Shown here: positions 1 to 64,000 of the stretch, piece after piece
How positions within the stretch are numbered: the first letter of the stretch is position 1
How the letters are laid out: each line of letters begins with the position of its first letter
Assembly (NCBI RefSeq): GCF_024362525.1
Contig: NZ_CP101459.1
Span: forward strand, 124,001 to 188,000
Source: Natrononativus amylolyticus
GTDB lineage: Archaea > Halobacteriota > Halobacteria > Halobacteriales > Natrialbaceae
DNA length: 64,000 nt
Direction of reading: 5' to 3'
Notes under the pieces: model-generated
What the model was told of the DNA's origin: nothing
The model's input: only the letters and a program-made list of their open reading frames with translations
Databases searched by the model: none
Translations under genes and position numbers: made by a program

Positions 1-998
1 TCGGCGACGAGACGCTGACGGTCGCCGTATACGGCGGGGTGTTCCAGGAGGTAATGGACGAGCACCTGTTCGAACCGTTCAACGAGGAGGCCGACTTCGA
101 GGCCGAATCCCAGGAGCAGCCGACGGCCGAGGAGGCGCTCTCACAGTACGAGAGCGCCGTCGGCGCCGACGAAGCGCCGGTCGACGTCGCGATCATGTCG
201 ACCGTCGGCGTGCTTCGCGGGCTGAACTCGGACCTCTGGCACCTCTGGGACGACCCGGACGAGTTCGAGAACCTCGAGTACATCAGCGACGACCTGATCG
301 AAGAGCGCGACGGCGGCATCGCCAGCGTCGGCGCGCTCTCGTGGTACATCAACCTCGTCCAGAACACCGAGGTGTTCGAGGAGCCGATCGACAGCTGGGA
401 GGCGCTGTGGGACGAGCAGTACGAAGACCAGCTCGGGCTGCTCGGTCTCGCGTCGAACTCCTTCCTGCTCGACATCACCGCCGAGGTGTACTTCGACGGG
501 CAGTCGACGCTCGAGGACCGCGACAGCGTCGAGGAGGTCTTCGAGGAACTCGAGGGCGTGACCGACCAGGTCAACTTCTGGTACGAGAACGAAGCCGAGT
601 TCCAGCAGCGACTGCGCGACGCCGAGGTGCCCGCAGGGATGCTGTACAGTGACATTACGAACGTGATGCAAGACGACGGCGCGCCGGTCGAGTCGAACTT
701 CGTCGAGGAGGGGTCGGTGCTCGACTCCGGCTCGTGGGTCGTCCTCACGACCTCCGACCTCGAGGACGAGGCCCGGCAGTTCATCGACTACGCGTGCCGT
801 CCGGAGGTTCAGGACACGCTCGCGGAGAACCTCTACACCGCGCCGGTGATCGACATCGAACACTCCGAACTCGACGACGAGACCTACGAGGCCGTCGCCG
901 GTCCCGGACCGGAGGAGGCGATCGTGCCGTACTACGACCTCTACCTCGAGGAGGAGGAGTGGGTCAACGAGCGCTGGGAAGAGTTCATCATCGGCTGA
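1..998 (+). CDS. ABC transporter substrate-binding protein, polyamine type (5' end missing)
   Basis: Open from the window edge, so the signal peptide and true start lie upstream. The visible part begins with the mature-domain strand LTVAVYGGVFQE, typical of family 1 extracellular binding proteins of the PotD/spermidine-putrescine group. Tryptophan- and tyrosine-rich segments follow (DLWHLWDD, SWEALWDEQY, NFWYENEAEF), as does the FIDYACRPEVQ element usual near the C-terminus of these proteins. It should bind a small cationic or amino-acid-like ligand outside the membrane and pass it to the permease encoded two genes on. Five bases separate it from the ATPase gene, so the genes are one operon. 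The ligand is inferred from family and context; a related solute is possible. Confidence 0.88.
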   Translation, partial: GDETLTVAVYGGVFQEVMDEHLFEPFNEEADFEAESQEQPTAEEALSQYESAVGADEAPVDVAIMSTVGVLRGLNSDLWHLWDDPDEFENLEYISDDLIEERDGGIASVGALSWYINLVQNTEVFEEPIDSWEALWDEQYEDQLGLLGLASNSFLLDITAEVYFDGQSTLEDRDSVEEVFEELEGVTDQVNFWYENEAEFQQRLRDAEVPAGMLYSDITNVMQDDGAPVESNFVEEGSVLDSGSWVVLTTSDLEDEARQFIDYACRPEVQDTLAENLYTAPVIDIEHSELDDETYEAVAGPGPEEAIVPYYDLYLEEEEWVNERWEEFIIG

Positions 999-1003
999 CA
1001 CCG

Positions 1004-2089
1004 ATGAGCGGCATCTCACTCTCCGGCGTCACGAAACGGTATCCCGGCGGCGTGCTCGCGGTCAAGGGCGTCGACATCGACGTCGAGAGCGGCGAGTTCG
1101 TCACGCTGGTCGGCCCCTCCGGCTGTGGCAAGACGACGACGCTGCGAACGATCGCCGGCTTCGAGCGACCCACCGAGGGAACGATTTCGATCGGCGGCGT
1201 CGACGTCACCGACGCGCCGCCGTACGAGCGCAACACCGGAATGGTGTTTCAGGACTTCGCGCTCTTTCCCCACATGACCGTCTACGAGAACGTCGCCTAC
1301 GGGATGGAAGTCGACGGCGAGTACACCGACGAGGAGATCGACGCCAGAGTTGCCGAGATGCTCGAACTCGTCGAGCTACCGAACGTCGCCGATCGGACCC
1401 CGGATCAGCTCTCCGGCGGCCAGCAACAGCGGATCGCGCTCGCTCGAGCGCTCGCGCCCGAGCCCGATGCGCTGTTGCTCGACGAACCGCTGGCGAGTCT
1501 CGACAAGAAGCTCCGCGAGCAGATGCAAGTCGAGTTGCGCCGGATCCAGCGAGAGGTCGGGATCACCACCGTCTTCGTCACGCACAACCAGGAGGAGGCG
1601 CTGACGATGTCCGACCGCCTCGCGGTGATGAACGACGGCCGGTTCGAGCAGGTCGGCCCCCCGGAGGAGGTGTACAACGAACCGAAGACGCGGTTCGTCG
1701 CGGACTTCCTCGGAACGGCGAACCTCTTCGACGGCACCGTCGCCAGCGTCGAGAACGGCTACGCGACCGTCGACTGCGGGGACCTGACGATCCGGGCCCG
1801 AAACGACGGCGCGACCGCCGGCGAGACCGTAACGGCCGTCGTCCGGCCGGAGCGGTTCGCCATCGACGCGGCGAGCGCGGACGGTGCGGGAGCGGCGGCC
1901 GCGGAAAACGTCTTCGAGGGAACGGTCCAGTTCAAACGACACCTCGGCAGCAGCGTCGAGTACCGCCTCGAGACCGCCGACGGTCGCGAACTGGTCGTCG
2001 TCAGACGGAGCGGGACGGACGAGCGAACCGCCGGCGACCGGGTATCCGTCAGCGTCGGCGCCGACGACTGCCGGATCGTGGAGGCGTAG
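1004..2089 (+). CDS. ABC transporter ATP-binding protein, PotA-like
   Basis: 361 residues. Walker A is GPSGCGKTT at 37-45, a Q-loop follows in MVFQDFALFPHMTV, the signature LSGGQQQ lies near 136, and Walker B LLLDEP near 157. A C-terminal TOBE-like region (after about 240) is typical of importers of the spermidine/putrescine/iron(III) group. It should power the fused permease encoded immediately downstream. I chose the ATG at 1004 because it precedes MSGISLSGVTKRY, the normal N-terminus of this family; the same frame is open further upstream but overlaps the binding-protein gene. Its TAG stop directly abuts the ATG of the permease, suggesting translational coupling. Confidence 0.93.
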   Translation: MSGISLSGVTKRYPGGVLAVKGVDIDVESGEFVTLVGPSGCGKTTTLRTIAGFERPTEGTISIGGVDVTDAPPYERNTGMVFQDFALFPHMTVYENVAYGMEVDGEYTDEEIDARVAEMLELVELPNVADRTPDQLSGGQQQRIALARALAPEPDALLLDEPLASLDKKLREQMQVELRRIQREVGITTVFVTHNQEEALTMSDRLAVMNDGRFEQVGPPEEVYNEPKTRFVADFLGTANLFDGTVASVENGYATVDCGDLTIRARNDGATAGETVTAVVRPERFAIDAASADGAGAAAAENVFEGTVQFKRHLGSSVEYRLETADGRELVVVRRSGTDERTAGDRVSVSVGADDCRIVEA

Positions 2090-3994
2090 ATGGGGGCGGA
2101 ATCGTCGACCGACGGAGCCGAGACCGGCGAGAGCGGGCGAGCCGGCGTGCGTGCCAACGCCCGGTGGTACGCGCTCTCCTACCCGCTGTTCTGGCTCGTC
2201 GCGATCTTCCTCGTTCCGCTCGCGCTGCTCGTCGTGTTCAGCTTTTACGTGAACATCCCCGGCGGCTCCTACCGGCCGGGCTTTACGCTCGACAACTACG
2301 CGCGGTTTCTCTCGGTGAACCTCTCGGCCGGCTGGCCGCCGATCGAGACGAACCTCTATCTCAGACAGCTGTGGCTGACGATCGAGATCTCGCTCGTCAC
2401 CGCCGCCGTCTCCCTGCTGCTCGGCTACCCGATCGCGTACTACCTCGTGCGGATGGAGCGGCCGTGGCTCAGGAGCGCGCTGTTGATAACGATCATCTCC
2501 TCGCTGTGGGTCACCTACGTGATCCGCGCGTACGCCTGGCAGGTCATCCTGGCCTCCGGCGGCATCCTGAGTTCGATCGGCGTCGCCACCGGGCTCCTCG
2601 CCGAACCCCGGTCCTTTTACCCCGGTTACTGGGGGCTCGTCGTCGGCATGGTGTACGTCTTCCTCCCGTTCATGATCCTCACGCTGTACAGCAGCATCCG
2701 GAACATCGACGGCGAACTCCTCGAGGCGTCGAAGAACCTTGGAGCCGGCCCGACGACGACGTTCCGACGGGTGACGCTGCCGCTCTCGAAAAACGGCATC
2801 GTCAGCGGGCTCGCGCTGGTGTTCATCCTCGCACTCGGCGCGTACGTCATGCCGCGGCTGCTCGGGAGTTCCGCCGAGCGAACCCTCCCCGTGCTGATCG
2901 AAGCCCAGATCATGGGCGAACAGAACTATCCGTTCGGCGCGGCGATGAGCATCGGGCTGATCGTCGTCGTCCTGGCGTTCCTCTGGGTAATGGTCCGGTT
3001 TACGAACCTGACCACCGCCAGCCTCGGCGGCAACGAGGTGGCGGAGGCCGACGGCGGCCGGCCGGATCCGGCCGCCTACGAATCGTCCGGTGCCGGGTCG
3101 ACCGTCCGTGATGGCCTCCGATCGGCCGCCGCCGCCGTCGGTATCACCCGGCTCACCCGATCCGTCGGCCGCCGCGTCGACGCCGCCGTCACACGGGTCG
3201 ACGCCCGGACGCGCGAGCGCGTGATCTGGACCGCGAGTCGCCTGTACGTCGGGGCGGCGATGACGTTCATCGCGGCACCGCTCGCGATCATCATCGCGGT
3301 GTCGGTCACGCCGGAGCAGTTCCTCACGTTCCCGCCGGGCGGCTTCTCGATGCAGTGGTACGTCGAGTTCTTCACCGATTCGACGTGGGTGCTCGCCCTG
3401 CTCAACAGCCTCGGCATCGCCGCCGCGGTTGCACTCTTGAGTACCACGATCGGCGGCACGCTGGCGTTCGCGCTGGATCGGTACGAGTACAGGTGGCGCA
3501 CCGTCTTCGGCACCTTCGGCATCCTCCCGATCCTCGTCCCGCCGGTGATCGTCGGCGTGGCGTTTCTCATCTTCTTCCTCGAGCTCGGCTTCGCGGGCAC
3601 CCGGACGAGCATCATCATCGCACACGGGATCTTCTACGCGCCGTTCCCGTTCATTTTGATCTCTCAGGGACTCGACGAGCTCGACCGGGTCTACGAGGAG
3701 GCGGCGATGAACCTTGGCGCCTCGCCGATGCGAACCGTCCGGACGGTGACCTACCCGCTGTTGCGGGCGAACGTGGTCTCGGGGGCACTGTTCGCGTTCA
3801 TCCTCTCGCTCAACGAGTACATCATCGCCTGGCTGCTGTCGCTGTTCCTCGTCGACACCATCCCGATCCAGCTGTTCAACTCGCTTCGGTACGGCTACTC
3901 GCCGACGATCGCGGCCGCGAGCGTCGTCTTCATCGCCCTCACGGTCGTCGTGATGGTCGCGATCGACCGCCTCTCCGGGGGGATCTGGGAGTGA
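2090..3994 (+). CDS. Fused ABC permease, two PotB/PotC-like halves in one chain
   Basis: 634 residues, about twice the length of one binding-protein-dependent permease. Two complete permease halves are visible, each with about six membrane segments and a cytoplasmic EAA loop: EASKNLGAGPTTTFRRVTLP near residue 211 and EEAAMNLGASPMRTVRTVTY near 535. A polar linker of roughly 80 residues (about 300-380) joins them. In most bacteria these are separate PotB and PotC proteins; here one gene supplies both. The gene begins at the base after the ATPase stop and overlaps the following amidase by four bases (GTGA), so four genes are tightly coupled. It should form the membrane channel for the polyamine-like ligand. 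Confidence 0.92.
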   Translation: MGAESSTDGAETGESGRAGVRANARWYALSYPLFWLVAIFLVPLALLVVFSFYVNIPGGSYRPGFTLDNYARFLSVNLSAGWPPIETNLYLRQLWLTIEISLVTAAVSLLLGYPIAYYLVRMERPWLRSALLITIISSLWVTYVIRAYAWQVILASGGILSSIGVATGLLAEPRSFYPGYWGLVVGMVYVFLPFMILTLYSSIRNIDGELLEASKNLGAGPTTTFRRVTLPLSKNGIVSGLALVFILALGAYVMPRLLGSSAERTLPVLIEAQIMGEQNYPFGAAMSIGLIVVVLAFLWVMVRFTNLTTASLGGNEVAEADGGRPDPAAYESSGAGSTVRDGLRSAAAAVGITRLTRSVGRRVDAAVTRVDARTRERVIWTASRLYVGAAMTFIAAPLAIIIAVSVTPEQFLTFPPGGFSMQWYVEFFTDSTWVLALLNSLGIAAAVALLSTTIGGTLAFALDRYEYRWRTVFGTFGILPILVPPVIVGVAFLIFFLELGFAGTRTSIIIAHGIFYAPFPFILISQGLDELDRVYEEAAMNLGASPMRTVRTVTYPLLRANVVSGALFAFILSLNEYIIAWLLSLFLVDTIPIQLFNSLRYGYSPTIAAASVVFIALTVVVMVAIDRLSGGIWE

Positions 3995-4821
3995 CCGAAG
4001 CGGCCGAGATCACGGTCGCCGTCGCACAGACGGTCCCCGAGTTCGGCGCCGTCGAGCGCAACCGCGCGCGGACGGTCGAACTCGTCCGCGAGCACGGTGA
4101 CGCCTCGCTCGTCGTCCTGCCGGAGCTGGCGACGACCGGCTACGTCTTCGAATCGCGGGCCGAGCTCGAGTCGGTGGCCGAACCGCGCGACGGCGAGACG
4201 GCCCAGGCGTGGGCCCGCGTCGCCGCCGAAACCGACACGTGGCTCGTCGGCGGCTTCGCCGAGGTAGCCGGCGAGCGCCTCTACAACAGCGCGCTCGTCG
4301 TCTCGCCCGACGGCGTCGAGGACTGTTACCGGAAGCTCCACCTCTGGAACGAGGAGAAGTGGTGGTTCGAACCGGGCGACGCGGTGTCGGCGATCGACAC
4401 CCCGTTCGGTCGCCTCGGCGTCCAGATCTGTAACGACCTGTGGTTCTCCGAACTCACCGTCGCCCAGGCCCGCGACGGGGTCGACCTCGTCGCGGTGCCG
4501 ACGAACTGGGTGCCGGGCGCGACCGACGGGGAACGGCCGGCCGGCTGGACGATGGGCGTCCACCAGACCGTCGCCCACGCGAATGAGAACCGGGTCTTCT
4601 TCGCGTGTGCGGACCGCGCCGGCACCGAACGCGGCCTCTCCTTCGAGGGCCAGAGCGTCATCGTCGGTCCGGACGGCGTCCCGGTCGCCGGACCGGCGCC
4701 GGTGACGGGCGAACACGTCCTCGAGGTGACCTGCAACCTCGAGCGGGCGCGGCGAAAGGAGCTGTCGCCGCGCGACGATGCGCTCGCGGATCGTCGGCCG
4801 GACGTCTACGACGTCGATTAG
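3991..4821 (+). CDS. Carbon-nitrogen hydrolase (nitrilase superfamily amidase)
   Basis: 276 residues with a GTG start inside the permease stop. The nitrilase-fold catalytic triad is readable: Glu45 in VLPELATTGY, Lys115 in CYRKLHLW and Cys147 in VQICNDLWF. These enzymes hydrolyse amides or carbamoyl groups; relatives include N-carbamoylputrescine amidase and omega-amidase. Co-transcription with a polyamine-type importer and proximity to an agmatinase and an aminotransferase suggest release of ammonia from a polyamine- or amino-acid-derived amide. The exact substrate cannot be read from sequence. Its stop overlaps the stop of the convergent regulator gene by three bases, so the two genes converge without a gap. 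Confidence 0.9.
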   Translation: MTEAAEITVAVAQTVPEFGAVERNRARTVELVREHGDASLVVLPELATTGYVFESRAELESVAEPRDGETAQAWARVAAETDTWLVGGFAEVAGERLYNSALVVSPDGVEDCYRKLHLWNEEKWWFEPGDAVSAIDTPFGRLGVQICNDLWFSELTVAQARDGVDLVAVPTNWVPGATDGERPAGWTMGVHQTVAHANENRVFFACADRAGTERGLSFEGQSVIVGPDGVPVAGPAPVTGEHVLEVTCNLERARRKELSPRDDALADRRPDVYDVD

Positions 4822-5861
4822 TCGTCGAGGGTAGGCTCCGGGCGCGCCGCTCGGACCGGCTCGAGTGTCGCCCGCTCGACCGTTCCGTACAGCGTCTCCC
4901 AGTCGGCGGCCAGTCCGTACTCGCTGAGCGCCGTCAACAGGAGTTCGCCGGGGCCGACGTACGTGATCGAACCGAACGCCCACGTCGCGGTGCCGCCGGG
5001 GAGGTGGTCCTGTTCTCGCGGGCGCCGAAACTCGAGTGCGCCGCCGAGCGAGCGCCGGGTCGCGACCGCGAGGTCGCGAGCCTCCTCGAAGCGGGTGATC
5101 GGGAACTCCCGACTGTCGCCGACGAGGAGGCCGCGTCCGCCGGTTTCGATGACGCTCCTGACGTCGCTTCGGCCGGCCTCGATGAGCAGCGAGACGACGT
5201 CGATCGAGGAGCCCTCACCGTTGATCACGTCGGTGTAGCGCAGAATGCGCCCGCCGAAGGTGAGGGGGGCGTCGTCCGACTCGTCCTCGGTCGGTTCGTA
5301 CTCGAGGACGCCGGAGTTCGAGATGCTCGCGTCGACGCCGTGGGCGAGCAACACGCCGTCGAGCGTGATGCTCGAGGCCGTCACCAGCCTGAGATCGCCC
5401 GGCTCGTGCTCCTCGCTGGGCTCGAGTGCGACTGGCAGCGGGCCGAGCGGGAGCGTCTCGAGGCGATCGATAAGCTCGAGCGCCGCCTCGGCGTCGGCCT
5501 CCGAGAGAAACGCCGCGGAGGCGACGAGAACGCCGCTGTCGTCGATCGGATCGTAGCTGACGTGACTCGAGAGCGTGGCGATCCTGGCGCGGAGCTGTTC
5601 GAGCCGGGTGTTGACGTCGCCCTTCTCGAGTTCCGCTCGCCCCTTCGCGGTCAGGCGACGCCCCTGGCCGGGAACTTTCTCAGTTAGCTCGAGCGAGTCG
5701 AGCTCCGAGAGCAACAGTCTGATGGTTCGATCTTTGATGTCGTAGCCGTGTAACTGCATCAGCTCGAAGAGGTGAATGCTGCCGATCGGCCCGTGCTGGT
5801 CGACGAGGCGAAGGAGATCGTACGTTCGTCTGTCGAGGTCCGGCGCCATTGATAGGTTCAC
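4818..5861 (-). CDS. NrpR-like transcriptional regulator (winged helix plus DUF128)
   Basis: 347 residues. The N-terminal 13-75 is a winged helix of the ribonuclease-R-like type (GPIGSIHLFELMQLHGYDIK, then RTIRLLLSELDSLELTEK). The rest matches the DUF128 effector domain found in NrpR, the nitrogen regulator of methanogens that senses 2-oxoglutarate. Haloarchaeal copies have a single DUF128 domain. It lies tail-to-tail with the amidase and head-to-head with the agmatinase gene, a good position to regulate nitrogen or polyamine use. Two in-frame ATGs (5861 and 5849) are possible; the inner one, giving MAPDLDRRTYDLL, is at least as likely. The effector is inferred from the family only. Confidence 0.85.
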   Translation of the reverse strand: MNLSMAPDLDRRTYDLLRLVDQHGPIGSIHLFELMQLHGYDIKDRTIRLLLSELDSLELTEKVPGQGRRLTAKGRAELEKGDVNTRLEQLRARIATLSSHVSYDPIDDSGVLVASAAFLSEADAEAALELIDRLETLPLGPLPVALEPSEEHEPGDLRLVTASSITLDGVLLAHGVDASISNSGVLEYEPTEDESDDAPLTFGGRILRYTDVINGEGSSIDVVSLLIEAGRSDVRSVIETGGRGLLVGDSREFPITRFEEARDLAVATRRSLGGALEFRRPREQDHLPGGTATWAFGSITYVGPGELLLTALSEYGLAADWETLYGTVERATLEPVRAARPEPTLDD

Positions 5862-6096
5862 AGTGGGCGGGGACGACCACGAAGCTTTGGTTTGTGCGGG
5901 AGCGATGCGAGTGCCGACGAAGATAACCTTTTACCCTCCCTGCGGAAACAGTACGGTGGCAGTCTCTTGCCAGCATGTGTGAATATGACATCCTCACCGA
6001 TACGGACGAATACCCTGACCGTGGCGCAGCGAGACGACGCGGATCGGGCGCGGACGCCACCCCGGACGCCGCTCGAGCCCACCGGGGGTGGGCTAG

Positions 6097-7110
6097 ATGA
6101 GTGACCCGACGCCCGCGGCTGCGTTCCGCGAGTCGGTCCCGGGCGCGTCGGTCGAACTCGCCTACGCCGGGCTCAAGACGTTTCTCAAGGGCGAGTCTCG
6201 AGCGATCGACGACGTTTCGGACGTCGACGCCGCCGCCCTCGGGATTCCCTACGACGGGGCGGTGTCGAACCGGCCGGGAACCCGCTACGGCCCCGAGGCG
6301 ATCCGCCGGGCGAGCGGCTGGTGGGCGTACCTCTCGGATTACAAGGGCGGGCTGACGAACATGCAGACCGGCAAGCAGGTGAACTTCGACGATCTCACCG
6401 TGGCCGACTGCGGCGACGTCCCCGTCTTCCCGATGGACAGCGAGACGACCGCCGAGAGCATCACGGCCCACGTCGCGACGGTCGCCGAGCAGACGTTCCC
6501 GGTCCTCCTCGGGGGCGACCACTACTGTACGTTCCCCGCGGTCCGCGGCTTCGCCGAGGGGGCGGGCCACGACCGGGTGGGCTTCGTCCAGATCGACGCC
6601 CACACCGACACCGTCTCCGAGAGTCCGATCTTCGGCACCGACTTCCACGGCTCGAGTACGGCCCTGATCGCGGACTCACCGCACACCGAGTACGGCGACG
6701 TGAGTCAGGTCGCGATCCGGGGCTACGAGGCACCCGAGTTCTTCGAGTTCGCCGACGAGACGGGGCTCAACCTCTACACCATGCGCGACGTCGACGAGCG
6801 AGGGATCGTCTCCGTCGTCGAGGACGCCGTCGCGGCGGCCGCGGCGGACACCGACGCCGTCTACGTGAGCTTCGACATCGACGCCGTCGACCCGAGCGTC
6901 GCCCCCGGCACCGGAACGCCCGTCCCCGGCGGGCTCAGCGCCCACCAGGCGCTCGAGACGATGGCCGTCCTGGGCGGCTCCGACGCGGTCGGCGCGGTCG
7001 ACCTGATGGAGGTCGCCCCCCGCTACGACGCGACGGAGGGGACCGAGCGACTCGCGGCGTACCTCCTCGTGACGCTGCTCGAGCGACAGTTCGCGGAACG
7101 ATCGACGTGA
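6097..7110 (+). CDS. speB: Agmatinase/ureohydrolase family protein
   Basis: 337 residues with all the manganese-binding motifs of the arginase/agmatinase fold: GGDH with His142, DAHTD with Asp167/His169/Asp171, and SFDIDAVDPS with Asp260/Asp262. It should hydrolyse a guanidino compound to urea and an amine, most simply agmatine to putrescine. The binuclear manganese centre appears complete, so the enzyme is expected to be active. It is followed after 7 bases by an aminotransferase, probably one transcript, and lies divergent from the NrpR-like gene. Formiminoglutamase, guanidinobutyrase or other ureohydrolase activity cannot be excluded; the nearby polyamine-type importer favours agmatine. 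Confidence 0.9.
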   Translation: MSDPTPAAAFRESVPGASVELAYAGLKTFLKGESRAIDDVSDVDAAALGIPYDGAVSNRPGTRYGPEAIRRASGWWAYLSDYKGGLTNMQTGKQVNFDDLTVADCGDVPVFPMDSETTAESITAHVATVAEQTFPVLLGGDHYCTFPAVRGFAEGAGHDRVGFVQIDAHTDTVSESPIFGTDFHGSSTALIADSPHTEYGDVSQVAIRGYEAPEFFEFADETGLNLYTMRDVDERGIVSVVEDAVAAAAADTDAVYVSFDIDAVDPSVAPGTGTPVPGGLSAHQALETMAVLGGSDAVGAVDLMEVAPRYDATEGTERLAAYLLVTLLERQFAERST

Positions 7111-7117
7111 GAGACAG

Positions 7118-8287
7118 ATGACGAAGACACCGAGTTCGAAACCCGCGGTTGGCACCAGCCGAACGAGCAACGTCGTCGAATCGGTCATCCGGGAGATGAC
7201 CCGCGAGGCGATCAGCGAGGGCGCGATCAACCTCTCGCAGGGCATCCCCGACGAGGACGAGACGCCGCCCGAGATCAAGGCGGCTGCCAAGGAGGCGATC
7301 GACACCGACAGCCAGTACACGATCACCTGGGGGCTTCCCGAACTCAGGGAGGCCGTCGCCGAGCGCTACGCCGAGTGGAAGGGCGTCAGTTACGACCCCG
7401 AGACGGAGGTAACGATCACCAGCGGGACCAGCGAGGCGATCATGTCGACGATGCTCTCGCTCGCCGGCTCCGGCGACGAGGTGATCTACTTCGAACCGGT
7501 GTACGAGAGCTACATCCCCGCGAGCCAGTTCGCCGGCGCGACGCCGATCCCCCTCGACATCACCGACGACCTCGAGATCGATGCCGACCGCCTGGCGGAG
7601 GCCGCGAAGCGAGCCCGAATCCTCGTGCTCAACACGCCGATGAACCCGACGGGGAAGGTGTTCAGCCGCGAGGAACTCGAGACGATCGAGCGAATCGCGT
7701 TCGAACACGACCTGATCGTGCTGACCGACGAGATTTACGAGCACATCGTCTACGACGACGACTACCTGAGCCCGGTCGAGGTCGGCGACCTCGCGGAGCG
7801 AACCGTCGTCTGTACGGGAATGTCGAAGACGTTCAGCGTCACCGGCTGGCGGATCGGGTTCTGTCTCGCGCCCGAGTATCTCTCGAAGGAGCTCCGGAAG
7901 ATCCACGACTACACGAGTATCTGTGCGCCCACGCCGTTCCAGCGCGCCGGCGTCGAGGCGCTGTCGTTGCCCGAGGAGTACTACGAGGAGCTGTCTGACT
8001 CCTACGAACGACGCCGCGACCTGCTCTACGACGGGCTCGTGGAGGCCGGGCTCGAGCCGGTGAAACCCGACGGCGCGTACTACGTCATGACGCGGTATCC
8101 GACCGACGAGACCGACGTCGACTTCTGCTACCGCCTCATCCGCGAGGCGGGCGTCGCGGCCGTCCCCGGGAGCAGCTTCTACACCGCCCCCGACGCCGAG
8201 GCCGACTGGGTCCGGTTTACGTTCTCGCGAAACCGGGCCACGCTCGAGGAGGCGATCGACCGGCTGATCGAGAACCGGTGGTGGTGA
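7118..8287 (+). CDS. Class I/II PLP-dependent aminotransferase
   Basis: 389 residues. Fold type I aminotransferase motifs are clear: NTPMNPTGK near 172-180, LTDEIYEHIVYDD near 202-215, and the PLP lysine Lys237 in GMSKTFSVTGWRIGF. It belongs to the aspartate/aromatic aminotransferase superfamily. It follows the agmatinase gene after 7 bases and may act on the amine or amino acid product of that pathway, but the substrate is not readable. No signal peptide; cytoplasmic. About 250 bases without a supported gene follow. Confidence 0.92.
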   Translation: MTKTPSSKPAVGTSRTSNVVESVIREMTREAISEGAINLSQGIPDEDETPPEIKAAAKEAIDTDSQYTITWGLPELREAVAERYAEWKGVSYDPETEVTITSGTSEAIMSTMLSLAGSGDEVIYFEPVYESYIPASQFAGATPIPLDITDDLEIDADRLAEAAKRARILVLNTPMNPTGKVFSREELETIERIAFEHDLIVLTDEIYEHIVYDDDYLSPVEVGDLAERTVVCTGMSKTFSVTGWRIGFCLAPEYLSKELRKIHDYTSICAPTPFQRAGVEALSLPEEYYEELSDSYERRRDLLYDGLVEAGLEPVKPDGAYYVMTRYPTDETDVDFCYRLIREAGVAAVPGSSFYTAPDAEADWVRFTFSRNRATLEEAIDRLIENRWW

Positions 8288-8534
8288 CGGCGCCGAGGCG
8301 ACGGCAGTCGCCGGCGACTCGAGTCGCCCCGAGAACGAAACTCGCCCGTCGAAAACGCCCGGTTCGACCACGACCGAGCCGTTCGCCCGCCGCCGACGGA
8401 CGTTCCGAAATCGACGTCCCCTCCGGTCCTGACGCGGGTTTAGGCGAGAACGATCGGCGCTCGAGTCGGTGCCACCGGTATCGCCGTCATAGACAACCAC
8501 ACAGCAAAAGAGCCCGAACCGACTCGAGCTAGCT

Positions 8535-9443
8535 ATGGAGGTTCTCGTCCGGCTGCTCGCGTTGCTCGCCGTGCTCCTCGTCGGGGCCGGATTCCGGAGT
8601 TCCGGCGTGCTCGACGCCGGACGAACCGCGCGGCTCAACGCCGTCGCCTACTACGGCGCGCTCCCGGCGCTCATCTTCGTCTCGACGTACGAGCAGTCGA
8701 TCGGCGAGTTAGTGTCGGGTGCGCTGATCGCGGGCCTGCTGGTCGTGCTGTTTACGACGGCCGGGCTCGCCTGGGTGGTGCATCGAACCCAGGAGGCGAG
8801 CGGCCGCCAGAGCGTCGCGGTCGTCCAGTCGTACCACTCGAACCTGGGCTATCTCGGTCTGCCGCTGGTCGCAGCGACGTTCGGCGCGCAGGTGACTGCG
8901 GTCGCGAGCGTCATTCTGGGCGTCGTCACGCTGATCCAGCTCCCGCTAACGATCGTCGTCCTCTCGACAGTCAACGGCACCGACGCCGAACTCACCGGCG
9001 CACTCCGGGGGCTGGCGACCAATCCCGTTTTGCTGTCGCTCGTCGCCGGACTGGCAACCGGTTCGATCGGCGCCACAGTTCCGGGTACCCTCGCCCTCGG
9101 CCTCGACGCCGTCGGCTCGCTGGCCCTCCCGCTCGCGTTGCTCTGCGTCGGTGCCTCGCTCACTATCGACCTCCCGTCGATCGATTTCGGTGCGACCGGA
9201 TCCGTGGTCGCGCTCAAGATCGTCTGGATGCCGGTGCTGGCGTGGGCCGTTTTCTCGGCACTGGCCGTCGATACGGCCACGTTCGTCGCGGCAGTGGTGA
9301 TGTTCGGTACACCGACCGCCGTCTCGACGTACGTCTTCGCCGCCGAACTCGGCGGTGACGAACAGTTCGCGTCGCTGAACGTCTTCACGACGACGCTCGT
9401 GTCGATCCTGACGCTGTTCGTCCTCATCACGCTCGTCACATAG
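8535..9443 (+). CDS. AEC (auxin efflux carrier) family transporter
   Basis: 302 residues, almost entirely hydrophobic, with about ten membrane segments. The two-half repeat and the mid-protein segment SYHSNLGYLGLPLVAATFG, like FGTPTAVSTYVFAAELGG near the C-terminus, are characteristic of the AEC/BASS-like fold. AEC members move organic anions or related small molecules across the cytoplasmic membrane. The substrate is unknown. It is separated from the aminotransferase by about 250 bases and so may have its own promoter. The downstream ASRT/oxidase operon runs towards it. Confidence 0.88.
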   Translation: MEVLVRLLALLAVLLVGAGFRSSGVLDAGRTARLNAVAYYGALPALIFVSTYEQSIGELVSGALIAGLLVVLFTTAGLAWVVHRTQEASGRQSVAVVQSYHSNLGYLGLPLVAATFGAQVTAVASVILGVVTLIQLPLTIVVLSTVNGTDAELTGALRGLATNPVLLSLVAGLATGSIGATVPGTLALGLDAVGSLALPLALLCVGASLTIDLPSIDFGATGSVVALKIVWMPVLAWAVFSALAVDTATFVAAVVMFGTPTAVSTYVFAAELGGDEQFASLNVFTTTLVSILTLFVLITLVT

Positions 9444-9560
9444 CCACCGCCGCGACGATCGGTACCGCACCGGCGCCGACCGCCGGTCGCGTCGAGTGCG
9501 ACTCCGACGACGCGTCGTGTGTCGGTCAGCGGAACGTCCCGACAGCGGTCGTGGGAGAAT

Positions 9561-9950
9561 TCACTCGCTGTATGCGATCGTCGAGAGCGTCGCGTTCTCC
9601 GCCTGCCGGGTGTCCTGGCGACTCCACTGGACGACGACCGGGACGTTCGACTCGACGACGGCGCCGTAGTCCTCGCCAAGCGGCGGTGCGTAGGGGTCGA
9701 TCAGGTCGTTGATGCGAACGTGTCGTACGCGCCGGGGGGCGACGGTGAGCGGGTACGGTCCCGCTTTCCGCCCGTCGGCGTAGTAGAGCGTGAGCTCGAG
9801 GGTCGCCATCTCATCGCCGGCGTTCAACACGCACAGTTTCTCGTGGCTGACCATCTCGGGTTCCGGTCCCGTGCTGTCGACCGGAACGTGTCCGCCGGGG
9901 AGTTCCCACCGCGTCGAGCCGATCGGATCGGACGCGCTCTCGTCCGTCAC
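9561..9950 (-). CDS. Sensory-rhodopsin-transducer (ASRT)-like protein, copy 2
   Basis: 129 residues matching the Anabaena sensory rhodopsin transducer family (Pfam PF07100): WELPGGHVPVDSTGPEPEMVSHEKLCVLN, a central YYADGRKAGPYPLTV strand and the C-terminal TRQAENATLSTIAYSE. Family members are soluble beta-sandwich tetramers; many occur in genomes with no sensory rhodopsin and resemble carbohydrate-binding proteins. This is the last gene of a three-gene operon and overlaps the oxidase gene by four bases. A second copy begins the operon. No rhodopsin gene is visible nearby, so a role in sugar or lactone metabolism is more plausible than light signalling. Confidence 0.85.
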   Translation of the reverse strand: MTDESASDPIGSTRWELPGGHVPVDSTGPEPEMVSHEKLCVLNAGDEMATLELTLYYADGRKAGPYPLTVAPRRVRHVRINDLIDPYAPPLGEDYGAVVESNVPVVVQWSRQDTRQAENATLSTIAYSE

Positions 9951-11221
9951 GGCTCGCTCTCACCTCGGCTGGCTGCGTCCGAAGCGCTCTCCGACTCGGC
10001 CTCGAACAGGTCCTCGAGGTAGTCGGTCATGAACACGCCCTCGGGATCCAGTTCGCGCCGGAGCTCCTGAAACCGGTCCCACTCGGGGTACCGTTCCCGG
10101 AGCTCGGGTGCACGGAGCGTGTGTTTCTTCCCCCAGTGCGGGCGGCCGGCGTACTCGTGGAAGATCGGCTCGATGTCGTCGAAGTACGCCCGGTGGGCCA
10201 GCTCCGCGTTCTGGATGCACGAAATCGTCATCACGTCGCGCTCGTACTCTGCCGACAGGTAGGCGTCGTCGGCCGCGACGGTGCGGACGAGCAGCCGCCA
10301 GCCGACGTCGGCCCGCCAGTCCTCCCGAACGCGCTCTCGCACCCGCTCGAAGCACTCGAGTCCGTCTTCGACGGGCACCGCGTACTCCATCTCGTCGAAC
10401 TCGCGTCCGATGTCGTCGTGCTCCGGGATGATTTCGTGCCACCAGCCGGTCTGGTCCTCGACGAGCGTCGCGTACGACAGGTCGTCGTCGTCGGTACCGC
10501 CGCCCGGCGCGTTGAGCAGGCGCAGTTTCACCTCGTCCGAGCGAGGGTACCAGTAGAAGTCGAAGTTCCGGTTCGCCTCGATCAGTTCCGGGAGGTGGTC
10601 GCGACAGTCCCGCCAGGTCGTACAGTACTCGCGGCGCCTGAGTTTGTACGTCGTCTGTACGTCTAGCGTCACTTCGGTGAAGATGCCGAGGGTGCCGAGC
10701 GACACGCGAGCGGCCCGCAGGAGGTCGGGGTCCGACTCGGCGTCGAACGACCGGACCTCGCCGGTTCCGGTGACCAGTCGGCCGCCGACGAGCGAGCCGG
10801 CCAGGTTCTCGAACGCCGGTCCCGTCCCGTGGGTGCCCGTTCCGAACGCGCCCGCGACGGTCTGCATCGAGACGTCGCCGAGGTTCGGCATAGCGAGGTT
10901 CCGGTCGTGAAGTTCGGTTCCTGCCTCCTCGAGGGTCGTTCCGGCGTACAGCGTCGCCTCCTTCGACTCCGGCCGGTGGGAGACGAGGCCGGTCATGTTC
11001 GTCAGCGACACGACCACGTCGTCGGTCTGTACGACCGGCGTCCAGGAGTGACCCGCACCGGCTACGCGGACGGTTTCGCCGGTCTCGCCACACCGGGAGA
11101 CGAGCGACCGGAGTTCGGCCTCGGTTTCCGGCTCGATGATCCGGTCGGGCTCGAAGGAGACGCTTCCCGACCAGTTCGACCACGTTGTAGCGCCCGAGTC
11201 GCTCCGCGAACCCCGATCCAC
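9947..11221 (-). CDS. FAD-linked lactone oxidase-like protein (ALO type)
   Basis: 424 residues. The N-terminal half is a PCMH-type FAD domain: PETEAELRSLVSRC, VRVAGAGHSWTPVVQTDDVV, and GAFGTGTHGTG. The C-terminal half carries the D-arabinono-1,4-lactone oxidase signature, with RPHWGKKHTL and the final ELDPEGVFMTDYLEDLF. Such enzymes oxidise aldonolactones or sugar alcohols using a flavin; the electron acceptor and substrate here are unknown. It lies between two ASRT-like genes, 2 bases after the first and overlapping the second by 4, so all three should be co-translated. The chosen ATG gives MDRGSRSDSGATTWSNW. Confidence 0.88.
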   Translation of the reverse strand: MDRGSRSDSGATTWSNWSGSVSFEPDRIIEPETEAELRSLVSRCGETGETVRVAGAGHSWTPVVQTDDVVVSLTNMTGLVSHRPESKEATLYAGTTLEEAGTELHDRNLAMPNLGDVSMQTVAGAFGTGTHGTGPAFENLAGSLVGGRLVTGTGEVRSFDAESDPDLLRAARVSLGTLGIFTEVTLDVQTTYKLRRREYCTTWRDCRDHLPELIEANRNFDFYWYPRSDEVKLRLLNAPGGGTDDDDLSYATLVEDQTGWWHEIIPEHDDIGREFDEMEYAVPVEDGLECFERVRERVREDWRADVGWRLLVRTVAADDAYLSAEYERDVMTISCIQNAELAHRAYFDDIEPIFHEYAGRPHWGKKHTLRAPELRERYPEWDRFQELRRELDPEGVFMTDYLEDLFEAESESASDAASRGESEP

Positions 11222-11223
11222 GA

Positions 11224-11592
11224 TTACTCACCCGGGTACGCCATCGTCGAGAGGAGCGCGTTCTCGGCCTGGCGCGAGTCGAGGCGGGTGTGCTGGCAGA
11301 CGACGGGGACGTCCGACTCGAGGATGCTCGCGAACGGCTCGCCCTTGGGGATCGGTTCGGGGTCTTCGAACTCGTTGAACCGGAAATGCGTGGTTCGTTC
11401 GGCAGGCACGGTCTTCTCGTACGGACCGACCGGCTCGCGGTCGGGGAAGTAGACGGTGATCTCGATCCGGGCGTCTTCGTCGGTAGTGTTCAGTACGCAG
11501 ATCGTCTCGTGGCTGGTCATCTCCGGTTCGGGACCGTTGCTCTCCGCAGGAATGTACCCCTCCGGAATCGCCCAGGTCTGTTTTCCGGTCAT
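11224..11592 (-). CDS. Sensory-rhodopsin-transducer (ASRT)-like protein, copy 1
   Basis: 122 residues from the ATG at 11592 (MTGKQTWAIPEGYIPAESNG); an in-frame ATG 21 bases upstream is possible but adds residues not seen in the family. It matches ASRT throughout: GPEPEMTSHETICVLN, YFPDREPVGPYEKTVP, and the C-terminal SRQAENALLSTMAYPGE. It is the first gene of the ASRT-oxidase-ASRT operon. The two copies share the conserved core but differ widely elsewhere, which suggests they are functionally distinct subunits rather than a fresh duplication. Confidence 0.85.
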   Translation of the reverse strand: MTGKQTWAIPEGYIPAESNGPEPEMTSHETICVLNTTDEDARIEITVYFPDREPVGPYEKTVPAERTTHFRFNEFEDPEPIPKGEPFASILESDVPVVCQHTRLDSRQAENALLSTMAYPGE

Positions 11593-11697
11593 CGGTCTCC
11601 CTCGAACGACCACGAAGCGACGGTTAACTGGTTGCCTTGTAGCCTCAAGTTCGTCGGCCGCGCAACCTGTTCGGGCGCCCTCACCGAGTTCGGACGT

Positions 11698-11910
11698 CTA
11701 GTCGTCGGCTTCGCCCTCCGTATCGGTCTCGTCGTCCGTCTCGTCGGTGTCGCCGTCCGTCTGGTCCGGTTCGTCCTCGACGCCGGGCTCCTGCCCTTCG
11801 CCCGGTTCCTCTTCGTCCCCTCCCGGGCCGGTACAGCCCGCAACCCCCCTGTCGATCGCTCCCGCAGCTTTCACGACCGTCCGCCGATCGACCGTGGAAG
11901 ATGTGACCAT
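11698..11910 (-). CDS. Small acidic putative Tat lipoprotein with damaged signal peptide
   Basis: 70 residues from MVTSSTVDRRTVVKAAGA. It has the twin arginine and a terminal AGC lipobox of haloarchaeal Tat lipoproteins, followed by a tail made almost only of E, D, G, P and T. Unusually, the hydrophobic stretch contains Asp-Arg (GAIDRGVAGC), which should weaken export. Either the protein is a decayed lipoprotein or a small insertion/deletion altered the signal. There is no recognisable domain after the lipobox. Function unknown; it may be a pseudogene. Confidence 0.45.
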   Translation of the reverse strand: MVTSSTVDRRTVVKAAGAIDRGVAGCTGPGGDEEEPGEGQEPGVEDEPDQTDGDTDETDDETDTEGEADD

Positions 11911-12051
11911 ACATCCGCTCGCCGACGAACGATGAAGAGTAAGCAGCCGACACTCGCAACGTCGACACGTCGGGCAGTGAACGGCCGACCTCACCTGCCC
12001 CGGTCGCGTACACCACTCAGAGTACGGATCGGTGTCTGGAAAGCGGGGAAC

Positions 12052-12213
12052 TCACTCGAGTCGCAACAGCCCGAGCGCCTCGCGGAGGTGGTACTTCGCC
12101 TGCTCGTTTTCGGTCGCCTCGAGGGCCTTCTCGAGGTGTTGGTCGACTCGGTTGGTTTCTCCACGCACGTCGCTGTCTACGCTGTCTTCGCGCTTCCGGA
12201 GTTGTTCCCCCAT
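12052..12213 (-). CDS. Small conserved-looking haloarchaeal protein
   Basis: 53 residues from the ATG at 12213 (MGEQLRKREDSVDSDVRGE), ending QAKYHLREALGLLRLE. The sequence is charged and predicted helical (NRVDQHLEKALEATENEQAKYHLREALGLL), with acidic composition normal for halophile proteins. An ATG 27 bases upstream is an alternative. The type resembles small haloarchaeal helical proteins of unknown function. No enzymatic motif is visible. Confidence 0.5.
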   Translation of the reverse strand: MGEQLRKREDSVDSDVRGETNRVDQHLEKALEATENEQAKYHLREALGLLRLE

Positions 12214-12497
12214 GGTAGCGATAACGGCGTACGGCTCCATCCTCTTGCAGGCTGACTATACAAGCCATTTTTCAGTAATGTGTGAAAATGATGATTTCGT
12301 GTACTGGTGTGGTATCGCCACGAGAGAGGTGACGAGCCGCGTTCGCTCTCCCGGAGCGTGATTCATCCTGTGACATCTTCGCCCGCCCTGAACAGTTGTT
12401 CCGACTGACAAAATTTGTGCATTGCGTAGTTTCACCTCGAAATCGACTGAACAGGTCGGTCGGTCCAGGACAAGTACATTTCAGCACCGATAGTTAG

Positions 12498-13103
12498 ATG
12501 GCAGTTCAACAAGAGGTTCAGAAGATGAACGTTCGCGAGTATGTTCAGGGTGACGAGAAGGGATGGGTACGATGCAGAGTGCTCTCGTTTCTGGAGTCAT
12601 CGTACTTCGATGACGTGTATCGAGAGAAGGAGACGTACGATAACCCCTCGATCGAACTGGTGGCAGAACACGAGGAAACCATCGTCGGCCTCATTGACGT
12701 CGAACTCGATATCGCCGAGCGAAAGATTTGTACAGGGGACGAGTCAGGCGGAATGATCTGGCATCTCGCTGTTCACCCGGATTTCCAGCGACGCGGGATC
12801 GCTACGGTGCTTCTCGACGAAGCCTCTCGCCGAGCACGCGATCAAGGAATAGCGTTTTTCGAAGCATGGACGAGAGACGATGAAGCGACGGTTTCGTGGT
12901 ACACGAACCGAGGATTCGATCGACGTGAGTCATATCTACACGTCTATCTAACACGGGAGGACGCAGGACGCGTCTGTGACTGTGAAATAGATGGGCTGTC
13001 GATAAACTCGGCCTTCGCTCAGTACGTTGGTGACGACGAAGCCCAAATGAGAGAACAATTCGATCGAGTTCACGACTGTCAACAATTTGTGCGCGATATC
13101 TGA
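12498..13103 (+). CDS. GNAT family N-acetyltransferase
   Basis: 201 residues. The acetyl-CoA-binding motif of GNAT enzymes is readable as LAVHPDFQRRGIATVLLDEA, preceded by the beta strand GMIWHLAVHP and followed by FFEAWTRDDEATVSWYTNRGF, the usual last motif of the fold. A tail of about 45 residues extends past the domain. Two starts are possible, 12498 and 12525 (MNVREYVQGDEKG); the inner start fits the family better. The surrounding 12.2-13.4 kb is visibly richer in A/T than its neighbours, hinting at acquisition. The substrate is unknown. Confidence 0.85.
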   Translation: MAVQQEVQKMNVREYVQGDEKGWVRCRVLSFLESSYFDDVYREKETYDNPSIELVAEHEETIVGLIDVELDIAERKICTGDESGGMIWHLAVHPDFQRRGIATVLLDEASRRARDQGIAFFEAWTRDDEATVSWYTNRGFDRRESYLHVYLTREDAGRVCDCEIDGLSINSAFAQYVGDDEAQMREQFDRVHDCQQFVRDI

Positions 13104-13480
13104 TCGGTATCTCTATTCTTTCATGAAAACTGTGTGATGAGCAGTTAGCAGGTTCTTTCGGGTAGTTCAGGTATTATGGGGCGAAATAAAGTCGATCGTC
13201 GTGATGAATTCATGCGCTGTATGCAGCACACCACCTTTGACAATAGATTGGTAGTTTGATCGCGGTCTGCTGAACAAGCAACCCGTCCCCAGGGGTCGGA
13301 GCATACACCTCAGCCACCTGTGATACGCCACTTTTAAGGACTGATAATTCATAACTTCATAGACAGGTTTATCATATTTCATTACCATTAATCGTATGAG
13401 ACGCTCGGTCATCCGGGTGACAGTCGATTCACCGGGAGTCACACACCGCGGTGAAGCGGGCCTTCTCGACGAGACCACTC
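13104..13480 (+). other. Intergenic stretch with no gene recognised
   Basis: About 375 bases of lower-GC DNA. No reading frame on either strand has haloarchaeal codon bias or a recognisable domain. The last 150 bases are AT-rich (13330-13400) and probably hold the promoter of the downstream envelope operon, but no single TATA box stands out. Confidence 0.5.
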
Positions 13481-13918
13481 ATGGGATCAGAGACACATCA
13501 ACTACTCGAGACCGACAGCAACGCATCGCCCACCGACGCGGGCGCACCGAGAGCCACCGAGACCAGCCTCGGCCTCCACGAGAACACCGCCGGCGCGGCG
13601 AGCTACGCCCTCGGCTTTGTGAGCGGGCTCGTGGTCTACCTGCTCGAGGCGGACAACGAATTCGTCCGCTTCCACGCCATTCAGAGCGTGCTGGTCTTCG
13701 GCGGGCTGTTCGCCCTCGGAATCGCGATGTCCGTCGCCGGCCTCCTCCTGGGGTGGCTCCCCGTCGTCGGCGTCGTCGTTGGCCTCGCCGTCGCGCTGGG
13801 GAGTCTCTTGCTCGTACCGGTGGCGTTGGTCTGCTGGGTCGTCTTGCTGTACAAGGCGTACACTGGTGAGCGCTTTCACGTGCCTGTCGTCGGGCCACTG
13901 GCCGAGCGGTACGTCTGA
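13481..13918 (+). CDS. DUF4870-type small membrane protein
   Basis: 145 residues from MGSETHQLLETDSNASP. After a polar N-terminus come three to four membrane segments in the DUF4870 pattern: ASYALGFVSGLVVYLLEADN, the FVRFHAIQSVLVFG motif, and the final LLYKAYTGERFHVPVVGPLAERYV. These proteins are membrane-embedded and of unknown role. The gene begins a same-strand run with a polytopic membrane protein and a giant Tat protein, which suggests they act together in the envelope. Confidence 0.82.
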   Translation: MGSETHQLLETDSNASPTDAGAPRATETSLGLHENTAGAASYALGFVSGLVVYLLEADNEFVRFHAIQSVLVFGGLFALGIAMSVAGLLLGWLPVVGVVVGLAVALGSLLLVPVALVCWVVLLYKAYTGERFHVPVVGPLAERYV

Positions 13919-13999
13919 GATGACCGCCTCGACACTGCACACGGCGGATCGCGGCCGGTCGCCGAGCGCCGTCGATCGGACGGGCGCGTCCGGGAGGCG

Positions 14000-15004
14000 A
14001 TGAGGATGGCGCTGTACTTCGGGCGGGCGACGCGGGTGTTCTTCCGGACGCTGCCGTTCGTCGCGCTCCGGGCTGGCGTCGGGGTCGCCATCGGGGCGGT
14101 CACGGTCGCCTACTTCGGAGTCGTCGGCTGGCTCGGGCTCACGCTGCTCGAGGCGGGGACGGTCTCCGGGCCGATCGCCGCGGGTGGCCTGCTCGTCGCC
14201 ACGCTCGTCTTCCTCGGGGGACTGCGGCTGGCCGGCCGCTACGTGTTCTACCTGGTGACCGCCGGCCACGTCGCCGTCATCGCCCACATCGTCGACACCG
14301 GCGAGGTCCCGCCGCGCCAGTTAGCGTTCGGTACGGCGGCCGTACGCGACCACTTCACCGAGGCGAGCGCGCTGTTCGTCGTCGACCAGCTCGTCACCGC
14401 CGCGATCAAGCAGTTCAACGCCCGCGCGATCTCGTTTGCGGGACTCGTGAGCGTCGTTCCGGCGCTGCGGACGCTCCTGACCGTCCTCCGGCGGACGGTT
14501 GCGTTGGCGGCATCCTACCTCGACGAGGCGGTCCTCGCCTACGTCTTCTTACACCCCGAACAGGACCGCTGGGCGGCCGCCCGTGACGGCGTCGTCCTCT
14601 ACGCGAAAACCTGGAAGGCGGTGCTGGGGTCGACGCTGGTGATCGTCCTCGGCTCCTACGCCGTGGCGGTCGGCGTGTTGCTCGGGGTAACGCCGCTGGC
14701 CGGCGTCTTCGGGGGACTCTCGCCGATGGGCGAAATCCTGGGTTGGGTCGGCGTCGCCGGCATGGCGCTGGCGGTCTACCTCGGGGTGGTCCGCCCCTGG
14801 GTGAAGACCGTCGTGATCACGACGTTTTTACTCGAGGCCAAGGCGCACACGCCCGACAGCGAGGCAGTGGACCTACTCGCGGCTCGCTCGCCGAAGTTCC
14901 GCGAGCTCGTGGCCAACGCCGAGGCCGAAGACCGGAACGCGGTTCCGACCGAAGACGCTGTCAGGGACACCGACGACGGGTTCACGGCCAGGAGGCCGAC
15001 CTGA
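14000..15004 (+). CDS. Polytopic membrane protein of unknown function
   Basis: 334 residues, with six or so hydrophobic segments (residues about 15-35, 40-80, 85-105, 210-245, 250-270) and a charged C-terminal tail (AHTPDSEAVDLLAARSPKF). A cytoplasmic-looking centre holds a possible amphipathic stretch (HFTEASALFVVDQLVTAAIK). I recognise no family. An ATG at 14006 is an alternative start. One base separates its stop from the next gene's ATG, so they are surely co-transcribed. It may anchor or export the large downstream protein; that is inference from position only. Confidence 0.8.
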   Translation: MRMALYFGRATRVFFRTLPFVALRAGVGVAIGAVTVAYFGVVGWLGLTLLEAGTVSGPIAAGGLLVATLVFLGGLRLAGRYVFYLVTAGHVAVIAHIVDTGEVPPRQLAFGTAAVRDHFTEASALFVVDQLVTAAIKQFNARAISFAGLVSVVPALRTLLTVLRRTVALAASYLDEAVLAYVFLHPEQDRWAAARDGVVLYAKTWKAVLGSTLVIVLGSYAVAVGVLLGVTPLAGVFGGLSPMGEILGWVGVAGMALAVYLGVVRPWVKTVVITTFLLEAKAHTPDSEAVDLLAARSPKFRELVANAEAEDRNAVPTEDAVRDTDDGFTARRPT

Positions 15005-15005
15005 G

Positions 15006-18000
15006 ATGTCGTCAATCGAAGACCCCGACCGGGAGCCGGTCGAGCCGATGCCAGACGACGAGGAGGAGACCGACGCGCCGACGCTTCGTCGACGGACGCT
15101 GCTCACCGCGGCCGCCTTCGGCCTCGGCGTTGGCGTCGGCGCCGGCGCGACGGCCTACCGCTACCGCGGAAGCGACCTCCCCGACGACCCGATCGTCCCG
15201 GCAGCGGGAGGGATCGCGGACGATCACGTGCCGTTTTCGGTCTGGGAGGAACTCCGAGGGACGCTCCGGACGAGTCCGGACCACCTCCCGGGTCGTGCCG
15301 ACGCGCTCGTCGAGGCGGGCGACCTCGAGGCCTTATTCGAATTCGTCCGCGACGAAATCGTGACCGTCCCGACGAGCACCGACGGGACTCGGGACGTCGA
15401 AACCGGAACCCGCTGGGGCGTTCGAGGAACGCTTCGCAGCGGCGCAGGAACGCCCCGGGACAAGGCAGAACTGCTCGCGGCCCTGTACCGACGAGCCGGC
15501 TACGAGGCGACGGTGATGGCCGCGGACGACGGGCTCTCGGAGGCGGCCGTCCGCGATCACTACACCCGGACGATCGACCGGGTGTTCGACCCCGACATCG
15601 ACGAGGCGACCCTTGAAGACTGGCTGGATCGACTCGGCCACGACGGCACCGAGGAAGGGGCGTTCACGGTCGTCGACGACGACGGCGCCGAGAGCCGAGC
15701 GGTCGCCGACCGCGTTCGCGACGCGCTCCCCGACCCGACCGAGAGTCGACGGGGGCCGAACGCGTTCGCCTGGGAGTGGGGCTCGCGCGGGCAGCACACG
15801 CCGGTCGTCGAGCTCTCGGTCCGCGGCCGCCCTCGGTACGCGAACCCCTTCGCCGACGTGCCCTTCGGCGAGGCGGGCGGTGACGTCTCCGAGATCCGGG
15901 CGCGGGACGAGCCGGAGACCGTCGAGGTAACGCTGTCGGCGGTCACGCCGCGAACCATCGACGACCCGCTCGAGCTCGTCTCCGGTGAGTGGACGGTGCC
16001 CGAGCTGATCGGCCGACAGCTCCTCGTTCAGACCCCGCCGATCGTCGCACCCTACGAGCAACCGACGGCGAGGCTCGGTGACGTGGACACGTTCACGCCC
16101 GCGCTCGTCCTCCAGGACCTCGAGCTGTCCCAGGAGGAGGCACTCGAGGCGTCGGTCGTCGGCGATCCGTTCACCCTCCACGGCGACCGCCTGTCGGCGA
16201 CCGACGACGGCGTCGTCTCCCGGAACGGCGAGCCGTTCGTTTCTCCCGGGGCCGACGTCGACCTGAGCGACGTCGAGTCGCTCGCGGTGGCGGCCGACGC
16301 CGCCGATTACCCGACGATCCGTCTCGAGGTGACCGCCACCGACGGCGACGGCGCCCACGTCGAGGGACTCCCCGCGGCGGCGTTCGCGGTGACCGACGAG
16401 GACGAGCCAGTAATGGCGACGATGATCGAAGCCGAGGCGAGAGCCCACGTGATGTACGTCCGCGACGACTCCGGCAGCATGGGCCGGGGGGTCGACGCCG
16501 CGACCGACGACGCGTGGTTCGACGAGCTCCGAGCGGTCATCGAGGACCACCCGTCGACCCCCGTCGTCGAGTACCGGGAGGCGGACTCGGATATGTGGAC
16601 CCACCTCACCGACGCCGTCGCCGACGGCCCCGACCTCATCGTCTACGCACACGACGGCCAGGAGACCGACGCCTACCTCGAGACGATGGACGCGATCCTC
16701 GAGCAGGCGCCGCCGACCGTACTGCTGAGCGCCTACGACGAGACGTCCCCCGTCGAAGACGAGACCGTGCTCGCACAGGCGGCGCTGACCGGCGGGACGG
16801 CCGTCCCGATGGGCGAGACCGAGACCGTCCACGAGGCGGTGCTCGAGGCACTCGACGCCCTTACGGTGCCGACCTACCGGTTCGACTACCACGTGCCCGA
16901 CGACGAGGTCGGGCGCCGGACGGTCGCGGTGACCGTCGGCGACGACCACCGCGAGGCGACGACCACGTACGAGCCCACGGCGCGGAATCCGATTCCGCGC
17001 ACGCTGGTCGGGCTGTACCTGACGGTGTCGACGGCGGGCGGGGAGGTGACGCGGACGATCGGGGGCTGGGATCCCGTCCTCGACGGGGACTGGGACCCCT
17101 TCGCGGACGACCCGGCGACGGCGCTCGAGGCCGACACCCTGGGGGACGCCCAGCGGTACGCCCTGGACGTCCACGGCGCCTTACTCGGCGGCGTGACCGT
17201 CTCCATCGAAGGCGACGGCGTCCCGTTTTCGGTCGCACTCGACGACGTCCTCGGCGCTCGCACGTCGGTCGCCCACATGGACGTCGCCGCGGTCGACGGC
17301 GACCGCGAGGCGCTGGACGCCGCCCTCGAGCGCGGCGGGGTCGTGCTCCCGTACGACCTCATGCTGGTCCAGTCGCCGGTCCCTGAGGCTGCCACGGAGC
17401 GAGGCGTCACCTTCTTCAGACACCCCCGGATCGCACTCTCGCGCCAGAAACCGCTGCTCGGCACGGACCGGCTCGAGCAGGCGATCGACGTGTTGCCGGT
17501 TACTCACGCGGCGACGACCGCCGAGGATCCCGCCGACCGGTTCGTGACGACGCTCGAGCGGACGGCGCGAATCGCCGTCGTCGAGGCGGCCGCCTACGAG
17601 GTGTCGACCGGGGCGGTGCTCGGCGAGACCGCGCTCGTCGACGTCGACGCGTTCGACGCCGATCACGACCACCGGGCCGGCTACCGCGCGCTCGCCGACC
17701 GCGCCGGCGCGCCGCGTCAGGATCACCAGCTGGTGCCCGTCGACGGCTCGGCGTTCGCGCTGTGGACCGTCGACGCGGGCACTGGAACGCTGGTGGGGGT
17801 GATCGACGACGCCACCGGCGGCGGGCGTCGCTACCGCGACCTGGAGGAGCGTCTCGATCGCCTGAGCCAGGTGATGAGCGCGTACAACCTCCTGTTGATG
17901 GCCGCGAAAGGCGGCGGCGCCATCTCCGCCGGGGGTGCGCTCGCGCTGGGTGTCGTCGCGCTCTACGGCCAGCAACTCGCGCGGATGTACGCCGGCGTTA

Positions 18001-18212
18001 CGCTCGTCTTGATGACGATGGACGCCCGCCACCTCGAGTACCACCTCCGGATGGCGATCGCGGGGATGGTCTGTGGGATCGTCTGGGAGATCACCCTCGG
18101 CGTGTTCAGCGTCTTCGGCGCGGCCGCGGCGTTTCGGGTGATGGTGTTCCAGCTCTTCGATAACCTGCTCGGGACGATGGGCGTCTCGACGCCGACGTCC
18201 TGTGGGCTGTGA
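15006..18212 (+). CDS. Giant Tat-exported protein with transglutaminase-like and vWA-like regions
   Basis: 1068 residues. A twin-arginine signal is visible at about 28-52 (LRRRTLLTAAAFGLGVGVGA). Residues about 130-165 resemble the core of transglutaminase-like domains (GTPRDKAELLAALYRRAGY), but the catalytic cysteine position is not Cys, so this part is probably non-enzymatic. Around residue 485-500 is a metal-ion-dependent adhesion motif, YVRDDSGSMG, of a von Willebrand A-like domain. The C-terminus (about 955-1068) has two to three hydrophobic segments, suggesting anchoring in the membrane with most of the protein outside. It ends the three-gene run beginning at 13481. Function unknown; surface adhesion or envelope maintenance is plausible. 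Confidence 0.85.
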   Translation: MSSIEDPDREPVEPMPDDEEETDAPTLRRRTLLTAAAFGLGVGVGAGATAYRYRGSDLPDDPIVPAAGGIADDHVPFSVWEELRGTLRTSPDHLPGRADALVEAGDLEALFEFVRDEIVTVPTSTDGTRDVETGTRWGVRGTLRSGAGTPRDKAELLAALYRRAGYEATVMAADDGLSEAAVRDHYTRTIDRVFDPDIDEATLEDWLDRLGHDGTEEGAFTVVDDDGAESRAVADRVRDALPDPTESRRGPNAFAWEWGSRGQHTPVVELSVRGRPRYANPFADVPFGEAGGDVSEIRARDEPETVEVTLSAVTPRTIDDPLELVSGEWTVPELIGRQLLVQTPPIVAPYEQPTARLGDVDTFTPALVLQDLELSQEEALEASVVGDPFTLHGDRLSATDDGVVSRNGEPFVSPGADVDLSDVESLAVAADAADYPTIRLEVTATDGDGAHVEGLPAAAFAVTDEDEPVMATMIEAEARAHVMYVRDDSGSMGRGVDAATDDAWFDELRAVIEDHPSTPVVEYREADSDMWTHLTDAVADGPDLIVYAHDGQETDAYLETMDAILEQAPPTVLLSAYDETSPVEDETVLAQAALTGGTAVPMGETETVHEAVLEALDALTVPTYRFDYHVPDDEVGRRTVAVTVGDDHREATTTYEPTARNPIPRTLVGLYLTVSTAGGEVTRTIGGWDPVLDGDWDPFADDPATALEADTLGDAQRYALDVHGALLGGVTVSIEGDGVPFSVALDDVLGARTSVAHMDVAAVDGDREALDAALERGGVVLPYDLMLVQSPVPEAATERGVTFFRHPRIALSRQKPLLGTDRLEQAIDVLPVTHAATTAEDPADRFVTTLERTARIAVVEAAAYEVSTGAVLGETALVDVDAFDADHDHRAGYRALADRAGAPRQDHQLVPVDGSAFALWTVDAGTGTLVGVIDDATGGGRRYRDLEERLDRLSQVMSAYNLLLMAAKGGGAISAGGALALGVVALYGQQLARMYAGVTLVLMTMDARHLEYHLRMAIAGMVCGIVWEITLGVFSVFGAAAAFRVMVFQLFDNLLGTMGVSTPTSCGL

Positions 18213-18344
18213 CACCCACCCGCGACTGAAGGCGCTGAATTCCTTCCGTGGGACACCAGACTATCCTGTGCTCCCGGAAACGATACTCCCACTTGGTGTG
18301 GGTCAGTTCACTATTTTGAGGAGCTGTGGGAGGCGAAGCGCCGA

Positions 18345-19580
18345 TCACTCCTCGTCTTGGTCTTCGTCTTCTTCCTCGGTGGGGTCGTCGGGACCCGCAG
18401 CTTCCTCACGTTCTTCCTCCTGGGCGGGGACATCAGCCGTTTCGTCTGCAGTAGGATCTTCGTCCGGATCCTCGAGACGGTGTAGATACGCATCTCCCAT
18501 CACGATGTTCGGTACCTGAGTGGGGTGGATCTCCGTGGCATCGTCTTCTTCCTCGGTGGGGTCCTCGGGGCCGGCGGCCTCCTCTCGCTCCTCCTCCTCG
18601 TCCTCGCCGTTTTCCTCATCGTCGGCCGCCTCTTCACCGTTTTCTTCGTCGTTCGCCGCGTCCTCGTCGTTCTCTTCGTCGTCCGGATCGTCCTCGTCCG
18701 TCTGGACGACGATATCGCCGACCATCGTCCCGGAGTGGGGCTCACAGACGTACTCGACCATCTCCTCGCTGGCGTCGAACTCGAGCCACTGGTCGTCGCC
18801 CGGGTCCGTGGTCACGCTGGTCGAGAGGCCGTCGACGGTGTCACCGTCTTCGTCTCGGATCGCGATGTTATGGCCCTGCCCGTCGCCCTGGGTCCAGCCG
18901 AGCTCGTAGCTTTCGCCGTCTTCGAGGGTGAGTGTCGGGTTCTGCTCGCCTTCGATTTCAGCAGGGGCGATGCCGACCCAGCCGCCGGTCTGGCCGTCGA
19001 GTTCGATCTCGGTGCCGGGGGGAATCGTTTCGGCGTCCTCGTCGACCTCCTCGTCGTCGTCGGGGTCGAACGGTGCCGGATACGGCCCGTCCTCTTCGCC
19101 GACGGAGTCGACGTAATCGAACGTTTCGGTGCCGGTAGTGTCGCGGTGGACCCACACCTGGTAGAGCTTCTCGCCCTCCAGGGGGTCGTCGAGTTCGAGG
19201 ACGACGTCCTCGTGTTCGCCGGCCTCGAGGAACGGTGTGACGCCTCTGACCTGGGTGGCGACGAGTTCCTCGAGTGACGGCATCAGTTCGCCTTCGATCG
19301 GCCACAGACTCTCGTGGGCAGCCACCGGGTCGACGATGGAGATGAACCCACCCTCGGGAAGGCGTGCCCACTCGATATCGATGGACGAGCCATCGGTCAC
19401 CTGGTTTGGGAACACGACTGCGGCGAACTCCTCGTCGTCGTCGGCCGGCAGGTCGTCGTCGTGTTCGTCGGCGACGGCTCTCCCGCCGAAGACGGCGAAG
19501 GTCGCACTCGCGGCGGTCGATTTGAGGACGGTTCGTCGGAGCAGTTTCGGTGTCGTATCGGTTGGGTGTGTCTCTTGCAT
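18345..19580 (-). CDS. Tat-exported DUF7282/cupredoxin protein with acidic duplicated tail
   Basis: 411 residues. Tat signal at 15-37 (RRTVLKSTAASATFAVFGG). Residues about 50-165 fit the haloarchaeal DUF7282 beta domain. Residues about 190-292 form a halocyanin-like cupredoxin with the full type-1 copper ligand set: His237 in GQGHNIAI, then Cys279, His282 and Met286 in YVCEPHSGTM. The tail is extremely acidic and contains a duplicated block (EEEREEAAGPEDPTEEED and EEEREEAAGPDDPTEEED). It is the last gene of an operon with a PQQ-type dehydrogenase five bases upstream, so it is the natural candidate for that enzyme's electron acceptor at the outer cell surface. Confidence 0.88.
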   Translation of the reverse strand: MQETHPTDTTPKLLRRTVLKSTAASATFAVFGGRAVADEHDDDLPADDDEEFAAVVFPNQVTDGSSIDIEWARLPEGGFISIVDPVAAHESLWPIEGELMPSLEELVATQVRGVTPFLEAGEHEDVVLELDDPLEGEKLYQVWVHRDTTGTETFDYVDSVGEEDGPYPAPFDPDDDEEVDEDAETIPPGTEIELDGQTGGWVGIAPAEIEGEQNPTLTLEDGESYELGWTQGDGQGHNIAIRDEDGDTVDGLSTSVTTDPGDDQWLEFDASEEMVEYVCEPHSGTMVGDIVVQTDEDDPDDEENDEDAANDEENGEEAADDEENGEDEEEEREEAAGPEDPTEEEDDATEIHPTQVPNIVMGDAYLHRLEDPDEDPTADETADVPAQEEEREEAAGPDDPTEEEDEDQDEE

Positions 19581-19585
19581 GGGTC

Positions 19586-21295
19586 TTACACCTCGAGGGA
19601 GTACGCGGTCACGATGCCGCTCTGTTGGGTCGAGACGAAGACGAACACCTTCCCCGCGGCGGGGTCGTGCCAGACAACCGGTGAGCCGTCGACTTCGCCG
19701 CCGATGTCGTCACACCAGAGTTGCTCGCCCGTCTCGGTTGCATACGCGAGGAACTCGCCGCCTCGGGTGCCCGCAAACGACACCCCCGCGGCCGTCGTCA
19801 GCGTGCCGCCGCGAACGACATCGTCCCGCCAGTCCTGCCATTTGACCTCGCCGGAGACGGGGTCGACACCGGCGACGACCCCGCTGAACCCGTTCCACTC
19901 CTCGAGGTACTCGGTCGTCTCGATTTCGCCGATACCGTGGAACGACTCGCCTGGTTCGTACCACGCCTCTTCCCATGCCCACCGCCACGGCGTGTTCTCG
20001 CCGGTGACGACCATCGTCCGGCTCTCGCTGTGGTAGGAACTGGGCTGGGGGTTGGTGCCGCCGATCCACGCCGGCATCATGAACGGCATCTTCTCGACCT
20101 CGTCTTTGCCCGGCAGCGTCCACATGTTGTGGTGTTGGACGTAGCCGTCACTGCGCTGGACGAGGCGGCCGGTTTCAGCGTCGATCGTGAACACCCAGCC
20201 CGCCTTGGGCGCCCATGAGACGAGTCGCCGTGACTCGCCGTCGACGTCGGCGGTGTAGGTGATCGCCGGACTCGGTGAGTCGTAGTCCCAGTAATCGTGG
20301 GGGGCGTCCTGGTGGTGCCAGCGGTACTCGCCGGTCTCCGTGTCGACGGCGACTTTGCCCGCCGAGTAGGGGTTCCAGCCGGGTCGGACCGTGCCGTACC
20401 ACGGCCCGGCGTTGGCCGACGGGATGATCACCAGATCGTTCTCGACGTCGATACAGCCCGACGCCCAGGCGGTGCCGCCGCCGTGTTTCCAGGAGTCGCC
20501 GACCCACTCGCTCTGGGGGGTCATGTTGACGCGCCACTTCGGCTCGCCCTCGAGGCTGATTCCGTCGAAGAAGCCGCTGACGCCGTACTCCCCGCCGAAA
20601 CTCCCCTTCATCAGGGTGCCGTTGTAGATGAGCGGCGGGAACGAGGAGGTCGTCCCGCGCGAGCGCTCCCACTGCAATTCCTCGTGCATCAGGTTCTCGG
20701 CGGGCTCGTTCCGGTAGGCACAGGCGCCGTTGTAGTACCACACCTCCTCTCCGGTGTAGCGATCGATCGCCAGCACCCCGAGATCGAGGGTGCTCTTGAA
20801 CACCAGATCGCCGCAGACGGCAGCCCCGCGTTCTGCGGGGGCGGACTCCGGACTCGTCCCGACGACGGGTTCGTAGATGTGCGTCCAGAGGAACTCGCCG
20901 GTTCGGGCGTTCAGCGCGTGGAGTTCGTCGGGCCCGAACGTGAGGTACATGATCGGCGGGTCGCCGTGGACGATCAGCGGAGAGTTCTGATACGACGTCC
21001 GTGGGGGATCGCCGTACTCGAACTGGTACTCGATCTCGAGGTCCCCGACGTTCTCGGGGGTCAGTTCGGTGCCCGGATACCGTCGCTGGCTGTCGTAGGA
21101 TCCACCCATGATCAGCCAGTTGTCGGTGCGGGTGCCCGTTTCGTGGAGGTCCTCGTCGGTGATCTCGGTCTCGGGGATCTGGTCGGTATCGAACTGTTCG
21201 ATCTCGGAGTCGCCCGGCTTCTCGGTGTAAGGGCCCTCTAAGATGACCTCGACGTCCTCGAGGTGGTCGATCGGGTTCTGGAGCATGCGGTTCAT
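19586..21295 (-). CDS. PQQ-dependent alcohol/sugar dehydrogenase-like beta-propeller
   Basis: 569 residues, close to the length of quinoprotein alcohol dehydrogenases. Propeller repeats of the form ALNARTGEFLW, AIDRYTGEEVWYYNG and YATETGEQLWCDD occur throughout. The segment HHQDAPHDYWDYDSPSP near 330 matches the catalytic region that holds the active-site Asp, and RGGTLTTAAGVSFAGTRGGEFLAYATETG is the usual late blade. A vicinal Cys-Cys pair typical of methanol dehydrogenase is not seen. No signal peptide is visible at the N-terminus (MNRMLQNPIDHLEDVE), odd for a periplasmic-type enzyme. It overlaps nothing but lies between an unrecognised gene and the exported cupredoxin. The substrate is unknown. 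Confidence 0.88.
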   Translation of the reverse strand: MNRMLQNPIDHLEDVEVILEGPYTEKPGDSEIEQFDTDQIPETEITDEDLHETGTRTDNWLIMGGSYDSQRRYPGTELTPENVGDLEIEYQFEYGDPPRTSYQNSPLIVHGDPPIMYLTFGPDELHALNARTGEFLWTHIYEPVVGTSPESAPAERGAAVCGDLVFKSTLDLGVLAIDRYTGEEVWYYNGACAYRNEPAENLMHEELQWERSRGTTSSFPPLIYNGTLMKGSFGGEYGVSGFFDGISLEGEPKWRVNMTPQSEWVGDSWKHGGGTAWASGCIDVENDLVIIPSANAGPWYGTVRPGWNPYSAGKVAVDTETGEYRWHHQDAPHDYWDYDSPSPAITYTADVDGESRRLVSWAPKAGWVFTIDAETGRLVQRSDGYVQHHNMWTLPGKDEVEKMPFMMPAWIGGTNPQPSSYHSESRTMVVTGENTPWRWAWEEAWYEPGESFHGIGEIETTEYLEEWNGFSGVVAGVDPVSGEVKWQDWRDDVVRGGTLTTAAGVSFAGTRGGEFLAYATETGEQLWCDDIGGEVDGSPVVWHDPAAGKVFVFVSTQQSGIVTAYSLEV

Positions 21296-21298
21296 CGG

Positions 21299-22249
21299 TC
21301 ACACCCCCTCGGAGGCCGACCGTGGCTTTCGCATCTCGTCGTCGATCCACGCGATGTCGTCGGCGAGGAACTCCTGGCCGATGATCATGATCGCGGTGCT
21401 CGCGGTGGTCAGCGTCGTCAGGGTCTCGTCGCTGATCGTCCCCTCGGCGAGGCTGCGAGCAGCATCGCCCAGCACGTAGACGCCCGCCAGCATCGACTTG
21501 ATGTCCCAGACCGCCCGTTCGATCATCTCGTCGGTGATGAGCACCTCGTGTTGCCAGACCCACCAGTCTAACCCGTCGATCCAGAGCAACGAACCCGCCA
21601 CCGCCCGCTCGTGCAGCGGCGGAACGTCCTCGTGGGTGACACCCTCGTCGTAGCCGTCCGGGGCGTCGACAGCCGGGTAGTCAGGGGTCTGTTCCCACCA
21701 CGAGAGCTGCTCGCGGCTGGTGACGATGTTCGCGACGAGCGCCGCCTGTTCGTCCTCCGGGAGGCCGAGGGTCGCCAGCGTCTCCGGGAGGGTTTCGACC
21801 TCGAGGAGCTGTCGCGTCGTCGCGGTAATCTGGTCGGGCGAAAACGCCGGCAGGGCGGCCTCGGCGGCCGCGAAAAACCCGACGTCCGCGAGGTGGGTCT
21901 CGAGACGCCAGGCCGCCGGCGTCAGGTCCTGATACGGTGTCTCGCCGTAGTCGGGAACGCCGCTCTCCCGGAGCGCCGGGAGCGTCTCGAAGGCCTCGGC
22001 GAGCGCTGCCAACTCCCGCTCGAGCAGCGCAGCGTCGAGTGAACCGGTGAGCCGGTCTTCGATGGCGCGGCCGCGGCCACCGACTCCGGCCTGCGGAAGA
22101 GTCGACGTTCCCGACCGAAGATCGGTTAGGGTGGGCCTGTCGGTGGTTTCGGTGCTCGAAACCCCCAACGCCTTCTGAAAGCGGTGATGGTTCGCCTCGC
22201 TTACAACACCGTAATTGTATCCTTCATGTGGATCGGTACCGTATGCCAT
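21299..22249 (-). CDS. Unrecognised protein leading the PQQ-dehydrogenase operon
   Basis: 316 residues, acidic, mostly helical, with no membrane segment or export signal. Long helical stretches such as LLERELAALAEAFETLPALRES and a Trp-rich region (SLLWIDGLDWWVWQHEVLIT) are visible. It begins MAYGTDPHEGYNYGVVSE and ends three bases before the dehydrogenase ATG, so expression is coupled. I recognise no family. Possible roles are a dehydrogenase subunit, maturation factor or export partner, all by position only. A TATA box about 60 bases upstream (22308-22316) marks the operon promoter. Confidence 0.8.
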   Translation of the reverse strand: MAYGTDPHEGYNYGVVSEANHHRFQKALGVSSTETTDRPTLTDLRSGTSTLPQAGVGGRGRAIEDRLTGSLDAALLERELAALAEAFETLPALRESGVPDYGETPYQDLTPAAWRLETHLADVGFFAAAEAALPAFSPDQITATTRQLLEVETLPETLATLGLPEDEQAALVANIVTSREQLSWWEQTPDYPAVDAPDGYDEGVTHEDVPPLHERAVAGSLLWIDGLDWWVWQHEVLITDEMIERAVWDIKSMLAGVYVLGDAARSLAEGTISDETLTTLTTASTAIMIIGQEFLADDIAWIDDEMRKPRSASEGV

Positions 22250-22305
22250 GATACGTTTCGAGATACACTGTCTGTCGACTTAGTACTATCATGGATCGTG
22301 AGATG

Positions 22306-22318
22306 AAATTTATTAACT
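22306..22318 (-). promoter_or_regulatory. TATA box of the PQQ-dehydrogenase operon
   Basis: Read on the minus strand the segment is GTTAATAAATTT, an archaeal TATA element in otherwise GC-rich DNA. Transcription would start about 25 bases downstream, leaving a leader of roughly 30-35 bases before the ATG at 22249. Confidence 0.55.
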
Positions 22319-22502
22319 CAGACGTGTATGATAGATTTTCTTACTTCCGATTTCTCCAATATTTATTGCGATTATAGAAGCGTAGGGGCGTCCTATGACC
22401 CCGGATACCGATATTGTCGGAGGCCTCTGGTCGGCGGCAGCGCGAAAACTGAATACACCGGCCACCCACTCGAGGGAACGCGCGGTGAGTTGCTACTCGT
22501 CT

Positions 22503-22538
22503 GTCAACAACCCCGACCTCGAGGGGCAGGGTTCTCCC
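22503..22538 (-). mobile_element. Solitary IS1341-type right-end relic
   Basis: Bases 22503-22520 are identical over 18 positions to the reverse complement of 52583-52600, the right end of the apparently intact TnpB element in this window. The following bases have diverged. No transposase gene adjoins it, so this is a leftover terminus, lying just beyond the 3' end of the small Tat protein gene. Confidence 0.65.
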
Positions 22539-22546
22539 TTTACCCT

Positions 22547-22843
22547 CTACAGGTCAATCTCTGGGCGGAGCTCGTCTGTGTTTGGTAGGTCCGGTTCTCC
22601 CACGTCGTCTGGCAGTTCCGGGAACTCCGGTTCAGTCGGTTCTTCTGGCAGTTCTTGTCCCTCGCTGGGCAGTTCGACCGCTACTTCCTCTGAGAATTGC
22701 TGGCGCTCGTTGTGCTGTTCCTCAACGACTTCCGACCGTTCACCGGGGGACTGAGCCGCTGTGGAGCCGGTGAAAACGGCTCCGCCCACTGCTATGAGGC
22801 CGGTCGTTCGCAAGACGGATCGTCGGTCCAGTTTCTGTTTCAT
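22547..22843 (-). CDS. Small Tat-signal acidic protein
   Basis: 98 residues beginning MKQKLDRRSVLRTTGLIAVGG, a clear twin-arginine signal ending near STAAQ. There is no lipobox cysteine. The mature part (about 65 residues) is rich in Glu and Pro (EEPTEPEFPELPDDVGEPDLP) and has no recognisable domain. It should be an extracellular or cell-surface peptide. An AT-rich promoter-like tract lies 40-80 bases upstream. Function unknown. Confidence 0.7.
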   Translation of the reverse strand: MKQKLDRRSVLRTTGLIAVGGAVFTGSTAAQSPGERSEVVEEQHNERQQFSEEVAVELPSEGQELPEEPTEPEFPELPDDVGEPDLPNTDELRPEIDL

Positions 22844-22967
22844 AGTCCAGGCATGCTCCCGAAGGAGCAGACGTGTTACCTCGAGATCAGTAATAAAACC
22901 ACATTGTCAATGGTTATTTCAATCACTAATAGGTGGCGCATACCGGTTGAAACTCCCGCGGTTTTCG

Positions 22968-23264
22968 TTAGGCGGTAGGGGTTGCAGCGGCCGCGAGGTC
23001 GCCGGCCGTCAGATCGATGTGGACGAGGTTTTCGGTGTTCGCCTCCTCCTCCTCCTCGAGTGCGACGGTGATGATGTCCGGGTCCTCGCCCGAGAGCGTG
23101 TGGACCTCGACGATTTGGCCTTCGGTATGTGCGACCTCGACGTTCCCGTCGGCGGCGTCGACGTGGGGGACGATCACCGGTTCTCCAACGAGGTCGTGGT
23201 CTGTGGTGCTGACGGCGTCCTGGACGCGCAATCTGATCGGCGACGCTGACGAACTGACTGCCAC
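22968..23264 (-). CDS. Possible small hypothetical protein
   Basis: An acidic reading frame of about 98 residues from a GTG at 23264 (VAVSSSASPIRLRVQDAVS), continuing EPVIVPHVDAADGNVEVAH and a run of glutamates. Codon bias and charge fit haloarchaeal protein, but the frame stays open to an ATG at 23399 with an un-protein-like, Cys/Arg-rich extension, so the true start is unclear. No family is recognised. Confidence 0.4.
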   Translation of the reverse strand: MAVSSSASPIRLRVQDAVSTTDHDLVGEPVIVPHVDAADGNVEVAHTEGQIVEVHTLSGEDPDIITVALEEEEEANTENLVHIDLTAGDLAAAATPTA

Positions 23265-24071
23265 TCGAACGAAACAGACCCAGCAACAGTCGTCCAGCCG
23301 CCGATAATAGCACCCCTCACGGTAGGTTGGACTGTGAACATTCCCCTGTGGACCTCGCTCGAACGGCATCGTTACGTGGAGCACGTGACACCTCACCATG
23401 AAGATATTCGTTGAGAATCGATACGGTCGTCTAGAACAGTAGACAGATAGCTTCGGCTCTCGGACCCAGGCGAGCGGCTATAGAGACTCGAGGGGCCGTC
23501 GCTTTCGCCCCGCTCCCCTGCGGCGGTGGGTCGGGGGTCGGCGTCCCGGCGACGGACATCGGCGGGACCGGGGTGGGCCGACGCCGGCGCTCGAGTCGTG
23601 GCTCTCTGCTCGTCTGGCTCGAGAGTCGAATACCGTCCTTCAAAGTATGATACTCTGAAGTATGATTATTCGAAGTATTATATTCGGGACCACGGTATCG
23701 GAGACTGTGCCCGGGCTCGTGAACCGAACGGAAGAACTCTCGCGCCTTTCGACGCTCTATACCTCGGATGAAGCGGAACTGGCAGTGATTTTCGGGTAAT
23801 GACGGCTCTCGAGGACAGTCTCGCCGAACTGACTGCGGGGATACCTTTACTACGGCCCGGCCGCTCCATTCACGTATGTCTGCTACTGGGGGTGGCACAG
23901 AGCGATGGGACCAGACACCGTCTCGGGCAGCTGCCCGGACCACTAGCGGTTCGACGCGGTGGGCGCCTCAGAACCGATTTCGGCGTCTCGCATCCACGAC
24001 CGTATCCTCTCTGCCTGTCTCAGGAGTCCAGCACCGAGCACTCCTGGCCGGCGCGTACCTCACCGAAGGTT
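23265..24071 (+). other. Long gene-poor stretch with a 15-bp tandem repeat
   Basis: About 800 bases. No convincing gene on either strand: frames have poor charge balance and no domains. The one clear structure is the AT-rich tandem repeat at 23643-23687, listed separately. Confidence 0.5.
23643..23687 (+). repeat. Three tandem 15-bp AT-rich repeats
   Basis: Copies begin at 23643, 23658 and 23673: AAGTATGATACTCTG, AAGTATGATTATTCG and AAGTATTATATTCGG. The spacing is exactly 15 bases, and the block stands out as AT-rich in GC-rich DNA. It may be a protein-binding array upstream of the PAS protein gene at 24072, or a decayed minisatellite. Confidence 0.7.
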
Positions 24072-24794
24072 ATGACGAACACTGACGAGATCATCTTCAC
24101 GGTCGTCTCAGTGCTGGCCGAGGCCGACGGCGTTCCGCCGGAGGAGCTCCCGTATACGCTCGCCGAGTACGTCGATCCGTCGATGATCGAGGCATTGGTG
24201 TCGAACGACTACGACTGCGAACTCGCGTTCCGAGTGCCGGGTCACGAGGTTACCGTCACCGCCGCCGGTGAGGTAACCGTCGACGAGCGCTCGTCTCGCA
24301 CGGGGACCGATCCACAGCCGGCGCTCGCCGAACGGCGGGCGCTCGGTACACACCTCGAGCAGCGGCGCTTACAGCAGTTTTTCGATACCCTGCCGTGTAC
24401 GGTGTATCAGTCGCGCAACGAGCCGGGCTGGCCGATCGAGTTCATCAGCGGGAACTGTCGTGAACTGACGGGATACGACCCGAACGCGTTCATCGTCGGC
24501 GGCATCACGTTCGGCTTCGATCTGATCCATCCGGCCGACCGCGGCCGCGTCGCCGAGACCGTCCAGGCGGCGGTTCGAAACGAAGACCCGTTCTCCGTCG
24601 AGTATCGGATTCAGACGGCCGAGGAGACCGAAAAGTGGGTTCGGGAGATCGGCGTCGGGCTGTTCAGCGAACCCGACCCCATCCCGTTCGTCGGGACCCT
24701 CATCGACCTCGCTGACCTGGAGAGCGAGCAGTCAGTCGGACGTCGGCTGCCGACATCCTCCGAGAACGGACTCTTCGACGACCGTCGCTGGTAA
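24072..24794 (+). CDS. HalOD1 output domain plus PAS domain protein
   Basis: 240 residues. Residues 1-75 match the haloarchaeal HalOD1 output domain (IIFTVVSVLAEADGVPPEEL, then FRVPGHEVTVTAAGEVTV). Residues about 95-225 are a PAS domain (LPCTVYQSRNEPGWPIEFIS, GYDPNAFI, DLIHPADRGRVAETVQ, EYRIQTAEETEKWVREIG). No histidine-kinase, GGDEF or DNA-binding domain follows. HalOD1 usually ends response regulators; here it precedes a sensor domain. It is likely a cytoplasmic signalling adaptor. The ATG at 24072 gives the normal HalOD1 N-terminus; upstream sequence in frame is not protein-like. Confidence 0.82.
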   Translation: MTNTDEIIFTVVSVLAEADGVPPEELPYTLAEYVDPSMIEALVSNDYDCELAFRVPGHEVTVTAAGEVTVDERSSRTGTDPQPALAERRALGTHLEQRRLQQFFDTLPCTVYQSRNEPGWPIEFISGNCRELTGYDPNAFIVGGITFGFDLIHPADRGRVAETVQAAVRNEDPFSVEYRIQTAEETEKWVREIGVGLFSEPDPIPFVGTLIDLADLESEQSVGRRLPTSSENGLFDDRRW

Positions 24795-24817
24795 GCCTCG
24801 GTATCATGAAATCGCGC

Positions 24818-25195
24818 TCAGTCGTCAGCCGACCCGACGTGTGCGCGTACCGTCTCGCGGTTGCACAACCGTTTCGCCCGTTCGAGGACGGCCGTCGCCT
24901 CCTCGTCTCGGACACCGTCTCGAGCAAACTTGGCGCGTTCGTAGCGTTCGGTGATCGTCCGAAAGTGTTCAGCATCGTCGAGGTCGTCGGTTGATACTCG
25001 CCGGTAGAACTCCCAGTGGGTGAGCGTGCTCCCACCGTCGTGTCGGAGCTCGAGCGAGCGCCGGACAGCCGCGTATCCGCTTCGAACGGCCGCATCAGGC
25101 CGCCCATTCGCGAGTGGCCGCACCCGAGAGGTGACACGACGGTGCACCGAAAACGCTGTGTGGCAGTCGTGTGACGATCGACGGCGTACTGCCAA
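24818..25195 (-). CDS. Stand-alone DUF4129-like C-terminal domain
   Basis: Up to 125 residues. From about residue 30 the sequence matches the helical domain found at the C-terminus of haloarchaeal transglutaminase-like membrane proteins (DUF4129): AAVRSGYAAVRRSLELRH, LTHWEFYRRVSTDDL, and ITERYERAKFARDGV. The usual transglutaminase and membrane parts are missing, so this is either a small free domain or the 3' remnant of a larger gene. The basic N-terminal 28 residues look unlike haloarchaeal protein, so the true start may lie near 25120 at a GTG. Confidence 0.5.
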   Translation of the reverse strand: MAVRRRSSHDCHTAFSVHRRVTSRVRPLANGRPDAAVRSGYAAVRRSLELRHDGGSTLTHWEFYRRVSTDDLDDAEHFRTITERYERAKFARDGVRDEEATAVLERAKRLCNRETVRAHVGSADD

Positions 25196-25664
25196 AGCCG
25201 TGGTGTCCCGTATCTACTAGTGATAGCCAACGGTAGGTTTACAGGCGGTCGCGTGGAAGTCAACCCGCGTCGTGGAGTCGACGAACGGTTTGTCAATCAG
25301 CGCTCGGTGTTCCCCCGTCACCGGGTGCCTTCCTAGAGTGTTCCGACGACGATGGAATCCTGTCGACCCGATGGTACAAGAGGGTCGGTATCTATACGTA
25401 GCGACCAAATTCTATTGGTGATTATCGTCGGCGTACTTATGTGGGTCCCGATACGAGGGTGTATGCGGTCGGGGTGCCTCTGACACTGTGCCCCATTCGA
25501 TACCGTCCCCCTACACCGCCCGGCGGTTCCCCTACTTTGCCGGGCGGCTCCCCATTCGTTGCTCGAGGTGACATCCCCACGCTGAACGGTATATCCCGGA
25601 AAGTGCGGCCCTCGAGGGGACATACCTCACGAGCGGCCGACACGAGCGCGGTCAGTCGGGGTCA
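25196..25664 (+). other. Intergenic stretch with no gene recognised
   Basis: About 470 bases. A short minus-strand frame around 25217-25320 reads RHPVTGEHRALIDKPFVDS but cannot be tied to a family. Near 25517-25555 a GC-rich unit (CCCGGCGGTTCCCC and CCGGGCGGCTCCCC) occurs twice about 20 bases apart. Nothing else stands out. Confidence 0.4.
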
Positions 25665-26447
25665 TCAGTCGCTATCCGAGAGTACCCGCTCGAGATCCTC
25701 CAGTGACTTGAGGACGTGATCCGCTCTGCCGGCCGCCACGACCGGATCGTCCCGACCGATAAGGCCCGTCAGCACGAGGACGGTCGTCATTCCGGCACGC
25801 TCGCCCATTCTGATGTCGGTCTCCGGGTTGTCGCCGATCACCATGCACTCCGACGGATCGACGTCGAGGTGATCGAGGCTCACCTCGATCATTGGATCGT
25901 GCGGTTTGCCCGCGACGACGTCGGGGCTGCGATTGGCCGCGAAGCTAATCGCCGCGACGACCGCGCCCGACCCTGGCTCGGTACCCGCGTCTGTCGGGCT
26001 CTTCCGATCTCGGTTTGTTGTGACGAACGTCGCACCGCCCTCGAGCGCGTGGAGTGCGCGCGTGAGCGTCTCGAAGTCGAACGCCCGATCCTTCCCGACG
26101 ACGAGGACGTCGGTCTCGAACGGGTCCTCGGTGAACGTCACGTCGGCTCGCGACAGTTCCTCGAACAGGACCGGTGCGCCGACGGCCATCACGGTCGCTG
26201 TCGGGTACTCCGTTGCCACGTACGACGCCGTTACTGCCGCACTCGTCAGGATCTCTGACTCGTCGGCGTCGATCCCGATCGACTCGAGCCGCTCGAGACA
26301 CAGCGTTCGTGGTTTCGTAGACGAGTTCGTGACGAACGCGACGTCGACTCCGGCGTCTCGAAGCAGCTCGATTCCCTCGCGAGCGCCGGGGATCGCCGTT
26401 TCGGATCGGTACACGGTTCCGTCGAGGTCGACGACTGCGCCGTCCAT
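25665..26447 (-). CDS. HAD superfamily class IIA phosphatase (NagD-like)
   Basis: 260 residues. Motif I is VVDLDGTVYRS near residue 7, motif II is FVTNSSTKPRT near 38, the NagD cap lies between, motif III Lys is in VAGKPHDPMIE near 180, and motif IV is VIGDNPETDIRMG near 197. Enzymes of this class dephosphorylate small metabolites such as p-nitrophenyl phosphate, nucleotides or sugar phosphates. It lies about 280 bases downstream of the phosphonate-type importer on the same strand and may be linked to phosphorus use, but it could be independent. Confidence 0.9.
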   Translation of the reverse strand: MDGAVVDLDGTVYRSETAIPGAREGIELLRDAGVDVAFVTNSSTKPRTLCLERLESIGIDADESEILTSAAVTASYVATEYPTATVMAVGAPVLFEELSRADVTFTEDPFETDVLVVGKDRAFDFETLTRALHALEGGATFVTTNRDRKSPTDAGTEPGSGAVVAAISFAANRSPDVVAGKPHDPMIEVSLDHLDVDPSECMVIGDNPETDIRMGERAGMTTVLVLTGLIGRDDPVVAAGRADHVLKSLEDLERVLSDSD

Positions 26448-26724
26448 CTAGCGCCCCCCTCCCTCAAGACGGGCCGGTGAGGGCTGTCGGCGCGGTGCCC
26501 CGGCGTCCATCCGGATCCAGCGTCGGGTGGTCGGGACGCTCTCGGCGTCTCGGATTCGCGTGCTGGTGGCTATCTCGTGGACCGCGATTCGGTGTCGAAC
26601 TCGGCTCTCTGTGGTCAGGTAGCGCGTCATATCTGTCGTACTGGATTCCACTGGTTCGTATTGCTTTTCACGGAGAGTTCCGTTTCGGGAGGACGGAAGC
26701 ATCGGAGGTAGGCTCGGCGGTCGA

Positions 26725-27525
26725 TCAGCTCACCTTCTTTCGGAGGTACGCCGAGACGACCTCGCTTACGATCACGACGCCGAGGATCGTGAGCAGGATC
26801 GTAGACACCCGACCCCACTGCAGGAAGTCGACTGACGTGCTCAGCTCGACGCCGATCCCGCCGGCGCCGACGAGGCCGATGATCGTCGCCTCGCGGACGT
26901 TGATGTCCCAGCGGTAGGTCGTCACACCCACGAACACCGGCTTGATCTGGGGGACGATGCCGTAGATGACGACGTCCATCGGCGAGCCCCCCATCGCTTC
27001 GATCGCCTCCGTCTGTCCGGGGTCAATCTCCTCGATCCCTTCGGCGAGGAGCTTCGAGACGAAGCCGATCGAGCGGAACGCGACCGCGAGGACGCCCGCG
27101 AGCGCGCCCGTTCCGAAGACGACGACGAAGAACAGCGCCCAGATGATCACGTTGACCGACCGCGTCGCGACGATCATGAACTTCCCGAACGCATACGCCA
27201 GGGGGTTCGGCGCCGTGTTCTCCGCGCCCATGTACGCGATCGGAAGCGAGATCACGACCGCGAGCCCTGTCCCGAGGATGGCGATGTTTATCGTTTCGAT
27301 CAGCGGCGGGACGAGGTCGATTATGTACGCGTAGTCCGGCGGCGTCATCCGGATTACCAGATCCCAGAGGTTCCGGGGGGTGTAGACGAGGAACTCGTAG
27401 TTGATGTTGAGCTCGCGCCAGGAGAACGCCACGATGACGAGCGAAACGAGGATGGCGAGCCACCGGACGCCATGGTAGCGTCGGGAGTGTTTTCGCCACT
27501 CCGTCTGTTTTCCGAACGACATCAC
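26725..27525 (-). CDS. phnE: Phosphonate/phosphate ABC permease, second copy
   Basis: 266 residues with six membrane segments of the binding-protein-dependent permease fold. The EAA-loop region AIEAMGGSPMDVVIYGIVPQIKP is readable, as is the end motif RWDINVREATIIGLVGAGGIG that is diagnostic of PhnE proteins. It overlaps the upstream phnE by four bases and closes the phnDCEE operon. The two permeases probably form a heterodimeric channel. Confidence 0.9.
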   Translation of the reverse strand: MMSFGKQTEWRKHSRRYHGVRWLAILVSLVIVAFSWRELNINYEFLVYTPRNLWDLVIRMTPPDYAYIIDLVPPLIETINIAILGTGLAVVISLPIAYMGAENTAPNPLAYAFGKFMIVATRSVNVIIWALFFVVVFGTGALAGVLAVAFRSIGFVSKLLAEGIEEIDPGQTEAIEAMGGSPMDVVIYGIVPQIKPVFVGVTTYRWDINVREATIIGLVGAGGIGVELSTSVDFLQWGRVSTILLTILGVVIVSEVVSAYLRKKVS

Positions 27526-28373
27526 TGGACCCTCCGTCGGGCGATCGCGCTCACGATCTCGCCGACCATGACGACCGCGATGATCGCCAGGATGATCGTG
27601 AGGCTAAAGTCGTACTCGTACCTGTCGAACGAGCTGAGTAACGTCACGCCGATGCCGCCCGCGCCGACGATGCCGACGATCGTGCTCGCGCGGATGTTGA
27701 TGTCCCAGCGGTAGATGGCGAGGCCGACCATGCGGGGGACGACCTGCGGCGCGACGCCGTACAGCAACACCTGCAGGGTGCTCCCGCCGGCGGCGCGAAT
27801 CGCGTCGGCCTGTCCCTCGTCGATGTCCTCTAACTCCTCGGCGAGCAGCTTCGCGAAAAAGCCCGGCGTCGCGATCACGAGCGCGACGACGCCCGCGAGC
27901 GGCCCGAGGCCGACGGCGACGACACAGATGATCGCCAACACGAGTTCGTGCAGCGCGCGCGAAATCGAAACGATCGCCCGTCCCACGTAGTAGACGGGCC
28001 GCGGCACCAGGTTCTCGGCTGCCATGACCGCGATCGGAATGCTGAGCGTGACGCCCAGCGCTGTGGCGACGAACGCCATCGCGATGCTCTCGACCATCCC
28101 GTTCCAGGTTCGCTCGAGCGCCTCGGACGAGAGGTCCGGTGGAAACATCGTCGAGAGGAGGATGGACGCTGCGTCGAGGCCGCCGACTAATCGACCCCAG
28201 CTCGGCCGGATTGCCCACGCGCTCCACAGCACGAACAGGACGATCCCCGCGTAGATGCCGTACTTGACGTACTCGTTGTAGAACCCGGACGGCCGGTTCC
28301 ACGACGATGGGTAGCCGCCGTCGGGCTCCGTGTTAGACACGCGGGTCACCTCGTTGGCGGGCCCGGCAATCAC
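27522..28373 (-). CDS. phnE: Phosphonate/phosphate ABC permease, first copy
   Basis: 283 residues. Six predicted membrane segments. The EAA-like loop is AIRAAGGSTLQVLLYGVAPQVVP and the PhnE-typical end is RWDINIRASTIVGIVGAGGIG. It is longer than its partner by a polar N-terminal segment of about 40 residues. A GTG start at 28337 (VSNTEPDGGYPSSW) is possible. It starts 26 bases after the phnC stop and overlaps the second permease gene. Confidence 0.9.
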   Translation of the reverse strand: MIAGPANEVTRVSNTEPDGGYPSSWNRPSGFYNEYVKYGIYAGIVLFVLWSAWAIRPSWGRLVGGLDAASILLSTMFPPDLSSEALERTWNGMVESIAMAFVATALGVTLSIPIAVMAAENLVPRPVYYVGRAIVSISRALHELVLAIICVVAVGLGPLAGVVALVIATPGFFAKLLAEELEDIDEGQADAIRAAGGSTLQVLLYGVAPQVVPRMVGLAIYRWDINIRASTIVGIVGAGGIGVTLLSSFDRYEYDFSLTIILAIIAVVMVGEIVSAIARRRVQ

Positions 28374-28399
28374 AGTGGTAGTAGGGTACGACCATGCGA

Positions 28400-29230
28400 C
28401 TAGTACGACGTTTCTCTGTCCGCGTCGGTGATCTCGACCGACGGGGATTGCTGCTCTTCGACCTGTTCGGCTGGCGTCGATTCCTCGCGTGCTTCACCCG
28501 ACCGGTAGATGACGTCGCGCGCGTCCTGGTCGAGCTCGTCGGGCGTTCCCTTGAAGACGACCTCTCCGTCCGCGAGTCCGACGATCCGGTCGGTGTACTC
28601 GAGTGCGAGTTCGACCTCGTGGATGTTGATCAGGACCGGGATGCCCTCTTCCGTCGCGATCTCCGTGAGGAGTTCCATGACCGCGAACGACGTCTCCGGG
28701 TCGAGCGAGCTGGTCGGCTCGTCCACGAGTAGGATCTTCGGCCGCTGAAGGACGGCGCGCGCGATGCCGATTCGCTGTCGCTGCCCGCCGGAGAGCTCGT
28801 CGGCGCGCTTGTTCTCCATGCCGCTGACACCGACGCGTTCGAGGATCTCATACGCCCGCTGGACGTCTTCCGGCGGGAAGTCCCGCCGAAGCGCCTGCCA
28901 CGTGTTGACGTAGCCGACGCGGCCCGAGAGGACGTTCTCCATCACGGTGAGCCGCTCGACGAGGTTGAACTCCTGGAAGATCATTCCCATGTCCCGTCGT
29001 GCGTCGCGCAGTTCCTTCTTCGACAGCGCCGTTACGTCGGTCCCGTCGAGGCTGACAGAGCCGCCCGTCGGTTCGGTGAGCCGATTGATACACCGAATGA
29101 GCGTACTCTTTCCCGCGCCACTGGGACCGATGATCGAGACAACTTCCTCTCCGTCTACGTCCATCGAAACGCCTTTCAGCGCCTCGTCCCCCGTCGGATA
29201 GACCTTTTCCAGATTTCGTATTTGTAACAT
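28400..29230 (-). CDS. phnC: Phosphonate/phosphate ABC transporter ATP-binding protein
   Basis: 276 residues. Walker [10 protein letters not shown] lies near 36-44, the Q-loop region is [18 protein letters not shown], the signature is LSGGQRQR near 145, and Walker B is [14 protein letters not shown] near 165. The sequence [21 protein letters not shown] is characteristic of PhnC. It has an acidic C-terminal extension of about 35 residues beyond the usual end. It lies between phnD and two phnE genes. Confidence 0.92.
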
Positions 29231-29296
29231 GTGTACCGTCTATGTACCGTCTTGTTCGACGACCGAAGAGCAACACGACCGGCAGAGAGTCGCTCG

Positions 29297-30460
29297 TCAG
29301 TCGATATCGGCGGGGTCGTCGAGGTCGATGTCGTTGTCCTCGTGGGTGACCAGAATGTCGTGCCAGTGAGTCGCGTAGTCGATTTCGATGAACTCGCCGC
29401 GTCCCTCGAACTCCTCGGCGAACTCGGTGTCGTAGTAGTCGTACTCGAGGAACGCCCGTTCGATTCCCTCTTGGACGTCCTCGGGCAGGTTGTACTTGTA
29501 TGAGAACGCCGTCGTCGGAATCGGATCGCTCGACCAGACGACCTTGATGTCGTTGGCGTCGACGTCACCGCGCTCTGCGACGCGAGCGACGCAGGTGCTG
29601 CACACCGGCGCAACCTCGTAGTCCTGATGGTAGACCGAGAGGATGACGTTCTCGTGATCGCCGACGTGTTCGACCGAGTAATCCTCCTCGGGCTCGACGC
29701 CGAACTCCTCGTCGAACAGCGCTCGGGGCATTAGGTTCCCGGAGTTCGAGGCCGGGTCGCCGTGAGCGCCGTTGCGCCCCGCGAAGTCCTCGACGGAGTT
29801 GATGTCCTCGTGGTCCATGTGGGTGATCGCCCACAGGCGATACCCCGCGTCGTCCTCCGAAACCTGGATCGAAAACGGCACCGCGCCCGCGAGATTGACG
29901 GCGAACGGAACCGCACCAGTCGAGAAGCCGGCGATGTGAAGCTGGTCCGCCCGCATCGCCTCGACCTGCGCGGCGTAGCTGTCCACCATGTTGTTCTCGC
30001 AGGGGTAGCCGGTCTCCTCTTCGATGTTCTCGAGGATCGGATCGACCATGTCCGCGTAGAGCGCCGGGTCCTCCGTCGGCGTGAGCGCGAACTGGAGCGT
30101 GCTCGGCTCGATGATCTCGTCTTCGCCCTCCACTTCGCGGATATCGCTCCCGTAGTGGGGTTCGTCCTGCTCCTCGAAGGCATCGATGTCCTCCATTCTT
30201 CCGGTTACGAACCCTTCGTCGATGAGCGTCTGCATCGTCTGGGGAAACACCGGATCGTCGAGGTCGAAATCCTCGAACTCGTCGTCACCGCCGGCGTCGT
30301 CGCCGTTCGCCGCGTCGTCAGCTGAGTCGTCAGCGGTGTCGTCATCCGCTGGATCGTCGTCTCCGAGACACCCCGCGAGACCGGTCGTTACTGCTGCACC
30401 CGTCCCGAGTAGTACCTTTCGCCGGCAGATACTACAATGTGGTCTGTTATCTCTGGCCAT
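29297..30460 (-). CDS. phnD: Phosphonate/phosphate-binding lipoprotein
   Basis: 387 residues. A Tat lipoprotein signal is clear: CRRKVLLGTGAAVTTGLAGC, lipid-modified Cys near 31, followed by an Asp-rich linker that lifts the domain off the membrane. The mature domain matches PhnD binding proteins: LQFALTPTEDPALYADMVDP, HIAGFSTGAVPFAVNLAGAVPF, and GRNGAHGDPASNSGNLMPRAL, the conserved ligand loop (Ser-Asn-Ser-Gly). It delivers phosphonate, phosphite or phosphate to the PhnE channel outside the cell. First gene of the operon; a TATA box lies 22-27 bases before its ATG, implying a leaderless mRNA. Confidence 0.92.
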   Translation of the reverse strand: MARDNRPHCSICRRKVLLGTGAAVTTGLAGCLGDDDPADDDTADDSADDAANGDDAGGDDEFEDFDLDDPVFPQTMQTLIDEGFVTGRMEDIDAFEEQDEPHYGSDIREVEGEDEIIEPSTLQFALTPTEDPALYADMVDPILENIEEETGYPCENNMVDSYAAQVEAMRADQLHIAGFSTGAVPFAVNLAGAVPFSIQVSEDDAGYRLWAITHMDHEDINSVEDFAGRNGAHGDPASNSGNLMPRALFDEEFGVEPEEDYSVEHVGDHENVILSVYHQDYEVAPVCSTCVARVAERGDVDANDIKVVWSSDPIPTTAFSYKYNLPEDVQEGIERAFLEYDYYDTEFAEEFEGRGEFIEIDYATHWHDILVTHEDNDIDLDDPADID

Positions 30461-30478
30461 GTTGACGAAGATCCCTCA

Positions 30479-30490
30479 CGGATAAACATA
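30479..30490 (-). promoter_or_regulatory. TATA box of the phn operon
   Basis: On the minus strand the sequence reads TGTTTATCCG, about 22-30 bases upstream of the phnD ATG at 30460. That spacing predicts a transcript with almost no leader, common in haloarchaea. Confidence 0.55.
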
Positions 30491-30669
30491 TGTGTTACTC
30501 TTGCTATCAACAGAGAACATATATCGCCCAACTATCCCGAAAATCGAACACTTCGTTCTTTTCTCCGACGCGAACCGTCACGAAAAACCGCTCGCACGTC
30601 CGCTGATCGCCCACCCACACCCACCGCTGCCCGCCTGTACCGGGAGGAAGCCGTTCGAAGTGGACACCT

Positions 30670-30935
30670 TCACTCGCTGCGGAGCAGCCTCTCGACGGCC
30701 TGGTCGAGCGCCCCGAGTGCACCCGGTTCCAGTTCGCCGTCCTCGTCGGGGTTGGAGAGCCCCGGCTCCGACGCCGGATCGGGGCTGCCGACGACCACGG
30801 TTCCGTACATCCACGTCTGGTGTGGCGTACAGACGTAGTCGTACACTCCTTCCTCGAGAACGGCGTGCGCGAACGATTCTTGGTGCTCGAGCCTGTCGCT
30901 CGCCGGGTAAGGGGATATTAGCGTCTCAATTCGGG
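30670..30935 (-). pseudogene. Halocyanin-like cupredoxin, 3' remnant
   Basis: The minus-strand frame encodes the last third of a cupredoxin domain: ESFAHAVLEEGVYDYVCTPHQ, with the Cys and His ligands, then TWMYGTVVVG and a C-terminal tail. The N-terminal part with the first histidine ligand is missing. The reading frame upstream runs directly into an insertion-sequence end (30941-30965), which explains the loss. It could still be translated, but a copper site could not form normally. Confidence 0.7.
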
Positions 30936-30940
30936 TGAAT

Positions 30941-30965
30941 CGCCCCGGGGTCAAGCCTCGGGGCG
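30941..30965 (-). mobile_element. Solitary IS1341-type left-end relic
   Basis: A hairpin with a 10-bp stem (one mismatch) and loop TCAAG. Read on the minus strand it matches the left-end hairpin of the apparently intact TnpB element (51214-51234), which has loop CTTGA. No transposase gene adjoins it. It lies at the broken 5' side of the cupredoxin remnant. Confidence 0.65.
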
Positions 30966-31108
30966 TTCTCCGTGCACTTCTGTAAAGCACTGGGGCACGT
31001 TGCTCGCTGATCGGCGGCCGCCCGAGCGGCGAAACCGGCGCGTCGGCTCGTTCGCCGGCGAATCACACACAATCCTTATCCGACCCTGGGTGTACGGTAC
31101 AGACGTCG

Positions 31109-31807
31109 ATGAGGCTGCGCAGAAACGCAGACCCTGAGCCGCCGGGGCTGAATTGGGAGGTGCGTGGACCGTGGAAAACGCACAGCGAACTAACGAACCG
31201 GGGTACGCTCGAGTACGACGGCTCGACGTACTTCTGTCGGACCCATGAGTCAAACGGCGGCGCGTGGCGGGTCGCGTACGGGTCGCCCATCGGAGGCGAC
31301 GGCTCGCGCGTGTTTCTGTTCTCAGACGGCGACCTGCGGTGGACGAAGCGCGTGGCGTCGTCGATCGTTGGCCTCGTCTCCCGGCAAGGAACCGTCATGA
31401 TTCTCGGCGGCGGCGACGCGGACGATCTGAACGGGAGCGTTCACGTGTTCGATTCGACCGGAACCCGTCAGCTACATGAGTCGTACCAGGCGAACGTCGC
31501 CGACGGCGACCTGTCCGGGGACGGCTCGCTCGCGGTCGTCCAGACCCAGCCGCCGGACAACACGACCTACCTTTACGAACTCGAGGAGGGGCGGCTCGTC
31601 GCCGCCCACTCGAGCGACTGGGCCCAACCGACGGTCGCCCGGTTCGGCGCCGACGGAGAGTCCCGGTACGTCTACCTGAGCGTGTCACACGCGAAGCGGC
31701 CGATATACACCCTCGACGAGACTGGCGCGGTCGCGTGGGAGAGCGATCGACACCGAAAGATGCGACCGCTTATGGAACGACTTCGAACGCGGTTCGGCTC
31801 GTCCTGA
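31109..31807 (+). CDS. Hypothetical beta-propeller-like protein
   Basis: 232 residues without export signal. Repeated strand patterns such as GSRVFLFSDGDLRWTKRV, GSVHVFDSTGTRQLHESY and PIYTLDETGAVAWESD resemble PQQ/WD-type blades, each ending with a Trp or an aromatic residue. Four to five blades would fit, fewer than a closed propeller, so it may be a partial ring or act as an oligomer. Start ATG gives MRLRRNADPEPPG; a TATA-like CTTATCC occurs about 30 bases upstream. Function unknown. Confidence 0.7.
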   Translation: MRLRRNADPEPPGLNWEVRGPWKTHSELTNRGTLEYDGSTYFCRTHESNGGAWRVAYGSPIGGDGSRVFLFSDGDLRWTKRVASSIVGLVSRQGTVMILGGGDADDLNGSVHVFDSTGTRQLHESYQANVADGDLSGDGSLAVVQTQPPDNTTYLYELEEGRLVAAHSSDWAQPTVARFGADGESRYVYLSVSHAKRPIYTLDETGAVAWESDRHRKMRPLMERLRTRFGSS

Positions 31808-31999
31808 CGGTCGTGCGCCCCGTCGTGAAACGTCAGCGCTCGTCGTCGCGGTGGATCGGCCGAACGCCGTCGACGGCGGCTTGCCAGGTCCGTCGGGACT
31901 GTCGAGGAGTCCGGGCTCTTCGAGTCACTCGAGTACCAACCCGACCGAAACGGTGGGCGGCTCGAACGCTGCCTTGCGTCCGCTCGCTTCCGCTCGCGC

Positions 32000-33235
32000 T
32001 CAGGCGCTCGGGCGCTCGAACGCGAACGTCGCGCGGAAGGCGACGAAGTAGGCGAACACGACGACGCCGGCGAGGACGAAAAGCGCCTCGTAGCCAGTTA
32101 CCGCGAGCACGAAGCCGAAGAGCACCGGCGAAACCGTCTGCCCGGCACGTTTCAGCGTGTACAGGGTGTTGACGATCCCGGCGAGGTACTCGGGGTGTCC
32201 CATCGACGTCACGGTGTCTTTCATCACGGGGTCGAAGAGCGCATCGCCGACGAAGTAACACAGCACGAACACCGACAGGACCACCAGATCGGGCGCGAAC
32301 GGGATCGCGATCAGCGCGCCGGTGCTGACGGCCATCGACGCCAACAACGCCCGTTTACGGCCGATCTGCGCCACGATGAGCCCTGAAATCGGCGAGACGA
32401 AGACGTACGCGAACCCCCGGATCGACAGCAGCGCGCCGGCTTCGAACAGCGACGCGCCCATGACGCGAACGGCGAACAGGGGGATGAACGTCAACACGGC
32501 GTACCGGATGAACCCGCGGACGAAGCCGCCGACCACCAGGATTCTGAGGCTCGGTTCGAGCAGTTCGTTCCGTATCGCACCGCCGTACTGGCGTGTCACG
32601 GAGCGGACGCCGAGCCCGTCGCCTGCGGAAACGGTCGGCTGAATCGTCTCGCGCAAGAACAGGTGGGCACCGATGAGCATCGGAAACGCGAGCGCGAACA
32701 GCAGGAAGGGGGCGTTCCACGAGAGCCCCGACAGGTAGCCGCTGAGCGCCGGAATCGAAATCGCGCCGATGCCGACGATCGCGACCCGAAACCCCTGCGC
32801 GGCGGCGTTGGCCGGCCCGGTGCAGATGTCCCCGAGCATCGTTACCGTGATCGGGAAGATCACCGCTGCACCGACTCCCATGACGACCGCGAACGCGAGG
32901 AGCAGCGCAAACGTTTCGAGGAAGTACATTGCCACCCCTCCGGACCCGAACAGAAAGAGCGACGGCAACAACACGGCCCGCCGTCCGTACCGATCTGCGA
33001 CGACCGCACCGATTGGAATCACGAGGATCGACGGCACCTTGAAGAACGTGATGAGCAGCCCGACGCGACTGTCAGACACACCGAGGGCGCTGGCGATGGC
33101 GGGCAGCGCCGGTGCGAGGGCCGCCTCGAGCATTCCGGTGAGCGTCGTTGCCAAAATCAGCGCGATCTGGTGATCGGAGGCGACCCGGAGGTAGATCGAC
33201 GCGATCGTCTCGTCATCGTAGTCGCGCGTGGTCAT
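32000..33235 (-). CDS. MFS family transporter
   Basis: 411 residues from the ATG at 33235 (MTTRDYDDETIASIY); an ATG 42 bases upstream is less likely. Twelve hydrophobic segments are predicted. The MFS loop motif between segments 2 and 3 is GAVVADRYGRRAVLL, and the corresponding second-half motif is GLIVAQIGRKRALL. This is the drug/metabolite exporter-like arrangement, but the substrate is unknown. It stands alone, with gene-poor DNA upstream. Confidence 0.9.
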   Translation of the reverse strand: MTTRDYDDETIASIYLRVASDHQIALILATTLTGMLEAALAPALPAIASALGVSDSRVGLLITFFKVPSILVIPIGAVVADRYGRRAVLLPSLFLFGSGGVAMYFLETFALLLAFAVVMGVGAAVIFPITVTMLGDICTGPANAAAQGFRVAIVGIGAISIPALSGYLSGLSWNAPFLLFALAFPMLIGAHLFLRETIQPTVSAGDGLGVRSVTRQYGGAIRNELLEPSLRILVVGGFVRGFIRYAVLTFIPLFAVRVMGASLFEAGALLSIRGFAYVFVSPISGLIVAQIGRKRALLASMAVSTGALIAIPFAPDLVVLSVFVLCYFVGDALFDPVMKDTVTSMGHPEYLAGIVNTLYTLKRAGQTVSPVLFGFVLAVTGYEALFVLAGVVVFAYFVAFRATFAFERPSA

Positions 33236-33994
33236 GGCCGTTCTCCGGTCCGACCGGGACTCCAGGGAGAGTGGCACACTCTATCAGGACGAGCAAAATA
33301 ACTGATTCGGTGACTGGTACGTTCGTCGCCACCCCGCCCCTGCGATCAGCCGTACCCGGCCGCGTACCATCGACAGATTCGGTTTTTTCTTCGCGGCCGC
33401 TTCGGTTCCTGCTGTGACTCGAGACGAAGCGAATGTGATGCATGAGGTGCGCGTCAAACGTGTGGGGGACGGCTTCGGCTGGTTCGAGTAGTTCGAGTGG
33501 AGAGATGGCTTCCACTGGAGAATCCGGTTCCACTGGAGATTCGTTTCGGATGGAGTCCTGTCTCGGATGCACGCTGAACCAACACGGACTAACTGTATGG
33601 AAGCGACGGCGCCACTAGCACACGCTGTGTCACAGTTCGACGGGCGAGCTGCGGTGGGTTCCGTGCACGCTCATACCTGGGTAGGGACTACCCTCGAGCC
33701 GCGGCTCTGGCTTCGATGGGTGAGTCGGGGAAAGGGGCAGTCCCCGACCAGTGCATGCGACCTCGGGGGCGGCGCAAAGAAGGCACCGTGAGTGGAGTTC
33801 CCCCGTACATCACGTGTCTCTCTGTCGTTGGTATGAGCTTTGTGGTTGGTTGACACGATAGGGGTGTTGAAACGAGCGTCTGACGCGACCACTACGGAGG
33901 TGGGTGGACAGAACTGATCCCGACTCGCAGCTCTCGAGCAGTCATATTTCGTGACGTGAATACGATCTGGTCCAGTCGAGATCTCGTCAACTGG
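33236..33994 (+). other. Gene-poor stretch, 760 bases
   Basis: No supported gene on either strand. Short frames here are basic or Ser/Pro-rich, unlike haloarchaeal proteins. A direct repeat TTCCACTGGAGA occurs twice near 33510-33545, and a striking cluster of three perfect hairpins sits at 33679-33748 (listed separately). A structured RNA is possible. Confidence 0.5.
33679..33748 (+). other. Cluster of three perfect hairpins, possible structured RNA
   Basis: Within 70 bases: GGGTAG-GGA-CTACCC (33679-33693), the palindrome GAGCCGCGGCTC (33696-33707) and an 8-bp stem GTCGGGGA/TCCCCGAC with a 9-base loop (33724-33748). No open frame explains them. I do not recognise RNase P, SRP RNA or a known haloarchaeal ncRNA. 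Confidence 0.4.
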
Positions 33995-34426
33995 TTAGCC
34001 GTCTTCGTCCCCTGCGTAGATTTCTTCCCACGTCACGTCCTCAGAGTGCTGAACAGGTTCGAGATAAATCCGTCCCCATTCGATCTGGCCTCTAGAGATA
34101 CCCTTGATGACGACGCCACGGACGTCCAATTCGTCGCCGTTGGTTTGCGTGTCGGACATCCGCATCTCGATCCAGGCAACATCGTCGTCGATCGTCGTTC
34201 GCGGAAACTCGACCGCCAGATCAGGAGTCGTCTCGAACATTTGTATCCAGTTCTTCCGAACCTGGGCACGTCCTGTAAACGATCGGTCGGGGTGGGCCGG
34301 CGTTTCGCTTCGATAGTCCTCGTGGAAACACGAGAGCAGTGCCTCGAGATCGTGGTCGTTCATCGCTCGCCGAAACCGATCCACGACGTCTTTGGTGGTT
34401 TGTGACACGCTACCATCAACCATCAC
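33995..34426 (-). CDS. NTF2-like/SnoaL-like protein
   Basis: 143 residues in the NTF2-like alpha+beta cone pattern: VVDRFRRAMNDHDLEALLSCFHEDYRSE, then FTGRAQVRKNWIQMFETTPDL, and GQIEWGRIYLEPVQ at the end. Members of this family bind or isomerise small molecules, or are polyketide-cyclase-like; function cannot be assigned. Two adjacent ATGs (34426 and 34423) are possible. It stands alone between gene-poor DNA and an insertion-sequence end. Confidence 0.85.
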   Translation of the reverse strand: MMVDGSVSQTTKDVVDRFRRAMNDHDLEALLSCFHEDYRSETPAHPDRSFTGRAQVRKNWIQMFETTPDLAVEFPRTTIDDDVAWIEMRMSDTQTNGDELDVRGVVIKGISRGQIEWGRIYLEPVQHSEDVTWEEIYAGDEDG

Positions 34427-34536
34427 TGGACTGATAAACCCGGGGTGACGGGCAGCGACCGGTTCGGGGTTTGACTGTGTTCGACCGGTTTTCTCCTCCC
34501 GGTAGTACCACGAGAGTTAGCTCAAATTGTCAGTAA

Positions 34537-34556
34537 CCCACGACTGAGGTCGTGGG
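34537..34556 (+). mobile_element. Solitary IS200/IS605-type end hairpin
   Basis: CCCACGAC-TGAG-GTCGTGGG is a perfect 8-bp stem followed by CTTTCTCCTTGCATTTCTGTGA. The same arrangement occurs at 37786 followed by CTTCCTCCTTGTCGTTCTGTGA, so the two belong to one family of ends. No transposase is adjacent. Confidence 0.6.
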
Positions 34557-34655
34557 CTTTCTCCTTGCATTTCTGTGATCGCTCAGTACAGAGGAGATCC
34601 GATCAGTGCCGGGGGTGCCTGACTGGCGAGACGCGGGGAGAGTGGGGCGTCTTGA

Positions 34656-34988
34656 TCAGCGACGTATGCGTCCCCGTATCCGCCTTCGAACGTCATCGGC
34701 GGAGACGTACGTTTGGGTGTCGGTTGGGGAAAGCACTTCATTGAGGGATTCCCATCCACCCTGTGTTTCGATTTCATAGTCGCCATAGGCCTCGATCAAG
34801 TCCTCCGTCGTGGTCGGATAGTCATGGGTTTCGAGTGCGTCGTCGAGCTCACCAAGCTGGTCGACAGCGTCATCGCGCATCGGTTCGGCTTCGTCACCGC
34901 GAGTACGTGCCTCCGCCATCTCACGCTCTCGTTGGCGTCGCTCTTCGTCATCCGCTTGTTTGTTCCGGCCCTGTTTGTCGTCTGCCAT
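34656..34988 (-). CDS. DUF5789 family protein
   Basis: 110 residues from MADDKQGRNKQADDEERRQ. The charged helical N-terminus and the C-terminal pattern TTEDLIEAYGDYEIETQGGWESLNEVL followed by VSADDVRRRIRGRIRR are typical of the haloarchaeal DUF5789 family. The frame is open further upstream, but this ATG gives the conserved N-terminus. Function unknown; the basic C-terminal end may contact nucleic acid. Confidence 0.8.
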   Translation of the reverse strand: MADDKQGRNKQADDEERRQREREMAEARTRGDEAEPMRDDAVDQLGELDDALETHDYPTTTEDLIEAYGDYEIETQGGWESLNEVLSPTDTQTYVSADDVRRRIRGRIRR

Positions 34989-35270
34989 CGCGTGCACTAG
35001 GCGACCGACTCGGATAACGGTGTGGTCGCTCATCGGTACGACCGCCTCCACAGACCTCTCGTAAGATCGGTACAGTTGCAGTCCTCTCGCTCGGGTAATT
35101 CTCGGGATTGGATACCTCCTGTACAGTTCGATTCGCCAACCCGGTACGGAACGGAGAGACACCGCGGCCGAAGAACTGCGAACTGCCTACGCCTTTCGCA
35201 ACGAGCAGCAGCGGGCTTCACGCTACGCCGGGGTAGCGGTCCACTCCTCGGCTACTCGGTCGTTCGACCG

Positions 35271-35894
35271 TCAATCACTCGGTCGATCGGCCGTCAATCC
35301 CGTAGCGAGGGTGGTGATGAGCAGTTCCTGTACCTGCTCGTAGTAGTCTTCGTCGTACTCTTCGTAATCTTCCCGGTGGAGCGCCAGCAGTTCGATCGTT
35401 CCCACCATTCCGAGAATCGTTACCGGATCGCGTTCCGCGAGCAACCCGTCACTGCGCTCCTGAAAGAATTCGATGTACGGAACGATTTCGCTGACGCCCT
35501 CCTGTGCAATCTCCGCGAGTCGCTCCGGTGGAACGGTATCGCGAAACATCCGGTAGTCGTCTTCGCGGAACAGTTGTTGGACGAGTGGATTGTTTTCGAC
35601 GAACGCCTTGTAGCACCAGCACAACCGTTCGAACCCCTCGCGAGGGTCATCGACGCCGTCAAGTTCGTTATCGAGGCTCTCGGTGAACTCGTCGACCTCG
35701 TGTCGCATGATCTCGAGGTATAGTTCGGCTTTCGAGTCGAAAAACAGGTAGAACGAACTTTTGGCGATTCCAACGGGCTCGGTGATGTCCGCGACGTTCG
35801 TCTTCTTCAATCCGAACGCGAGGACCTTCTCGCGTCCGACCTCCAGGAGGTCTTCCCGGATCCGATCCCGCTCCTCGTCGCTAAAGCCGTGCAT
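35271..35894 (-). CDS. TetR/AcrR family repressor
   Basis: 207 residues from the ATG at 35894 (MHGFSDEERDRIREDLLEV). The N-terminal TetR helix-turn-helix is GLKKTNVADITEPVGIAKSSFYLFFDSKAELYLEIM (residues about 25-62). The C-terminal ligand domain is acidic and helical. The gene is divergent from an ABC-2 exporter operon, and a 9-bp perfect inverted repeat in the shared intergenic region is a likely operator. It probably represses both itself and the exporter until a ligand, perhaps a transported toxicant or metabolite, binds. Confidence 0.9.
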   Translation of the reverse strand: MHGFSDEERDRIREDLLEVGREKVLAFGLKKTNVADITEPVGIAKSSFYLFFDSKAELYLEIMRHEVDEFTESLDNELDGVDDPREGFERLCWCYKAFVENNPLVQQLFREDDYRMFRDTVPPERLAEIAQEGVSEIVPYIEFFQERSDGLLAERDPVTILGMVGTIELLALHREDYEEYDEDYYEQVQELLITTLATGLTADRPSD

Positions 35895-35935
35895 GGCTAT
35901 TTTTAGCGCTGAAACTTGATAACTAACTCGGTCAC

Positions 35936-35955
35936 CGGTCATGACCTCATGACCG
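35936..35955. promoter_or_regulatory. Candidate TetR operator, 9-bp inverted repeat
   Basis: CGGTCATGA-CC-TCATGACCG is a perfect palindrome with a two-base spacer. It lies 36 bases before the exporter ATG and 41 bases before the TetR ATG. A further half-site (TCATGA) occurs near 35971. Its position is exactly where divergent TetR genes place operators. Confidence 0.7.
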
Positions 35956-35990
35956 TAAAAGATATCTATTCATGAAGTCAAGCTAGAGAT

Positions 35991-36902
35991 ATGGCAGTCA
36001 TCGAAGTGGCCGATCTAACGAAGGACTACGGGAGCGTCCTCGGTGCCGATTCCCTCTCGTTTACCGTCGAAGAGGGGGAGGTGTTCGGATTTTTAGGACC
36101 GAACGGAGCCGGGAAGACGACGACGATTCGTACGCTACTCGGCCTGCTCTCGCCCACCGCGGGAACCGCGACCGTGCTCGGGGCCGACGTTCGCGACGAA
36201 GCCGCGCTGCTCGAGGCGAAACGTCGGATCGGTTACCTGCCGGCCCACCTCGGGTTCGACGAGGGGGTGACCGGCAAGCGGGTCCTCGACTATCACGCGT
36301 CGATCAAGGGTGACACACGCCGGGACGAACTGCTCGAAATCTTCACGCCGCCGATCGACCGCCCGATCCGGGAGTACTCCACGGGAAACGAGCGAATGCT
36401 CGGGATCGTCCAGGCGTTCATGCACGATCCCGACCTCGTCATCATGGACGAGCCGACGTCGGGGCTCGACCCGCTCAAACAGGAGGCGTTCAACGAGTTC
36501 GTCAGGGCCGAGCGCGGAACGACGATCTTCTTCTCCTCGCACGTACTGAGCGAGGTCCGGCGGGTCTGCGATCGCGTCGGCATCCTCCGCGAGGGACGAC
36601 TCGTCGGCCTCGAGGACGTCGAGACGTTGCTCGATCAGGGCGGCAAGCGCGTTCGCGTCCAGACGTCCGACGAGGCCAGTTCGGAACTGACTGCTCTCGA
36701 CGGCGTCATCGACGTGAGCACATTCGCCGACGGCGTTCAGTTCATCTACACCGGTGACTACAACGCGCTGCTCCGTGAGCTCGCATCCCACGACGTCCGC
36801 GAGGTGGACATCAGCGAGCCGCCGCTCGAGGACGTCTTCATGCACTACTACGGGACGGACGGTTCCGAGACGGCCGGTCAGGAGGTGGAGACCAGTGTTT
36901 GA
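35991..36902 (+). CDS. ABC-2 type exporter ATP-binding protein
   Basis: 303 residues. Walker A is GPNGAGKTT near residue 38. The signature is degenerate (YSTGNERMLGIVQAF), as is common in this haloarchaeal exporter group. Walker B is LVIMDEPTSGLDPL near 150. A C-terminal domain of about 80 residues follows. It overlaps the permease gene by eight bases. Regulated by the divergent TetR gene. Substrate unknown; members pump drugs, sodium or peptides. Confidence 0.92.
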   Translation: MAVIEVADLTKDYGSVLGADSLSFTVEEGEVFGFLGPNGAGKTTTIRTLLGLLSPTAGTATVLGADVRDEAALLEAKRRIGYLPAHLGFDEGVTGKRVLDYHASIKGDTRRDELLEIFTPPIDRPIREYSTGNERMLGIVQAFMHDPDLVIMDEPTSGLDPLKQEAFNEFVRAERGTTIFFSSHVLSEVRRVCDRVGILREGRLVGLEDVETLLDQGGKRVRVQTSDEASSELTALDGVIDVSTFADGVQFIYTGDYNALLRELASHDVREVDISEPPLEDVFMHYYGTDGSETAGQEVETSV

Positions 36903-37680
36903 AACCGCCCGGTACGAGGCGAGCCGTCGCGTTCGAGGAACGGCGGTTCTGGCGATCGCACTGAGTCTCTACGTGGCATTTATCGTCTGGTACTTCACCG
37001 TCCTGGAGGGCGTCGATTACGACCAGATGCTCGAATCGATGCCGCCCGCGTTGATGGACGCGTTCGGCATCGAGACGATGGCGACGATCGAGGGGTTCCT
37101 CGGCTCACAGATCTATAACTTCGTGTGGCTGCTCGCGCTGGGCTTGTACTTCGCGTATACGGCCGGCGGACTCATCGCGAAGGACGTCGAGCGAGAGCGA
37201 ATGGATCTGTTGCTCTCGTTGCCGGTCTCGCGGTCGCGGCTGCTCGCCGAGAAGGTCGCTTCGTTACTGCTGCCGCTCGTCGCGCTCAACGTCGTCGTCG
37301 GCGCCGTCACCTACGTGCTGGTGTTGGCGATCGGCGAGACGATCGATCCGACGCACCTCGCGTTGGTTCATTTGCTGTCGATTCCGTACCTGCTCGTCTG
37401 TGCGGCGATCGGCGTGGTTTGCTCGGTACTCGTCGATCGAACCGCCATCGCAGAGCGAGCCGCGATCGGTCTCGTCTTCGCGCTCTTCCTCGTCGAGTCA
37501 GTCGTCGGCGGCGCGAGCGATTTCGAGTGGATTCAGTACATCAGTCCGACGTACTACTACGAGCCGACGCCGATTCTCATCGACGGCACGTACGACCTCG
37601 CCGACACTGGAATCCTGCTCGCGCTCTTCGTGGTTTTGCTGCTCGTCAGCCAACTCCTCTTCCGACGGCGGGATATCTAA
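36895..37680 (+). CDS. ABC-2 type exporter permease
   Basis: 261 residues from a GTG at 36895 (VFETARYEASRRVRGTAVL), which overlaps the ATPase stop. Six membrane segments are predicted, with an extracellular loop between the first and second (FTVLEGVDYDQMLESMPPAL). The motif AKDVERERMDLLLSLPVSR, following the second segment, is the usual cytoplasmic coupling region of the ABC-2 family. It should dimerise and pair with the upstream ATPase. Confidence 0.88.
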   Translation: MFETARYEASRRVRGTAVLAIALSLYVAFIVWYFTVLEGVDYDQMLESMPPALMDAFGIETMATIEGFLGSQIYNFVWLLALGLYFAYTAGGLIAKDVERERMDLLLSLPVSRSRLLAEKVASLLLPLVALNVVVGAVTYVLVLAIGETIDPTHLALVHLLSIPYLLVCAAIGVVCSVLVDRTAIAERAAIGLVFALFLVESVVGGASDFEWIQYISPTYYYEPTPILIDGTYDLADTGILLALFVVLLLVSQLLFRRRDI

Positions 37681-37785
37681 CTCCGCTCCGTCTGCGTTTT
37701 CTCCTCGTTTCAGTGGCGGGCACGACCGTCCGCTGAGCCGAAACAATCGCGCTGCCCCACTCAAGAGAGGGGATGTCGGATTCCT

Positions 37786-37941
37786 CCCACGGCTAACGCC
37801 GTGGGCTTCCTCCTTGTCGTTCTGTGAAGTTCCCGTCCATCGGGCGTAGATGTCGTGGCAGAAGCAATGAAGGACGCCTTTCAGGAGTTCAGGTGGCTCA
37901 TGTACCCGTGTTCGCCCCCTCGATTCGGGGGCGAACACGGG
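37786..37941 (+). mobile_element. IS200/IS605-type left-end remnant with second long hairpin
   Basis: Begins with the perfect hairpin CCCACGGC-TAAC-GCCGTGGG followed by CTTCCTCCTTGTCGTTCTGTGA, matching the relic at 34537. A second hairpin with a perfect 15-bp stem and 7-base loop occupies 37905-37941 (left arm CCCGTGTTCGCCCCC). No transposase gene follows; instead there is a broken HTH gene, then a lipoprotein. Confidence 0.6.
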
Positions 37942-38025
37942 GTCTCCGTGAGAACTTGGTGCTGGACACATCAAATCCATCCTACTGCGTCCTTGAGAGG
38001 ACTTCTGCACCACCGCTTGGATAGT

Positions 38026-38196
38026 ATGCAAACAGAGTCGCCGGTGCTTCTTGATTTCCCGTTTCCGGAGGAACGCCTCTTTCGATACCGGGCGATGCAA
38101 GCTATCCTCCACCACCTCGTGAATGAACCGTTCGATGGGTTCACCCGCACCGAATTGGCCGAACTCACCGGTGCGGATATCTCTACGTCCAGTTGT
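38026..38196 (+). pseudogene. Winged-helix protein, 5' fragment
   Basis: Starts MQTESPVLLDFPFPEERLFR and continues HHLVNEPFDGFTRTELAELTGA, the start of the winged-helix region found in haloarchaeal HTH or HTH-nucleotidyltransferase proteins. After the residues TGADIS the similarity stops and the frame runs into unrelated DNA, so only about 55 residues of the gene remain. Disruption lies at or near 38196. Confidence 0.6.
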
Positions 38197-38257
38197 CCTG
38201 GGGGATACACGGAGTCACGCAATCGGTCTCGTTGGCCTGTGCAACTAGTAGTAGACA

Positions 38258-38270
38258 ATATTATATTATT
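38258..38270 (+). promoter_or_regulatory. TATA box of the transglutaminase-like lipoprotein gene
   Basis: ATATTATATTATT in GC-rich surroundings, centred about 26 bases before the ATG at 38290, predicting a leaderless mRNA. Confidence 0.65.
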
Positions 38271-38289
38271 CTGGAGTCATCCTCCGGTG

Positions 38290-39858
38290 ATGAAGCCCTC
38301 TCGCAGTCGCTATTCTCGCCGGAGCACTCTCGTCGGAAGCGCTACCGGACTTGCTGCACTTGCCGGCTGTACCAGTGATCTCTTCGGCTCGAGTGAAACC
38401 ACGGATGGGCGTCCGAGCGGTGACCGTGACGAGCCGAGCGACGCGCCCCGAAAACGAGACGACGACTGGTACGGTATCGCCGAGCGGTACGACTACCGGG
38501 ACACTGCCCCCGCGTGGATCGCCCCCTCCGACGCCACCCCCACCAGCGTGTACGAACTCCCCCAGTACCGAGGAATCGAACACACTCTCGAGAGTCCTCC
38601 CGAAACCGAGGCCATCGCCGTCAGTATCGACGAGACTGGCGTCACCGTCGAAGCGGATCTCGCAGTTGTCCGCCCGCTCGACATCACCCTCCACCTGTTC
38701 GAAACCGATAGCGATGGCCGGTACGAGCCCCGTCGAGACACCGAACGTCTCCTCATCGAGACGCTCGAGCCGAACATCGAGATCACCGAGGATGACGACG
38801 TCGATGCAGACGACCTCACCTACGAGTCGACGACCATCACGTTCGACCTCCCCGAAGACTTCGACGCCCCGCTGCACCTCGTCGGCGATGTCGTCGTTAC
38901 TGTTGCCGACACTGACAGCCCAGAAGTCCTCCTCCTGACCCACCACGAGTACCAGCCCCTCCCCTACTCGCTCAGCAACGACGACGGCATCCTGTACCTC
39001 GACGGCGACGAGTACGACCTCCGCCAAGACCAGAACAACATCCGTTACGCCACCTACGACCTTATCGAATACGACACCGAGTACCTCGGCATCTTTACGG
39101 TTCCCTACATGCGGCCCGGAGACCTCCCGTTCCAGATCGTCCGATTTGGAGGGACCTACACCATCCCGAAACACGAACTCGACGACTATCAACGTCAACT
39201 CTCCGACTCCCGAGACATCTACGACCACGCTGACGTAAAAAACTACATGGTTTTCAACGGACTCGGCCTGTCCCGAGTCCACAACGTCGAAGACTACTCC
39301 TACATCGGAGACTTCGCTCACACCCTCTGGGACGCAACCACCGCCGCCGGAATCATCGACCAGTACCACCGACTCGACGCCATTGCCTACACCATCAACG
39401 CAATGGGCTACAGTGAAGGCGAAGTCCAAGCCCGAAACGCCCCAACGGGCACACTCTTCGAACAAACCGGAAACTGTACCGAATGGACGTTCCTCTACAA
39501 CGCCATCCTCCGATGCGCTCCTTTCAACATCCGAACCGCCTACATGACTACCTACGTCCGAGACTACGCTCACGAAGTCTCCCTCATTGATGCCCGAGAC
39601 CTCGACCTGGAAACCCTCACCAACATCGATGAGTCCTCGATGTTCGAGTCCGAACGACCCGACATCGCTGAAGAACTCCCTGATACAGAATACGTCTGGG
39701 TTGACGTGACCAATAGTATGGATGACTCGTTCGTTGGGAACTACAGTAGCTCACTCTATCATAGCTCCTACATCACCACCACGTCCGACCTCCACCGATA
39801 CGCCGGCCTCAACGGCTACCCGGACACCTACGAGCTTCCGGCCTCGAACACACGTTGA
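38290..39858 (+). CDS. Tat lipoprotein with transglutaminase-like domain
   Basis: 522 residues from MKPSRSRYSRRSTLVGSATG. Twin Arg at 10-11 and lipobox LAGC (Cys27) predict a surface lipoprotein. The C-terminal half has the transglutaminase/cysteine-protease triad: Cys396 in TGNCTEWTFLYNAILR, His428 in YAHEVSLI and Asp472 in YVWVDVTNS. The N-terminal 60-290 is beta-rich and unrecognised. The frame is open upstream, but that is the HTH remnant; the TATA box and signal fix this start. Its TGA stop is the first part of the TGACATCCTCC motif of an insertion-sequence end. Codon use shifts in the second half towards C-ending codons with more Asn/Thr, unlike neighbouring genes. Confidence 0.85.
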   Translation: MKPSRSRYSRRSTLVGSATGLAALAGCTSDLFGSSETTDGRPSGDRDEPSDAPRKRDDDWYGIAERYDYRDTAPAWIAPSDATPTSVYELPQYRGIEHTLESPPETEAIAVSIDETGVTVEADLAVVRPLDITLHLFETDSDGRYEPRRDTERLLIETLEPNIEITEDDDVDADDLTYESTTITFDLPEDFDAPLHLVGDVVVTVADTDSPEVLLLTHHEYQPLPYSLSNDDGILYLDGDEYDLRQDQNNIRYATYDLIEYDTEYLGIFTVPYMRPGDLPFQIVRFGGTYTIPKHELDDYQRQLSDSRDIYDHADVKNYMVFNGLGLSRVHNVEDYSYIGDFAHTLWDATTAAGIIDQYHRLDAIAYTINAMGYSEGEVQARNAPTGTLFEQTGNCTEWTFLYNAILRCAPFNIRTAYMTTYVRDYAHEVSLIDARDLDLETLTNIDESSMFESERPDIAEELPDTEYVWVDVTNSMDDSFVGNYSSSLYHSSYITTTSDLHRYAGLNGYPDTYELPASNTR

Positions 39859-39900
39859 CATCCTCCCCACCCTGACGGGTGCCGAGCAGGGCGGGGTAGT
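39856..39900 (+). mobile_element. IS200/IS605-type end, right border
   Basis: TGACATCCTCC followed by an imperfect hairpin (CCCCACCCTG / CAGGGCGGGG, 39865-39896). The same TGACATCCTC start followed by a hairpin occurs in reverse at 54535-54563. Both borders coincide with a gene's stop codon. Confidence 0.6.
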
Positions 39901-39903
39901 TCA

Positions 39904-39975
39904 CGCGAGAACGCCGAAGGATTCATCAAGAGGTTTGAGAAATGGCACGGAGTGACAGATAGGAGCGACCTGTGA
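39904..39975 (+). pseudogene. C-terminal gene fragment beside the IS end
   Basis: Open frame ending RENAEGFIKRFEKWHGVTDRSDL then TGA, with no start because the insertion-sequence end cuts it. Its stop overlaps the GTG of the next small gene, as in a normal operon, which supports it being the end of a real gene. Confidence 0.45.
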
Positions 39976-40073
39976 GCGAGGACGAGTTCGAGTCGATACC
40001 TGAACGCATCAGCAACCACTTCGACCGGGTACGTGCCCTTCTGGAGCAGGAAACCGACGACACCGACGCCTGA
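39972..40073 (+). CDS. Very small acidic protein coupled to a broken gene
   Basis: 33 residues from GTG: VSEDEFESIPERISNHFDRV, then RALLEQETDDTDA. It overlaps the preceding stop by GTGA. Acidic composition and predicted helix suit a haloarchaeal small protein, possibly a partner of the lost upstream gene. No family recognised. Confidence 0.4.
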   Translation: MSEDEFESIPERISNHFDRVRALLEQETDDTDA

Positions 40074-40136
40074 GGACGCTTCCAACTGGCGAGATCGAGT
40101 TCTTGGCTGCTGTGATTTCCACAGTATGAGAATCAT

Positions 40137-40382
40137 CTACCGGACCCACGCCGGTTCGTCGGCATCGCCCCCGTCGGCGTCGAGCGCGTACGTGATCTCG
40201 ATCGTCACCGTCTCGTTATCATTAAGGTGGAAATCGGCGTACGTCTCCGCTCGCGTCATACCGTAGGTGATGTCGACGGCCAGGATCTCGCCCGTCTCCG
40301 CGTCGATGTGTACCTCGCCACCGGTGTTGGTTAGCCGATACGGTCGGCTGCCGTCCCGCCAGGCGTCCTGTGGTTCGTACAC
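40137..40382 (-). CDS. Small hypothetical protein
   Basis: 81 residues: MYEPQDAWRDGSRPYRLTNT, then GGEVHIDAETGEILAVDITYG and a final strand TVTIEITYALDADGG. Predicted all-beta and acidic, with codon bias like that of genuine genes. It is 16 bases downstream of another small gene on the same strand and may form a pair with it. Family not recognised. Confidence 0.55.
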   Translation of the reverse strand: MYEPQDAWRDGSRPYRLTNTGGEVHIDAETGEILAVDITYGMTRAETYADFHLNDNETVTIEITYALDADGGDADEPAWVR

Positions 40383-40398
40383 CTCGATCGTACGCGAG

Positions 40399-40653
40399 TC
40401 AGTTCTCCCGCGTGTCGACGTGTTCGTACGGCGGGCGGTTCGTATTCGAGATAACGAGGGTGTGCATCAGCCTGACTTCGCTCTCGAGATGGGACCGCGC
40501 ATCGGGACGTTCGCCGACGACGCCGTCGTCCGTCTCGTACAGCACGTCCACCCGGTCGGGGATCGTCCAGTCCGGGTCCGCCACGCCGGCGTCTGGGTAG
40601 TAAATGTACGTGGTGTTCTCGGCATAGACGGGCCGCTCGCAGCATACTAACAA
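40399..40653 (-). CDS. Small hypothetical protein
   Basis: 84 residues: begins MLVCCERPVYAENTTYIYYP and continues DRVDVLYETDDGVVGERPDA, ending NTNRPPYEHVDTREN. No signal or membrane segment. It precedes the other small gene by 16 bases. Either two tiny genes or one longer gene split by a frameshift could explain the pair, as they are in different frames. Family not recognised. Confidence 0.5.
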   Translation of the reverse strand: MLVCCERPVYAENTTYIYYPDAGVADPDWTIPDRVDVLYETDDGVVGERPDARSHLESEVRLMHTLVISNTNRPPYEHVDTREN

Positions 40654-40853
40654 CCAGGGGCGGTTCGATATCTACCGTTGTGCCGAATCCCCGACAGAGC
40701 GCCAGTACGCTTCTCGTGATTTCTCTGGGTACTACGAGAAGCTATGATCAAGTCGAAGTCTGCAATTGCGGCAAAAACCACTCATATCGGTTACGAGAGG
40801 CAAGATTCCCTCGTTTACGAATCGTTTTGCGGCAGTATCCTGATTTGGGATGT

Positions 40854-41462
40854 ATGAGCGACGACGCGTATGTTGATCTTGCCTATCCCGAAGAAGCACC
40901 GGAAGAGGTCAAAGAGATCTATCGAGAGATCATCGAGACCCGTAAGGGAGAGATGGATGACGAAATGAATCTTAATAAGATGTGGCTGGCCTACGGGACG
41001 TCGCCAGATTCACTTGCCGCGTTTTGGCCCCATATGCGAGATTCCTATCGTGCTGGGGTACTCCCATTTGAACTCAAATCGAAGGTGTCACTCGTGACCG
41101 CAAGCGTGATGGAGTGTGAGGGGTGTCGATTCTTCCACACATCTCGCCTGGCCGGTGAGGGTGTCGATGATGAGGAGATCGAACAACTACGCGAAGTTGA
41201 GATTGAAGAATCGGCGTTCTCCGAACAAGAGTACGAAGTACTTCGATTCGCCGAAACGCTAGCTACAGACCACCATGCGATCGAGGAAGAAAACGTCGAC
41301 CGACTCCGTTCGGTTGGTCTCTCGGACCAGGAGATCGTTGAACTGATCGACTCCGTCGCGATCCACGTCCACACAGCGCTGTTCCAAGAGGCGACAGGTG
41401 TCGTCGCTAAGGGCATGACTGAAGATGATTATCTGGTTGGTTCACAGGGCCTTGATGAGTGA
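40854..41462 (+). CDS. Carboxymuconolactone decarboxylase/AhpD-like protein
   Basis: 202 residues from MSDDAYVDLAYPEEAPEEV. The AhpD-like redox motif is ECEGCRFFHTSRLAGEGVD, with Cys88 and Cys91 and the following His. Helices around 100-190 fit the family. Such proteins are thiol peroxidase partners or decarboxylases. It is followed by a glutaredoxin-like gene overlapping its stop, which points to a redox role. The DNA is of visibly lower GC content than the flanks. Confidence 0.85.
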   Translation: MSDDAYVDLAYPEEAPEEVKEIYREIIETRKGEMDDEMNLNKMWLAYGTSPDSLAAFWPHMRDSYRAGVLPFELKSKVSLVTASVMECEGCRFFHTSRLAGEGVDDEEIEQLREVEIEESAFSEQEYEVLRFAETLATDHHAIEEENVDRLRSVGLSDQEIVELIDSVAIHVHTALFQEATGVVAKGMTEDDYLVGSQGLDE

Positions 41463-41464
41463 CA

Positions 41465-41728
41465 ATGGCGAAATCAGAGTCACCCTGCGTTCAGGTATTC
41501 TCCGCTTCTGACTGTGGCCGGTGCCCAGAAGCGATTGAGATCTCGCGTGAGGTAGCCAATGAACACGGGGTTGAGGTCGAAATCGTTGATATTGAATCCG
41601 ATCGTTCTAAGGCACTCAGCGCTGGTGTACTGTCGGTTCCAACGGTTATCGTCGGCGACACCCAGCTACAGGGTGTGCCGACCGTTGATCGGCTCGAGCA
41701 AGCTCTAGAGAACGAGTTCTCTGGGTAG
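41465..41728 (+). CDS. Glutaredoxin/thioredoxin-like small protein
   Basis: 87 residues. The active-site motif is SDCGRCPEA (Cys17-x-x-Cys20), followed by the fold's cis-proline segment GVLSVPTVIVGD. Length and pattern fit a glutaredoxin-like thiol oxidoreductase. A GTG at 41459 overlapping the upstream stop is an alternative start. It may reduce the AhpD-like protein encoded just before it. Confidence 0.85.
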   Translation: MAKSESPCVQVFSASDCGRCPEAIEISREVANEHGVEVEIVDIESDRSKALSAGVLSVPTVIVGDTQLQGVPTVDRLEQALENEFSG

Positions 41729-41867
41729 TAGCAGGTACCTCATCGCCATCGATAGTGTGAGCTCATCAGAGTCACTGAACTCCTGCGTAATTTTGCCACT
41801 ATCTATTATCACGGGCAAATGGCCCCAGTAACACCGGCTTCAAGCAGACCGGTTCTCATTACGAGTT

Positions 41868-42167
41868 ATGCCCGTTTCTTCCGAAAAGGCCGTGGTGATC
41901 GCAGCATACGTCGCCTTTGCTGGAGCGATGTTACCGCCGGTGCTGTGGCTTGTGAACGAACCGATACTGATTGCGGGGTATCCGCTCTTGTACCTCTGGG
42001 CCATCGCCTGGGGAACAATCGGCATTGCAGTGCTCTACGTGACGGTTCGCCTGAATCTCTTCGGGATCGGTCCGGATCAGGTGCCACCGGAACTCAGACA
42101 ACAAGAGACACCAGTTCCGACGGACTCGACTGTACATGAAATAGATGCTACTGAGGGGGATGACTGA
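41868..42167 (+). CDS. DUF3311 small membrane protein
   Basis: 99 residues with two membrane segments (AVVIAAYVAFAGAMLPPVLWLV and YPLLYLWAIAWGTIGIAVLYV). DUF3311 proteins sit next to sodium:solute symporter genes and are thought to be small subunits. Its stop overlaps the symporter ATG (TGATG), confirming coupling. Confidence 0.85.
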   Translation: MPVSSEKAVVIAAYVAFAGAMLPPVLWLVNEPILIAGYPLLYLWAIAWGTIGIAVLYVTVRLNLFGIGPDQVPPELRQQETPVPTDSTVHEIDATEGDD

Positions 42168-43696
42168 TGGTCGATACTCAATCAGCAGTCGCATTAGCGA
42201 CAATTGGTGTCTACATTGTTATCGTGCTGGCTCTCGGTTATCAAGGCTGGCGCGTTGGGAAAGTCAGCGTTGAGGACTGGATGACCGCTAGCCGAGGGCT
42301 CGGAATCGTTGTTCTCCTGTTCACGTACGCGGCAACCTACCACTCAGCATTTGCGTTCCTTGGTGCGTCCGGGTTCATGTATGAAAACGGCATCGGCCTC
42401 TTGCTTGCAGCGACCGGATTTTTAGTCATGTCCGGGCTGATATTCTGGGTCCTCGGTTCGCGAATCTGGTTACTTGGGAAGAAACACGGATACATCACAC
42501 CTGCTGATCTGCTTCGCGATTTCTACAACTCGCGCATCTTAGGGCTGTTCGCCAGTCTTGTTCTGATTCTGTTTACGTTCCCCTATGTCGCACTTCAACT
42601 CATGGGAGGGGGAATTATCTTTGAGACGGCGACTGGCGGGCTTGTGAGCTTCGAAGTTGGTGCCGCCGTTTTACTTGCCGTTGGCGTCATCTATGTCTGG
42701 CTTGGTGGAATGCGTTCAATTGCGTGGACAGACACTGTTCAGGGCGTGTTTATGATCCTGGCCGTCTGGATAGCCGCTGCCTTCTTTCTTGCCTCTACGT
42801 ACCACGGTCCGGCGGAATTTCTCACGGAGCTCACACTGTCGTTTGAAGAGCACGTGACTCTCCCTGGTCCAGAGGGGACGATGCAACCAGTTTGGTACAC
42901 ATCTTACGCACTCATGATCGGCCTGGGGATGATGATGTCCCCACACATCTTCCTGCGATACTTTTCTGCGAAGTCGCCGACAACGATCAAGTCTGTTGCC
43001 GTTGGTGGAACCGCATACCTGATCGGTTTCTACATTATCCTTCCAATCTTTGCGTTCGCCGCGGTTACACACTTTCCCGACCTTGCAGATCCGGATTCGG
43101 CAGTGCCGGCAGTTCTTTATGAGTTTACCCCTGTCTGGTTCGCTTCAATCGTCGTTGCCGGGGCGCTAGCCGCGGCGATGAGCACAAAAGACGCCCAGAT
43201 GCACGCAGTCTCCGTACTTATCACACGGGACTGGTATGAGGAGTTTACTGACGACGTTGATAGCCGAACCGAAACGCGCCTCGCACAGGTGTTGATCCCA
43301 ATCCTCGGCGTTATCTCGTATGTTTTCGCAATCCAGGACTTCGGCCTGCTTGCAATCGTACTAAGTATGGCCCTTGACGGCACCGCTCAATTGATGCCGC
43401 TCGTCGTTGGTGCCCTCTTTTGGTCGCGGGCGACGACCGAAGGTGCGTTCGCCGGCATCGTATCGGGCGTGACCGTCACTGCGGTGCTCTACCTCGGTGT
43501 GGTGTCGGTGCCAGCGATCCTGCCAGAGGCCGTTCCTGGATTCTACGGCCTCATTCTGAACGTCACACTCTTTGTGGGAGTGAGCCTACTCACCGATCCC
43601 GTCCCGACGGCGAACCGTGACCGGGTTCAGGGCTATATCGCTTACGCACGAGAACGCGGCTGGCAGACTGACGCGAACGTACCAGCCGACGACTGA
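42167..43696 (+). CDS. Sodium:solute symporter (SSS) family transporter
   Basis: 509 residues with 12-13 membrane segments. Features of the SSS fold are visible: YQGWRVGKVSVEDWMTASRG after the first segment, YAATYHSAFAFLGASGFMYENG, and VVAGALAAAMSTKDAQMHAVS, the conserved region around segment 9. The family co-imports organic acids, amino acids or sugars with sodium. Substrate unknown. It ends the lower-GC operon with AhpD-like, glutaredoxin-like and DUF3311 genes. Confidence 0.92.
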   Translation: MVDTQSAVALATIGVYIVIVLALGYQGWRVGKVSVEDWMTASRGLGIVVLLFTYAATYHSAFAFLGASGFMYENGIGLLLAATGFLVMSGLIFWVLGSRIWLLGKKHGYITPADLLRDFYNSRILGLFASLVLILFTFPYVALQLMGGGIIFETATGGLVSFEVGAAVLLAVGVIYVWLGGMRSIAWTDTVQGVFMILAVWIAAAFFLASTYHGPAEFLTELTLSFEEHVTLPGPEGTMQPVWYTSYALMIGLGMMMSPHIFLRYFSAKSPTTIKSVAVGGTAYLIGFYIILPIFAFAAVTHFPDLADPDSAVPAVLYEFTPVWFASIVVAGALAAAMSTKDAQMHAVSVLITRDWYEEFTDDVDSRTETRLAQVLIPILGVISYVFAIQDFGLLAIVLSMALDGTAQLMPLVVGALFWSRATTEGAFAGIVSGVTVTAVLYLGVVSVPAILPEAVPGFYGLILNVTLFVGVSLLTDPVPTANRDRVQGYIAYARERGWQTDANVPADD

Positions 43697-44246
43697 CAGC
43701 GTATGAGCCGACTCCCAAGGGACGAGTTTCCGATCGGGTGTTAACCCATCGACCGTGCGGGTTCCTGCTGTTGGTTGTTTTTACTTCGCGTTGAACGGCT
43801 CACCTGACATGATTTTAGACTCGATCGGGTCACTACGCTCACGTCTTGTTTGTGTTCGAACACTTCGCTTACCTCTCTTGTAAGCTCGCTTGCTTTGATG
43901 TGGGCATTCCTCTGTGATATTGTCCATGGGTCGGCGTTCCGGAGCGTCAGTTGTGTCGCTGCCGTGCCGCGTTCACACTAGATGGTTTCGCCGACACCGC
44001 AACGCGCTTCGTGGGGCTTGGAATAGTCTCTGTCGACGTCGAAATTGGTACTCTTACAGCGTCGTTTCAGGATCAACCGGCGTTGGTCGAACGTGACGGT
44101 GGCGAGACACCGTGTTTCCCGAGTAATTCAGGGGCTCGGCACCGCGAACCCACCGTCGGCGAGTGCGAGAAGCCTGAGCACGTGGCCGAAACGCTGTCCG
44201 GCCACTGCGCTATCGCTAAGTGCGATACGTGAGTATTTAGGTTCAA
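43697..44246 (+). other. Intergenic stretch, 550 bases, possible relic DNA
   Basis: No supported gene. A 12-bp palindrome GTGTTCGAACAC sits at 43852-43863. A plus-strand frame around 43951-44230 is open but has Cys-rich, unhaloarchaeal composition. The AT-rich tract before 44247 may hold the promoter of the cupin gene. Confidence 0.4.
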
Positions 44247-44645
44247 ATGCCGTCGAAGAGGTATTCAAAAATCAGCCTCACTGAGGTAGAGGGACGTACG
44301 AAAAACTCCTCCGTTCCGATGGTCAAATCGCTGGGGTACGAATTACGCGCTCGGGGCGACCCACGGCCACGTGAACTTCGGTTCAATTATTTCTATTATG
44401 AGACAGGACAAGCTGTACCGCGTCACACTCAGCAGAAGCAAGAAGAAGTGTTCTTCATCGTTGAAGGCAGGTGCCGTGTTGAAGTGGATGGAGAGGAGTT
44501 CGAAGTCGAAGCAGGTGATGTTGTTGTCATTGATCCCGGTCCATGGCGCCAAATCACCGCCCTTGAACCAGCAGAAATCTTCGCCATCGGTGCACCGAAT
44601 GTTCGCGATGATGCCGTCTTTGAGGACCAGACAGGAGCTGACTAA
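44247..44645 (+). CDS. Cupin domain protein
   Basis: 132 residues. Cupin motif 1 is readable as GQAVPRHTQQKQEEVFFIVEGR and motif 2 as GDVVVIDPGPWRQITALEP. Single-domain cupins bind a metal and a small ligand; function unspecific. It stands between the symporter operon and a recombinase relic. Lower-GC like its upstream neighbours. Confidence 0.82.
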   Translation: MPSKRYSKISLTEVEGRTKNSSVPMVKSLGYELRARGDPRPRELRFNYFYYETGQAVPRHTQQKQEEVFFIVEGRCRVEVDGEEFEVEAGDVVVIDPGPWRQITALEPAEIFAIGAPNVRDDAVFEDQTGAD

Positions 44646-44697
44646 CGCGCATTCAAGCCTCCCACGATGTGGTGAGAGATAGTGTGTACCGTTGAAA

Positions 44698-44871
44698 TCA
44701 CACCTCAAACACCTCCTCGAGCCGCTTTCGCATGAGCTCACGTCGGTAGCGCCGGTGTTCCCCTTCCGACAGGTAGTTTTTCAGAACGACAGACGGGTCC
44801 GAACTCCCCTGCTCGTCGGCGATTACTACTCCCAAAAATCGACCTCAGCTCGTGCCACATTTGCGCTCTGT
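44698..44871 (-). pseudogene. Tyrosine recombinase, C-terminal relic
   Basis: The minus strand encodes ADEQGSSDPSVVLKNYLSEG followed by EHRRYRRELMRKRLEEVFEV and a stop. This matches the end of the intact recombinase at 55667-56965 (AEQGSSSAEVVLQNYLSES, then RRSYMREQLADAF), including the nucleophilic Tyr. No start or upper catalytic domain remains; a stop appears in frame just upstream. It marks an old integration or deletion event. Confidence 0.75.
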
Positions 44872-45047
44872 ATTCAGCACGACTAGCAAAGCAATCGCAT
44901 TATAAGCATTTCGATAAATACGATCTGTGTACGATTCAACACTGTCCAGTCGACCGCCGGAGTCTCGGGGGTTACGGCGGTACGAGGGGAATTCTAGCAG
45001 CGTCAAAGCCTATGTATACGGACGCTATAGGCTCAGTGAGTACGATG

Positions 45048-45290
45048 GCAACAGAACACATCCAGTCACCCATGCCGGGAGTCTTCTACACGCGACCGGA
45101 CCCGGACGAGGAGCCGTTCGTCACCGAGGGCGAGGAGGTCACCGAGGGGGACGTCCTCGGGCTGGTCGGCGTGATGAAGAACTTCCACGACATCACCGCG
45201 CCGGCCGACGGGACGGTCGCCGAATTCCGCGCGGAGAACGAACAGGAGGTCGACGCTGGCGACGACCTGCTCGTTCTCGAGACCAGTTGA
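45048..45290 (+). CDS. Stand-alone biotin carboxyl carrier-like protein
   Basis: 80 residues. It is the bare biotinyl/lipoyl domain of acetyl-CoA carboxylase carriers: MPGVFYTRPDPDEEPFVTEG, then the modification site VGVMKNFHD with Lys45, then TAPADGTVAEF. The usual (E)AMKM is GVMKN, so whether biotin protein ligase recognises it is uncertain, although MKxF variants occur in carrier families. No carboxylase gene is nearby. The ATG at 45048 was chosen because upstream residues do not match the family. It may serve a carboxylase encoded elsewhere, or be a specialised carrier linked to the adjacent deacetylase-aminotransferase genes. Confidence 0.85.
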   Translation, partial: ATEHIQSPMPGVFYTRPDPDEEPFVTEGEEVTEGDVLGLVGVMKNFHDITAPADGTVAEFRAENEQEVDAGDDLLVLETS

Positions 45291-45311
45291 GCGCGCCGCC
45301 GCTTCGGGATC

Positions 45312-46211
45312 TCAGACGTACTCGCTCTCGCTTTCGTACGTAGACGGGTCGTCTTTGAACGTCTCGGCGACGGTCTCGAGGGTGACGAACCTCGCGTTCT
45401 CGTGGCCCTGCACGTAGGTGATGAACTCCTCGAACAGCGGGATCATGTGCGGGAGCCCGTGGATGTCCGGGTGAATCGTGAAGGTGTAGACGCCCGCGCC
45501 GCGCCGGTCGTAGAGGAAGTCGAACTGCCGTTTGTAGTACTGTTCGTACATCATCTCCGGGTCCTTGTAGCCGGCGTGGTAGATCGGCTGCTTGATGAAC
45601 AGCATCGGCGGGATGTCGTCGCGGTACCAGCTGATCGGAATCTCGACGACGTCGGTCTCCTCGCCGTACTGGTAGGGTTCCATCCAGGTTTCCGGGTTCT
45701 TGTCGTAGTCGATCTTCTCCCAGCTGTCGCCCTTGCGCATCCAGCCCGGCTCGAACTGCCGCTCCATGAGGCTGCTGTCGTAGAGAAAGCCGTGCTTCTC
45801 GACCAGGTCGGGCGTGTTGTCGCTGAACTCCCACCAGCTGGCGCGGTGGCCGGTCGGCGGCGAGCCAGTGACGTCCTCGATGAGGTCGATCGAGACCTCG
45901 AGGATCGCGTCCTCTTGTTCCCGCGAGAGGTCAGTCGGGTTCTCGTGGGAGTAACCGTGGACCCCGAGTTCGTGGCCGGCGGCCGCGACGGCCTCGATCT
46001 CGTCGCGGAACGTCTCGATCGTGTGACCGGGGACGTACCACGACGTCTCGATCCCCGTCTCCTCGAAGAGCGTGAGCATTCGCGGAATGCCTTCGTTGCC
46101 GGCCGCTAACCCTCGAGAGAGGTCGGCAGGCGAGTCGGCACCGCCGTACGAGCCGAGCCAGCCGGCGACACAGTCCGCGTCGACACCGATTGCGACGTCT
46201 ACAGTACCCAT
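45312..46211 (-). CDS. Polysaccharide deacetylase family protein (PuuE-like)
   Basis: 299 residues from MGTVDVAIGVDADCVAGWLG. The metal-binding NodB motifs are present: IGVDADCV with the Asp pair and GVHGYSHENPTDL with HxxxH. A late His motif TIHPDIHGLPHM is typical of the PuuE/allantoinase-like or imidase branch rather than sugar deacetylases. It likely hydrolyses a C-N bond of a cyclic amide or similar compound in the cytoplasm. It is convergent with the biotin-carrier gene and runs parallel to the class-III aminotransferase and cupin upstream of it. Confidence 0.88.
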   Translation of the reverse strand: MGTVDVAIGVDADCVAGWLGSYGGADSPADLSRGLAAGNEGIPRMLTLFEETGIETSWYVPGHTIETFRDEIEAVAAAGHELGVHGYSHENPTDLSREQEDAILEVSIDLIEDVTGSPPTGHRASWWEFSDNTPDLVEKHGFLYDSSLMERQFEPGWMRKGDSWEKIDYDKNPETWMEPYQYGEETDVVEIPISWYRDDIPPMLFIKQPIYHAGYKDPEMMYEQYYKRQFDFLYDRRGAGVYTFTIHPDIHGLPHMIPLFEEFITYVQGHENARFVTLETVAETFKDDPSTYESESEYV

Positions 46212-46314
46212 GGCTAGTTGCTCGCACCAACGAGCGGTAAAGTACTGTTTCACGGCTCCCTTGACCGTCCCACGTGCCGACCTGTTCAGTGCGGGCGAGA
46301 CTCGAGTATCGCTC

Positions 46315-47643
46315 TCAGATGTACCGGTCGGCGACGTGGTCGACCGCCTCGACCGTCGCCCCGGCGATCCGGTCGAGCGCCGCGTCGCTGCTGTTCAGCG
46401 GTGGTGCGAGCATCAGGTGGTCGCCGCGGTGGCCGTCGACGCTGCCGCCGCCGGGGTAGACGTAGACGCCGTTCTCGAAGGTGCGGTCGAACACGCGCGT
46501 TCGCACCTCCGCGTCGGGATCGAACGGCGCTTTCGTCTCCCTGTCGGCGACGAGTTCGATACCGATCTGCAGGCCGATTTGGCGCACCTCGCCGACGATG
46601 GGGCTCTCCGCGAGCGACTCGAGTCCGGCGGCGAGTCTGTCGCCGCGCTCGCGCACCCCCTCGAGCAGCGCCGGCGTGTACAGTTCGAGCACGTGATCTG
46701 CGACGGCGGAGGAGACGGGGTTTCCGCTGAACGTGTGGCCGTGGTAGAACGGCTGATCGGCGTCCTCGAGCGCCTCGACGACGCGGTCACGGACCATCGT
46801 CGCGCTGATCGGCGCGTACCCCGCGGCGATCCCCTTCCCGAGCGCCATCAGGTCGGGAACCACGTCGAAGTGGTCGCACGCGAACAGGCGACCGGTTCGG
46901 CCGAAGCCGACCATCACCTCGTCGGCGATGAACAACACGCCGTACTCGTCGCAGATTCGGCGGACCTCCTCGTAGTACGCCGGGTGTGGATGTGCCGCGG
47001 GGATGCTCGAGCCCGAGACCGGCTCCGCGATGAACGCCGCCACGGTTTCGGGACCCTCCTGTCTGATGAGTCGCTCCAGTTCCGCGGCGGCGGCGACCGC
47101 CTGCTCTGTCGGCGTCCCCTCGTGGGGCCAGCGGTAGGGATACGCCGGCGGGATCTTCGGCCAGTTCCGGAGCAGCGGTTTGTACGTCGTCCGTCGGCCG
47201 GTGTTCCCCGACGCCGAGAGGGCGCCGAGAGTCGCGCCGTGGTAGGATTGCCAGCGCCCGATGACGGTCTCTCGGGCGTGGTCGCCCCGGGCGACGTGGT
47301 AGTCACGCGCCAGCTTGATCGCGGTCTCGACGGCCTCGCTGCCGGAGTTCGAGAGAAAGGCATTGTTCAGCGAGCCGGGGGCCATCGACGCAAGCGTGTC
47401 GGCCAGCGATTCGACCGCGGGCGTCGTGAAGTACGACGTCGAGACGTAGCCGACGCGGTCGGCCTGTCTCGCCATGACCTCGTCGACGCCCTCGAGCGAG
47501 TGGCCGAAGTTGACGACCGCCGCGCCCGCCGCGGCGTCGATCAGCTCCGCTCCCGACTCCGTAACGAGGTACTCGTCGTGGGCGTGAGTGACGGTCGGGT
47601 GATCGGGGTGACGGCCGGCGCCCCACTTGTAGAACATCGTCAT
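46315..47643 (-). CDS. Class-III PLP aminotransferase
   Basis: 442 residues from the ATG at 47643 (MTMFYKWGAGRHPDHP). Fold type I class III motifs: GSEAVETAIKLARDYH, the Asp motif LFIADEVMVGFGRTG, and the PLP Lys in LMALGKGIAAGYAPIS. These enzymes use omega-amino acids, diamines or beta-alanine as donors. A 5' extension exists in frame but is not protein-like. It is followed after about 100 bases by the deacetylase-like gene, consistent with a route that opens a cyclic amide and transaminates the product; that is inference. Confidence 0.9.
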   Translation of the reverse strand: MTMFYKWGAGRHPDHPTVTHAHDEYLVTESGAELIDAAAGAAVVNFGHSLEGVDEVMARQADRVGYVSTSYFTTPAVESLADTLASMAPGSLNNAFLSNSGSEAVETAIKLARDYHVARGDHARETVIGRWQSYHGATLGALSASGNTGRRTTYKPLLRNWPKIPPAYPYRWPHEGTPTEQAVAAAAELERLIRQEGPETVAAFIAEPVSGSSIPAAHPHPAYYEEVRRICDEYGVLFIADEVMVGFGRTGRLFACDHFDVVPDLMALGKGIAAGYAPISATMVRDRVVEALEDADQPFYHGHTFSGNPVSSAVADHVLELYTPALLEGVRERGDRLAAGLESLAESPIVGEVRQIGLQIGIELVADRETKAPFDPDAEVRTRVFDRTFENGVYVYPGGGSVDGHRGDHLMLAPPLNSSDAALDRIAGATVEAVDHVADRYI

Positions 47644-47735
47644 GAATACCGAAAGAGCGTCGAAGACTCCCAAATAGCTTGTCGTACCGGTTTCTTTCGG
47701 GCGCCAGGGGAGCCGCGCGTTCGGAAGCGGCGGGC

Positions 47736-48077
47736 TCACTCGCCGCCGCGATAGTCGTCTATCGGGGGCGCGAACGCGTCGATCAGCTCCGTTCGCGGCG
47801 CGCGCCCGACGATGCCGTGTTCGGTGCCCGGACCGACGACGAACGAATCGCCCGGACCGAGGACGGTTTCGCGTTCGCCGAGGAGCTCGACGCTGCCGGC
47901 GATAACGTACACCGCCTGGTGGGTGTCGTCGTGTTCGTGTACCGGAAACTCCGCACCTTCCTCGACCGTGTAGTGGACGAGCATCAGCTCGTCGGTGTAC
48001 GCCAGCACGCGCCGTTCGATCCCGTCGTACGCCGTCTCTACCTTCACCGGGTTCGTCCAGGAGGTGATGTCGATCAT
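47736..48077 (-). CDS. Cupin domain protein
   Basis: 113 residues. Motif 1 is GAEFPVHEHDDTHQAVYVIAG with three metal-binding His/Glu positions, and motif 2 is GPGDSFVVGPGTEHGIVGRA. Single small cupin, probably metal-binding. It is the first gene of the minus-strand run with the aminotransferase and deacetylase-like genes. Function in the same route is possible. Confidence 0.85.
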   Translation of the reverse strand: MIDITSWTNPVKVETAYDGIERRVLAYTDELMLVHYTVEEGAEFPVHEHDDTHQAVYVIAGSVELLGERETVLGPGDSFVVGPGTEHGIVGRAPRTELIDAFAPPIDDYRGGE

Positions 48078-48102
48078 CCCGTGTGACTGCGTGCGGCGAC
48101 CA

Positions 48103-48376
48103 CTATGGGCGTTGTGACATCGGGCGGTCCGACAAGAGAGCGGACTGTTGATCGTACCGCACGAGAAGTCCCGGTCGCGCCATCAACTCGGCAGTCGTCC
48201 CGCGCTCGAGGAACACCAGCACCCCGATCACCGAGCCGAGTGCGACCGCCGCCCGACGAACACCGCGTCGTAGGTGTATCCCTGCTCGAGGAAGACGCCC
48301 AGCACGGCCGAGCCGAGCGACTGGGTGAGCACCCAGATCGAACTGAACGCCTGGGGCCGGTCGAGAAAGAACCATA
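48103..48376 (-). pseudogene. MFS transporter, C-terminal relic with frameshift
   Basis: The minus strand encodes the end of an MFS-type protein in two frames: DRPQAFSSIWVLTQSLGSAV and LEQGYTYDAVFVG in one, then AAVALGSVIGVLVFLERGTT and MARPGLLV in another. Restoring a single G near 48253 joins them into a continuous membrane protein end. The N-terminal 85% of the gene is missing. It is dead. Confidence 0.7.
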
Positions 48377-48400
48377 CGCATCGAACTCGTCGACTCCGGT

Positions 48401-48769
48401 ATGGATGCAGGAACTCCGGTTTCAGACGTCATGTCCACGCCCCTCGAGACCATCTCGGCTTCGGCGACGGTCAGAGCGGCCACCAAGCAGATGCGCGAGA
48501 AGAACATCAACGCGCTCGTCGTGACCACCCAACCCCCGTCGATCGTCACCAGCACCGACGTCCTCGAGGTCGTCGCCGAGGGCCGCGACCCCGAAACGCT
48601 CGCGGTCGCCGACGTGATGACCGAGGGCGTCGAAACCGTCCCACCGGAACTCCTCCTCGAGGAGGTCGCCGCGATGATGACCACGTTCGGCATCAAACAC
48701 CTCCCCGTCGCCGACGACGACTACATCGGGATGATCTCCTCGACCGATATCGCCGCTCACATCGCCTGA
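48401..48769 (+). CDS. CBS-domain pair protein
   Basis: 122 residues forming a Bateman pair: VSDVMSTPLETISASATVRAATKQM, then DVMTEGVETVPPELLLEEVAAMM, ending HLPVADDDYIGMISSTDIAAHI. CBS pairs bind adenosine compounds and act as energy sensors. It stands alone. Its start lies within 25 bases of the MFS relic, and an upstream extension is not protein-like. Confidence 0.9.
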   Translation: MDAGTPVSDVMSTPLETISASATVRAATKQMREKNINALVVTTQPPSIVTSTDVLEVVAEGRDPETLAVADVMTEGVETVPPELLLEEVAAMMTTFGIKHLPVADDDYIGMISSTDIAAHIA

Positions 48770-48816
48770 TACGGCCTGTCGCCGTCTCTTAGCGGTAAGT
48801 CCCGCCCGCACGACGC

Positions 48817-51048
48817 TCAGGCAGCGTCCGCGTCGTCGAACACGACCCGGATGAGGCGCCGTTGTGCCGTCCGAAGGTGCTGGTGAAACGTGGGTGCGGC
48901 GACGCCGAGCGAGTCGGCCACCTCCTCTCCGGTCGAGTCACGGGGCCAGGCGAAATAGCCCGCGTAGTACGCCACCTCGAGCGACGTCCGCTGGCGATCG
49001 GTAAGCAGGTCGAAGACGACACCGCCGATCCCCTCGGCCGCGCGGCCGCGGTCGACCTGTCGCTGACTGACGAGTTCGACGCCGGGATACGCCTCCCGGA
49101 TCGACTCGACGACGTGGCGAACGTCCGCGCTCGGCGGGAGGTGGACGCGCATGTAGTAGTCGCCGTCCTCGATCCGCGCCGCTTCGATGTAGCCGCCGTA
49201 GCCGGTGATCGTCGAGAACATTGGCGGATCGACCAGCGTGAGTTCGAACTGGCGCGTCTCGCCGTCGGTCCGAAGGATCTGTACGGACTGCCAGTGGGGG
49301 ACGGCGTCGGAGGCGACCGCCGCTTCCATCGCCTCGAGTGCCGCCCCTGTCACGGTCCCGTACTCGAGGAAGACCCCGTCGCCGGCCGGAACGGCCCGCT
49401 CGTGCGTGATCGTCCCGGCGACGTCCGGCGACTCCGCGACCGGGGCGAAGAAGTCGTTGATCTGGAACTCGAGTTCGCGGACCTCGTCGCTCAGCAGGGC
49501 TCGCTGGCGCTCGATGGCGGCGATCGCGTGGCCGACGACCTCGCCGAGTTGACCGATCACCGCCCGTTCGTCGTCCGTAAACGCGTTCGGGCGGTCCGTG
49601 TACACGCACAACACGCCGTAGTGGGTTCCGCCGTGAGCGATCGGAATGGCTGCGGCGGCCTCGAAGCCACACTCGCCAGCGAGTCCGGAATCGGAGCCGG
49701 CGTTCTGGAGCACCCGCGTCTCACCCTCCCGGAGGGCTCGCCCCTCCGGATCGTGGCGCCCCCGTCCCGACGGGTCGACGGTGATAGTGGTTTCGTCCAC
49801 GCGATCTTCGACGCCGGCCCCGGCCCGTATGGTGACGACCTGGCGCCTGACGTCCACGTCGCCGATCCACGCTGACGTATACGACTCGGAGTCGGCGAGG
49901 CGCTGGCAGACGATCTCCTCGATCTCTTCGCGCGAAGACTGCTCGATGACCGCGTCGGTGATGTCGCTGACGACCTCGTGAAGGCTGTTCAGCGCCTCCA
50001 GTTGTGACTTGGCGCTTCGAAGCAGCGCTTCGCGTTCTTTCTGCTCTGTCACGTCCTGTGACATCCCCATCGCCGCGAACACCTCGCCGTCGTCGTCGCG
50101 CACGGGGACGAAGTGAAACCTGTAACTCCTGTCGTCGATCGTGGCCTCGAACGTCGCTGAGTCGCCCTCGAGGGCCGCCTCGTAGTGCGGGCCGACGACC
50201 TCGGCGACAGCGGGTGGCAACACGTCGTAAATCGGTTTTCCCTCGAGTTCCGTCCTCGGAACCGACGTGTTCCCTTCCAGCGTGCCGCCGAACGAAAGGT
50301 ATCGACACGCTTCGTCGACGAGCGCGACAGCGCCGTTAGGGAAGTGTTCGACGAGCGTCCGGTACTGGCGGCGGGTTTCCTCGAGGGCGCGTTCTCGCTC
50401 CGTTCGCTCGGTGATGTCCCTGACGGTGCCGACCGCTCGGACCGGTTCGTCGTCCTCGAAGGCGAACCCGCCGTGTGTCTCGATCCAGCGGCGTTCCCCG
50501 TCGCGCCGGATGATTCGACACCGAAGCGCCCACTCACCCGTCTCGAACGCCTCGTCGAGACTCCGGGCGACTCGCTCTCGATCGTCCCGGTGAACGTGTT
50601 CGAGAAATCGCTCGATACCCCACTCCTCGAGGGGTTCGTCGTAGCCGAAGATCCGGTCGTGATGGGGGGATCGAGTCGGCGACGCCTCCGTCTCGAGGTC
50701 GAGTTCCCAGATGCCGATATCGGCCGCCTCGAGCGCGAGCTGCAACAGTTCCGCACCCGTGTCGACCTCGAACGCGGTGTCGTCTGTCGGCGAGGAGGAG
50801 CGTCGGGCGACAGTCGCGTCCTCGGTATCGTCTCGGTCGGGCGGGTTTCGCCACCAGACCCGGGCGCTGGACCCGACCTTTTTCGTCTCGAGTTCGCCGC
50901 GCTCGACGAGCCGTTCGAGGCGCTCGTACGTACTCCGCCGGCCGAGATCGAGATCCGCTGCGACCTCGGTCGTTGTCAACGGAATCCCGGCCTTCGCGAA
51001 CAGCGCCCGCGTTTCCCGAAGGGCCGGGGTGAGAGAGTCCGAGGACAT
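48817..51048 (-). CDS. Large PAS/GAF regulator with bacterio-opsin-activator DNA-binding domain
   Basis: 743 residues. Domains: N-terminal winged helix (5-65, PLTTTEVAADLDLGRRSTYERLERL), PAS (about 100-215, EADIGIWELDLET onward), second PAS (about 225-345, TLVEHFPNGAVALVDEACRY), GAF (about 365-515, ADSESYTSAWIGDVD, AAAAIPIAHGGTHYGVLCVY), BAT-type middle (about 525-670), and HTH_10 at the C-terminus (LTDRQRTSLEVAYYAGYFAWPRDSTGEEVADSLGV). Such proteins are haloarchaeal transcription activators responding to light, oxygen or small molecules. It ends 47 bases after the CBS gene on the opposite strand. Confidence 0.92.
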   Translation of the reverse strand: MSSDSLTPALRETRALFAKAGIPLTTTEVAADLDLGRRSTYERLERLVERGELETKKVGSSARVWWRNPPDRDDTEDATVARRSSSPTDDTAFEVDTGAELLQLALEAADIGIWELDLETEASPTRSPHHDRIFGYDEPLEEWGIERFLEHVHRDDRERVARSLDEAFETGEWALRCRIIRRDGERRWIETHGGFAFEDDEPVRAVGTVRDITERTERERALEETRRQYRTLVEHFPNGAVALVDEACRYLSFGGTLEGNTSVPRTELEGKPIYDVLPPAVAEVVGPHYEAALEGDSATFEATIDDRSYRFHFVPVRDDDGEVFAAMGMSQDVTEQKEREALLRSAKSQLEALNSLHEVVSDITDAVIEQSSREEIEEIVCQRLADSESYTSAWIGDVDVRRQVVTIRAGAGVEDRVDETTITVDPSGRGRHDPEGRALREGETRVLQNAGSDSGLAGECGFEAAAAIPIAHGGTHYGVLCVYTDRPNAFTDDERAVIGQLGEVVGHAIAAIERQRALLSDEVRELEFQINDFFAPVAESPDVAGTITHERAVPAGDGVFLEYGTVTGAALEAMEAAVASDAVPHWQSVQILRTDGETRQFELTLVDPPMFSTITGYGGYIEAARIEDGDYYMRVHLPPSADVRHVVESIREAYPGVELVSQRQVDRGRAAEGIGGVVFDLLTDRQRTSLEVAYYAGYFAWPRDSTGEEVADSLGVAAPTFHQHLRTAQRRLIRVVFDDADAA

Positions 51049-51213
51049 AGGTTTTCAACCGGCTCCGCGTACATCAAACCTCCGGCGGCGGAGGCAAGTC
51101 GAGTCGGCTCCGCTCGAGTACTCTCGAGGGAGAGCAGGCATTAACGGCGCCAGTCGCGGAGCGTATCTCCAAACAGTGTAGGGGCGCAGTCTATAGGCGG
51201 TGCAGGGCGAGAA

Positions 51214-52600
51214 CCCCGAGGCTTGACCTCGGGGGTGAAGCCCGTCACGGAATGATACACACCACGTGCTGCGATCTCACACCCAATAAGTAGCTTTAAA
51301 TAATAGTTCGATCTCTAATAGAGTGTGACCGTCGTCAGGAATATCCAAGTCAAACTCGACATCCCCGAGGAACACCACCCCGTAGTGGATGCCACGTTTG
51401 ACGAGTTCCGCCGAGTCACCGAACCAGTCATCGACTACGGCTGGAGCGACGACCCTGACGACATCATCACCAACAAAAACCACCTCAACGAAGCCACCTA
51501 CCACGACATCCGCGACGACAGCCCACTCACCGGCGGACACGTCCAATCCGCTCGCAACCTCGCAGCCAACGCCCTTTCAAATTGCAAAGACTTGCTCGAA
51601 GACGGCAAGAACACGAGCAAGCCCGAGTTCAAGGGCACGGTCGTCACCTACAACTCAAACACCATAACGTACAACGACGACCACTGTACTCTCTCGACGG
51701 TAGACGGACGAATCCACGCCGAATACGTGTTCCCACACGACGACGAGGGAACGCCGTTCGAGGAGTACTGGAACGAGGACAAGTGGGAGAAACGAGAAGC
51801 AACGCTCCACAAGCGTGACGGTAAATACTACCTCCACGTTGCCGTTGAACACGTAGACGACACTGATTCTACCGACGAGCAGACCGAGAACGGAGTGGTT
51901 CTCGGCGTTGATTTGAACGTGGACGGCTCCCTCGCCGTCACTAGCACCGGGGCGTTCCTTGGAAACGCGGACGAGTTGAACCACAAACGCGACGAGTACG
52001 AACGCCGCCGTGGAAACCTGCAACAGACGGGGACGCGCTCGGCGCACCTTACCATCCAGTCAATTGGTGACAGGTTCGCCGAGTGGAGTCGCCACTGTTT
52101 GCACGACGTATCGAACGGCATTGTTCGAGAAGCCCGCATAAACGACTGTACGCATATCGCGTTCGAGCGGTTGACGTGGATCTGGACGCGCATTTCGAAT
52201 GCCTCGAAGTTCCAGCAGTGGGCGTTCAAAGAACTCCAGCGACAGGTCGAGTACAAGGCCGAAGAATACGGCATCGGAGTTGAAACCGTCGCGCCGCAGT
52301 ACACGTCTCAACGATGTAGTCACGGTGAGTGTGGGTTCACCCACGAAGATAACCGCGATGGTGACGAGTTCGAGTGTCTGAAGTGCGGAAAGGAGTTGCA
52401 CGCGGATTACAATGCGGCTCGGAACGTGGCGTGGCGTCTTGTCCAGAACTGGCTCAAGTCTGGGTCTGGACGGGCTACCAGTCAACTAGCCCTGAAGTCA
52501 GGAACCGTGAACGCGAATGGTCAGTTTAGACCGACTGCACTCAGCAGTTAGAGCGGGAGTTCACTGACAAGCCCCAACCCTTGAGGTCGGGGTTGTTGAC
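51214..52600 (+). mobile_element. IS1341-type (TnpB-only) element, apparently intact
   Basis: Left terminus: perfect hairpin CCCCGAGG-CTTGA-CCTCGGGG (51214-51234). Right terminus: imperfect hairpin at about 52567-52598, ending GGGGTTGTTGAC at 52600. The only gene is tnpB; no TnpA (Y1 transposase) is present, so movement would need TnpA from elsewhere. The same end types occur as orphans at 22503 and 30941. A TATA box TTTAAATA (51295-51302) lies about 25 bases before the tnpB start. Confidence 0.8.
51325..52551 (+). CDS. tnpB: TnpB, RNA-guided endonuclease of an IS1341-type element
   Basis: 408 residues from GTG. RuvC residues are all present: Asp196 in VLGVDLNVDGSLAV, Glu281 in HIAFERLTW and Asp361 in HADYNAARNVAWRL. 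The zinc ribbon is complete (Cys331, Cys336, Cys351, Cys354 in CSHGECGF...CLKCG). TnpB proteins use an omega RNA from the element's 3' end to cut DNA; the right-end hairpin overlaps the expected RNA. The family's accessory N-terminal helix region (residues 1-170) is readable. Likely active. Confidence 0.92.
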   Translation: MTVVRNIQVKLDIPEEHHPVVDATFDEFRRVTEPVIDYGWSDDPDDIITNKNHLNEATYHDIRDDSPLTGGHVQSARNLAANALSNCKDLLEDGKNTSKPEFKGTVVTYNSNTITYNDDHCTLSTVDGRIHAEYVFPHDDEGTPFEEYWNEDKWEKREATLHKRDGKYYLHVAVEHVDDTDSTDEQTENGVVLGVDLNVDGSLAVTSTGAFLGNADELNHKRDEYERRRGNLQQTGTRSAHLTIQSIGDRFAEWSRHCLHDVSNGIVREARINDCTHIAFERLTWIWTRISNASKFQQWAFKELQRQVEYKAEEYGIGVETVAPQYTSQRCSHGECGFTHEDNRDGDEFECLKCGKELHADYNAARNVAWRLVQNWLKSGSGRATSQLALKSGTVNANGQFRPTALSS

Positions 52601-52649
52601 GCGTGGCCGACGACTGGTGAGCGTATCCCCGTTCGGGGACAGAGCTGCC

Positions 52650-52976
52650 ATGTCATACTCGAAACTCGATTCACTGACCGAGCGAAGTGGCGAGGAGAGA
52701 CCGGCGCTATCGGCGTCAGAGTACCGCTTCTCGTCGGTGCGGCGACGGCGTCTCTGTGCGGTCCTCGCGAGTCGATCGCCTCCGATCGCGCTCGAGGACC
52801 TGGCTCGAGCGACGGCCCACCTCGAGAGCGAGTTCGAGAACGAACCGCCCCCGACCGTCGCAGAGGTTGCGATCGCGCTCCACCACCACCATCTGCCCGT
52901 GTTGTCGGACGCCGGGCTGATCGAGTACCGTCCGGCGACGAACGTGATCGAGTCGACCGACGGTATCACGCGGTGA
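52650..52976 (+). CDS. DUF7344 domain protein
   Basis: 108 residues from MSYSKLDSLTERSGEERPAL. The haloarchaeal DUF7344 pattern is visible: SSVRRRRLCAVLASRSPPIALEDLARATAH, then VAIALHHHHLPVLSDAGLIEY. These proteins resemble small winged helices and may regulate genes. It begins just after the TnpB element's right end; an upstream in-frame extension is element DNA. Confidence 0.8.
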   Translation: MSYSKLDSLTERSGEERPALSASEYRFSSVRRRRLCAVLASRSPPIALEDLARATAHLESEFENEPPPTVAEVAIALHHHHLPVLSDAGLIEYRPATNVIESTDGITR

Positions 52977-53161
52977 CCTCGAGGGACCGAGATCCGAAGC
53001 GTTCGACCCGTACCGGCGGTTACGGGGAGCAGAGACGACCCGACTGACGCGACCCGCGTAGCCCCGGTACCTCGACCCATACTTAATATGCCCTGCTGTC
53101 GAGGGATATTTCTATAAGGTCTGAAGATACAGTGTGAATAACAAACATACAGATATCCGTT

Positions 53162-54412
53162 ATGAATCGCCGCCAATTTCTGCTCTGCTCGTTCGGGGGG
53201 TTCTCGGTAGTCTCGGGGTTCACGGGGCTCAGGTACGGGCAGGCATACTTCGGGTGGGGCGCTCCGACGTTCACGCCGCCGACCGAACCCGTCCCCTGGG
53301 AGTCGACGGTCGGCGGACGGATTCGGTCCGTCGACGCGGACGGCATCGTCGTCGAACTCACTGCACATCGGCGGGTCCACGATCCCTTCGTGGTCGCCGT
53401 CCAGGAGCGAGCGTACCCCGACGGTGAGGTCGGTGGGGTCGTCCACAGCCAACCGGAGACGATAGACGAACCGGGATCGACGACGAAACTCTCGCTGCCG
53501 CTTCCGTCCGAGCTGCGGTCGGTAGACCGAACGCGGTTTTACGAGGTGTTCATCCAGCGACGGCCGGACGACGACGGGGCCGATTCCCGGATACGGTTTC
53601 TCTGTGAGTCGCGACCGTACCGGATGCACGATCGGTCGGGCGACAGCGTGACACCGTGGTCTCGCCAGTACGCCGTTCGACCCGAGCCGGAAACCGCCGG
53701 GGTCACTCGAGAGCAGTCCGGCTCCGAACTCACGATGACGTACACCTGGCCCGACGCAGGTGACGAGCAACGGTCGGTCGAACACCGGATCCGCCGTTCG
53801 GCGTACGACGCTGCCAGAGGGCACAGCCGGGGCCACGTCCGGACGTACGAGGAAACGATCAGCCACCCGGAGGTCGCCACGTTAGCGAGGACGATCGAAG
53901 AAGCGTTGCGGTCGTCTGCTATGACACCGATGAACGCCGAAACCGTCGTCGACGCCGCGACGCACTTCGAGGCCCTGGTCCGGTTCGTCCAGCACCTGCC
54001 GTACGGACACGACCAGGAGGTGTTAGAGAGGTTCGACTACAACCGAACCGCAGAGGAGACGCTCGTCGACGGGATGGGCGACTGCAAGGATAAGACGAAC
54101 CTCCTGGCCGGACTGCTCGAGCAGAGCCGCCTCGAGTGCAACACCGCGTTCATCTGCCAACCGTCACACATATTCCTGGGGGTGTCGCTGGCGGACGTGC
54201 CGACGGAGTTAGAAAACGCCGAGCAGACGATCGAGATAAACGGACGGACGTACCTCCCGATCGAATCGACCAGTCCGACGCCGCTCGGCGAGTATCGCGA
54301 CACCGACCCCATTACGGCTGTCTACGACGGGGAGTGGGTGTACTACGATCCGACCGCGGTGGTACCGATCGCGAAATCGGTCGCGGAAGGGCTGCTCTCG
54401 GTGCACACGTAG
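53162..54412 (+). CDS. Exported transglutaminase-like protein
   Basis: 416 residues. The N-terminus MNRRQFLLCSFGGFSVVSGF is a Tat-like signal (twin Arg at 3-4). The C-terminal half is a transglutaminase/cysteine-peptidase-type core: Cys308 in VDGMGDCKDKTNLLAGLLEQ, His336 in CQPSHIFLGV and an acidic third residue, probably Glu368 in YLPIEST. The N-terminal 40-280 is unrecognised and beta-rich. A related arrangement occurs at 38290-39858. The substrate is probably a cell-surface protein or peptide. Start at the ATG in 53162. Confidence 0.85.
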   Translation: MNRRQFLLCSFGGFSVVSGFTGLRYGQAYFGWGAPTFTPPTEPVPWESTVGGRIRSVDADGIVVELTAHRRVHDPFVVAVQERAYPDGEVGGVVHSQPETIDEPGSTTKLSLPLPSELRSVDRTRFYEVFIQRRPDDDGADSRIRFLCESRPYRMHDRSGDSVTPWSRQYAVRPEPETAGVTREQSGSELTMTYTWPDAGDEQRSVEHRIRRSAYDAARGHSRGHVRTYEETISHPEVATLARTIEEALRSSAMTPMNAETVVDAATHFEALVRFVQHLPYGHDQEVLERFDYNRTAEETLVDGMGDCKDKTNLLAGLLEQSRLECNTAFICQPSHIFLGVSLADVPTELENAEQTIEINGRTYLPIESTSPTPLGEYRDTDPITAVYDGEWVYYDPTAVVPIAKSVAEGLLSVHT

Positions 54413-54534
54413 CGGTTCCGGGCGACCAGAATCGACCGGACGGAACAGACGAGTACCCCTACAGGGTGGAAGTGGCCGGTGTAGTGTGTCTCACTCGAGT
54501 CCCGAACTGCGCTATCTTTAAACAGCGAGAGAAT

Positions 54535-54563
54535 CCCGCCGTTCACGGCGGGTGAGGATGTCA
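54535..54563 (-). mobile_element. Solitary IS200/IS605-type end hairpin
   Basis: Perfect hairpin CCCGCCG-TTCA-CGGCGGG (54535-54552); the minus-strand reading begins TGACATCCTCA, shared with the end at 39856. The TGA is the stop codon of the membrane protein gene read from 55283. Confidence 0.6.
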
Positions 54564-55283
54564 CCGCTTCGTGTCCTCGACGTCGGAGCCGTTCGATACC
54601 ACGAGACGGTCTCCGAGTTCGGGGAGCATCGACTCGCCGCCGAAGTCGGGTCGCACCAGGACGATCGTCGAGAGGATGCCGAGCGTCAATCCGAGCGTCG
54701 CCGCGACCAGTCCCCAGGCGAGAACTGACTGGCTGAGATGCCACGTCTCGAAACCGATCAGCGCGGCGAACAGCCCGGAGACGAACAGCACCGCACCCGA
54801 ACTAAGCAGCCAGCCGTTCGCGTTCCCCTCGGTCGCGGCCCGGCGAGCGACGAGCAGGAGCGCCGCGCCGGCGATGAACTGAAACCCGAACACCGCGAGG
54901 ACGAACCCGGCACCCGAAAGCTCCGGCACCGACTGATCGACCGAGTGTCGTGCGCTACTCCACACACCATCCGTGACGAGGAGGACGAGTTCGAGCCACG
55001 CGGCGAAGAGGGCGTCGACGAGCTCGATGAACAGGACCACGGCGCTCGAGGCGGCCGAAATAACCGCGTCCGCCAGGCGGTCCCAAAACCAGTGGTCGGT
55101 AAACGCCGCGAGGAACAGGCTCGTAAAAACCGGCACCAGCACGAGTACGGCGAGGAGTTTCGCCAGTACGGCTACGACGAACCAGCTACGACGGACGCCC
55201 CGGTAGCCGACCCAGAGCGCGAAGGCGAACGCGGGAATCGTTACCGGATGTGTAGAGAGCAGGTGAAACGTCGAATCGAACAT
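54561..55283 (-). CDS. Membrane protein of unknown function
   Basis: 240 residues, hydrophobic, with about six membrane segments (WFVVAVLAKLLAVLVLVPVF, SSAVVLFIELVDALFAAWL, FVLAVFGFQFIAGAALLLV, GAVLFVSGLFAALIGFE, SVLAWGLVAATLGLTLGIL). The C-terminal 25 residues are polar. The stop TGA is shared with an insertion-sequence end motif, so the original 3' end may have been cut or replaced. I recognise no family. Confidence 0.75.
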   Translation of the reverse strand: MFDSTFHLLSTHPVTIPAFAFALWVGYRGVRRSWFVVAVLAKLLAVLVLVPVFTSLFLAAFTDHWFWDRLADAVISAASSAVVLFIELVDALFAAWLELVLLVTDGVWSSARHSVDQSVPELSGAGFVLAVFGFQFIAGAALLLVARRAATEGNANGWLLSSGAVLFVSGLFAALIGFETWHLSQSVLAWGLVAATLGLTLGILSTIVLVRPDFGGESMLPELGDRLVVSNGSDVEDTKR

Positions 55284-55498
55284 GTCCCCAGTTGTATCTC
55301 GGCTATGTGGGCGATCGGAAAGAGGGTTTCTCTGCCTCGATAGAATCCGAGATCGGACACGATCGACCGCGGACGGCCTCGAGAGGGCGAATGCGTGGAC
55401 TGTAACCGAATAGACCCGGTTGACGTGCGGCCGAAATTCTATAAATCACTATGAGGTTTGTATCGTAGCGCACGCACACGCCGACTCGGGTCGGTGTT

Positions 55499-55523
55499 CA
55501 CACAGACTCACACGGTCTGTGTG
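55499..55523. promoter_or_regulatory. 9-bp inverted repeat upstream of the recombinase operon
   Basis: CACACAGAC-TCACACG-GTCTGTGTG is a perfect 9-bp palindrome with a 7-base spacer. It lies seven bases before the TATA box AATTATATGT (55530-55539), a typical place for an operator or activator site. Confidence 0.65.
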
Positions 55524-55529
55524 TCCCCA

Positions 55530-55539
55530 AATTATATGT
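55530..55539 (+). promoter_or_regulatory. TATA box of the recombinase operon
   Basis: AATTATATGT in GC-rich DNA. Transcription should start about 25-30 bases downstream, placing it near the ATG at 55572. Confidence 0.6.
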
Positions 55540-55571
55540 GTTATCTGAGTGAACGTCTCTACCAGCAGAAA

Positions 55572-55670
55572 ATGACTGTCTCAGAGTCGGATACCGGGAG
55601 AGCGAGGCTGCTACGGGTGTCGAGAGGGAGCGAATCGCGGAAGGCGGCGAAACCTGGGGGCCGACCGTGA
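55572..55670 (+). CDS. Possible 32-residue ORF coupled to the recombinase
   Basis: MTVSESDTGRARLLRVSRGS then ESRKAAKPGGRP. Its start lies where the mRNA from the TATA box at 55530 should begin, and its TGA overlaps the recombinase GTG (GTGA). It is basic, unlike most haloarchaeal proteins, so it may be a DNA- or RNA-binding peptide, or just a translated leader. No family. Confidence 0.4.
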   Translation: MTVSESDTGRARLLRVSRGSESRKAAKPGGRP

Positions 55671-56965
55671 GCGAACCCTCGAGTCAGCGTCGCCGAGACG
55701 ACTGGGACGCAAGCGACGTCCCCTGGACGATGCTCGAGGTAGAGGAGCTGGTCGACGCCTACTGGGCGGTCGTCGCACCGCGCTTCGAGGCGGACGGCTA
55801 CGACCCACACGCCGAGAAACCGACCCACGAGTGGCTTCGCGCGAACGATCTCCGGCCGCTGCTCTACGCCCTCCGGACGTACCACGACCGGACCTTTACG
55901 GAGTTCTGGCGTGAAGACCTGGGTCTCGAGGGAGAGGACTCCGGCTACGAGTGGGAGACGACCGACGAGCGAACGATCGACGCGCTCGAGTCGTTTCTGT
56001 CCTCTCGCCGGGAGCGCAAGGGGCTCGCCGAGTCGTCGATCACGACGCTCCGGTACCGACTGAACCGGTACGTCGGGGCCTACCGCGACGAAAACGGGAC
56101 GGGTGACCTCGTCTCGCCGATCGCCCGCGACAGCGACCGGCCCGCGTACGAGGCGGTGGACGCCTGCTGGGCGGCGTTCGACCGACTCCACGCGGAACTC
56201 GAGGGCGGCCAGACCAAACGCCGCATCCACCTCGCGGTCTCGAACTGGTACGCCCACCTGGTGCGCCGGAGGTGGGCGTCGGTCAATCCCGCAGAGGGAC
56301 TCGACGAGGAGTTCGACTGGTCGACGGCGGCCGACGACGACACGGATACCCCGTGCCTGTCGAGCGATCACGTCAACGCCCTGTATCGGGCTGCGGATGA
56401 CCGCGAGGAGCGACTGCTGGTTCTCGCACTCTGTGCCTGGGGGCTGCGACCGAACGAAGTCGCCCGCCTCCACGTCCAGCAGTTCGTCCTCCGGCCGTCC
56501 GACGACGACGTTCCATATATCGAGTTCCAGGAGCGCAAGAACGGTCCCGGGGAGGTGTCGTTGCTGTACGGGCGGGACGTCCTCGAAGCGTACCTCGAGG
56601 AGGTAACCGACACCGAGGGATGGAGCGGCTACCTGTTTCCCTCCCCACACGCCTCTCGGGACCACATCTCGCGGTGGACCGTCTGGAACCGATTCGACGG
56701 ACTCACAGAGCGGGCGGAGCTGCCCGACGAGATCGACGGCGTCTCCACGGCGCCGAAGATGGGGCGGCGGTTCTGGTACGACGCCTACTCCGCCTCGCTC
56801 GACGTCGTTCTCGGGAGCCTGGACGAAATCGCCGCAGAGCAGGGGAGCTCGAGCGCGGAGGTCGTCCTGCAGAATTATCTCTCGGAGAGTCGAGCGCGGC
56901 AACTCCGGCGTTCGTACATGCGCGAGCAACTGGCCGACGCCTTCGGCGAGACGCCGAACGAGTAG
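55667..56965 (+). CDS. Tyrosine recombinase (integrase-like)
   Basis: 432 residues from a GTG at 55667 (VSEPSSQRRRDDWDASDVPW). N-terminal SAM-like region (about 25-215). Catalytic region: Arg261 in AWGLRPNEVARLHV, Lys291 in FQERKNGPGE, Arg367 in PKMGRRFWYDAY and Tyr404 in VVLQNYLSES. The usual His before the second Arg is Lys364, a variant. Length and architecture resemble haloarchaeal plasmid and provirus integrases. It is followed by iterons and a ParA/partner pair. A relic of the same C-terminus occurs at 44698-44871. Cutting chemistry should be intact as Arg, Lys and Tyr remain. Confidence 0.85.
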   Translation: MSEPSSQRRRDDWDASDVPWTMLEVEELVDAYWAVVAPRFEADGYDPHAEKPTHEWLRANDLRPLLYALRTYHDRTFTEFWREDLGLEGEDSGYEWETTDERTIDALESFLSSRRERKGLAESSITTLRYRLNRYVGAYRDENGTGDLVSPIARDSDRPAYEAVDACWAAFDRLHAELEGGQTKRRIHLAVSNWYAHLVRRRWASVNPAEGLDEEFDWSTAADDDTDTPCLSSDHVNALYRAADDREERLLVLALCAWGLRPNEVARLHVQQFVLRPSDDDVPYIEFQERKNGPGEVSLLYGRDVLEAYLEEVTDTEGWSGYLFPSPHASRDHISRWTVWNRFDGLTERAELPDEIDGVSTAPKMGRRFWYDAYSASLDVVLGSLDEIAAEQGSSSAEVVLQNYLSESRARQLRRSYMREQLADAFGETPNE

Positions 56966-56982
56966 TAGTTTGTAACGGGCGT

Positions 56983-57013
56983 TTCAACCAAGTGCTTCAA
57001 TCAGGTGTTTCAA
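56983..57013 (+). repeat. Iteron cluster 1, three copies with 13-bp spacing
   Basis: TTCAA cores begin at 56983, 56996 and 57009, exactly 13 bases apart: TTCAACCAAGTGC, TTCAATCAGGTGT, then TTCAAACG. This is the first of two clusters flanking the space before the parA gene. It suggests a protein-binding centromere or origin array. Confidence 0.75.
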
Positions 57014-57150
57014 ACGTTTGCAGCAAGCAGGTCTGCCGCTGTAACAGTCCCGACGTCCCTGTGTCTGCTACGAGGGAACGAAACGGTCGAACCCGACACT
57101 CGAACGGACGCATAGCAGGTAGCAAAGGTGCGCGACGAGCGTTCGGATCA

Positions 57151-57176
57151 TGTACTTGGTTCGAGGAACCCGTACA
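57151..57176. repeat. Imperfect inverted repeat between iteron clusters
   Basis: TGTAC-TT-GGTTC-GAG-GAACC-C-GTACA: two nested perfect arms around a three-base centre with slight asymmetry. It lies between the two iteron clusters, as would a recombination core or attachment site. Confidence 0.45.
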
Positions 57177-57289
57177 ATGGATAGATACGTCCGCTGAACG
57201 CAAGCGAATGAAGCGCTCACGTGATTCAAACAGAGGGTGCAGCCCGGCGAGACAAGCCATCGTTACAAATCCGAGTTACAAGCACAAGA

Positions 57290-57320
57290 TTCAATCAGTT
57301 GTTTCAATCGTGTGTTTGGA
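57290..57320 (+). repeat. Iteron cluster 2, three copies with 13-bp spacing
   Basis: TTCAA cores at 57290 and 57303, and a degenerate TTGGA at 57316: TTCAATCAGTTGT, TTCAATCGTGTGT, TTGGAGTG. The 18 bases TTCAATCAGTTGTTTCAA differ from cluster 1 (56996-57013) at only one position. It lies about 105 bases before the parA start. Confidence 0.75.
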
Positions 57321-57387
57321 GTGTTGGTTCCGAATGATGGTTGGGGTTGTGACAAGCAAGGAATCGGCACAATCGAAACGTCTGACG

Positions 57388-57398
57388 AATACTTATGA
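57388..57398 (+). promoter_or_regulatory. TATA box of the parA operon
   Basis: AATACTTATGA ends 27 bases before the ATG at 57425, predicting a leaderless transcript. An upstream in-frame ATG at 57395 sits inside the TATA box, so it is unlikely to be the start. Confidence 0.6.
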
Positions 57399-57424
57399 TT
57401 GAAGCCACCCATGGAACGATCACA

Positions 57425-58324
57425 ATGCTATCGTACGCCGTGTACAGTGAGGCCGGTGGCGTCGGAAAAACGACGCTCGCCGCAAATCTGGCGGTCGCGC
57501 ACGCTCGAGCGGGACTCGACGTCCTCGTCGTACCGCTCGACCAGCAGGATGGCGACCTGAGCTACCTGTTCGACGTCGATCAGGACAGGGCAAGTACCGA
57601 CGTAGATACACTAGTCCATCACCTCGTCGGCCGGGGGAAAGGCGAGTTCGCAGACCTCATCCAGACGGTCGAACACGGGATCGACATCATTCCGGAGCAC
57701 AACCGCCTCGAGGACCTCGGCGAGGCACTCCGGAAAGAGCGCGAGGCGCGCAGCGACTTCGGCGAGTCGTTCCCGATGTGGACGCAGCTTCAGCGCGTCC
57801 TCCGCGAGGCGGCGATCCACAACCACTACGACGTATTGATCATGGACCCCCCGGCGAGTTCCGGGCCACACCTGTACAACGCACTCGATGCGACGCGAAA
57901 CCTCGTCCTCCCCGTCGAACCCTCCGGAAAGGGTCAGGCGTCGGTGAGCGGACTCGACGTCCTCGTCCGGAACCTAGAGGAGCAACTCGAGATCAACATC
58001 GGGGTCCTCGCCGCGGTTCCGAACCGCGTCAAAGGGACCCGAGACCAGGAGGAGATCATCGAAGAGGTCAGCGAGCAGGGGTTCGACGTTCCCGTTATCC
58101 TGCGGGACCGAACCTCACTACTCGAGGGCTGCTGGCGCGAGCGCTGTAGTGCGTTCACGTACGTGCGCGATCACCGCGAGCGCCGCCGCGACTACGAGCT
58201 CGAGACGCTCGCAAAGTTCGACACGCTGGCGCGCCATCTCGAGGCCGAGGGCGGACTCGAAGCGCCGAACCCGCCGGAGCCGGGTGCGCTCGAGGACGAC
58301 GACGAGATGGAGGTCCGTGCATGA
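57425..58324 (+). CDS. ParA-type partition ATPase
   Basis: 299 residues from MLSYAVYSEAGGVGKTTLAA. The deviant Walker A AGGVGKTT is at 10-17, the A' motif is in PLDQQDGDLSYL near 42, and Walker B is LIMDPPASSG near 140. It matches ParA/Soj-like ATPases of haloarchaeal plasmids and chromosomal islands, which move DNA or position complexes by ATP-driven binding to the nucleoid. It overlaps the small partner gene by four bases (ATGA). The iteron clusters just upstream are candidate binding sites for the partner. Confidence 0.9.
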   Translation: MLSYAVYSEAGGVGKTTLAANLAVAHARAGLDVLVVPLDQQDGDLSYLFDVDQDRASTDVDTLVHHLVGRGKGEFADLIQTVEHGIDIIPEHNRLEDLGEALRKEREARSDFGESFPMWTQLQRVLREAAIHNHYDVLIMDPPASSGPHLYNALDATRNLVLPVEPSGKGQASVSGLDVLVRNLEEQLEINIGVLAAVPNRVKGTRDQEEIIEEVSEQGFDVPVILRDRTSLLEGCWRERCSAFTYVRDHRERRRDYELETLAKFDTLARHLEAEGGLEAPNPPEPGALEDDDEMEVRA

Positions 58325-58755
58325 CCGGACTCAAATCCGGATCGGGCGACGACCTCTGGGGGGACGACGAAGAAACGGCGGACGAGGAGCCCTCGGAAGC
58401 GCCGCAGTCTTCGACCGAGGAGGCAGCCGCATCGGGGAGTTCGGACGACGAGTCCGGGGTTTCGGGCGCGGAAACCGCCACGAACGGGGCTCGTGATCAG
58501 GGACAGTCGTACCTCGTCCGGCGAGCGATTCAGGACAAGTCGGTGCAGTTCGAACGCGACGAACGGCTGACGTTCTTCGTTCACGACGACGTCGTCGAGG
58601 GCGAACGCGACCTGATAACGGACCTCGAGTCCACGCTCGGTCGCGACGTGCCCAAATTCGACGTCCGCGAGGCGGTGTACCGCGCCGCGCTGAACAACCC
58701 GGACGATGTGCTCGAGGAGTTGCTCGCGATGGGGTACTCGCTCGGCGAAGAGTAG
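58321..58755 (+). CDS. Small ParA partner (candidate centromere-binding protein)
   Basis: 144 residues: acidic, disordered N-terminal 60 (GDDEETADEEPSEAPQSST) followed by a compact C-terminal domain (SYLVRRAIQDKSVQFERDER, then DLESTLGRDVPKFDVREAVY). Proteins of this kind follow parA in haloarchaeal replicons. It is too short for a classic ParB, and I cannot tell whether it binds the iterons. It overlaps the parA stop, so both are made from one mRNA. Confidence 0.75.
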   Translation: MTGLKSGSGDDLWGDDEETADEEPSEAPQSSTEEAAASGSSDDESGVSGAETATNGARDQGQSYLVRRAIQDKSVQFERDERLTFFVHDDVVEGERDLITDLESTLGRDVPKFDVREAVYRAALNNPDDVLEELLAMGYSLGEE

Positions 58756-59022
58756 CCATACACTGCATCACGATATATAGAAATCGGCCGCACGAGTTCC
58801 GAACGTCAAAATTCGTGCATGGCTTTCATTCACGACAATATCTCTACTAAGATTGGGGAGTTCCGACTCTGCTAAATACAGAAGAGGAATCCATCATAGA
58901 GACTTCGTTTGTTTCGTATCTCCGAAACTGAACCAATCATTCAGGAAGAGTGTGAACTGAGTAGGTCAAACAGTTCTTTGACCATACGAAAGGTCTATAA
59001 CTTAACATCTATAAATATTGCT

Positions 59023-59538
59023 ATGGAACGGCGTGAATATCTCGGGCGGTCCACACTTATACTGTCCACTGTGGTAGGTGGGTGTTTGAGTAGCGAAACT
59101 GAACCGAGTGTTCCAGAGAGTATGACTGTTGAAACAGAACATTGGCCAAAGGATATTCTTGAGAAGGGATTATGGTATCAGCAGAGGGAGCAGGAGGAAC
59201 CTCCATCCAATTACTATACGGTCATCGCTGATAAAAAAGCGGTCGGTAAGAAAATAGCCGAAGATGTTGATGCAGAGGAATTCACTAGCGAAACTGATTT
59301 TGACCAATCGTATCTTCTGGTTGTCCAGAACATGATGCAGAGTGCACGGTGGTTAGAACTTCAGCGGATTAACCAGAGAGAAGAAGGCGTTGATGTTGAT
59401 GTCGTAACGGAATCACCAGATGAAGACTATGCTGATGATGCAACCGTTCACTCACTTCTGATTCGAGTATCTGACCAAACTGAAGGCGTTCCCACTGAAC
59501 TGAATGTGACTATTGATTCAAACCCGGTCGATGCATGA
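59023..59538 (+). CDS. Low-GC putative lipoprotein
   Basis: 171 residues from MERREYLGRSTLILSTVVGG, a signal with the lipobox VGGC. The mature protein (EHWPKDILEKGLWYQQREQ, DADEEF-like segments) is unrecognised. Coding DNA is far poorer in G/C than the rest of the window and uses many A/T-ending codons, consistent with recent transfer. It lies between the par module and a transposase gene. Confidence 0.75.
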   Translation: MERREYLGRSTLILSTVVGGCLSSETEPSVPESMTVETEHWPKDILEKGLWYQQREQEEPPSNYYTVIADKKAVGKKIAEDVDAEEFTSETDFDQSYLLVVQNMMQSARWLELQRINQREEGVDVDVVTESPDEDYADDATVHSLLIRVSDQTEGVPTELNVTIDSNPVDA

Positions 59539-59661
59539 ATACACTGTACTGACCACATTGTTCAGACGAACGAACTACTTTCACTCCGCTTAGCAGGGCT
59601 TTATGAGTGTAGAAATTCTATGTTGGCGTACACTGGCGAGAGTCACGTGTGTCGCACGAGA

Positions 59662-61305
59662 ATGACTCGAATAGGAGCGGATACAGCGACTACACCATTC
59701 CAACGTGCCGCCCGAGACCTACTGGAGTCCAATCCTGATGCGACACCGCTTGACCTCGCAACGAGTCTTGATTTTCTTACTTCTGATAGCGATGACGCTC
59801 ATCCCGACTGGCATCCTTCATCTAAACCATTCGATGCGATGGTTCGGGCGTACTTTCTCCAACAACTCACCGGATGGTCTGACCGCGAGACGATAGAAAC
59901 CATCACTGACGAGACGGAGACGGCCACCGCATTCGGCTTCGAACTAGACGAACTCCCCAGCCGCTCCACTCTAACCCGAGCGAGGAACAATCGTCTTTCA
60001 GAACCTCTCAAGGCCTCTCTTAAATGGAAGGCTGGGTGGATTGAAGCACACCTTCAGGCAACAGGTCATCCACTCGCAACACAGGACCTCATTCCTGAAG
60101 ACAAGAGTAGTGATTCCCAAAGGAATGTGAATCGCTTCATCCGTGACAAACTCGATACCGTTCCGCGTGAGATGGTCAATCTCATCGCCGACGAATGGAA
60201 CGACTGGATTCCCGACCGCGCACGGAACGCTCAGTACCATCTGAACTCGTTCCTCGAAACCGAGTGTACGATGGGGTTAACGCGTACTGCCGCCGAGCAG
60301 GGCTCGGAAATCTATAACGACAATACTGACCGAGATGGTGGCGGCCCCGGTGGAGACCTCTTTGTAGAGTACATGAAGCGGTTAGAAAGGGCTGACGTGC
60401 TTCGGATGCTCCACAACTCGACAGGGTTGATGCTTAACACGGCGAAACGACACCTCGAATTCGAGCGCCCCGTAACCGTCGCTATTGACATAACGCTCCT
60501 CCCGTTCTACGGCGATACTGACCACGCCAAGCAGAGTGAGTGGATTGTGGATACGCGCAAGCGGCCTGACACGGAGTACGATTGGAGTTACAGGTACGCG
60601 ACCATCGCCATCGTGGGGGAGAACGTGAAGTTCATGCTCGGATTGAAGCCAGTTCACGAAGATGACAATATGGGGGTTCTAGTTGAGGAACTGCTCGACG
60701 ACGCACTCCACCACGTCAGTATTGACACCGTGTACGCAGACCGTGCGTTCGCTTCTGCAGACGTGTTAAACACACTCAACCAGCTCCCGGTTAGATACGT
60801 CATCCCAGTTCCACTGAACTCTCGTCTCAAAAACGACATTCGACGAATGAGGCATGATGTTAAGGTAACTCACGAATATCCGATTCACGGGAACGTACGA
60901 GACGGAGCCACTAACGAGAAAGTGAGAACGACCCGTGTGTTACTCCCCTCTGTCAAGAGCGAAGACGATGGAGCGGGCACTGTCGCGTTCTACACAAATT
61001 TGGACGTAGACGATGAATCAGCGGTTGAACGCGAACGGACTGAGAAGGCCATCAATAGGTATCGGCGTCGATGGGGCATCGAGAGTGCGTATCAGTCGCT
61101 GAAAACGTTCCTCCCGTGGACTTCCTCGAAAGAACCGGTAGTTCGATTGTTCCACTTTGCGTTCGGGGTGTTATTGTACAATATGTGGCGACTTATCGAC
61201 TTCCTCATCCAGTTAAGCATAGATGAGTACGAGGTGCGGACGAAGCCGCGTTTGAAATCCAAGCGATTCGTCAATGCGGTGAAATCGCGCAAACTTCTTG
61301 CGTAA
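59662..61305 (+). CDS. ISH3-like DDE transposase
   Basis: 547 residues from MTRIGADTATTPFQRAARDL. DDE catalytic residues are readable: Asp276 in VTVAIDITLLPFYGD, Asp360 in TVYADRAFASADVL and Glu474 in RRWGIESAYQSLKTF. The region KYVIPV-like PVRYVIPVPLNS and late VVRLFHFAFGVLLYNMWRLID resemble ISH3 family haloarchaeal transposases, although this protein is about 150 residues longer at its N-terminus than the type I know. No terminal inverted repeats were identified with confidence. Lower GC than surroundings. Confidence 0.82.
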   Translation: MTRIGADTATTPFQRAARDLLESNPDATPLDLATSLDFLTSDSDDAHPDWHPSSKPFDAMVRAYFLQQLTGWSDRETIETITDETETATAFGFELDELPSRSTLTRARNNRLSEPLKASLKWKAGWIEAHLQATGHPLATQDLIPEDKSSDSQRNVNRFIRDKLDTVPREMVNLIADEWNDWIPDRARNAQYHLNSFLETECTMGLTRTAAEQGSEIYNDNTDRDGGGPGGDLFVEYMKRLERADVLRMLHNSTGLMLNTAKRHLEFERPVTVAIDITLLPFYGDTDHAKQSEWIVDTRKRPDTEYDWSYRYATIAIVGENVKFMLGLKPVHEDDNMGVLVEELLDDALHHVSIDTVYADRAFASADVLNTLNQLPVRYVIPVPLNSRLKNDIRRMRHDVKVTHEYPIHGNVRDGATNEKVRTTRVLLPSVKSEDDGAGTVAFYTNLDVDDESAVERERTEKAINRYRRRWGIESAYQSLKTFLPWTSSKEPVVRLFHFAFGVLLYNMWRLIDFLIQLSIDEYEVRTKPRLKSKRFVNAVKSRKLLA

Positions 61306-61553
61306 TCCTGTACTCGCGTACTTCTATTCCCCATTTAAAAGATACAACGACCACATAGTAACGGTTTTCAGTAATTCTCTCACCGCACGGAGCAACGCGC
61401 TGAAGTTCCGCTCTTTTCTGACTTTTCGTACGGAGAAGGAGACCGCCTACTGCACGAAACTGGCCACATTCGGAACTCGTGCGGCCGGCGGCCCGAGTCC
61501 GGATCGGGGTCGATTCCACGGACGGCAGCCCACCAATTTTCGTGCGGAGGCTG

Positions 61554-62720
61554 TCAGCGCGCGAACGCCGTTTTGATCCACTCGAGGTGGGCCTCCGTCG
61601 CCAAACTGTGGTGGTACACCGAGAGTTCACCGTCGGTCGTCACCTCGATCGCGTCGACGAGTTCGTGAAACTGCGCCGCTCGTTCGACGACATCGGGGTC
61701 GAGCGTCACGCCGGCGTCGATGGGGAGGTCGACGAGTTCGTCGAGCACCTCGATTCGGCTCCGGGCGGTTTCGGGATCTCGCACGTAGCAGATCGCGGTC
61801 ACCCGATCGAGGTGGCGCTCGAGATCGGCGAGTCTGACGCCCGCGAGTTCGAGCCCTGCCGGGTCAGAGCCGTAGGCCTCCATCGCGTAGTAGTTGAGCG
61901 GGGTCGAGCCGGCCGCGGAGGCGACGCGCTCTACGAGCGAGCCGACGACGCTTGCCCGGAAATCGAACAGCGCGTCCACGGCGGGTTCCTCGTCCGCGAG
62001 TTCGGAGTGTGATGGCAGCGACGCGGTCGGATCGGACAGCGACGGGGCGATCAGCTCGCGGACTCGAGTCCGTGCGCGCTCGAAATCGACGCTGTGGGAA
62101 TCCGCGGCGGCGCGACAGCCGTCACAGAAACACTGCGAGAGGAGCGCCGACTCGAGGGGGTCGGTGACCGTCTGGCGCTTGTCGTGGCCGTGTGCGCTCC
62201 CGTGGTCGTGAAACGCACTCGGGAAGCCGATCGACTCGAGTTGCACCTCGTCGACGCCGCGATCGACGATCGCCCCGACGACCGCGCCGTAGTAGTCGCG
62301 AACGGCCGGATGCGAGGGACACAGCGAGTGGTCGTGAACGTCGCCAAAGGCGCTCTCGAAGCGGTACTCCGGGTTCGCGGCCGCCAGCGCCGTGTTGTGT
62401 AAAACCACCGTCCACGCGTTGACGGCGAGGCCGTGGTCGTGGACGCCGTCGACGATCGCCGCGAGCGGATCCGCCCACGGCTCGACGTCGTTGACCGGCG
62501 GTTCGATGGGGATCTCATCGAACCGGTCGTCGGGATCGAAGTAGCAGCCGCCGGCATACGACCTGAACAGGGCGTCGGGAAACCGGGGCTGCATCGATCG
62601 GACCGAGTGGTAATGACTGGCCACGTTCAGCGCGTCGACACCGCAGGCATCGAGTTCCGTACAGGCGTCCTCGAGTCCGCTGCGACTCAGCGTCCAGGGA
62701 TACGTCCACAGGGCTGGCAT
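61554..62720 (-). CDS. TIM-barrel-like protein, glycoside-hydrolase-type fold
   Basis: 388 residues from MPALWTYPWTLSRSGLEDAC. The sequence alternates beta/alpha in TIM-barrel manner: GVDALNVASHYHSVRSMQPR, GLAVNAWTVVLHNTA, VDEVQLESIGFPSAFHDHG, LNYYAMEAYG. It resembles uncharacterised glycoside hydrolase-like or sugar-processing proteins of haloarchaea. A Cys cluster (CFCDGCRAAAD) in the middle may bind metal. Acidic residues at strand ends suggest hydrolase activity but the substrate is unknown. Divergent from a DegT-like aminotransferase. Confidence 0.7.
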   Translation of the reverse strand: MPALWTYPWTLSRSGLEDACTELDACGVDALNVASHYHSVRSMQPRFPDALFRSYAGGCYFDPDDRFDEIPIEPPVNDVEPWADPLAAIVDGVHDHGLAVNAWTVVLHNTALAAANPEYRFESAFGDVHDHSLCPSHPAVRDYYGAVVGAIVDRGVDEVQLESIGFPSAFHDHGSAHGHDKRQTVTDPLESALLSQCFCDGCRAAADSHSVDFERARTRVRELIAPSLSDPTASLPSHSELADEEPAVDALFDFRASVVGSLVERVASAAGSTPLNYYAMEAYGSDPAGLELAGVRLADLERHLDRVTAICYVRDPETARSRIEVLDELVDLPIDAGVTLDPDVVERAAQFHELVDAIEVTTDGELSVYHHSLATEAHLEWIKTAFAR

Positions 62721-62849
62721 ATACGCACACGCTCGAAGAGGAGGGAGAAAAACGTTCGCTCTCGGCCGTGACGAACCGGTCGAACATCCGTAGCACACCG
62801 CATCAGCGGGTCGAACGCGTGAACACCGACCGACGCGCAGGACAGGACA

Positions 62850-62866
62850 GTTTTGTCACACAAAAC
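62850..62866. promoter_or_regulatory. Palindromic motif, site 1
   Basis: GTTTTGT-CAC-ACAAAAC, a perfect 7-bp inverted repeat with a 3-base spacer. A related site exists exactly 200 bases away. Confidence 0.55.
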
Positions 62867-63050
62867 AACGTGTGATAGTGACTGACTGACGCGAACGGAC
62901 TGCGACCTCGAGTACGACACCTCCTCACACGACCGTTTCACGAGGACTTCGAACGAACTACTCCGACCGAACAGCAGTTCCGTTACGTGACTATACTCGT
63001 AATTGCTACCCGCGAACGAGCAAAGAGACGGGGTTTTCGACCACTATTCG

Positions 63051-63066
63051 TTTAGTGACACAAAAC
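63051..63066. promoter_or_regulatory. Palindromic motif, site 2 (degenerate)
   Basis: TTTAGTGACACAAAAC matches site 1 (62851-62866) at 14 of 16 positions. Paired sites of this kind in a divergent region suggest a shared operator. Confidence 0.5.
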
Positions 63067-63317
63067 AGAACCGGCGAGCGTGTAAATGGGATAACGCGAC
63101 AGTTCCGCAACGAAACGACCGGGACGAGCCGGCAGAACGCTCGGTCTAGCCGATCTCGGCAGGGGGCTGGCGGAACAACGTGGACCGACTATCAGATCGG
63201 GCGCGTTCGCCGTGACCGGGAACCCCCAGATCGTTTTACGTCCCGAAACGGTGTCGAGCGCGCACCACCAGCCGTTCAGACGCGAGAGCGGGCGAAAAAC
63301 GCTAACACGGAAGAAGA

Positions 63318-63324
63318 CTTATAC
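63318..63324 (+). promoter_or_regulatory. TATA box of the DegT-like gene
   Basis: CTTATAC, 25-31 bases before the ATG at 63349, predicting a leaderless mRNA. Confidence 0.5.
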
Positions 63325-63348
63325 GGATTCCTCGAGAGCCACCACGAT

Positions 63349-64000
63349 ATGGGAAAACTTGCCATTACCGGCGGGCCGAGGGCAGCGGAGGCGCTGTCAG
63401 TTCCGGAGTGGCCGCAACCGACGGACACCTGCCGCGAGTACCTCCTCGAGGCGTTCGAGAGCGCCGACTGGTGTCGGGGGCCGTGGATCGAACGACTCGA
63501 GCGGGAGTTCGCCGAGTTCCACGACGCCGAACACGCGATCGCCGTCGCCAACGGAACCGTCGCGATCGAACTCGCGTTGCGAGCCGTCGGCGTCGAACCC
63601 GGCGACGAAGTTCTGGTGCCGTCGTACTCCTTCATCGCCAGTGCGAGCGCCGTCCCGGCGGTCGGCGCGGTTCCGCGCTTCGTCGATACCGACCCGGCGA
63701 CGTACAACGTCGATCCCGAGTCGGTCCGCGAGGCGATCACGGAGGACACCGTCGGCCTCGTCGGCGTCCACTTCGCCGGCTACCCGATGGACATGGACGA
63801 GCTGTTGCCGATCGTCGAGGAACACGACCTGTTCCTGATCGAGGACGCCGCCCACGCACAGGGCAGCGAGTGGCGCGGCGAGAAGGTCGGTACCTTCGGC
63901 GACTTCGGCACGTTCTCGTTCCAGGAGACCAAGTCCCTCCCGTCCGGAGAGGGCGGCATCGTGATCACCGACGACGACGTGCTCGCAGAGCGAGCGAGCA
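63349..64000 (+). CDS. DegT/DnrJ/EryC1 family sugar aminotransferase (3' end cut)
   Basis: The first 217 codons are present from MGKLAITGGPRAAEALSVPE. This is the DegT/DnrJ family: FHDAEHAIAVANGTVAIELALRAVG, VGVHFAGYPMDMDELLPIVEEHD, LIEDAAHAQGSEWRGEKVGTFGDFGTFSFQETKSL, with the PLP Lys in ETKSL. Members transfer an amino group to a keto-sugar or cyclitol. The gene continues past the window. It is divergent from the TIM-barrel-like gene and is probably co-regulated with it. Confidence 0.9.
   Translation, partial: MGKLAITGGPRAAEALSVPEWPQPTDTCREYLLEAFESADWCRGPWIERLEREFAEFHDAEHAIAVANGTVAIELALRAVGVEPGDEVLVPSYSFIASASAVPAVGAVPRFVDTDPATYNVDPESVREAITEDTVGLVGVHFAGYPMDMDELLPIVEEHDLFLIEDAAHAQGSEWRGEKVGTFGDFGTFSFQETKSLPSGEGGIVITDDDVLAERAS

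Follow-up and report, generated by a model that had tools for sequence, protein, structure and literature searches.

Bacterial type Ib par systems, such as ParF/ParG of TP228 and delta/omega of pSM19035, rely on a small ParA without an N-terminal DNA-binding domain, whose gene is followed directly, through an ATGA overlap, by that of a small partner protein, and direct repeats upstream form the putative centromere/operator. The stability regions of the pSM19035 and RK2 style employ serine recombinases. Among archaea, SegAB of Sulfolobus consists of a ParA ATPase and an archaea-specific DNA-binding partner encoded downstream, in an overlapping or following gene; it is chromosomal, and the partner binds two sites near the operon, with no iteron array described (PMC5120986). 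Archaeal dif sites are made of 11-nt arms and a 6-nt spacer, according to a review (PMC8371274), which also presents the pR1SE1 integrase family as limited to haloarchaea and their mobile elements, with few links to other families (Badel et al., 2021, PMC8371274). A 2016 review counted among its open questions the segregation of multiple megaplasmids in haloarchaea and the appearance of archaeal plasmid centromeres (PMC5120986).

The locus analyzed here occupies positions 55499-58755 of a 64-kb stretch of Natrononativus amylolyticus DNA (hereafter the window; positions 124,001-188,000 of NZ_CP101459.1, assembly GCF_024362525.1), and all coordinates below refer to this window. A transposase gene adjoins the module. 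The host contig (C2) is a 768,154-bp secondary replicon, separate from contig C1, which alone carries a 16S rRNA gene; three Orc1/Cdc6 genes are present on C2, all outside the window. An earlier note on this DNA had described the module as integrated, and as either a decayed plasmid or an element kept in the chromosome by partition and recombination. Such an origin within the main chromosome would fit the lack of an initiator in the module itself and the adjacent transposase gene, but it is very unlikely, as the contig is separate, has its own Orc1/Cdc6 genes and no 16S rRNA gene, and the module genes are intact and conserved. The locus is thus part of a 768-kb second replicon, neither decayed nor chromosomal. 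The note was right that no replication initiator is visible inside the module, although this reflects the limits of the window, since the Orc1/Cdc6 genes sit elsewhere on C2.

On balance, we favor the view that the locus forms the maintenance core of a live haloarchaeal megaplasmid of 768 kb, comprising a ParA-type partition cassette and a separable recombinase cassette that would resolve dimers. The features of the partition cassette are as follows:

56983..57021, + strand: iteron cluster 1, three 13-bp TTCAA units at 56983, 56996, and 57009; the period of 13 tracks the ParA type
57224..57328, + strand: iteron cluster 2, 13-bp phased units at 57224-57315, a candidate centromere by its phase and its tracking of the ParA type
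57380..57399, + strand: conserved ParA promoter region, GTCTGACGAATACTTATGAT, a motif that precedes the ParA ATG by about 30 bp in close relatives
57425..58324, + strand: ParA-type ATPase, 299 aa (PF13614, 4.8e-18; phrog_164 ParA-like, 2.4e-29)
58321..58755, + strand: partner protein, 144 aa, conserved downstream of ParA

The ATPase scores 66 bits against PF13614 (cut-off 27), has its P-loop (EAGGVGKTT) at residues 9-17 with no N-terminal DNA-binding domain, and is closest by sequence, among solved structures, to the segregation protein 1wcv; only one close ParA copy was found in the genome. By these sequence features it can be classed as a Walker-type ParA partition ATPase with one deviation, namely that in the loop SEAGGVGKTT another residue stands in this clade where the signature Lys normally precedes GG. 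The ATGA coupling of ParA to a small partner, as previously described, holds, but the ParA start has been moved from 57395 to 57425, because close relatives begin with MLSYAVYSEAGGVGKTT or similar and 57395 lies inside a conserved TATA-like box, TACTTATGAT.

The partner combines a conserved N-terminal K.G motif, a disordered linker, and a folded C-terminal domain at about residues 81-138, and its predicted model exceeds a pLDDT of 90 at about 91-140. Sequence searches returned no Pfam, NCBIfam, or significant PDB match, and Foldseek alone returned nothing significant; the best match of the model is the DNA-binding domain of F-plasmid TraM (4qpo), which is weak (Z 4.4 over 51 residues). The modeled fold suggests that the partner is probably a ribbon-helix-helix protein. 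The position of the P-loop and the presence of upstream repeats are type Ib features, with the ribbon-helix-helix match to 4qpo remaining weak. A type Ia ParABS assignment was rejected, as neither the partner nor the family listings of 20 relatives showed a ParB domain.

The two TTCAA clusters at exact 13-bp spacing (56983/56996/57009 and 57290/57303) were described before and are confirmed: TTCAA-N8-TTCAA occurs three times in the window against 0.02 expected, and six 40-nt copies form an in-register iteron family. The second cluster, with its best units at 57289 and 57302, runs in phase from 57224 to about 57328 and is longer than first described, whereas the inverted repeat reported between the clusters amounts to imperfect arms (18 nt at 78% and 13 nt at 77%). 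A period of 13/26 is present upstream of window-type ParA genes in 18 of 20 unique loci, with or without a neighboring relative of the recombinase. The other ParA type, found beside related recombinases, is preceded by a period of 8/16/24 (15/15 loci), and neither period was detected downstream of 27 recombinases without par (0/27 at 13; mean z13 -0.26). Judged by this comparison, the 13-bp iterons belong to par and not to the recombinase, because their period follows the ParA type and is missing where no par is nearby. The earlier suggestion that the iterons are one DNA site serving both recombination and partition, which their location between both genes would seem to invite, is hardly credible, given that their period and sequence follow ParA, that they occur with no relative of the window recombinase alongside, that recombinases without par lack them, and that a different conserved site lies upstream of the recombinase.

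The pairing of recombinase and ParA as a plasmid-maintenance module is conserved on many plasmids. Recombinase relatives are present on 130 plasmid records and ParA relatives on 182, and some recombinase relatives are found on main chromosomes. In a search for the same gene order in other haloarchaea, a ParA gene was identified within 5 kb of the recombinase in 9/12 group I, 15/20 group II, and 7/27 group III loci, so the two genes do co-occur; some group I and II recombinases and most of group III have no par nearby. The order recombinase, gap of 429-801 bp (about 450 bp), ParA, on the same strand, was found in 15 group I/II loci within 800 bp and in one more at 801 bp, and it recurs in several haloarchaeal families. 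In the literature searched on haloarchaeal par and recombinases, with subscription papers outside the search, the module is not described. The linked ParA types share 62%, 39%, 28%, and 21% identity with that of the window. As recombinases about 74% identical adjoin, in either orientation, ParA proteins only 21-62% identical to the window's, the recombinase might swap par (incompatibility) cassettes between plasmids at its own site rather than resolve dimers. We consider this improbable, since each plasmid showed a single site, which lies upstream of the recombinase instead of flanking par, and homologous recombination and transposition explain such swaps equally well.

The recombinase cassette contains the following features:

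55440..55461, + strand: AT-rich box E1, TATAAATCACTATGAGGTTTGT, part of the recombinase site; conserved in groups I and II, present in most of group III
55499..55523, + strand: core inverted repeat with two 9-bp arms, CACACAGAC and GTCTGTGTG, and between them a 7-bp spacer, TCACACG (55508-55514); arms conserved, spacer variable
55530..55539, + strand: TATA-like box of the recombinase transcript, AATTATATGT, at a fixed position after the core in relatives
55572..55589, + strand: box E3, ATGACTGTCTCAGAGTCG, with spacing common to groups I-III
55572..55670, + strand: 32-codon leader ORF that shares GTGA with the recombinase start and overlaps the recombinase site; an ORF is present, coding is unsupported
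55667..56965, + strand: tyrosine recombinase (weak PF00589, phrog_1, AlphaFold match to 4a8e, invariant catalytic residues)

The PF00589 match of the recombinase falls under the Pfam curated cut-off, while the match to the phrog_1 integrase is at 4.2e-13, and its AlphaFold model aligns with archaeal Xer 4a8e (Z 16.7) and lambda Int (Z 13.5); the closest solved archaeal Xer shares 17% identity. The catalytic set is R261-K291-K364-R367-Y404, with R261, K291, and R367 kept in 61/61 relatives and Y404 in 60/61 (one gap). The Lys noted earlier in place of the usual His is at position 364, where 39 of the 61 relatives have K, 22 have Q and none has H, and the second catalytic His is not conserved either. 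Together, the catalytic residues and the predicted C-terminal catalytic fold place the product in the tyrosine recombinase (PF00589) superfamily. A viral integrase or virus origin was considered and rejected, as no relatives were found in 50,697 phage records or in IMG/VR, and group II has no second recurrent site.

The palindrome followed by a TATA box, also pointed out in the note, is the core of a larger site. Its arms are conserved inside recombinase groups while the 7-bp spacer varies, and CACAGAC-N7-GTCTGTG (up to one mismatch) occurs once in the whole genome. Counted from the start of the core spacer, the G-R-TTT of E1 lies at -53 in most relatives with a recognizable core, the ATG at +64, and a T(T/C)AGAA-like E3 word at +73. 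These distances are constant within one base across groups I-III, even between recombinases only about 40% identical, in contrast to the distance from E3 to the recombinase gene, which varies. The window copy of E1 is degenerate relative to the family consensus (TATAGCG..ATA.GRTTTA) yet in the expected place (GGTTTG at 55455), and two recombinases (L104 and L105) lack the core repeat. The group II site was found in 17 of 125 genomes (19 copies), and 18 of these copies precede a recombinase gene, or a fragment of one, by about 200-245 bp; a second chromosomal site, as an integrase needs, was not found for it in the 125 genomes. Scanning the whole family with the short group I core (1 mismatch) gave no useful information, since matches were about as frequent as with the reversed control; it nonetheless exposed two orphan sites, in two genomes, located beside par about 320-475 bp upstream of ParA without a recombinase gene. 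Both keep an E3-like word but have no ATG there.

Two arms around a variable 7-bp spacer, upstream of the recombinase, fall within the tyrosine-recombinase layout of two arms and a 6-8 bp spacer, and the core is a candidate crossover site and/or operator. Because the site overlaps the promoter, it may be an operator only. It is possible, although we doubt it, that the palindrome and boxes are nothing but the recombinase promoter/operator and that the recombinase either is an integrase or has its target elsewhere: the core directly precedes the TATA-like box, and boxes at fixed distances resemble promoter elements. However, the site survives beside par without a recombinase in two genomes, E1 precedes the core by some 65 bp, a long distance for a promoter element, the arm-spacer-arm core with its variable spacer has the form of a tyrosine recombinase site, and group II has no recurrent second target.

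The leader ORF had been proposed as a possible 32-residue gene coupled to the recombinase by GTGA. The ORF exists, and relatives have an ATG at the same position, but its behavior is not that of coding sequence: a conserved peptide was rejected because the dN/dS of its core is about 1 throughout (1.03, 1.07, and 0.97 in groups I, II, and III) and its frame relative to the recombinase is not constant, indicating no amino-acid constraint. The ATGA/GTGA overlap arises largely from the start codon and second residues of the recombinase itself, in either frame.

The maintenance-core model is based on replicon status, gene order, the tracking of ParA by the iterons, site geometry, catalytic residues, and the predicted recombinase fold, and from these we infer the following steps. 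The partner, probably a ribbon-helix-helix protein, would bind the 13-bp iterons upstream of parA, which would function as centromere and operator, and ParA would move the resulting complex. The recombinase would most likely recombine two copies of its composite site within a plasmid dimer, with crossover at the 7-bp spacer, and this resolution into monomers would leave separate units for partition to move. When bound to this site, the recombinase may also repress transcription from its own promoter.

The locus offers centromere candidates in the form of 13-bp iteron arrays upstream of parA (8-bp in the second ParA type), with sequences that change by plasmid lineage. It also supplies a candidate site for multimer resolution by recombination, present in single copy and fixed in geometry. 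Centromere and site candidates are both testable in tractable haloarchaea and may be of use for typing plasmids and building stable vectors. In three genomes that carry multiple group II sites, the co-resident spacers all differ. We tentatively raise the rather unlikely idea that the rigid three-part site is tied to par, with variable spacers and lineage-specific iterons as identity codes; if true, these codes would prevent co-resident megaplasmids from fusing with, or competing at partition against, one another.

Compared with archaeal XerA/dif, the recombinase has the same tyrosine recombinase fold, with arms around a short spacer and a single site per replicon, but it is plasmid-borne, has about 100 extra N-terminal residues and K/Q for the first catalytic His, and its site has a 7-bp spacer with flanking boxes at fixed distance. 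Like the pR1SE1 integrases, compared here by their description in part of the review, its family is haloarchaeal, on mobile elements, and poorly connected elsewhere; par linkage or a window-type site is not mentioned in that part (PMC8371274). The par genes resemble SegAB in pairing an archaeal ParA ATPase with a downstream partner gene, yet they are plasmid-borne, linked to a recombinase that SegAB lacks, and accompanied by an iteron array. As in the pSM19035 and RK2 stability regions, a putative multimer resolvase gene lies beside a stability cassette on a low-copy plasmid, although here the gene encodes a tyrosine recombinase, whose composite site spans about 150 bp. The resemblance in layout to bacterial type Ib par lies in the small ParA without an N-terminal DNA-binding domain, the ATGA-overlapping partner, and the upstream direct repeats, whereas the system is archaeal, its partner has a long disordered linker before the folded C-terminal domain, and its 13-bp (or 8-bp) iterons differ by plasmid lineage. 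Judging from these comparisons, the locus most likely combines a par system resembling type Ib, whose iteron centromeres are specific to the lineage, with a multimer-resolving tyrosine recombinase that acts on its own site.

The palindrome (the core inverted repeat, 55499-55523), the TATA-like box, the recombinase (55667-56965), the two iteron clusters (~56983-57328), ParA and its ATGA-coupled partner (58321-58755) are all present in the sequence as claimed in the earlier note, with all three genes on the forward strand and with the ParA start corrected to 57425 from the start position in close relatives. The 13-bp spacing of TTCAA was likewise borne out, as TTCAA-N8-TTCAA occurs three times in the window (0.02 expected). 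Between the clusters, where an inverted repeat had been proposed, the inverted repeats have imperfect arms. An intact DDE transposase (PF01609 with DUF772; 59620-61305, forward strand) lies a short distance downstream of the par operon, and an ORF at 51325-52551 (forward strand) resembles by eye a TnpB-type IS200/IS605 accessory protein with CxxC zinc-finger motifs.

The contig measures 768,154 bp (companion contig, 2,976,992 bp) and carries three Orc1/Cdc6 genes (at 352344, 458828 and 717047; profile search, all above the curated cut-off), while 16S rRNA genes occur in the genome only on the companion. Therefore, the module sits on a separate secondary replicon with initiators beyond the window, rather than being an integrated or decayed plasmid in the chromosome; the remark that no initiator is visible holds only inside the window. 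A genome-wide search found no close ParA copy besides the window's own.

Relatives occur in plasmid records (recombinase 130, ParA 182, partner 36) and in the 125 family genomes (recombinase in 74, ParA in 81). Recombinases were grouped by identity (I, 62-77%; II, 50-55%; III, 38-45%), and 9/12, 15/20 and 7/27 of them, respectively, have a ParA-type gene no more than 5 kb away, the commonest group II arrangement being recombinase, ~440 bp, then ParA on one strand. ParA types beside group I recombinases are diverse (62%, 39%, 28% and 21% identity to the window ParA), in some loci in opposite orientation, and the ParA genes nearest to the window's (80-86%) adjoin no relative of its recombinase. 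Therefore, the par and recombinase cassettes are linked yet separable.

Upstream of window-type ParA, the top repeat period was 13 or 26 in 18/20 unique loci, whereas upstream of the second ParA type found near related recombinases it was 8, 16 or 24 in 15/15. This match is independent of an adjacent recombinase, and period 13 was the top period at none of 27 regions downstream of recombinases without par nearby (mean z13 -0.26). The iteron word, read from regions upstream of ParA, is also lineage-specific (TTACAAACGnnTG-like, TGTTCAtnnnTG-like or ACAGATAnCTG-like). These results speak against the proposal that one DNA site serves recombination and partition; the pattern instead fits a candidate centromere/operator recognised by a co-evolving partner.

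Upstream regions of groups I-III, aligned on the core, show a recombinase site with geometry constant to within one base.

Elements of the recombinase site in the core-anchored alignment (offsets from the start of the core spacer)
Box E1: GRTTTA at -53, upstream of the core (groups I-III)
Core: arms flanking a 7-bp spacer, between E1 and the TATA-like box
TATA-like box: 3' of the core
ATG: +64 (groups I-III)
Box E3: word T(T/C)AGAA at +73 (groups I-III)

Between this ATG and the recombinase gene the spacing is variable (about 20-116 bp). Core arms are similar inside each group but different among groups, and spacers vary. The group II site has 19 copies in 17/125 genomes, of which 18 adjoin a recombinase gene or fragment. 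At L195 (G073:C1:556257) it precedes a truncated recombinase, and at L202 (G105:C6:41661) a recombinase start with no body detected. Co-resident group II spacers differ within each of three multi-site genomes, a number too small for statistics. TCTCGTA and TGGAGCA form an identical pair of group II spacers in genomes G273 and G265, which belong to different genera; this points to cohabitation of one pair of plasmid lineages in both.

In two genomes, a group I orphan site lies ~320-475 bp upstream of ParA with the recombinase absent; both keep the E3-like word at +73 and lack the ATG. These cases, although few, favour reading the boxes as parts of a DNA site over a promoter plus peptide. An ATG-started ORF does recur at the place of the proposed 32-residue leader (55572-55670) in many relatives, and its translation is possible, but a conserved peptide is unsupported: core dN/dS is 1.03, 1.07 and 0.97 (groups I, II and III), and both non-recombinase frames are found. 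Two recombinases ~62% identical to the window's (L104, L105) retain box E1 upstream without the core, which in their genomes (G006, G001) is an orphan beside ParA on another contig, hinting at action in trans. In a group III subset (L140, L142, L148, L150, L157, L159), several on main chromosomes, the core, with its spacer (GTTTGTCCACTACACGACAACC), is nearly identical and lies at a fixed distance upstream of the gene (231-264 bp), and box E1 is absent; this may be a chromosomal counterpart.

R261, K291 and R367 are invariant in 61/61 recombinases and Y404 is present in 60/61 (one gap). Only K or Q, never H, occupies position 364, confirming the replacement of the usual His. The recombinase AlphaFold model (mean pLDDT 81) best matches the archaeal Xer recombinase 4a8e (Z 16.7). 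For the confidently predicted C-terminal domain of the partner, the best match is the F-plasmid TraM DNA-binding domain (Z 4.4 over 51 residues), which has a ribbon-helix-helix fold; the match is only suggestive of that fold in the partner.

No earlier description of the recombinase site or lineage-specific iterons was found in the open literature searched, and a 2016 review listed archaeal plasmid centromeres as an open question (PMC5120986). Replicon status, conserved linkage, tracking of ParA type by the iterons, site geometry and catalytic residues are directly supported; DNA binding, segregation, crossover position and dimer resolution are steps that we infer. The locus probably works like a bacterial plasmid stability region, in which a type Ib-like partition cassette would use the iteron array as candidate centromere and the adjoining recombinase would resolve multimers at its own site.

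Follow-up and report, generated by a model that had tools for sequence, protein, structure and literature searches.

RESULTS

Organization of the locus

The window analysed in this study is a 64-kb stretch (64,000 nucleotides) of the Natrononativus amylolyticus genome, corresponding to positions 124001-188000 of contig C2 (768,154 bp); the genome comprises 3.99 Mb in three contigs. It contains a three-part module in which a repeat array is followed by a gene encoding a ParA-like ATPase and then by a small gene that overlaps parA. The features are listed below in window coordinates; the array classes are defined in a later section.

55667..56965 (+): tyrosine-recombinase-like gene, ending directly 5' of array cluster 1; PF00589 match at E = 2.3e-4, below the family cut-off
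56968..57019 (+): array cluster 1, with 13-bp units starting at 56968 (degenerate), 56981, 56994 and 57007
57222..57234 (+): lone class A unit TGATTCAAACAGA between the clusters, class A matrix score 13.3 bits
57262..57326 (+): array cluster 2, with 13-bp units starting at 57262, 57275, 57288, 57301 and 57314 (degenerate)
57380..57386 (+): GTCTGAC box, ~45 bp before the parA start and just 5' of a TATA-like CTTATG
57425..58324 (+): ParA-like ATPase gene, with the Walker A motif AGGVGKT and a match to AAA_31
58321..58755 (+): small gene with a 4-bp overlap with parA, proposed to encode the centromere-binding protein (no binding data)

Two ORFs flanking this region, 51325-52551 (TnpB-like) and 59620-61305 (IS transposase-like), have a transposase-type look, as judged by eye.

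At 77 of the 107 loci described below, GTCTG[AG]C was found no more than 90 bp before parA; the rest of the upstream sequence (37,485 bp) contained it only 9 times. As this box is common to array classes A-F, it is not a class-specific unit; it could be an element of general promoter or regulator function.

The recombinase-like gene ends right before cluster 1, a position that would suit repeats serving as recombination or resolution sites of the adjacent protein. However, a homologue of this gene was detectable at just 3 of the 32 loci examined (L008, L018 and L030), whereas the arrays are general. We therefore rejected the recombinase as a constant part of the module, and consider a recombination-site function highly improbable.

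Tandem 13-bp units upstream of parA

The initial annotation had described two clusters of TTCAA cores with a 13-bp spacing. Cores were found at 56983, 56996, 57009, 57290 and 57303, and that at 57316 is TTGGA, degenerate as claimed. The two clusters are also as similar as had been stated, in that only one mismatch separates the 18 bases at 56996 from those at 57290. Although the positions and spacing were correct, the clusters had been drawn too short at three units each; the two runs, which together occupy 56968-57326, contain 4 and 5 units with degenerate end units. The three good units of cluster 1 scored 10.0-16.5 bits with the class A matrix.

TTCAA occurs 32 times on the + strand of the 64 kb, and the only three pairs at exactly 13 bp lie in the arrays. 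The array region was also the peak of 13-bp periodicity in the 64 kb, being overlapped by all twelve top-ranked 450-bp segments when 2,542 overlapping segments were scanned. The wrapping geometry put forward in the initial annotation rests on arithmetic alone: a pitch of 13 bp corresponds to ~1.24 helical turns, such that four units (52 bp) would cover about five turns.

A unit that was common and unclustered throughout the genome would have refuted the proposal made in the initial annotation. This outcome was not observed. In the 3.99 Mb there were 11 two-unit matches with up to 3 mismatches, of which 10 were on C2 in four clusters (three matches at the par locus and seven in three other clusters) and one was on C1. 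A reversed-pattern control gave no matches.

The 13-bp pitch is general in haloarchaea

We assembled 107 upstream regions consisting of the window, 18 homologues, 13 named plasmids and 75 further loci, the last being the even-ranked half of 150 places among the matches listed. An additional locus (L021) was left out because it had too little upstream sequence. The set represents about 98 distinct replicons; nine replicons were sampled twice, four as exact duplicates and five more by inference.

When periods of 7-24 bp were tested, 13 bp was the best period upstream of parA at 101 of the 107 loci and was not the best at the other six. Removal of exact duplicates left 98 of 103, and loci added later gave 19 of 20. 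In the control sequence downstream of the small gene, 13 bp was best in 9 of 99 regions and reached a z of at least 3 in 7 of 99. A few of these control matches may be real, as arrays also occur 3' of some operons; class B arrays lying just 3' of the par operon as well were seen at G136:C3:1780-1813, G142:C2:1769-1802 and G246:C1:814559-814592. Spacing counts obtained from motif fits are biased because the start words were picked for 13-bp recurrence, but the period test is unaffected.

These data bear on whether the repeats are merely an effect of chance or composition in AT-rich intergenic DNA. The degeneracy of single units is what such an effect would produce. However, z for 13 bp was at least 3 in 90 of the 107 upstream regions when compared with dinucleotide-preserving shuffles, the reversed pattern was absent from the window genome, and the top 13-bp periodicity of the 64 kb falls here. 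We regard this explanation as practically ruled out.

The ParA-like ATPase lacks the signature lysine

The criteria of type I ParABS systems considered here are a ParA-superfamily ATPase, a deviant Walker A motif with the signature lysine (KGGxxK[ST]), an adjacent partner gene and a repeated cis site beside the operon. The module meets the first of these. The window ParA matched AAA_31 with an E value of 4.8e-18 and 66.1 bits versus a Pfam cut-off of 27, and its closest relatives in the PDB were Soj/ParA-type segregation proteins. The Walker A criterion is not met by this ParA family. At 105 of the 107 loci KGGxxK[ST] is replaced by AGGVGK[TS], in which the signature lysine is an alanine; the two exceptions are L085, with AGGVAKT, and L110, whose start is cut off. 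AGGVGKT was also present in all 20 loci added later. As its ParA is without the signature lysine, the module is a variant and not a canonical member of type I ParABS. Relatives of this ParA were found on 320 plasmid records and in 182 of the 292 genomes sampled of the taxonomic class.

The two remaining criteria are met. A small partner ORF lies downstream of parA at 106 of the 107 loci, and the repeated cis site beside the operon is given by the 13-bp period at 101 of the 107. Contiguous tandem repeats, as for centromere proteins of the type Ib ribbon-helix-helix kind, are likewise provided by the 13-bp units, in the absence of binding data.

The small partner protein

The product of the 58321 gene consists of an N-terminus reading MTGLKSG (family type MTGxKxG), an acidic variable linker and a conserved C-terminal domain of ~80 residues. 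All 106 small proteins carry a lysine close to the N-terminus, with xG after it. That this lysine compensates for the lysine lost from ParA is speculation.

No Pfam or NCBIfam family matched the small protein at E values up to 1, and a search of the PDB with the family profile returned no convincing relative. That search gave five matches with E values of up to 10, none of them SegB, although the presence of SegB in that copy of the PDB was unconfirmed. Structure models had low overall confidence, only the C-terminal helical region being well predicted; they contained little or no strand, then three helices. UBA-like domains gave the best fold comparison (Z 5.2), and no ribbon-helix-helix chain appeared in the result lists of the profile search against the PDB, Pfam, two predictions or the fold comparison. 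A ribbon-helix-helix fold thus remains a guess, based on the likely strand-helix-helix order in the protein, and was neither clearly supported nor excluded by these searches and models.

Unit sequence tracks partner-protein class

Loci were grouped into classes A-G by the C-terminal domain of the small protein. The window arrays and their partner belong to class A. The consensus units of the seven classes are given below.

A: TGTTnCAAAC
B: TCTTAGAT
C: TGTTCAtTA
D: CtAtACcGTaTG
E: TATAGcTgta
F: AcTtagCTaGCT
G: TTGnTTGAA

The initial annotation had suggested a motif search in other haloarchaea. What recurs there is the 13-bp pitch; the unit sequence is class-specific and does not constitute one motif. 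Thus, the word differs between partner-protein classes while the pitch remains constant at 13 bp.

We compared the class assigned to each array with that of its protein. The two agreed at all 88 loci of classes A-F in a leave-one-out analysis in which look-alikes were also kept out of training, and at 20 of 20 loci added later, including six of class G scored with a matrix from two loci. Outside the 88 were six proteins beyond classes A-G and the two class G loci. L009, whose partner gene is broken by an insert, was left out of the clustering, and no partner gene was recognised at L055. A single protein cluster was divided manually into classes D, E and F according to a strand motif, after the palindrome results had been seen.

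The insert in L009 (Halorubrum californiense) is a palindrome with an N inside the partner gene, at about 6090-6130. It is probably an assembly artefact, and we take the palindrome to be sequencing-adapter-like. The contig of L018 is titled 'Mollicutes bacterium', yet its class B module is typical of haloarchaea; it is probably mis-binned.

Enumeration of palindromes locus by locus identified a clear 9-bp odd palindrome mainly in classes A (GTTTnAAAC) and B (ATCTnAGAT). Over the 107 loci the best symmetric width was 9 in 51, 8 in 30, 11 in 16 and 10 in 10. As the best width varies in the other classes, we do not claim that a 9-bp palindrome is universal.

Covariation alone cannot name the protein that reads the DNA, because the array, parA and the partner gene are transmitted as a unit. 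We favour the small protein for two reasons. The greatest divergence between classes is in its C-terminal domain, with identities to the window protein of 23-40% outside class A as compared with about 53-68% for ParA among the matches listed, and known ParA modules are built in this way. Binding of the arrays by the 58321 protein is accordingly only an inference from covariation.

Additional clusters on the same replicon

On C2, three distal clusters were found near 330.6, 463.9 and 713.6 kb, at 149-533 kb from the window arrays. Each consists of 3-4 tandem units and is apparently intergenic, based on our reading of the ORF lists. Those near 463.9 and 713.6 kb (L114 and L115) are 3.4-3.9 kb from orc1/cdc6 genes.

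Matches in other genomes were sorted by hand into par, distal and other sites; those at one end of a contig that has parA at the opposite end were counted as par. In eleven other class A genomes, all 40 matches fell on the contig bearing the class A parA, of which 33 were at the par locus and 7 were distal; one of these genomes had no matches. Twelve class B genomes yielded 67 matches, 52 at or beside the par operon, 8 distal and 7 on other contigs, with 12 in the control. Six of the 7 off-contig matches came from one draft assembly. As the distal and off-contig class B matches combined (15) hardly exceed the control (12), the distal class B matches do not stand out from background by count. 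The 12 class C genomes yielded 52 matches (40 par, 7 distal and 5 elsewhere; control 2), one genome being without matches.

All six distal sites checked on annotated named plasmids lie between genes. Five are upstream of a gene start, at distances of up to ~0.7 kb, and one is between convergent gene ends. None of the six had an annotated orc gene at a distance of up to about 5-6 kb, the gene table being incomplete. A general link between distal clusters and orc genes was dropped for this reason. One distal class A site (L119 5785-5807; NZ_CP044524.1 321284-321306) is just 5' of genes annotated as RdfA (rod-determining factor) and an archaea-specific SMC-related protein.

The distal sites are informative with respect to the possibility that the array is only an operator used by the small protein to repress the parA operon, the repeats having no role as a centromere. 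The array is directly 5' of parA in the loci examined and is followed by the GTCTGAC box and the TATA-like element, and all but one of the six distal sites examined are upstream of a gene start. However, the replicon has further multi-unit clusters at distances of 149-533 kb, the distal sites adjoin unrelated genes, and an operator between convergent gene ends would be senseless. We therefore consider a purely operator role unlikely.

Proximity to orc1/cdc6 of two of the three distal C2 clusters would instead suit replication-origin iterons acting under an initiator, and we counted these two sites, at less than 4 kb from orc, against the centromere interpretation because they would suit a role in replication as well. 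With respect to orc1/cdc6, the initiator family covered here, the window arrays are not adjacent to an initiator gene, the nearest one on C2 being about 171 kb away. The six distal sites on other plasmids have no such neighbour in the incomplete annotation, and the unit sequence tracks the class of the small protein encoded beside parA. An origin function is thus very unlikely.

DISCUSSION

The arrays as probable centromeres

The proposal that the window repeats constitute a centromere array, made in the initial annotation, is supported by the recurrence of the 13-bp pitch at orthologous parA genes, by the match between array and partner class, and by the presence of extra clusters almost exclusively on the same replicon. 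What the DNA itself establishes is a three-part module with a fixed 13-bp pitch, correspondence of unit and partner class, and additional clusters that, in the window genome, are nearly all on the same replicon. From this we infer, with considerable confidence, that the arrays are replicon-specific centromeres (parS) for haloarchaeal plasmid partition that the 58321 protein binds and ParA moves; both binding and partition are inferences.

A partition mechanism of this kind would begin with dimers of the 58321 protein filling the 13-bp units side by side, which is itself inferred. Each successive unit would be displaced by about a quarter-turn round the helix, four units spanning about five turns. 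The bound clusters would engage ParA via the exposed, conserved Lys-containing N-termini of the partner, and ParA would then move or space plasmid copies ahead of division. Given that the array is within the parA promoter region, it probably also mediates autoregulation of the operon.

Comparison with known systems

The pSM19035 delta/omega system is a type Ib ParABS with a ribbon-helix-helix ParB and six parS sites per plasmid built from 7-bp heptads, and activation of its ATPase needs at least four contiguous repeats (PMC9499535). The haloarchaeal module resembles pSM19035 in having a small partner of ParA, contiguous tandem repeats in promoter regions and several sites, and the clusters of 3-5 units are reminiscent of the need for at least four repeats. 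It differs in that its units are 13 bp and not 7-bp heptads, with a word that has diversified by class at constant pitch. Moreover, the haloarchaeal ParA is without the signature lysine, and a ribbon-helix-helix fold has not been shown for the partner.

SegB of Saccharolobus/Sulfolobus has a ribbon-helix-helix domain and many scattered sites with the 13-bp palindrome TCTAGASTCTAGA (PMC12284271). SegAB is similar to our module in being archaeal and in pairing a ParA-type ATPase with a small partner whose gene overlaps that of the ATPase. SegB sites are described there as single palindromes mostly inside chromosomal genes (PMC12284271), in contrast to the intergenic tandem arrays of haloarchaeal plasmids. 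The class consensuses are not of the palindromic TCTAGASTCTAGA type, being different from the published site (PMC12284271).

The AspA-ParB-ParA cassette of pNOB8 comprises three proteins, of which AspA is a winged helix-turn-helix protein that recognises a 23-bp palindrome and spreads on DNA (PMC5120986). It shares with our module its occurrence on an archaeal plasmid as a partition cassette with the site 5' of the operon (PMC5120986). Unlike the haloarchaeal module, it is a three-protein system in which AspA spreads from the 23-bp palindrome.

The absence of the signature lysine raises the question of how this ParA works. McdA, a protein that positions carboxysomes, also lacks it. Both McdA (SGGQGKT) and BcsQ are published exceptions without the signature lysine (PMC9178275). 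The haloarchaeal ParA is like McdA in having a Walker A motif without this lysine but has alanine at this position (AGGVGK[TS]) and is encoded beside a plasmid-type array.

The segregation of large haloarchaeal plasmids is little described, and we found no account of a haloarchaeal parS in the literature searched, which was restricted to open-licence full-text papers. We conclude that this centromere family of haloarchaeal plasmids is real, general and, as far as searched, undescribed, and that it is a variant of ParA-type partition. If the partition reading is correct, a centromere and its reader can be predicted for the ParA of 182 of 292 genomes sampled. The classes would also provide a natural series of recognition words, at constant geometry, with which to trace the evolution of a reader protein.

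Several systems per cell

A more tentative idea, which we put forward as possible though probably not correct, is that the arrays constitute a code of replicon identity. The 13-bp geometry would be fixed, while the word and its reader would have co-diverged into at least seven orthogonal classes, such that megaplasmids could share a cell. Distal clusters would serve as further handles, and the lysine of the partner might replace the lost charge of ParA in trans, leaving the motor active only at its own centromere.

Among the matches listed, 18 genomes carry at least two copies of the module. The different-class result was weak when one genome per genus was used (9 genomes; P = 0.19). With all 18 genomes there were 26 within-genome pairs, none of them of the same class; shuffling of classes gave a mean of 3.7 same-class pairs, with zero pairs at P = 0.019. 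Pairs of different class agree with incompatibility without proving it, and the centromere interpretation, if true, predicts which megaplasmids should be incompatible.
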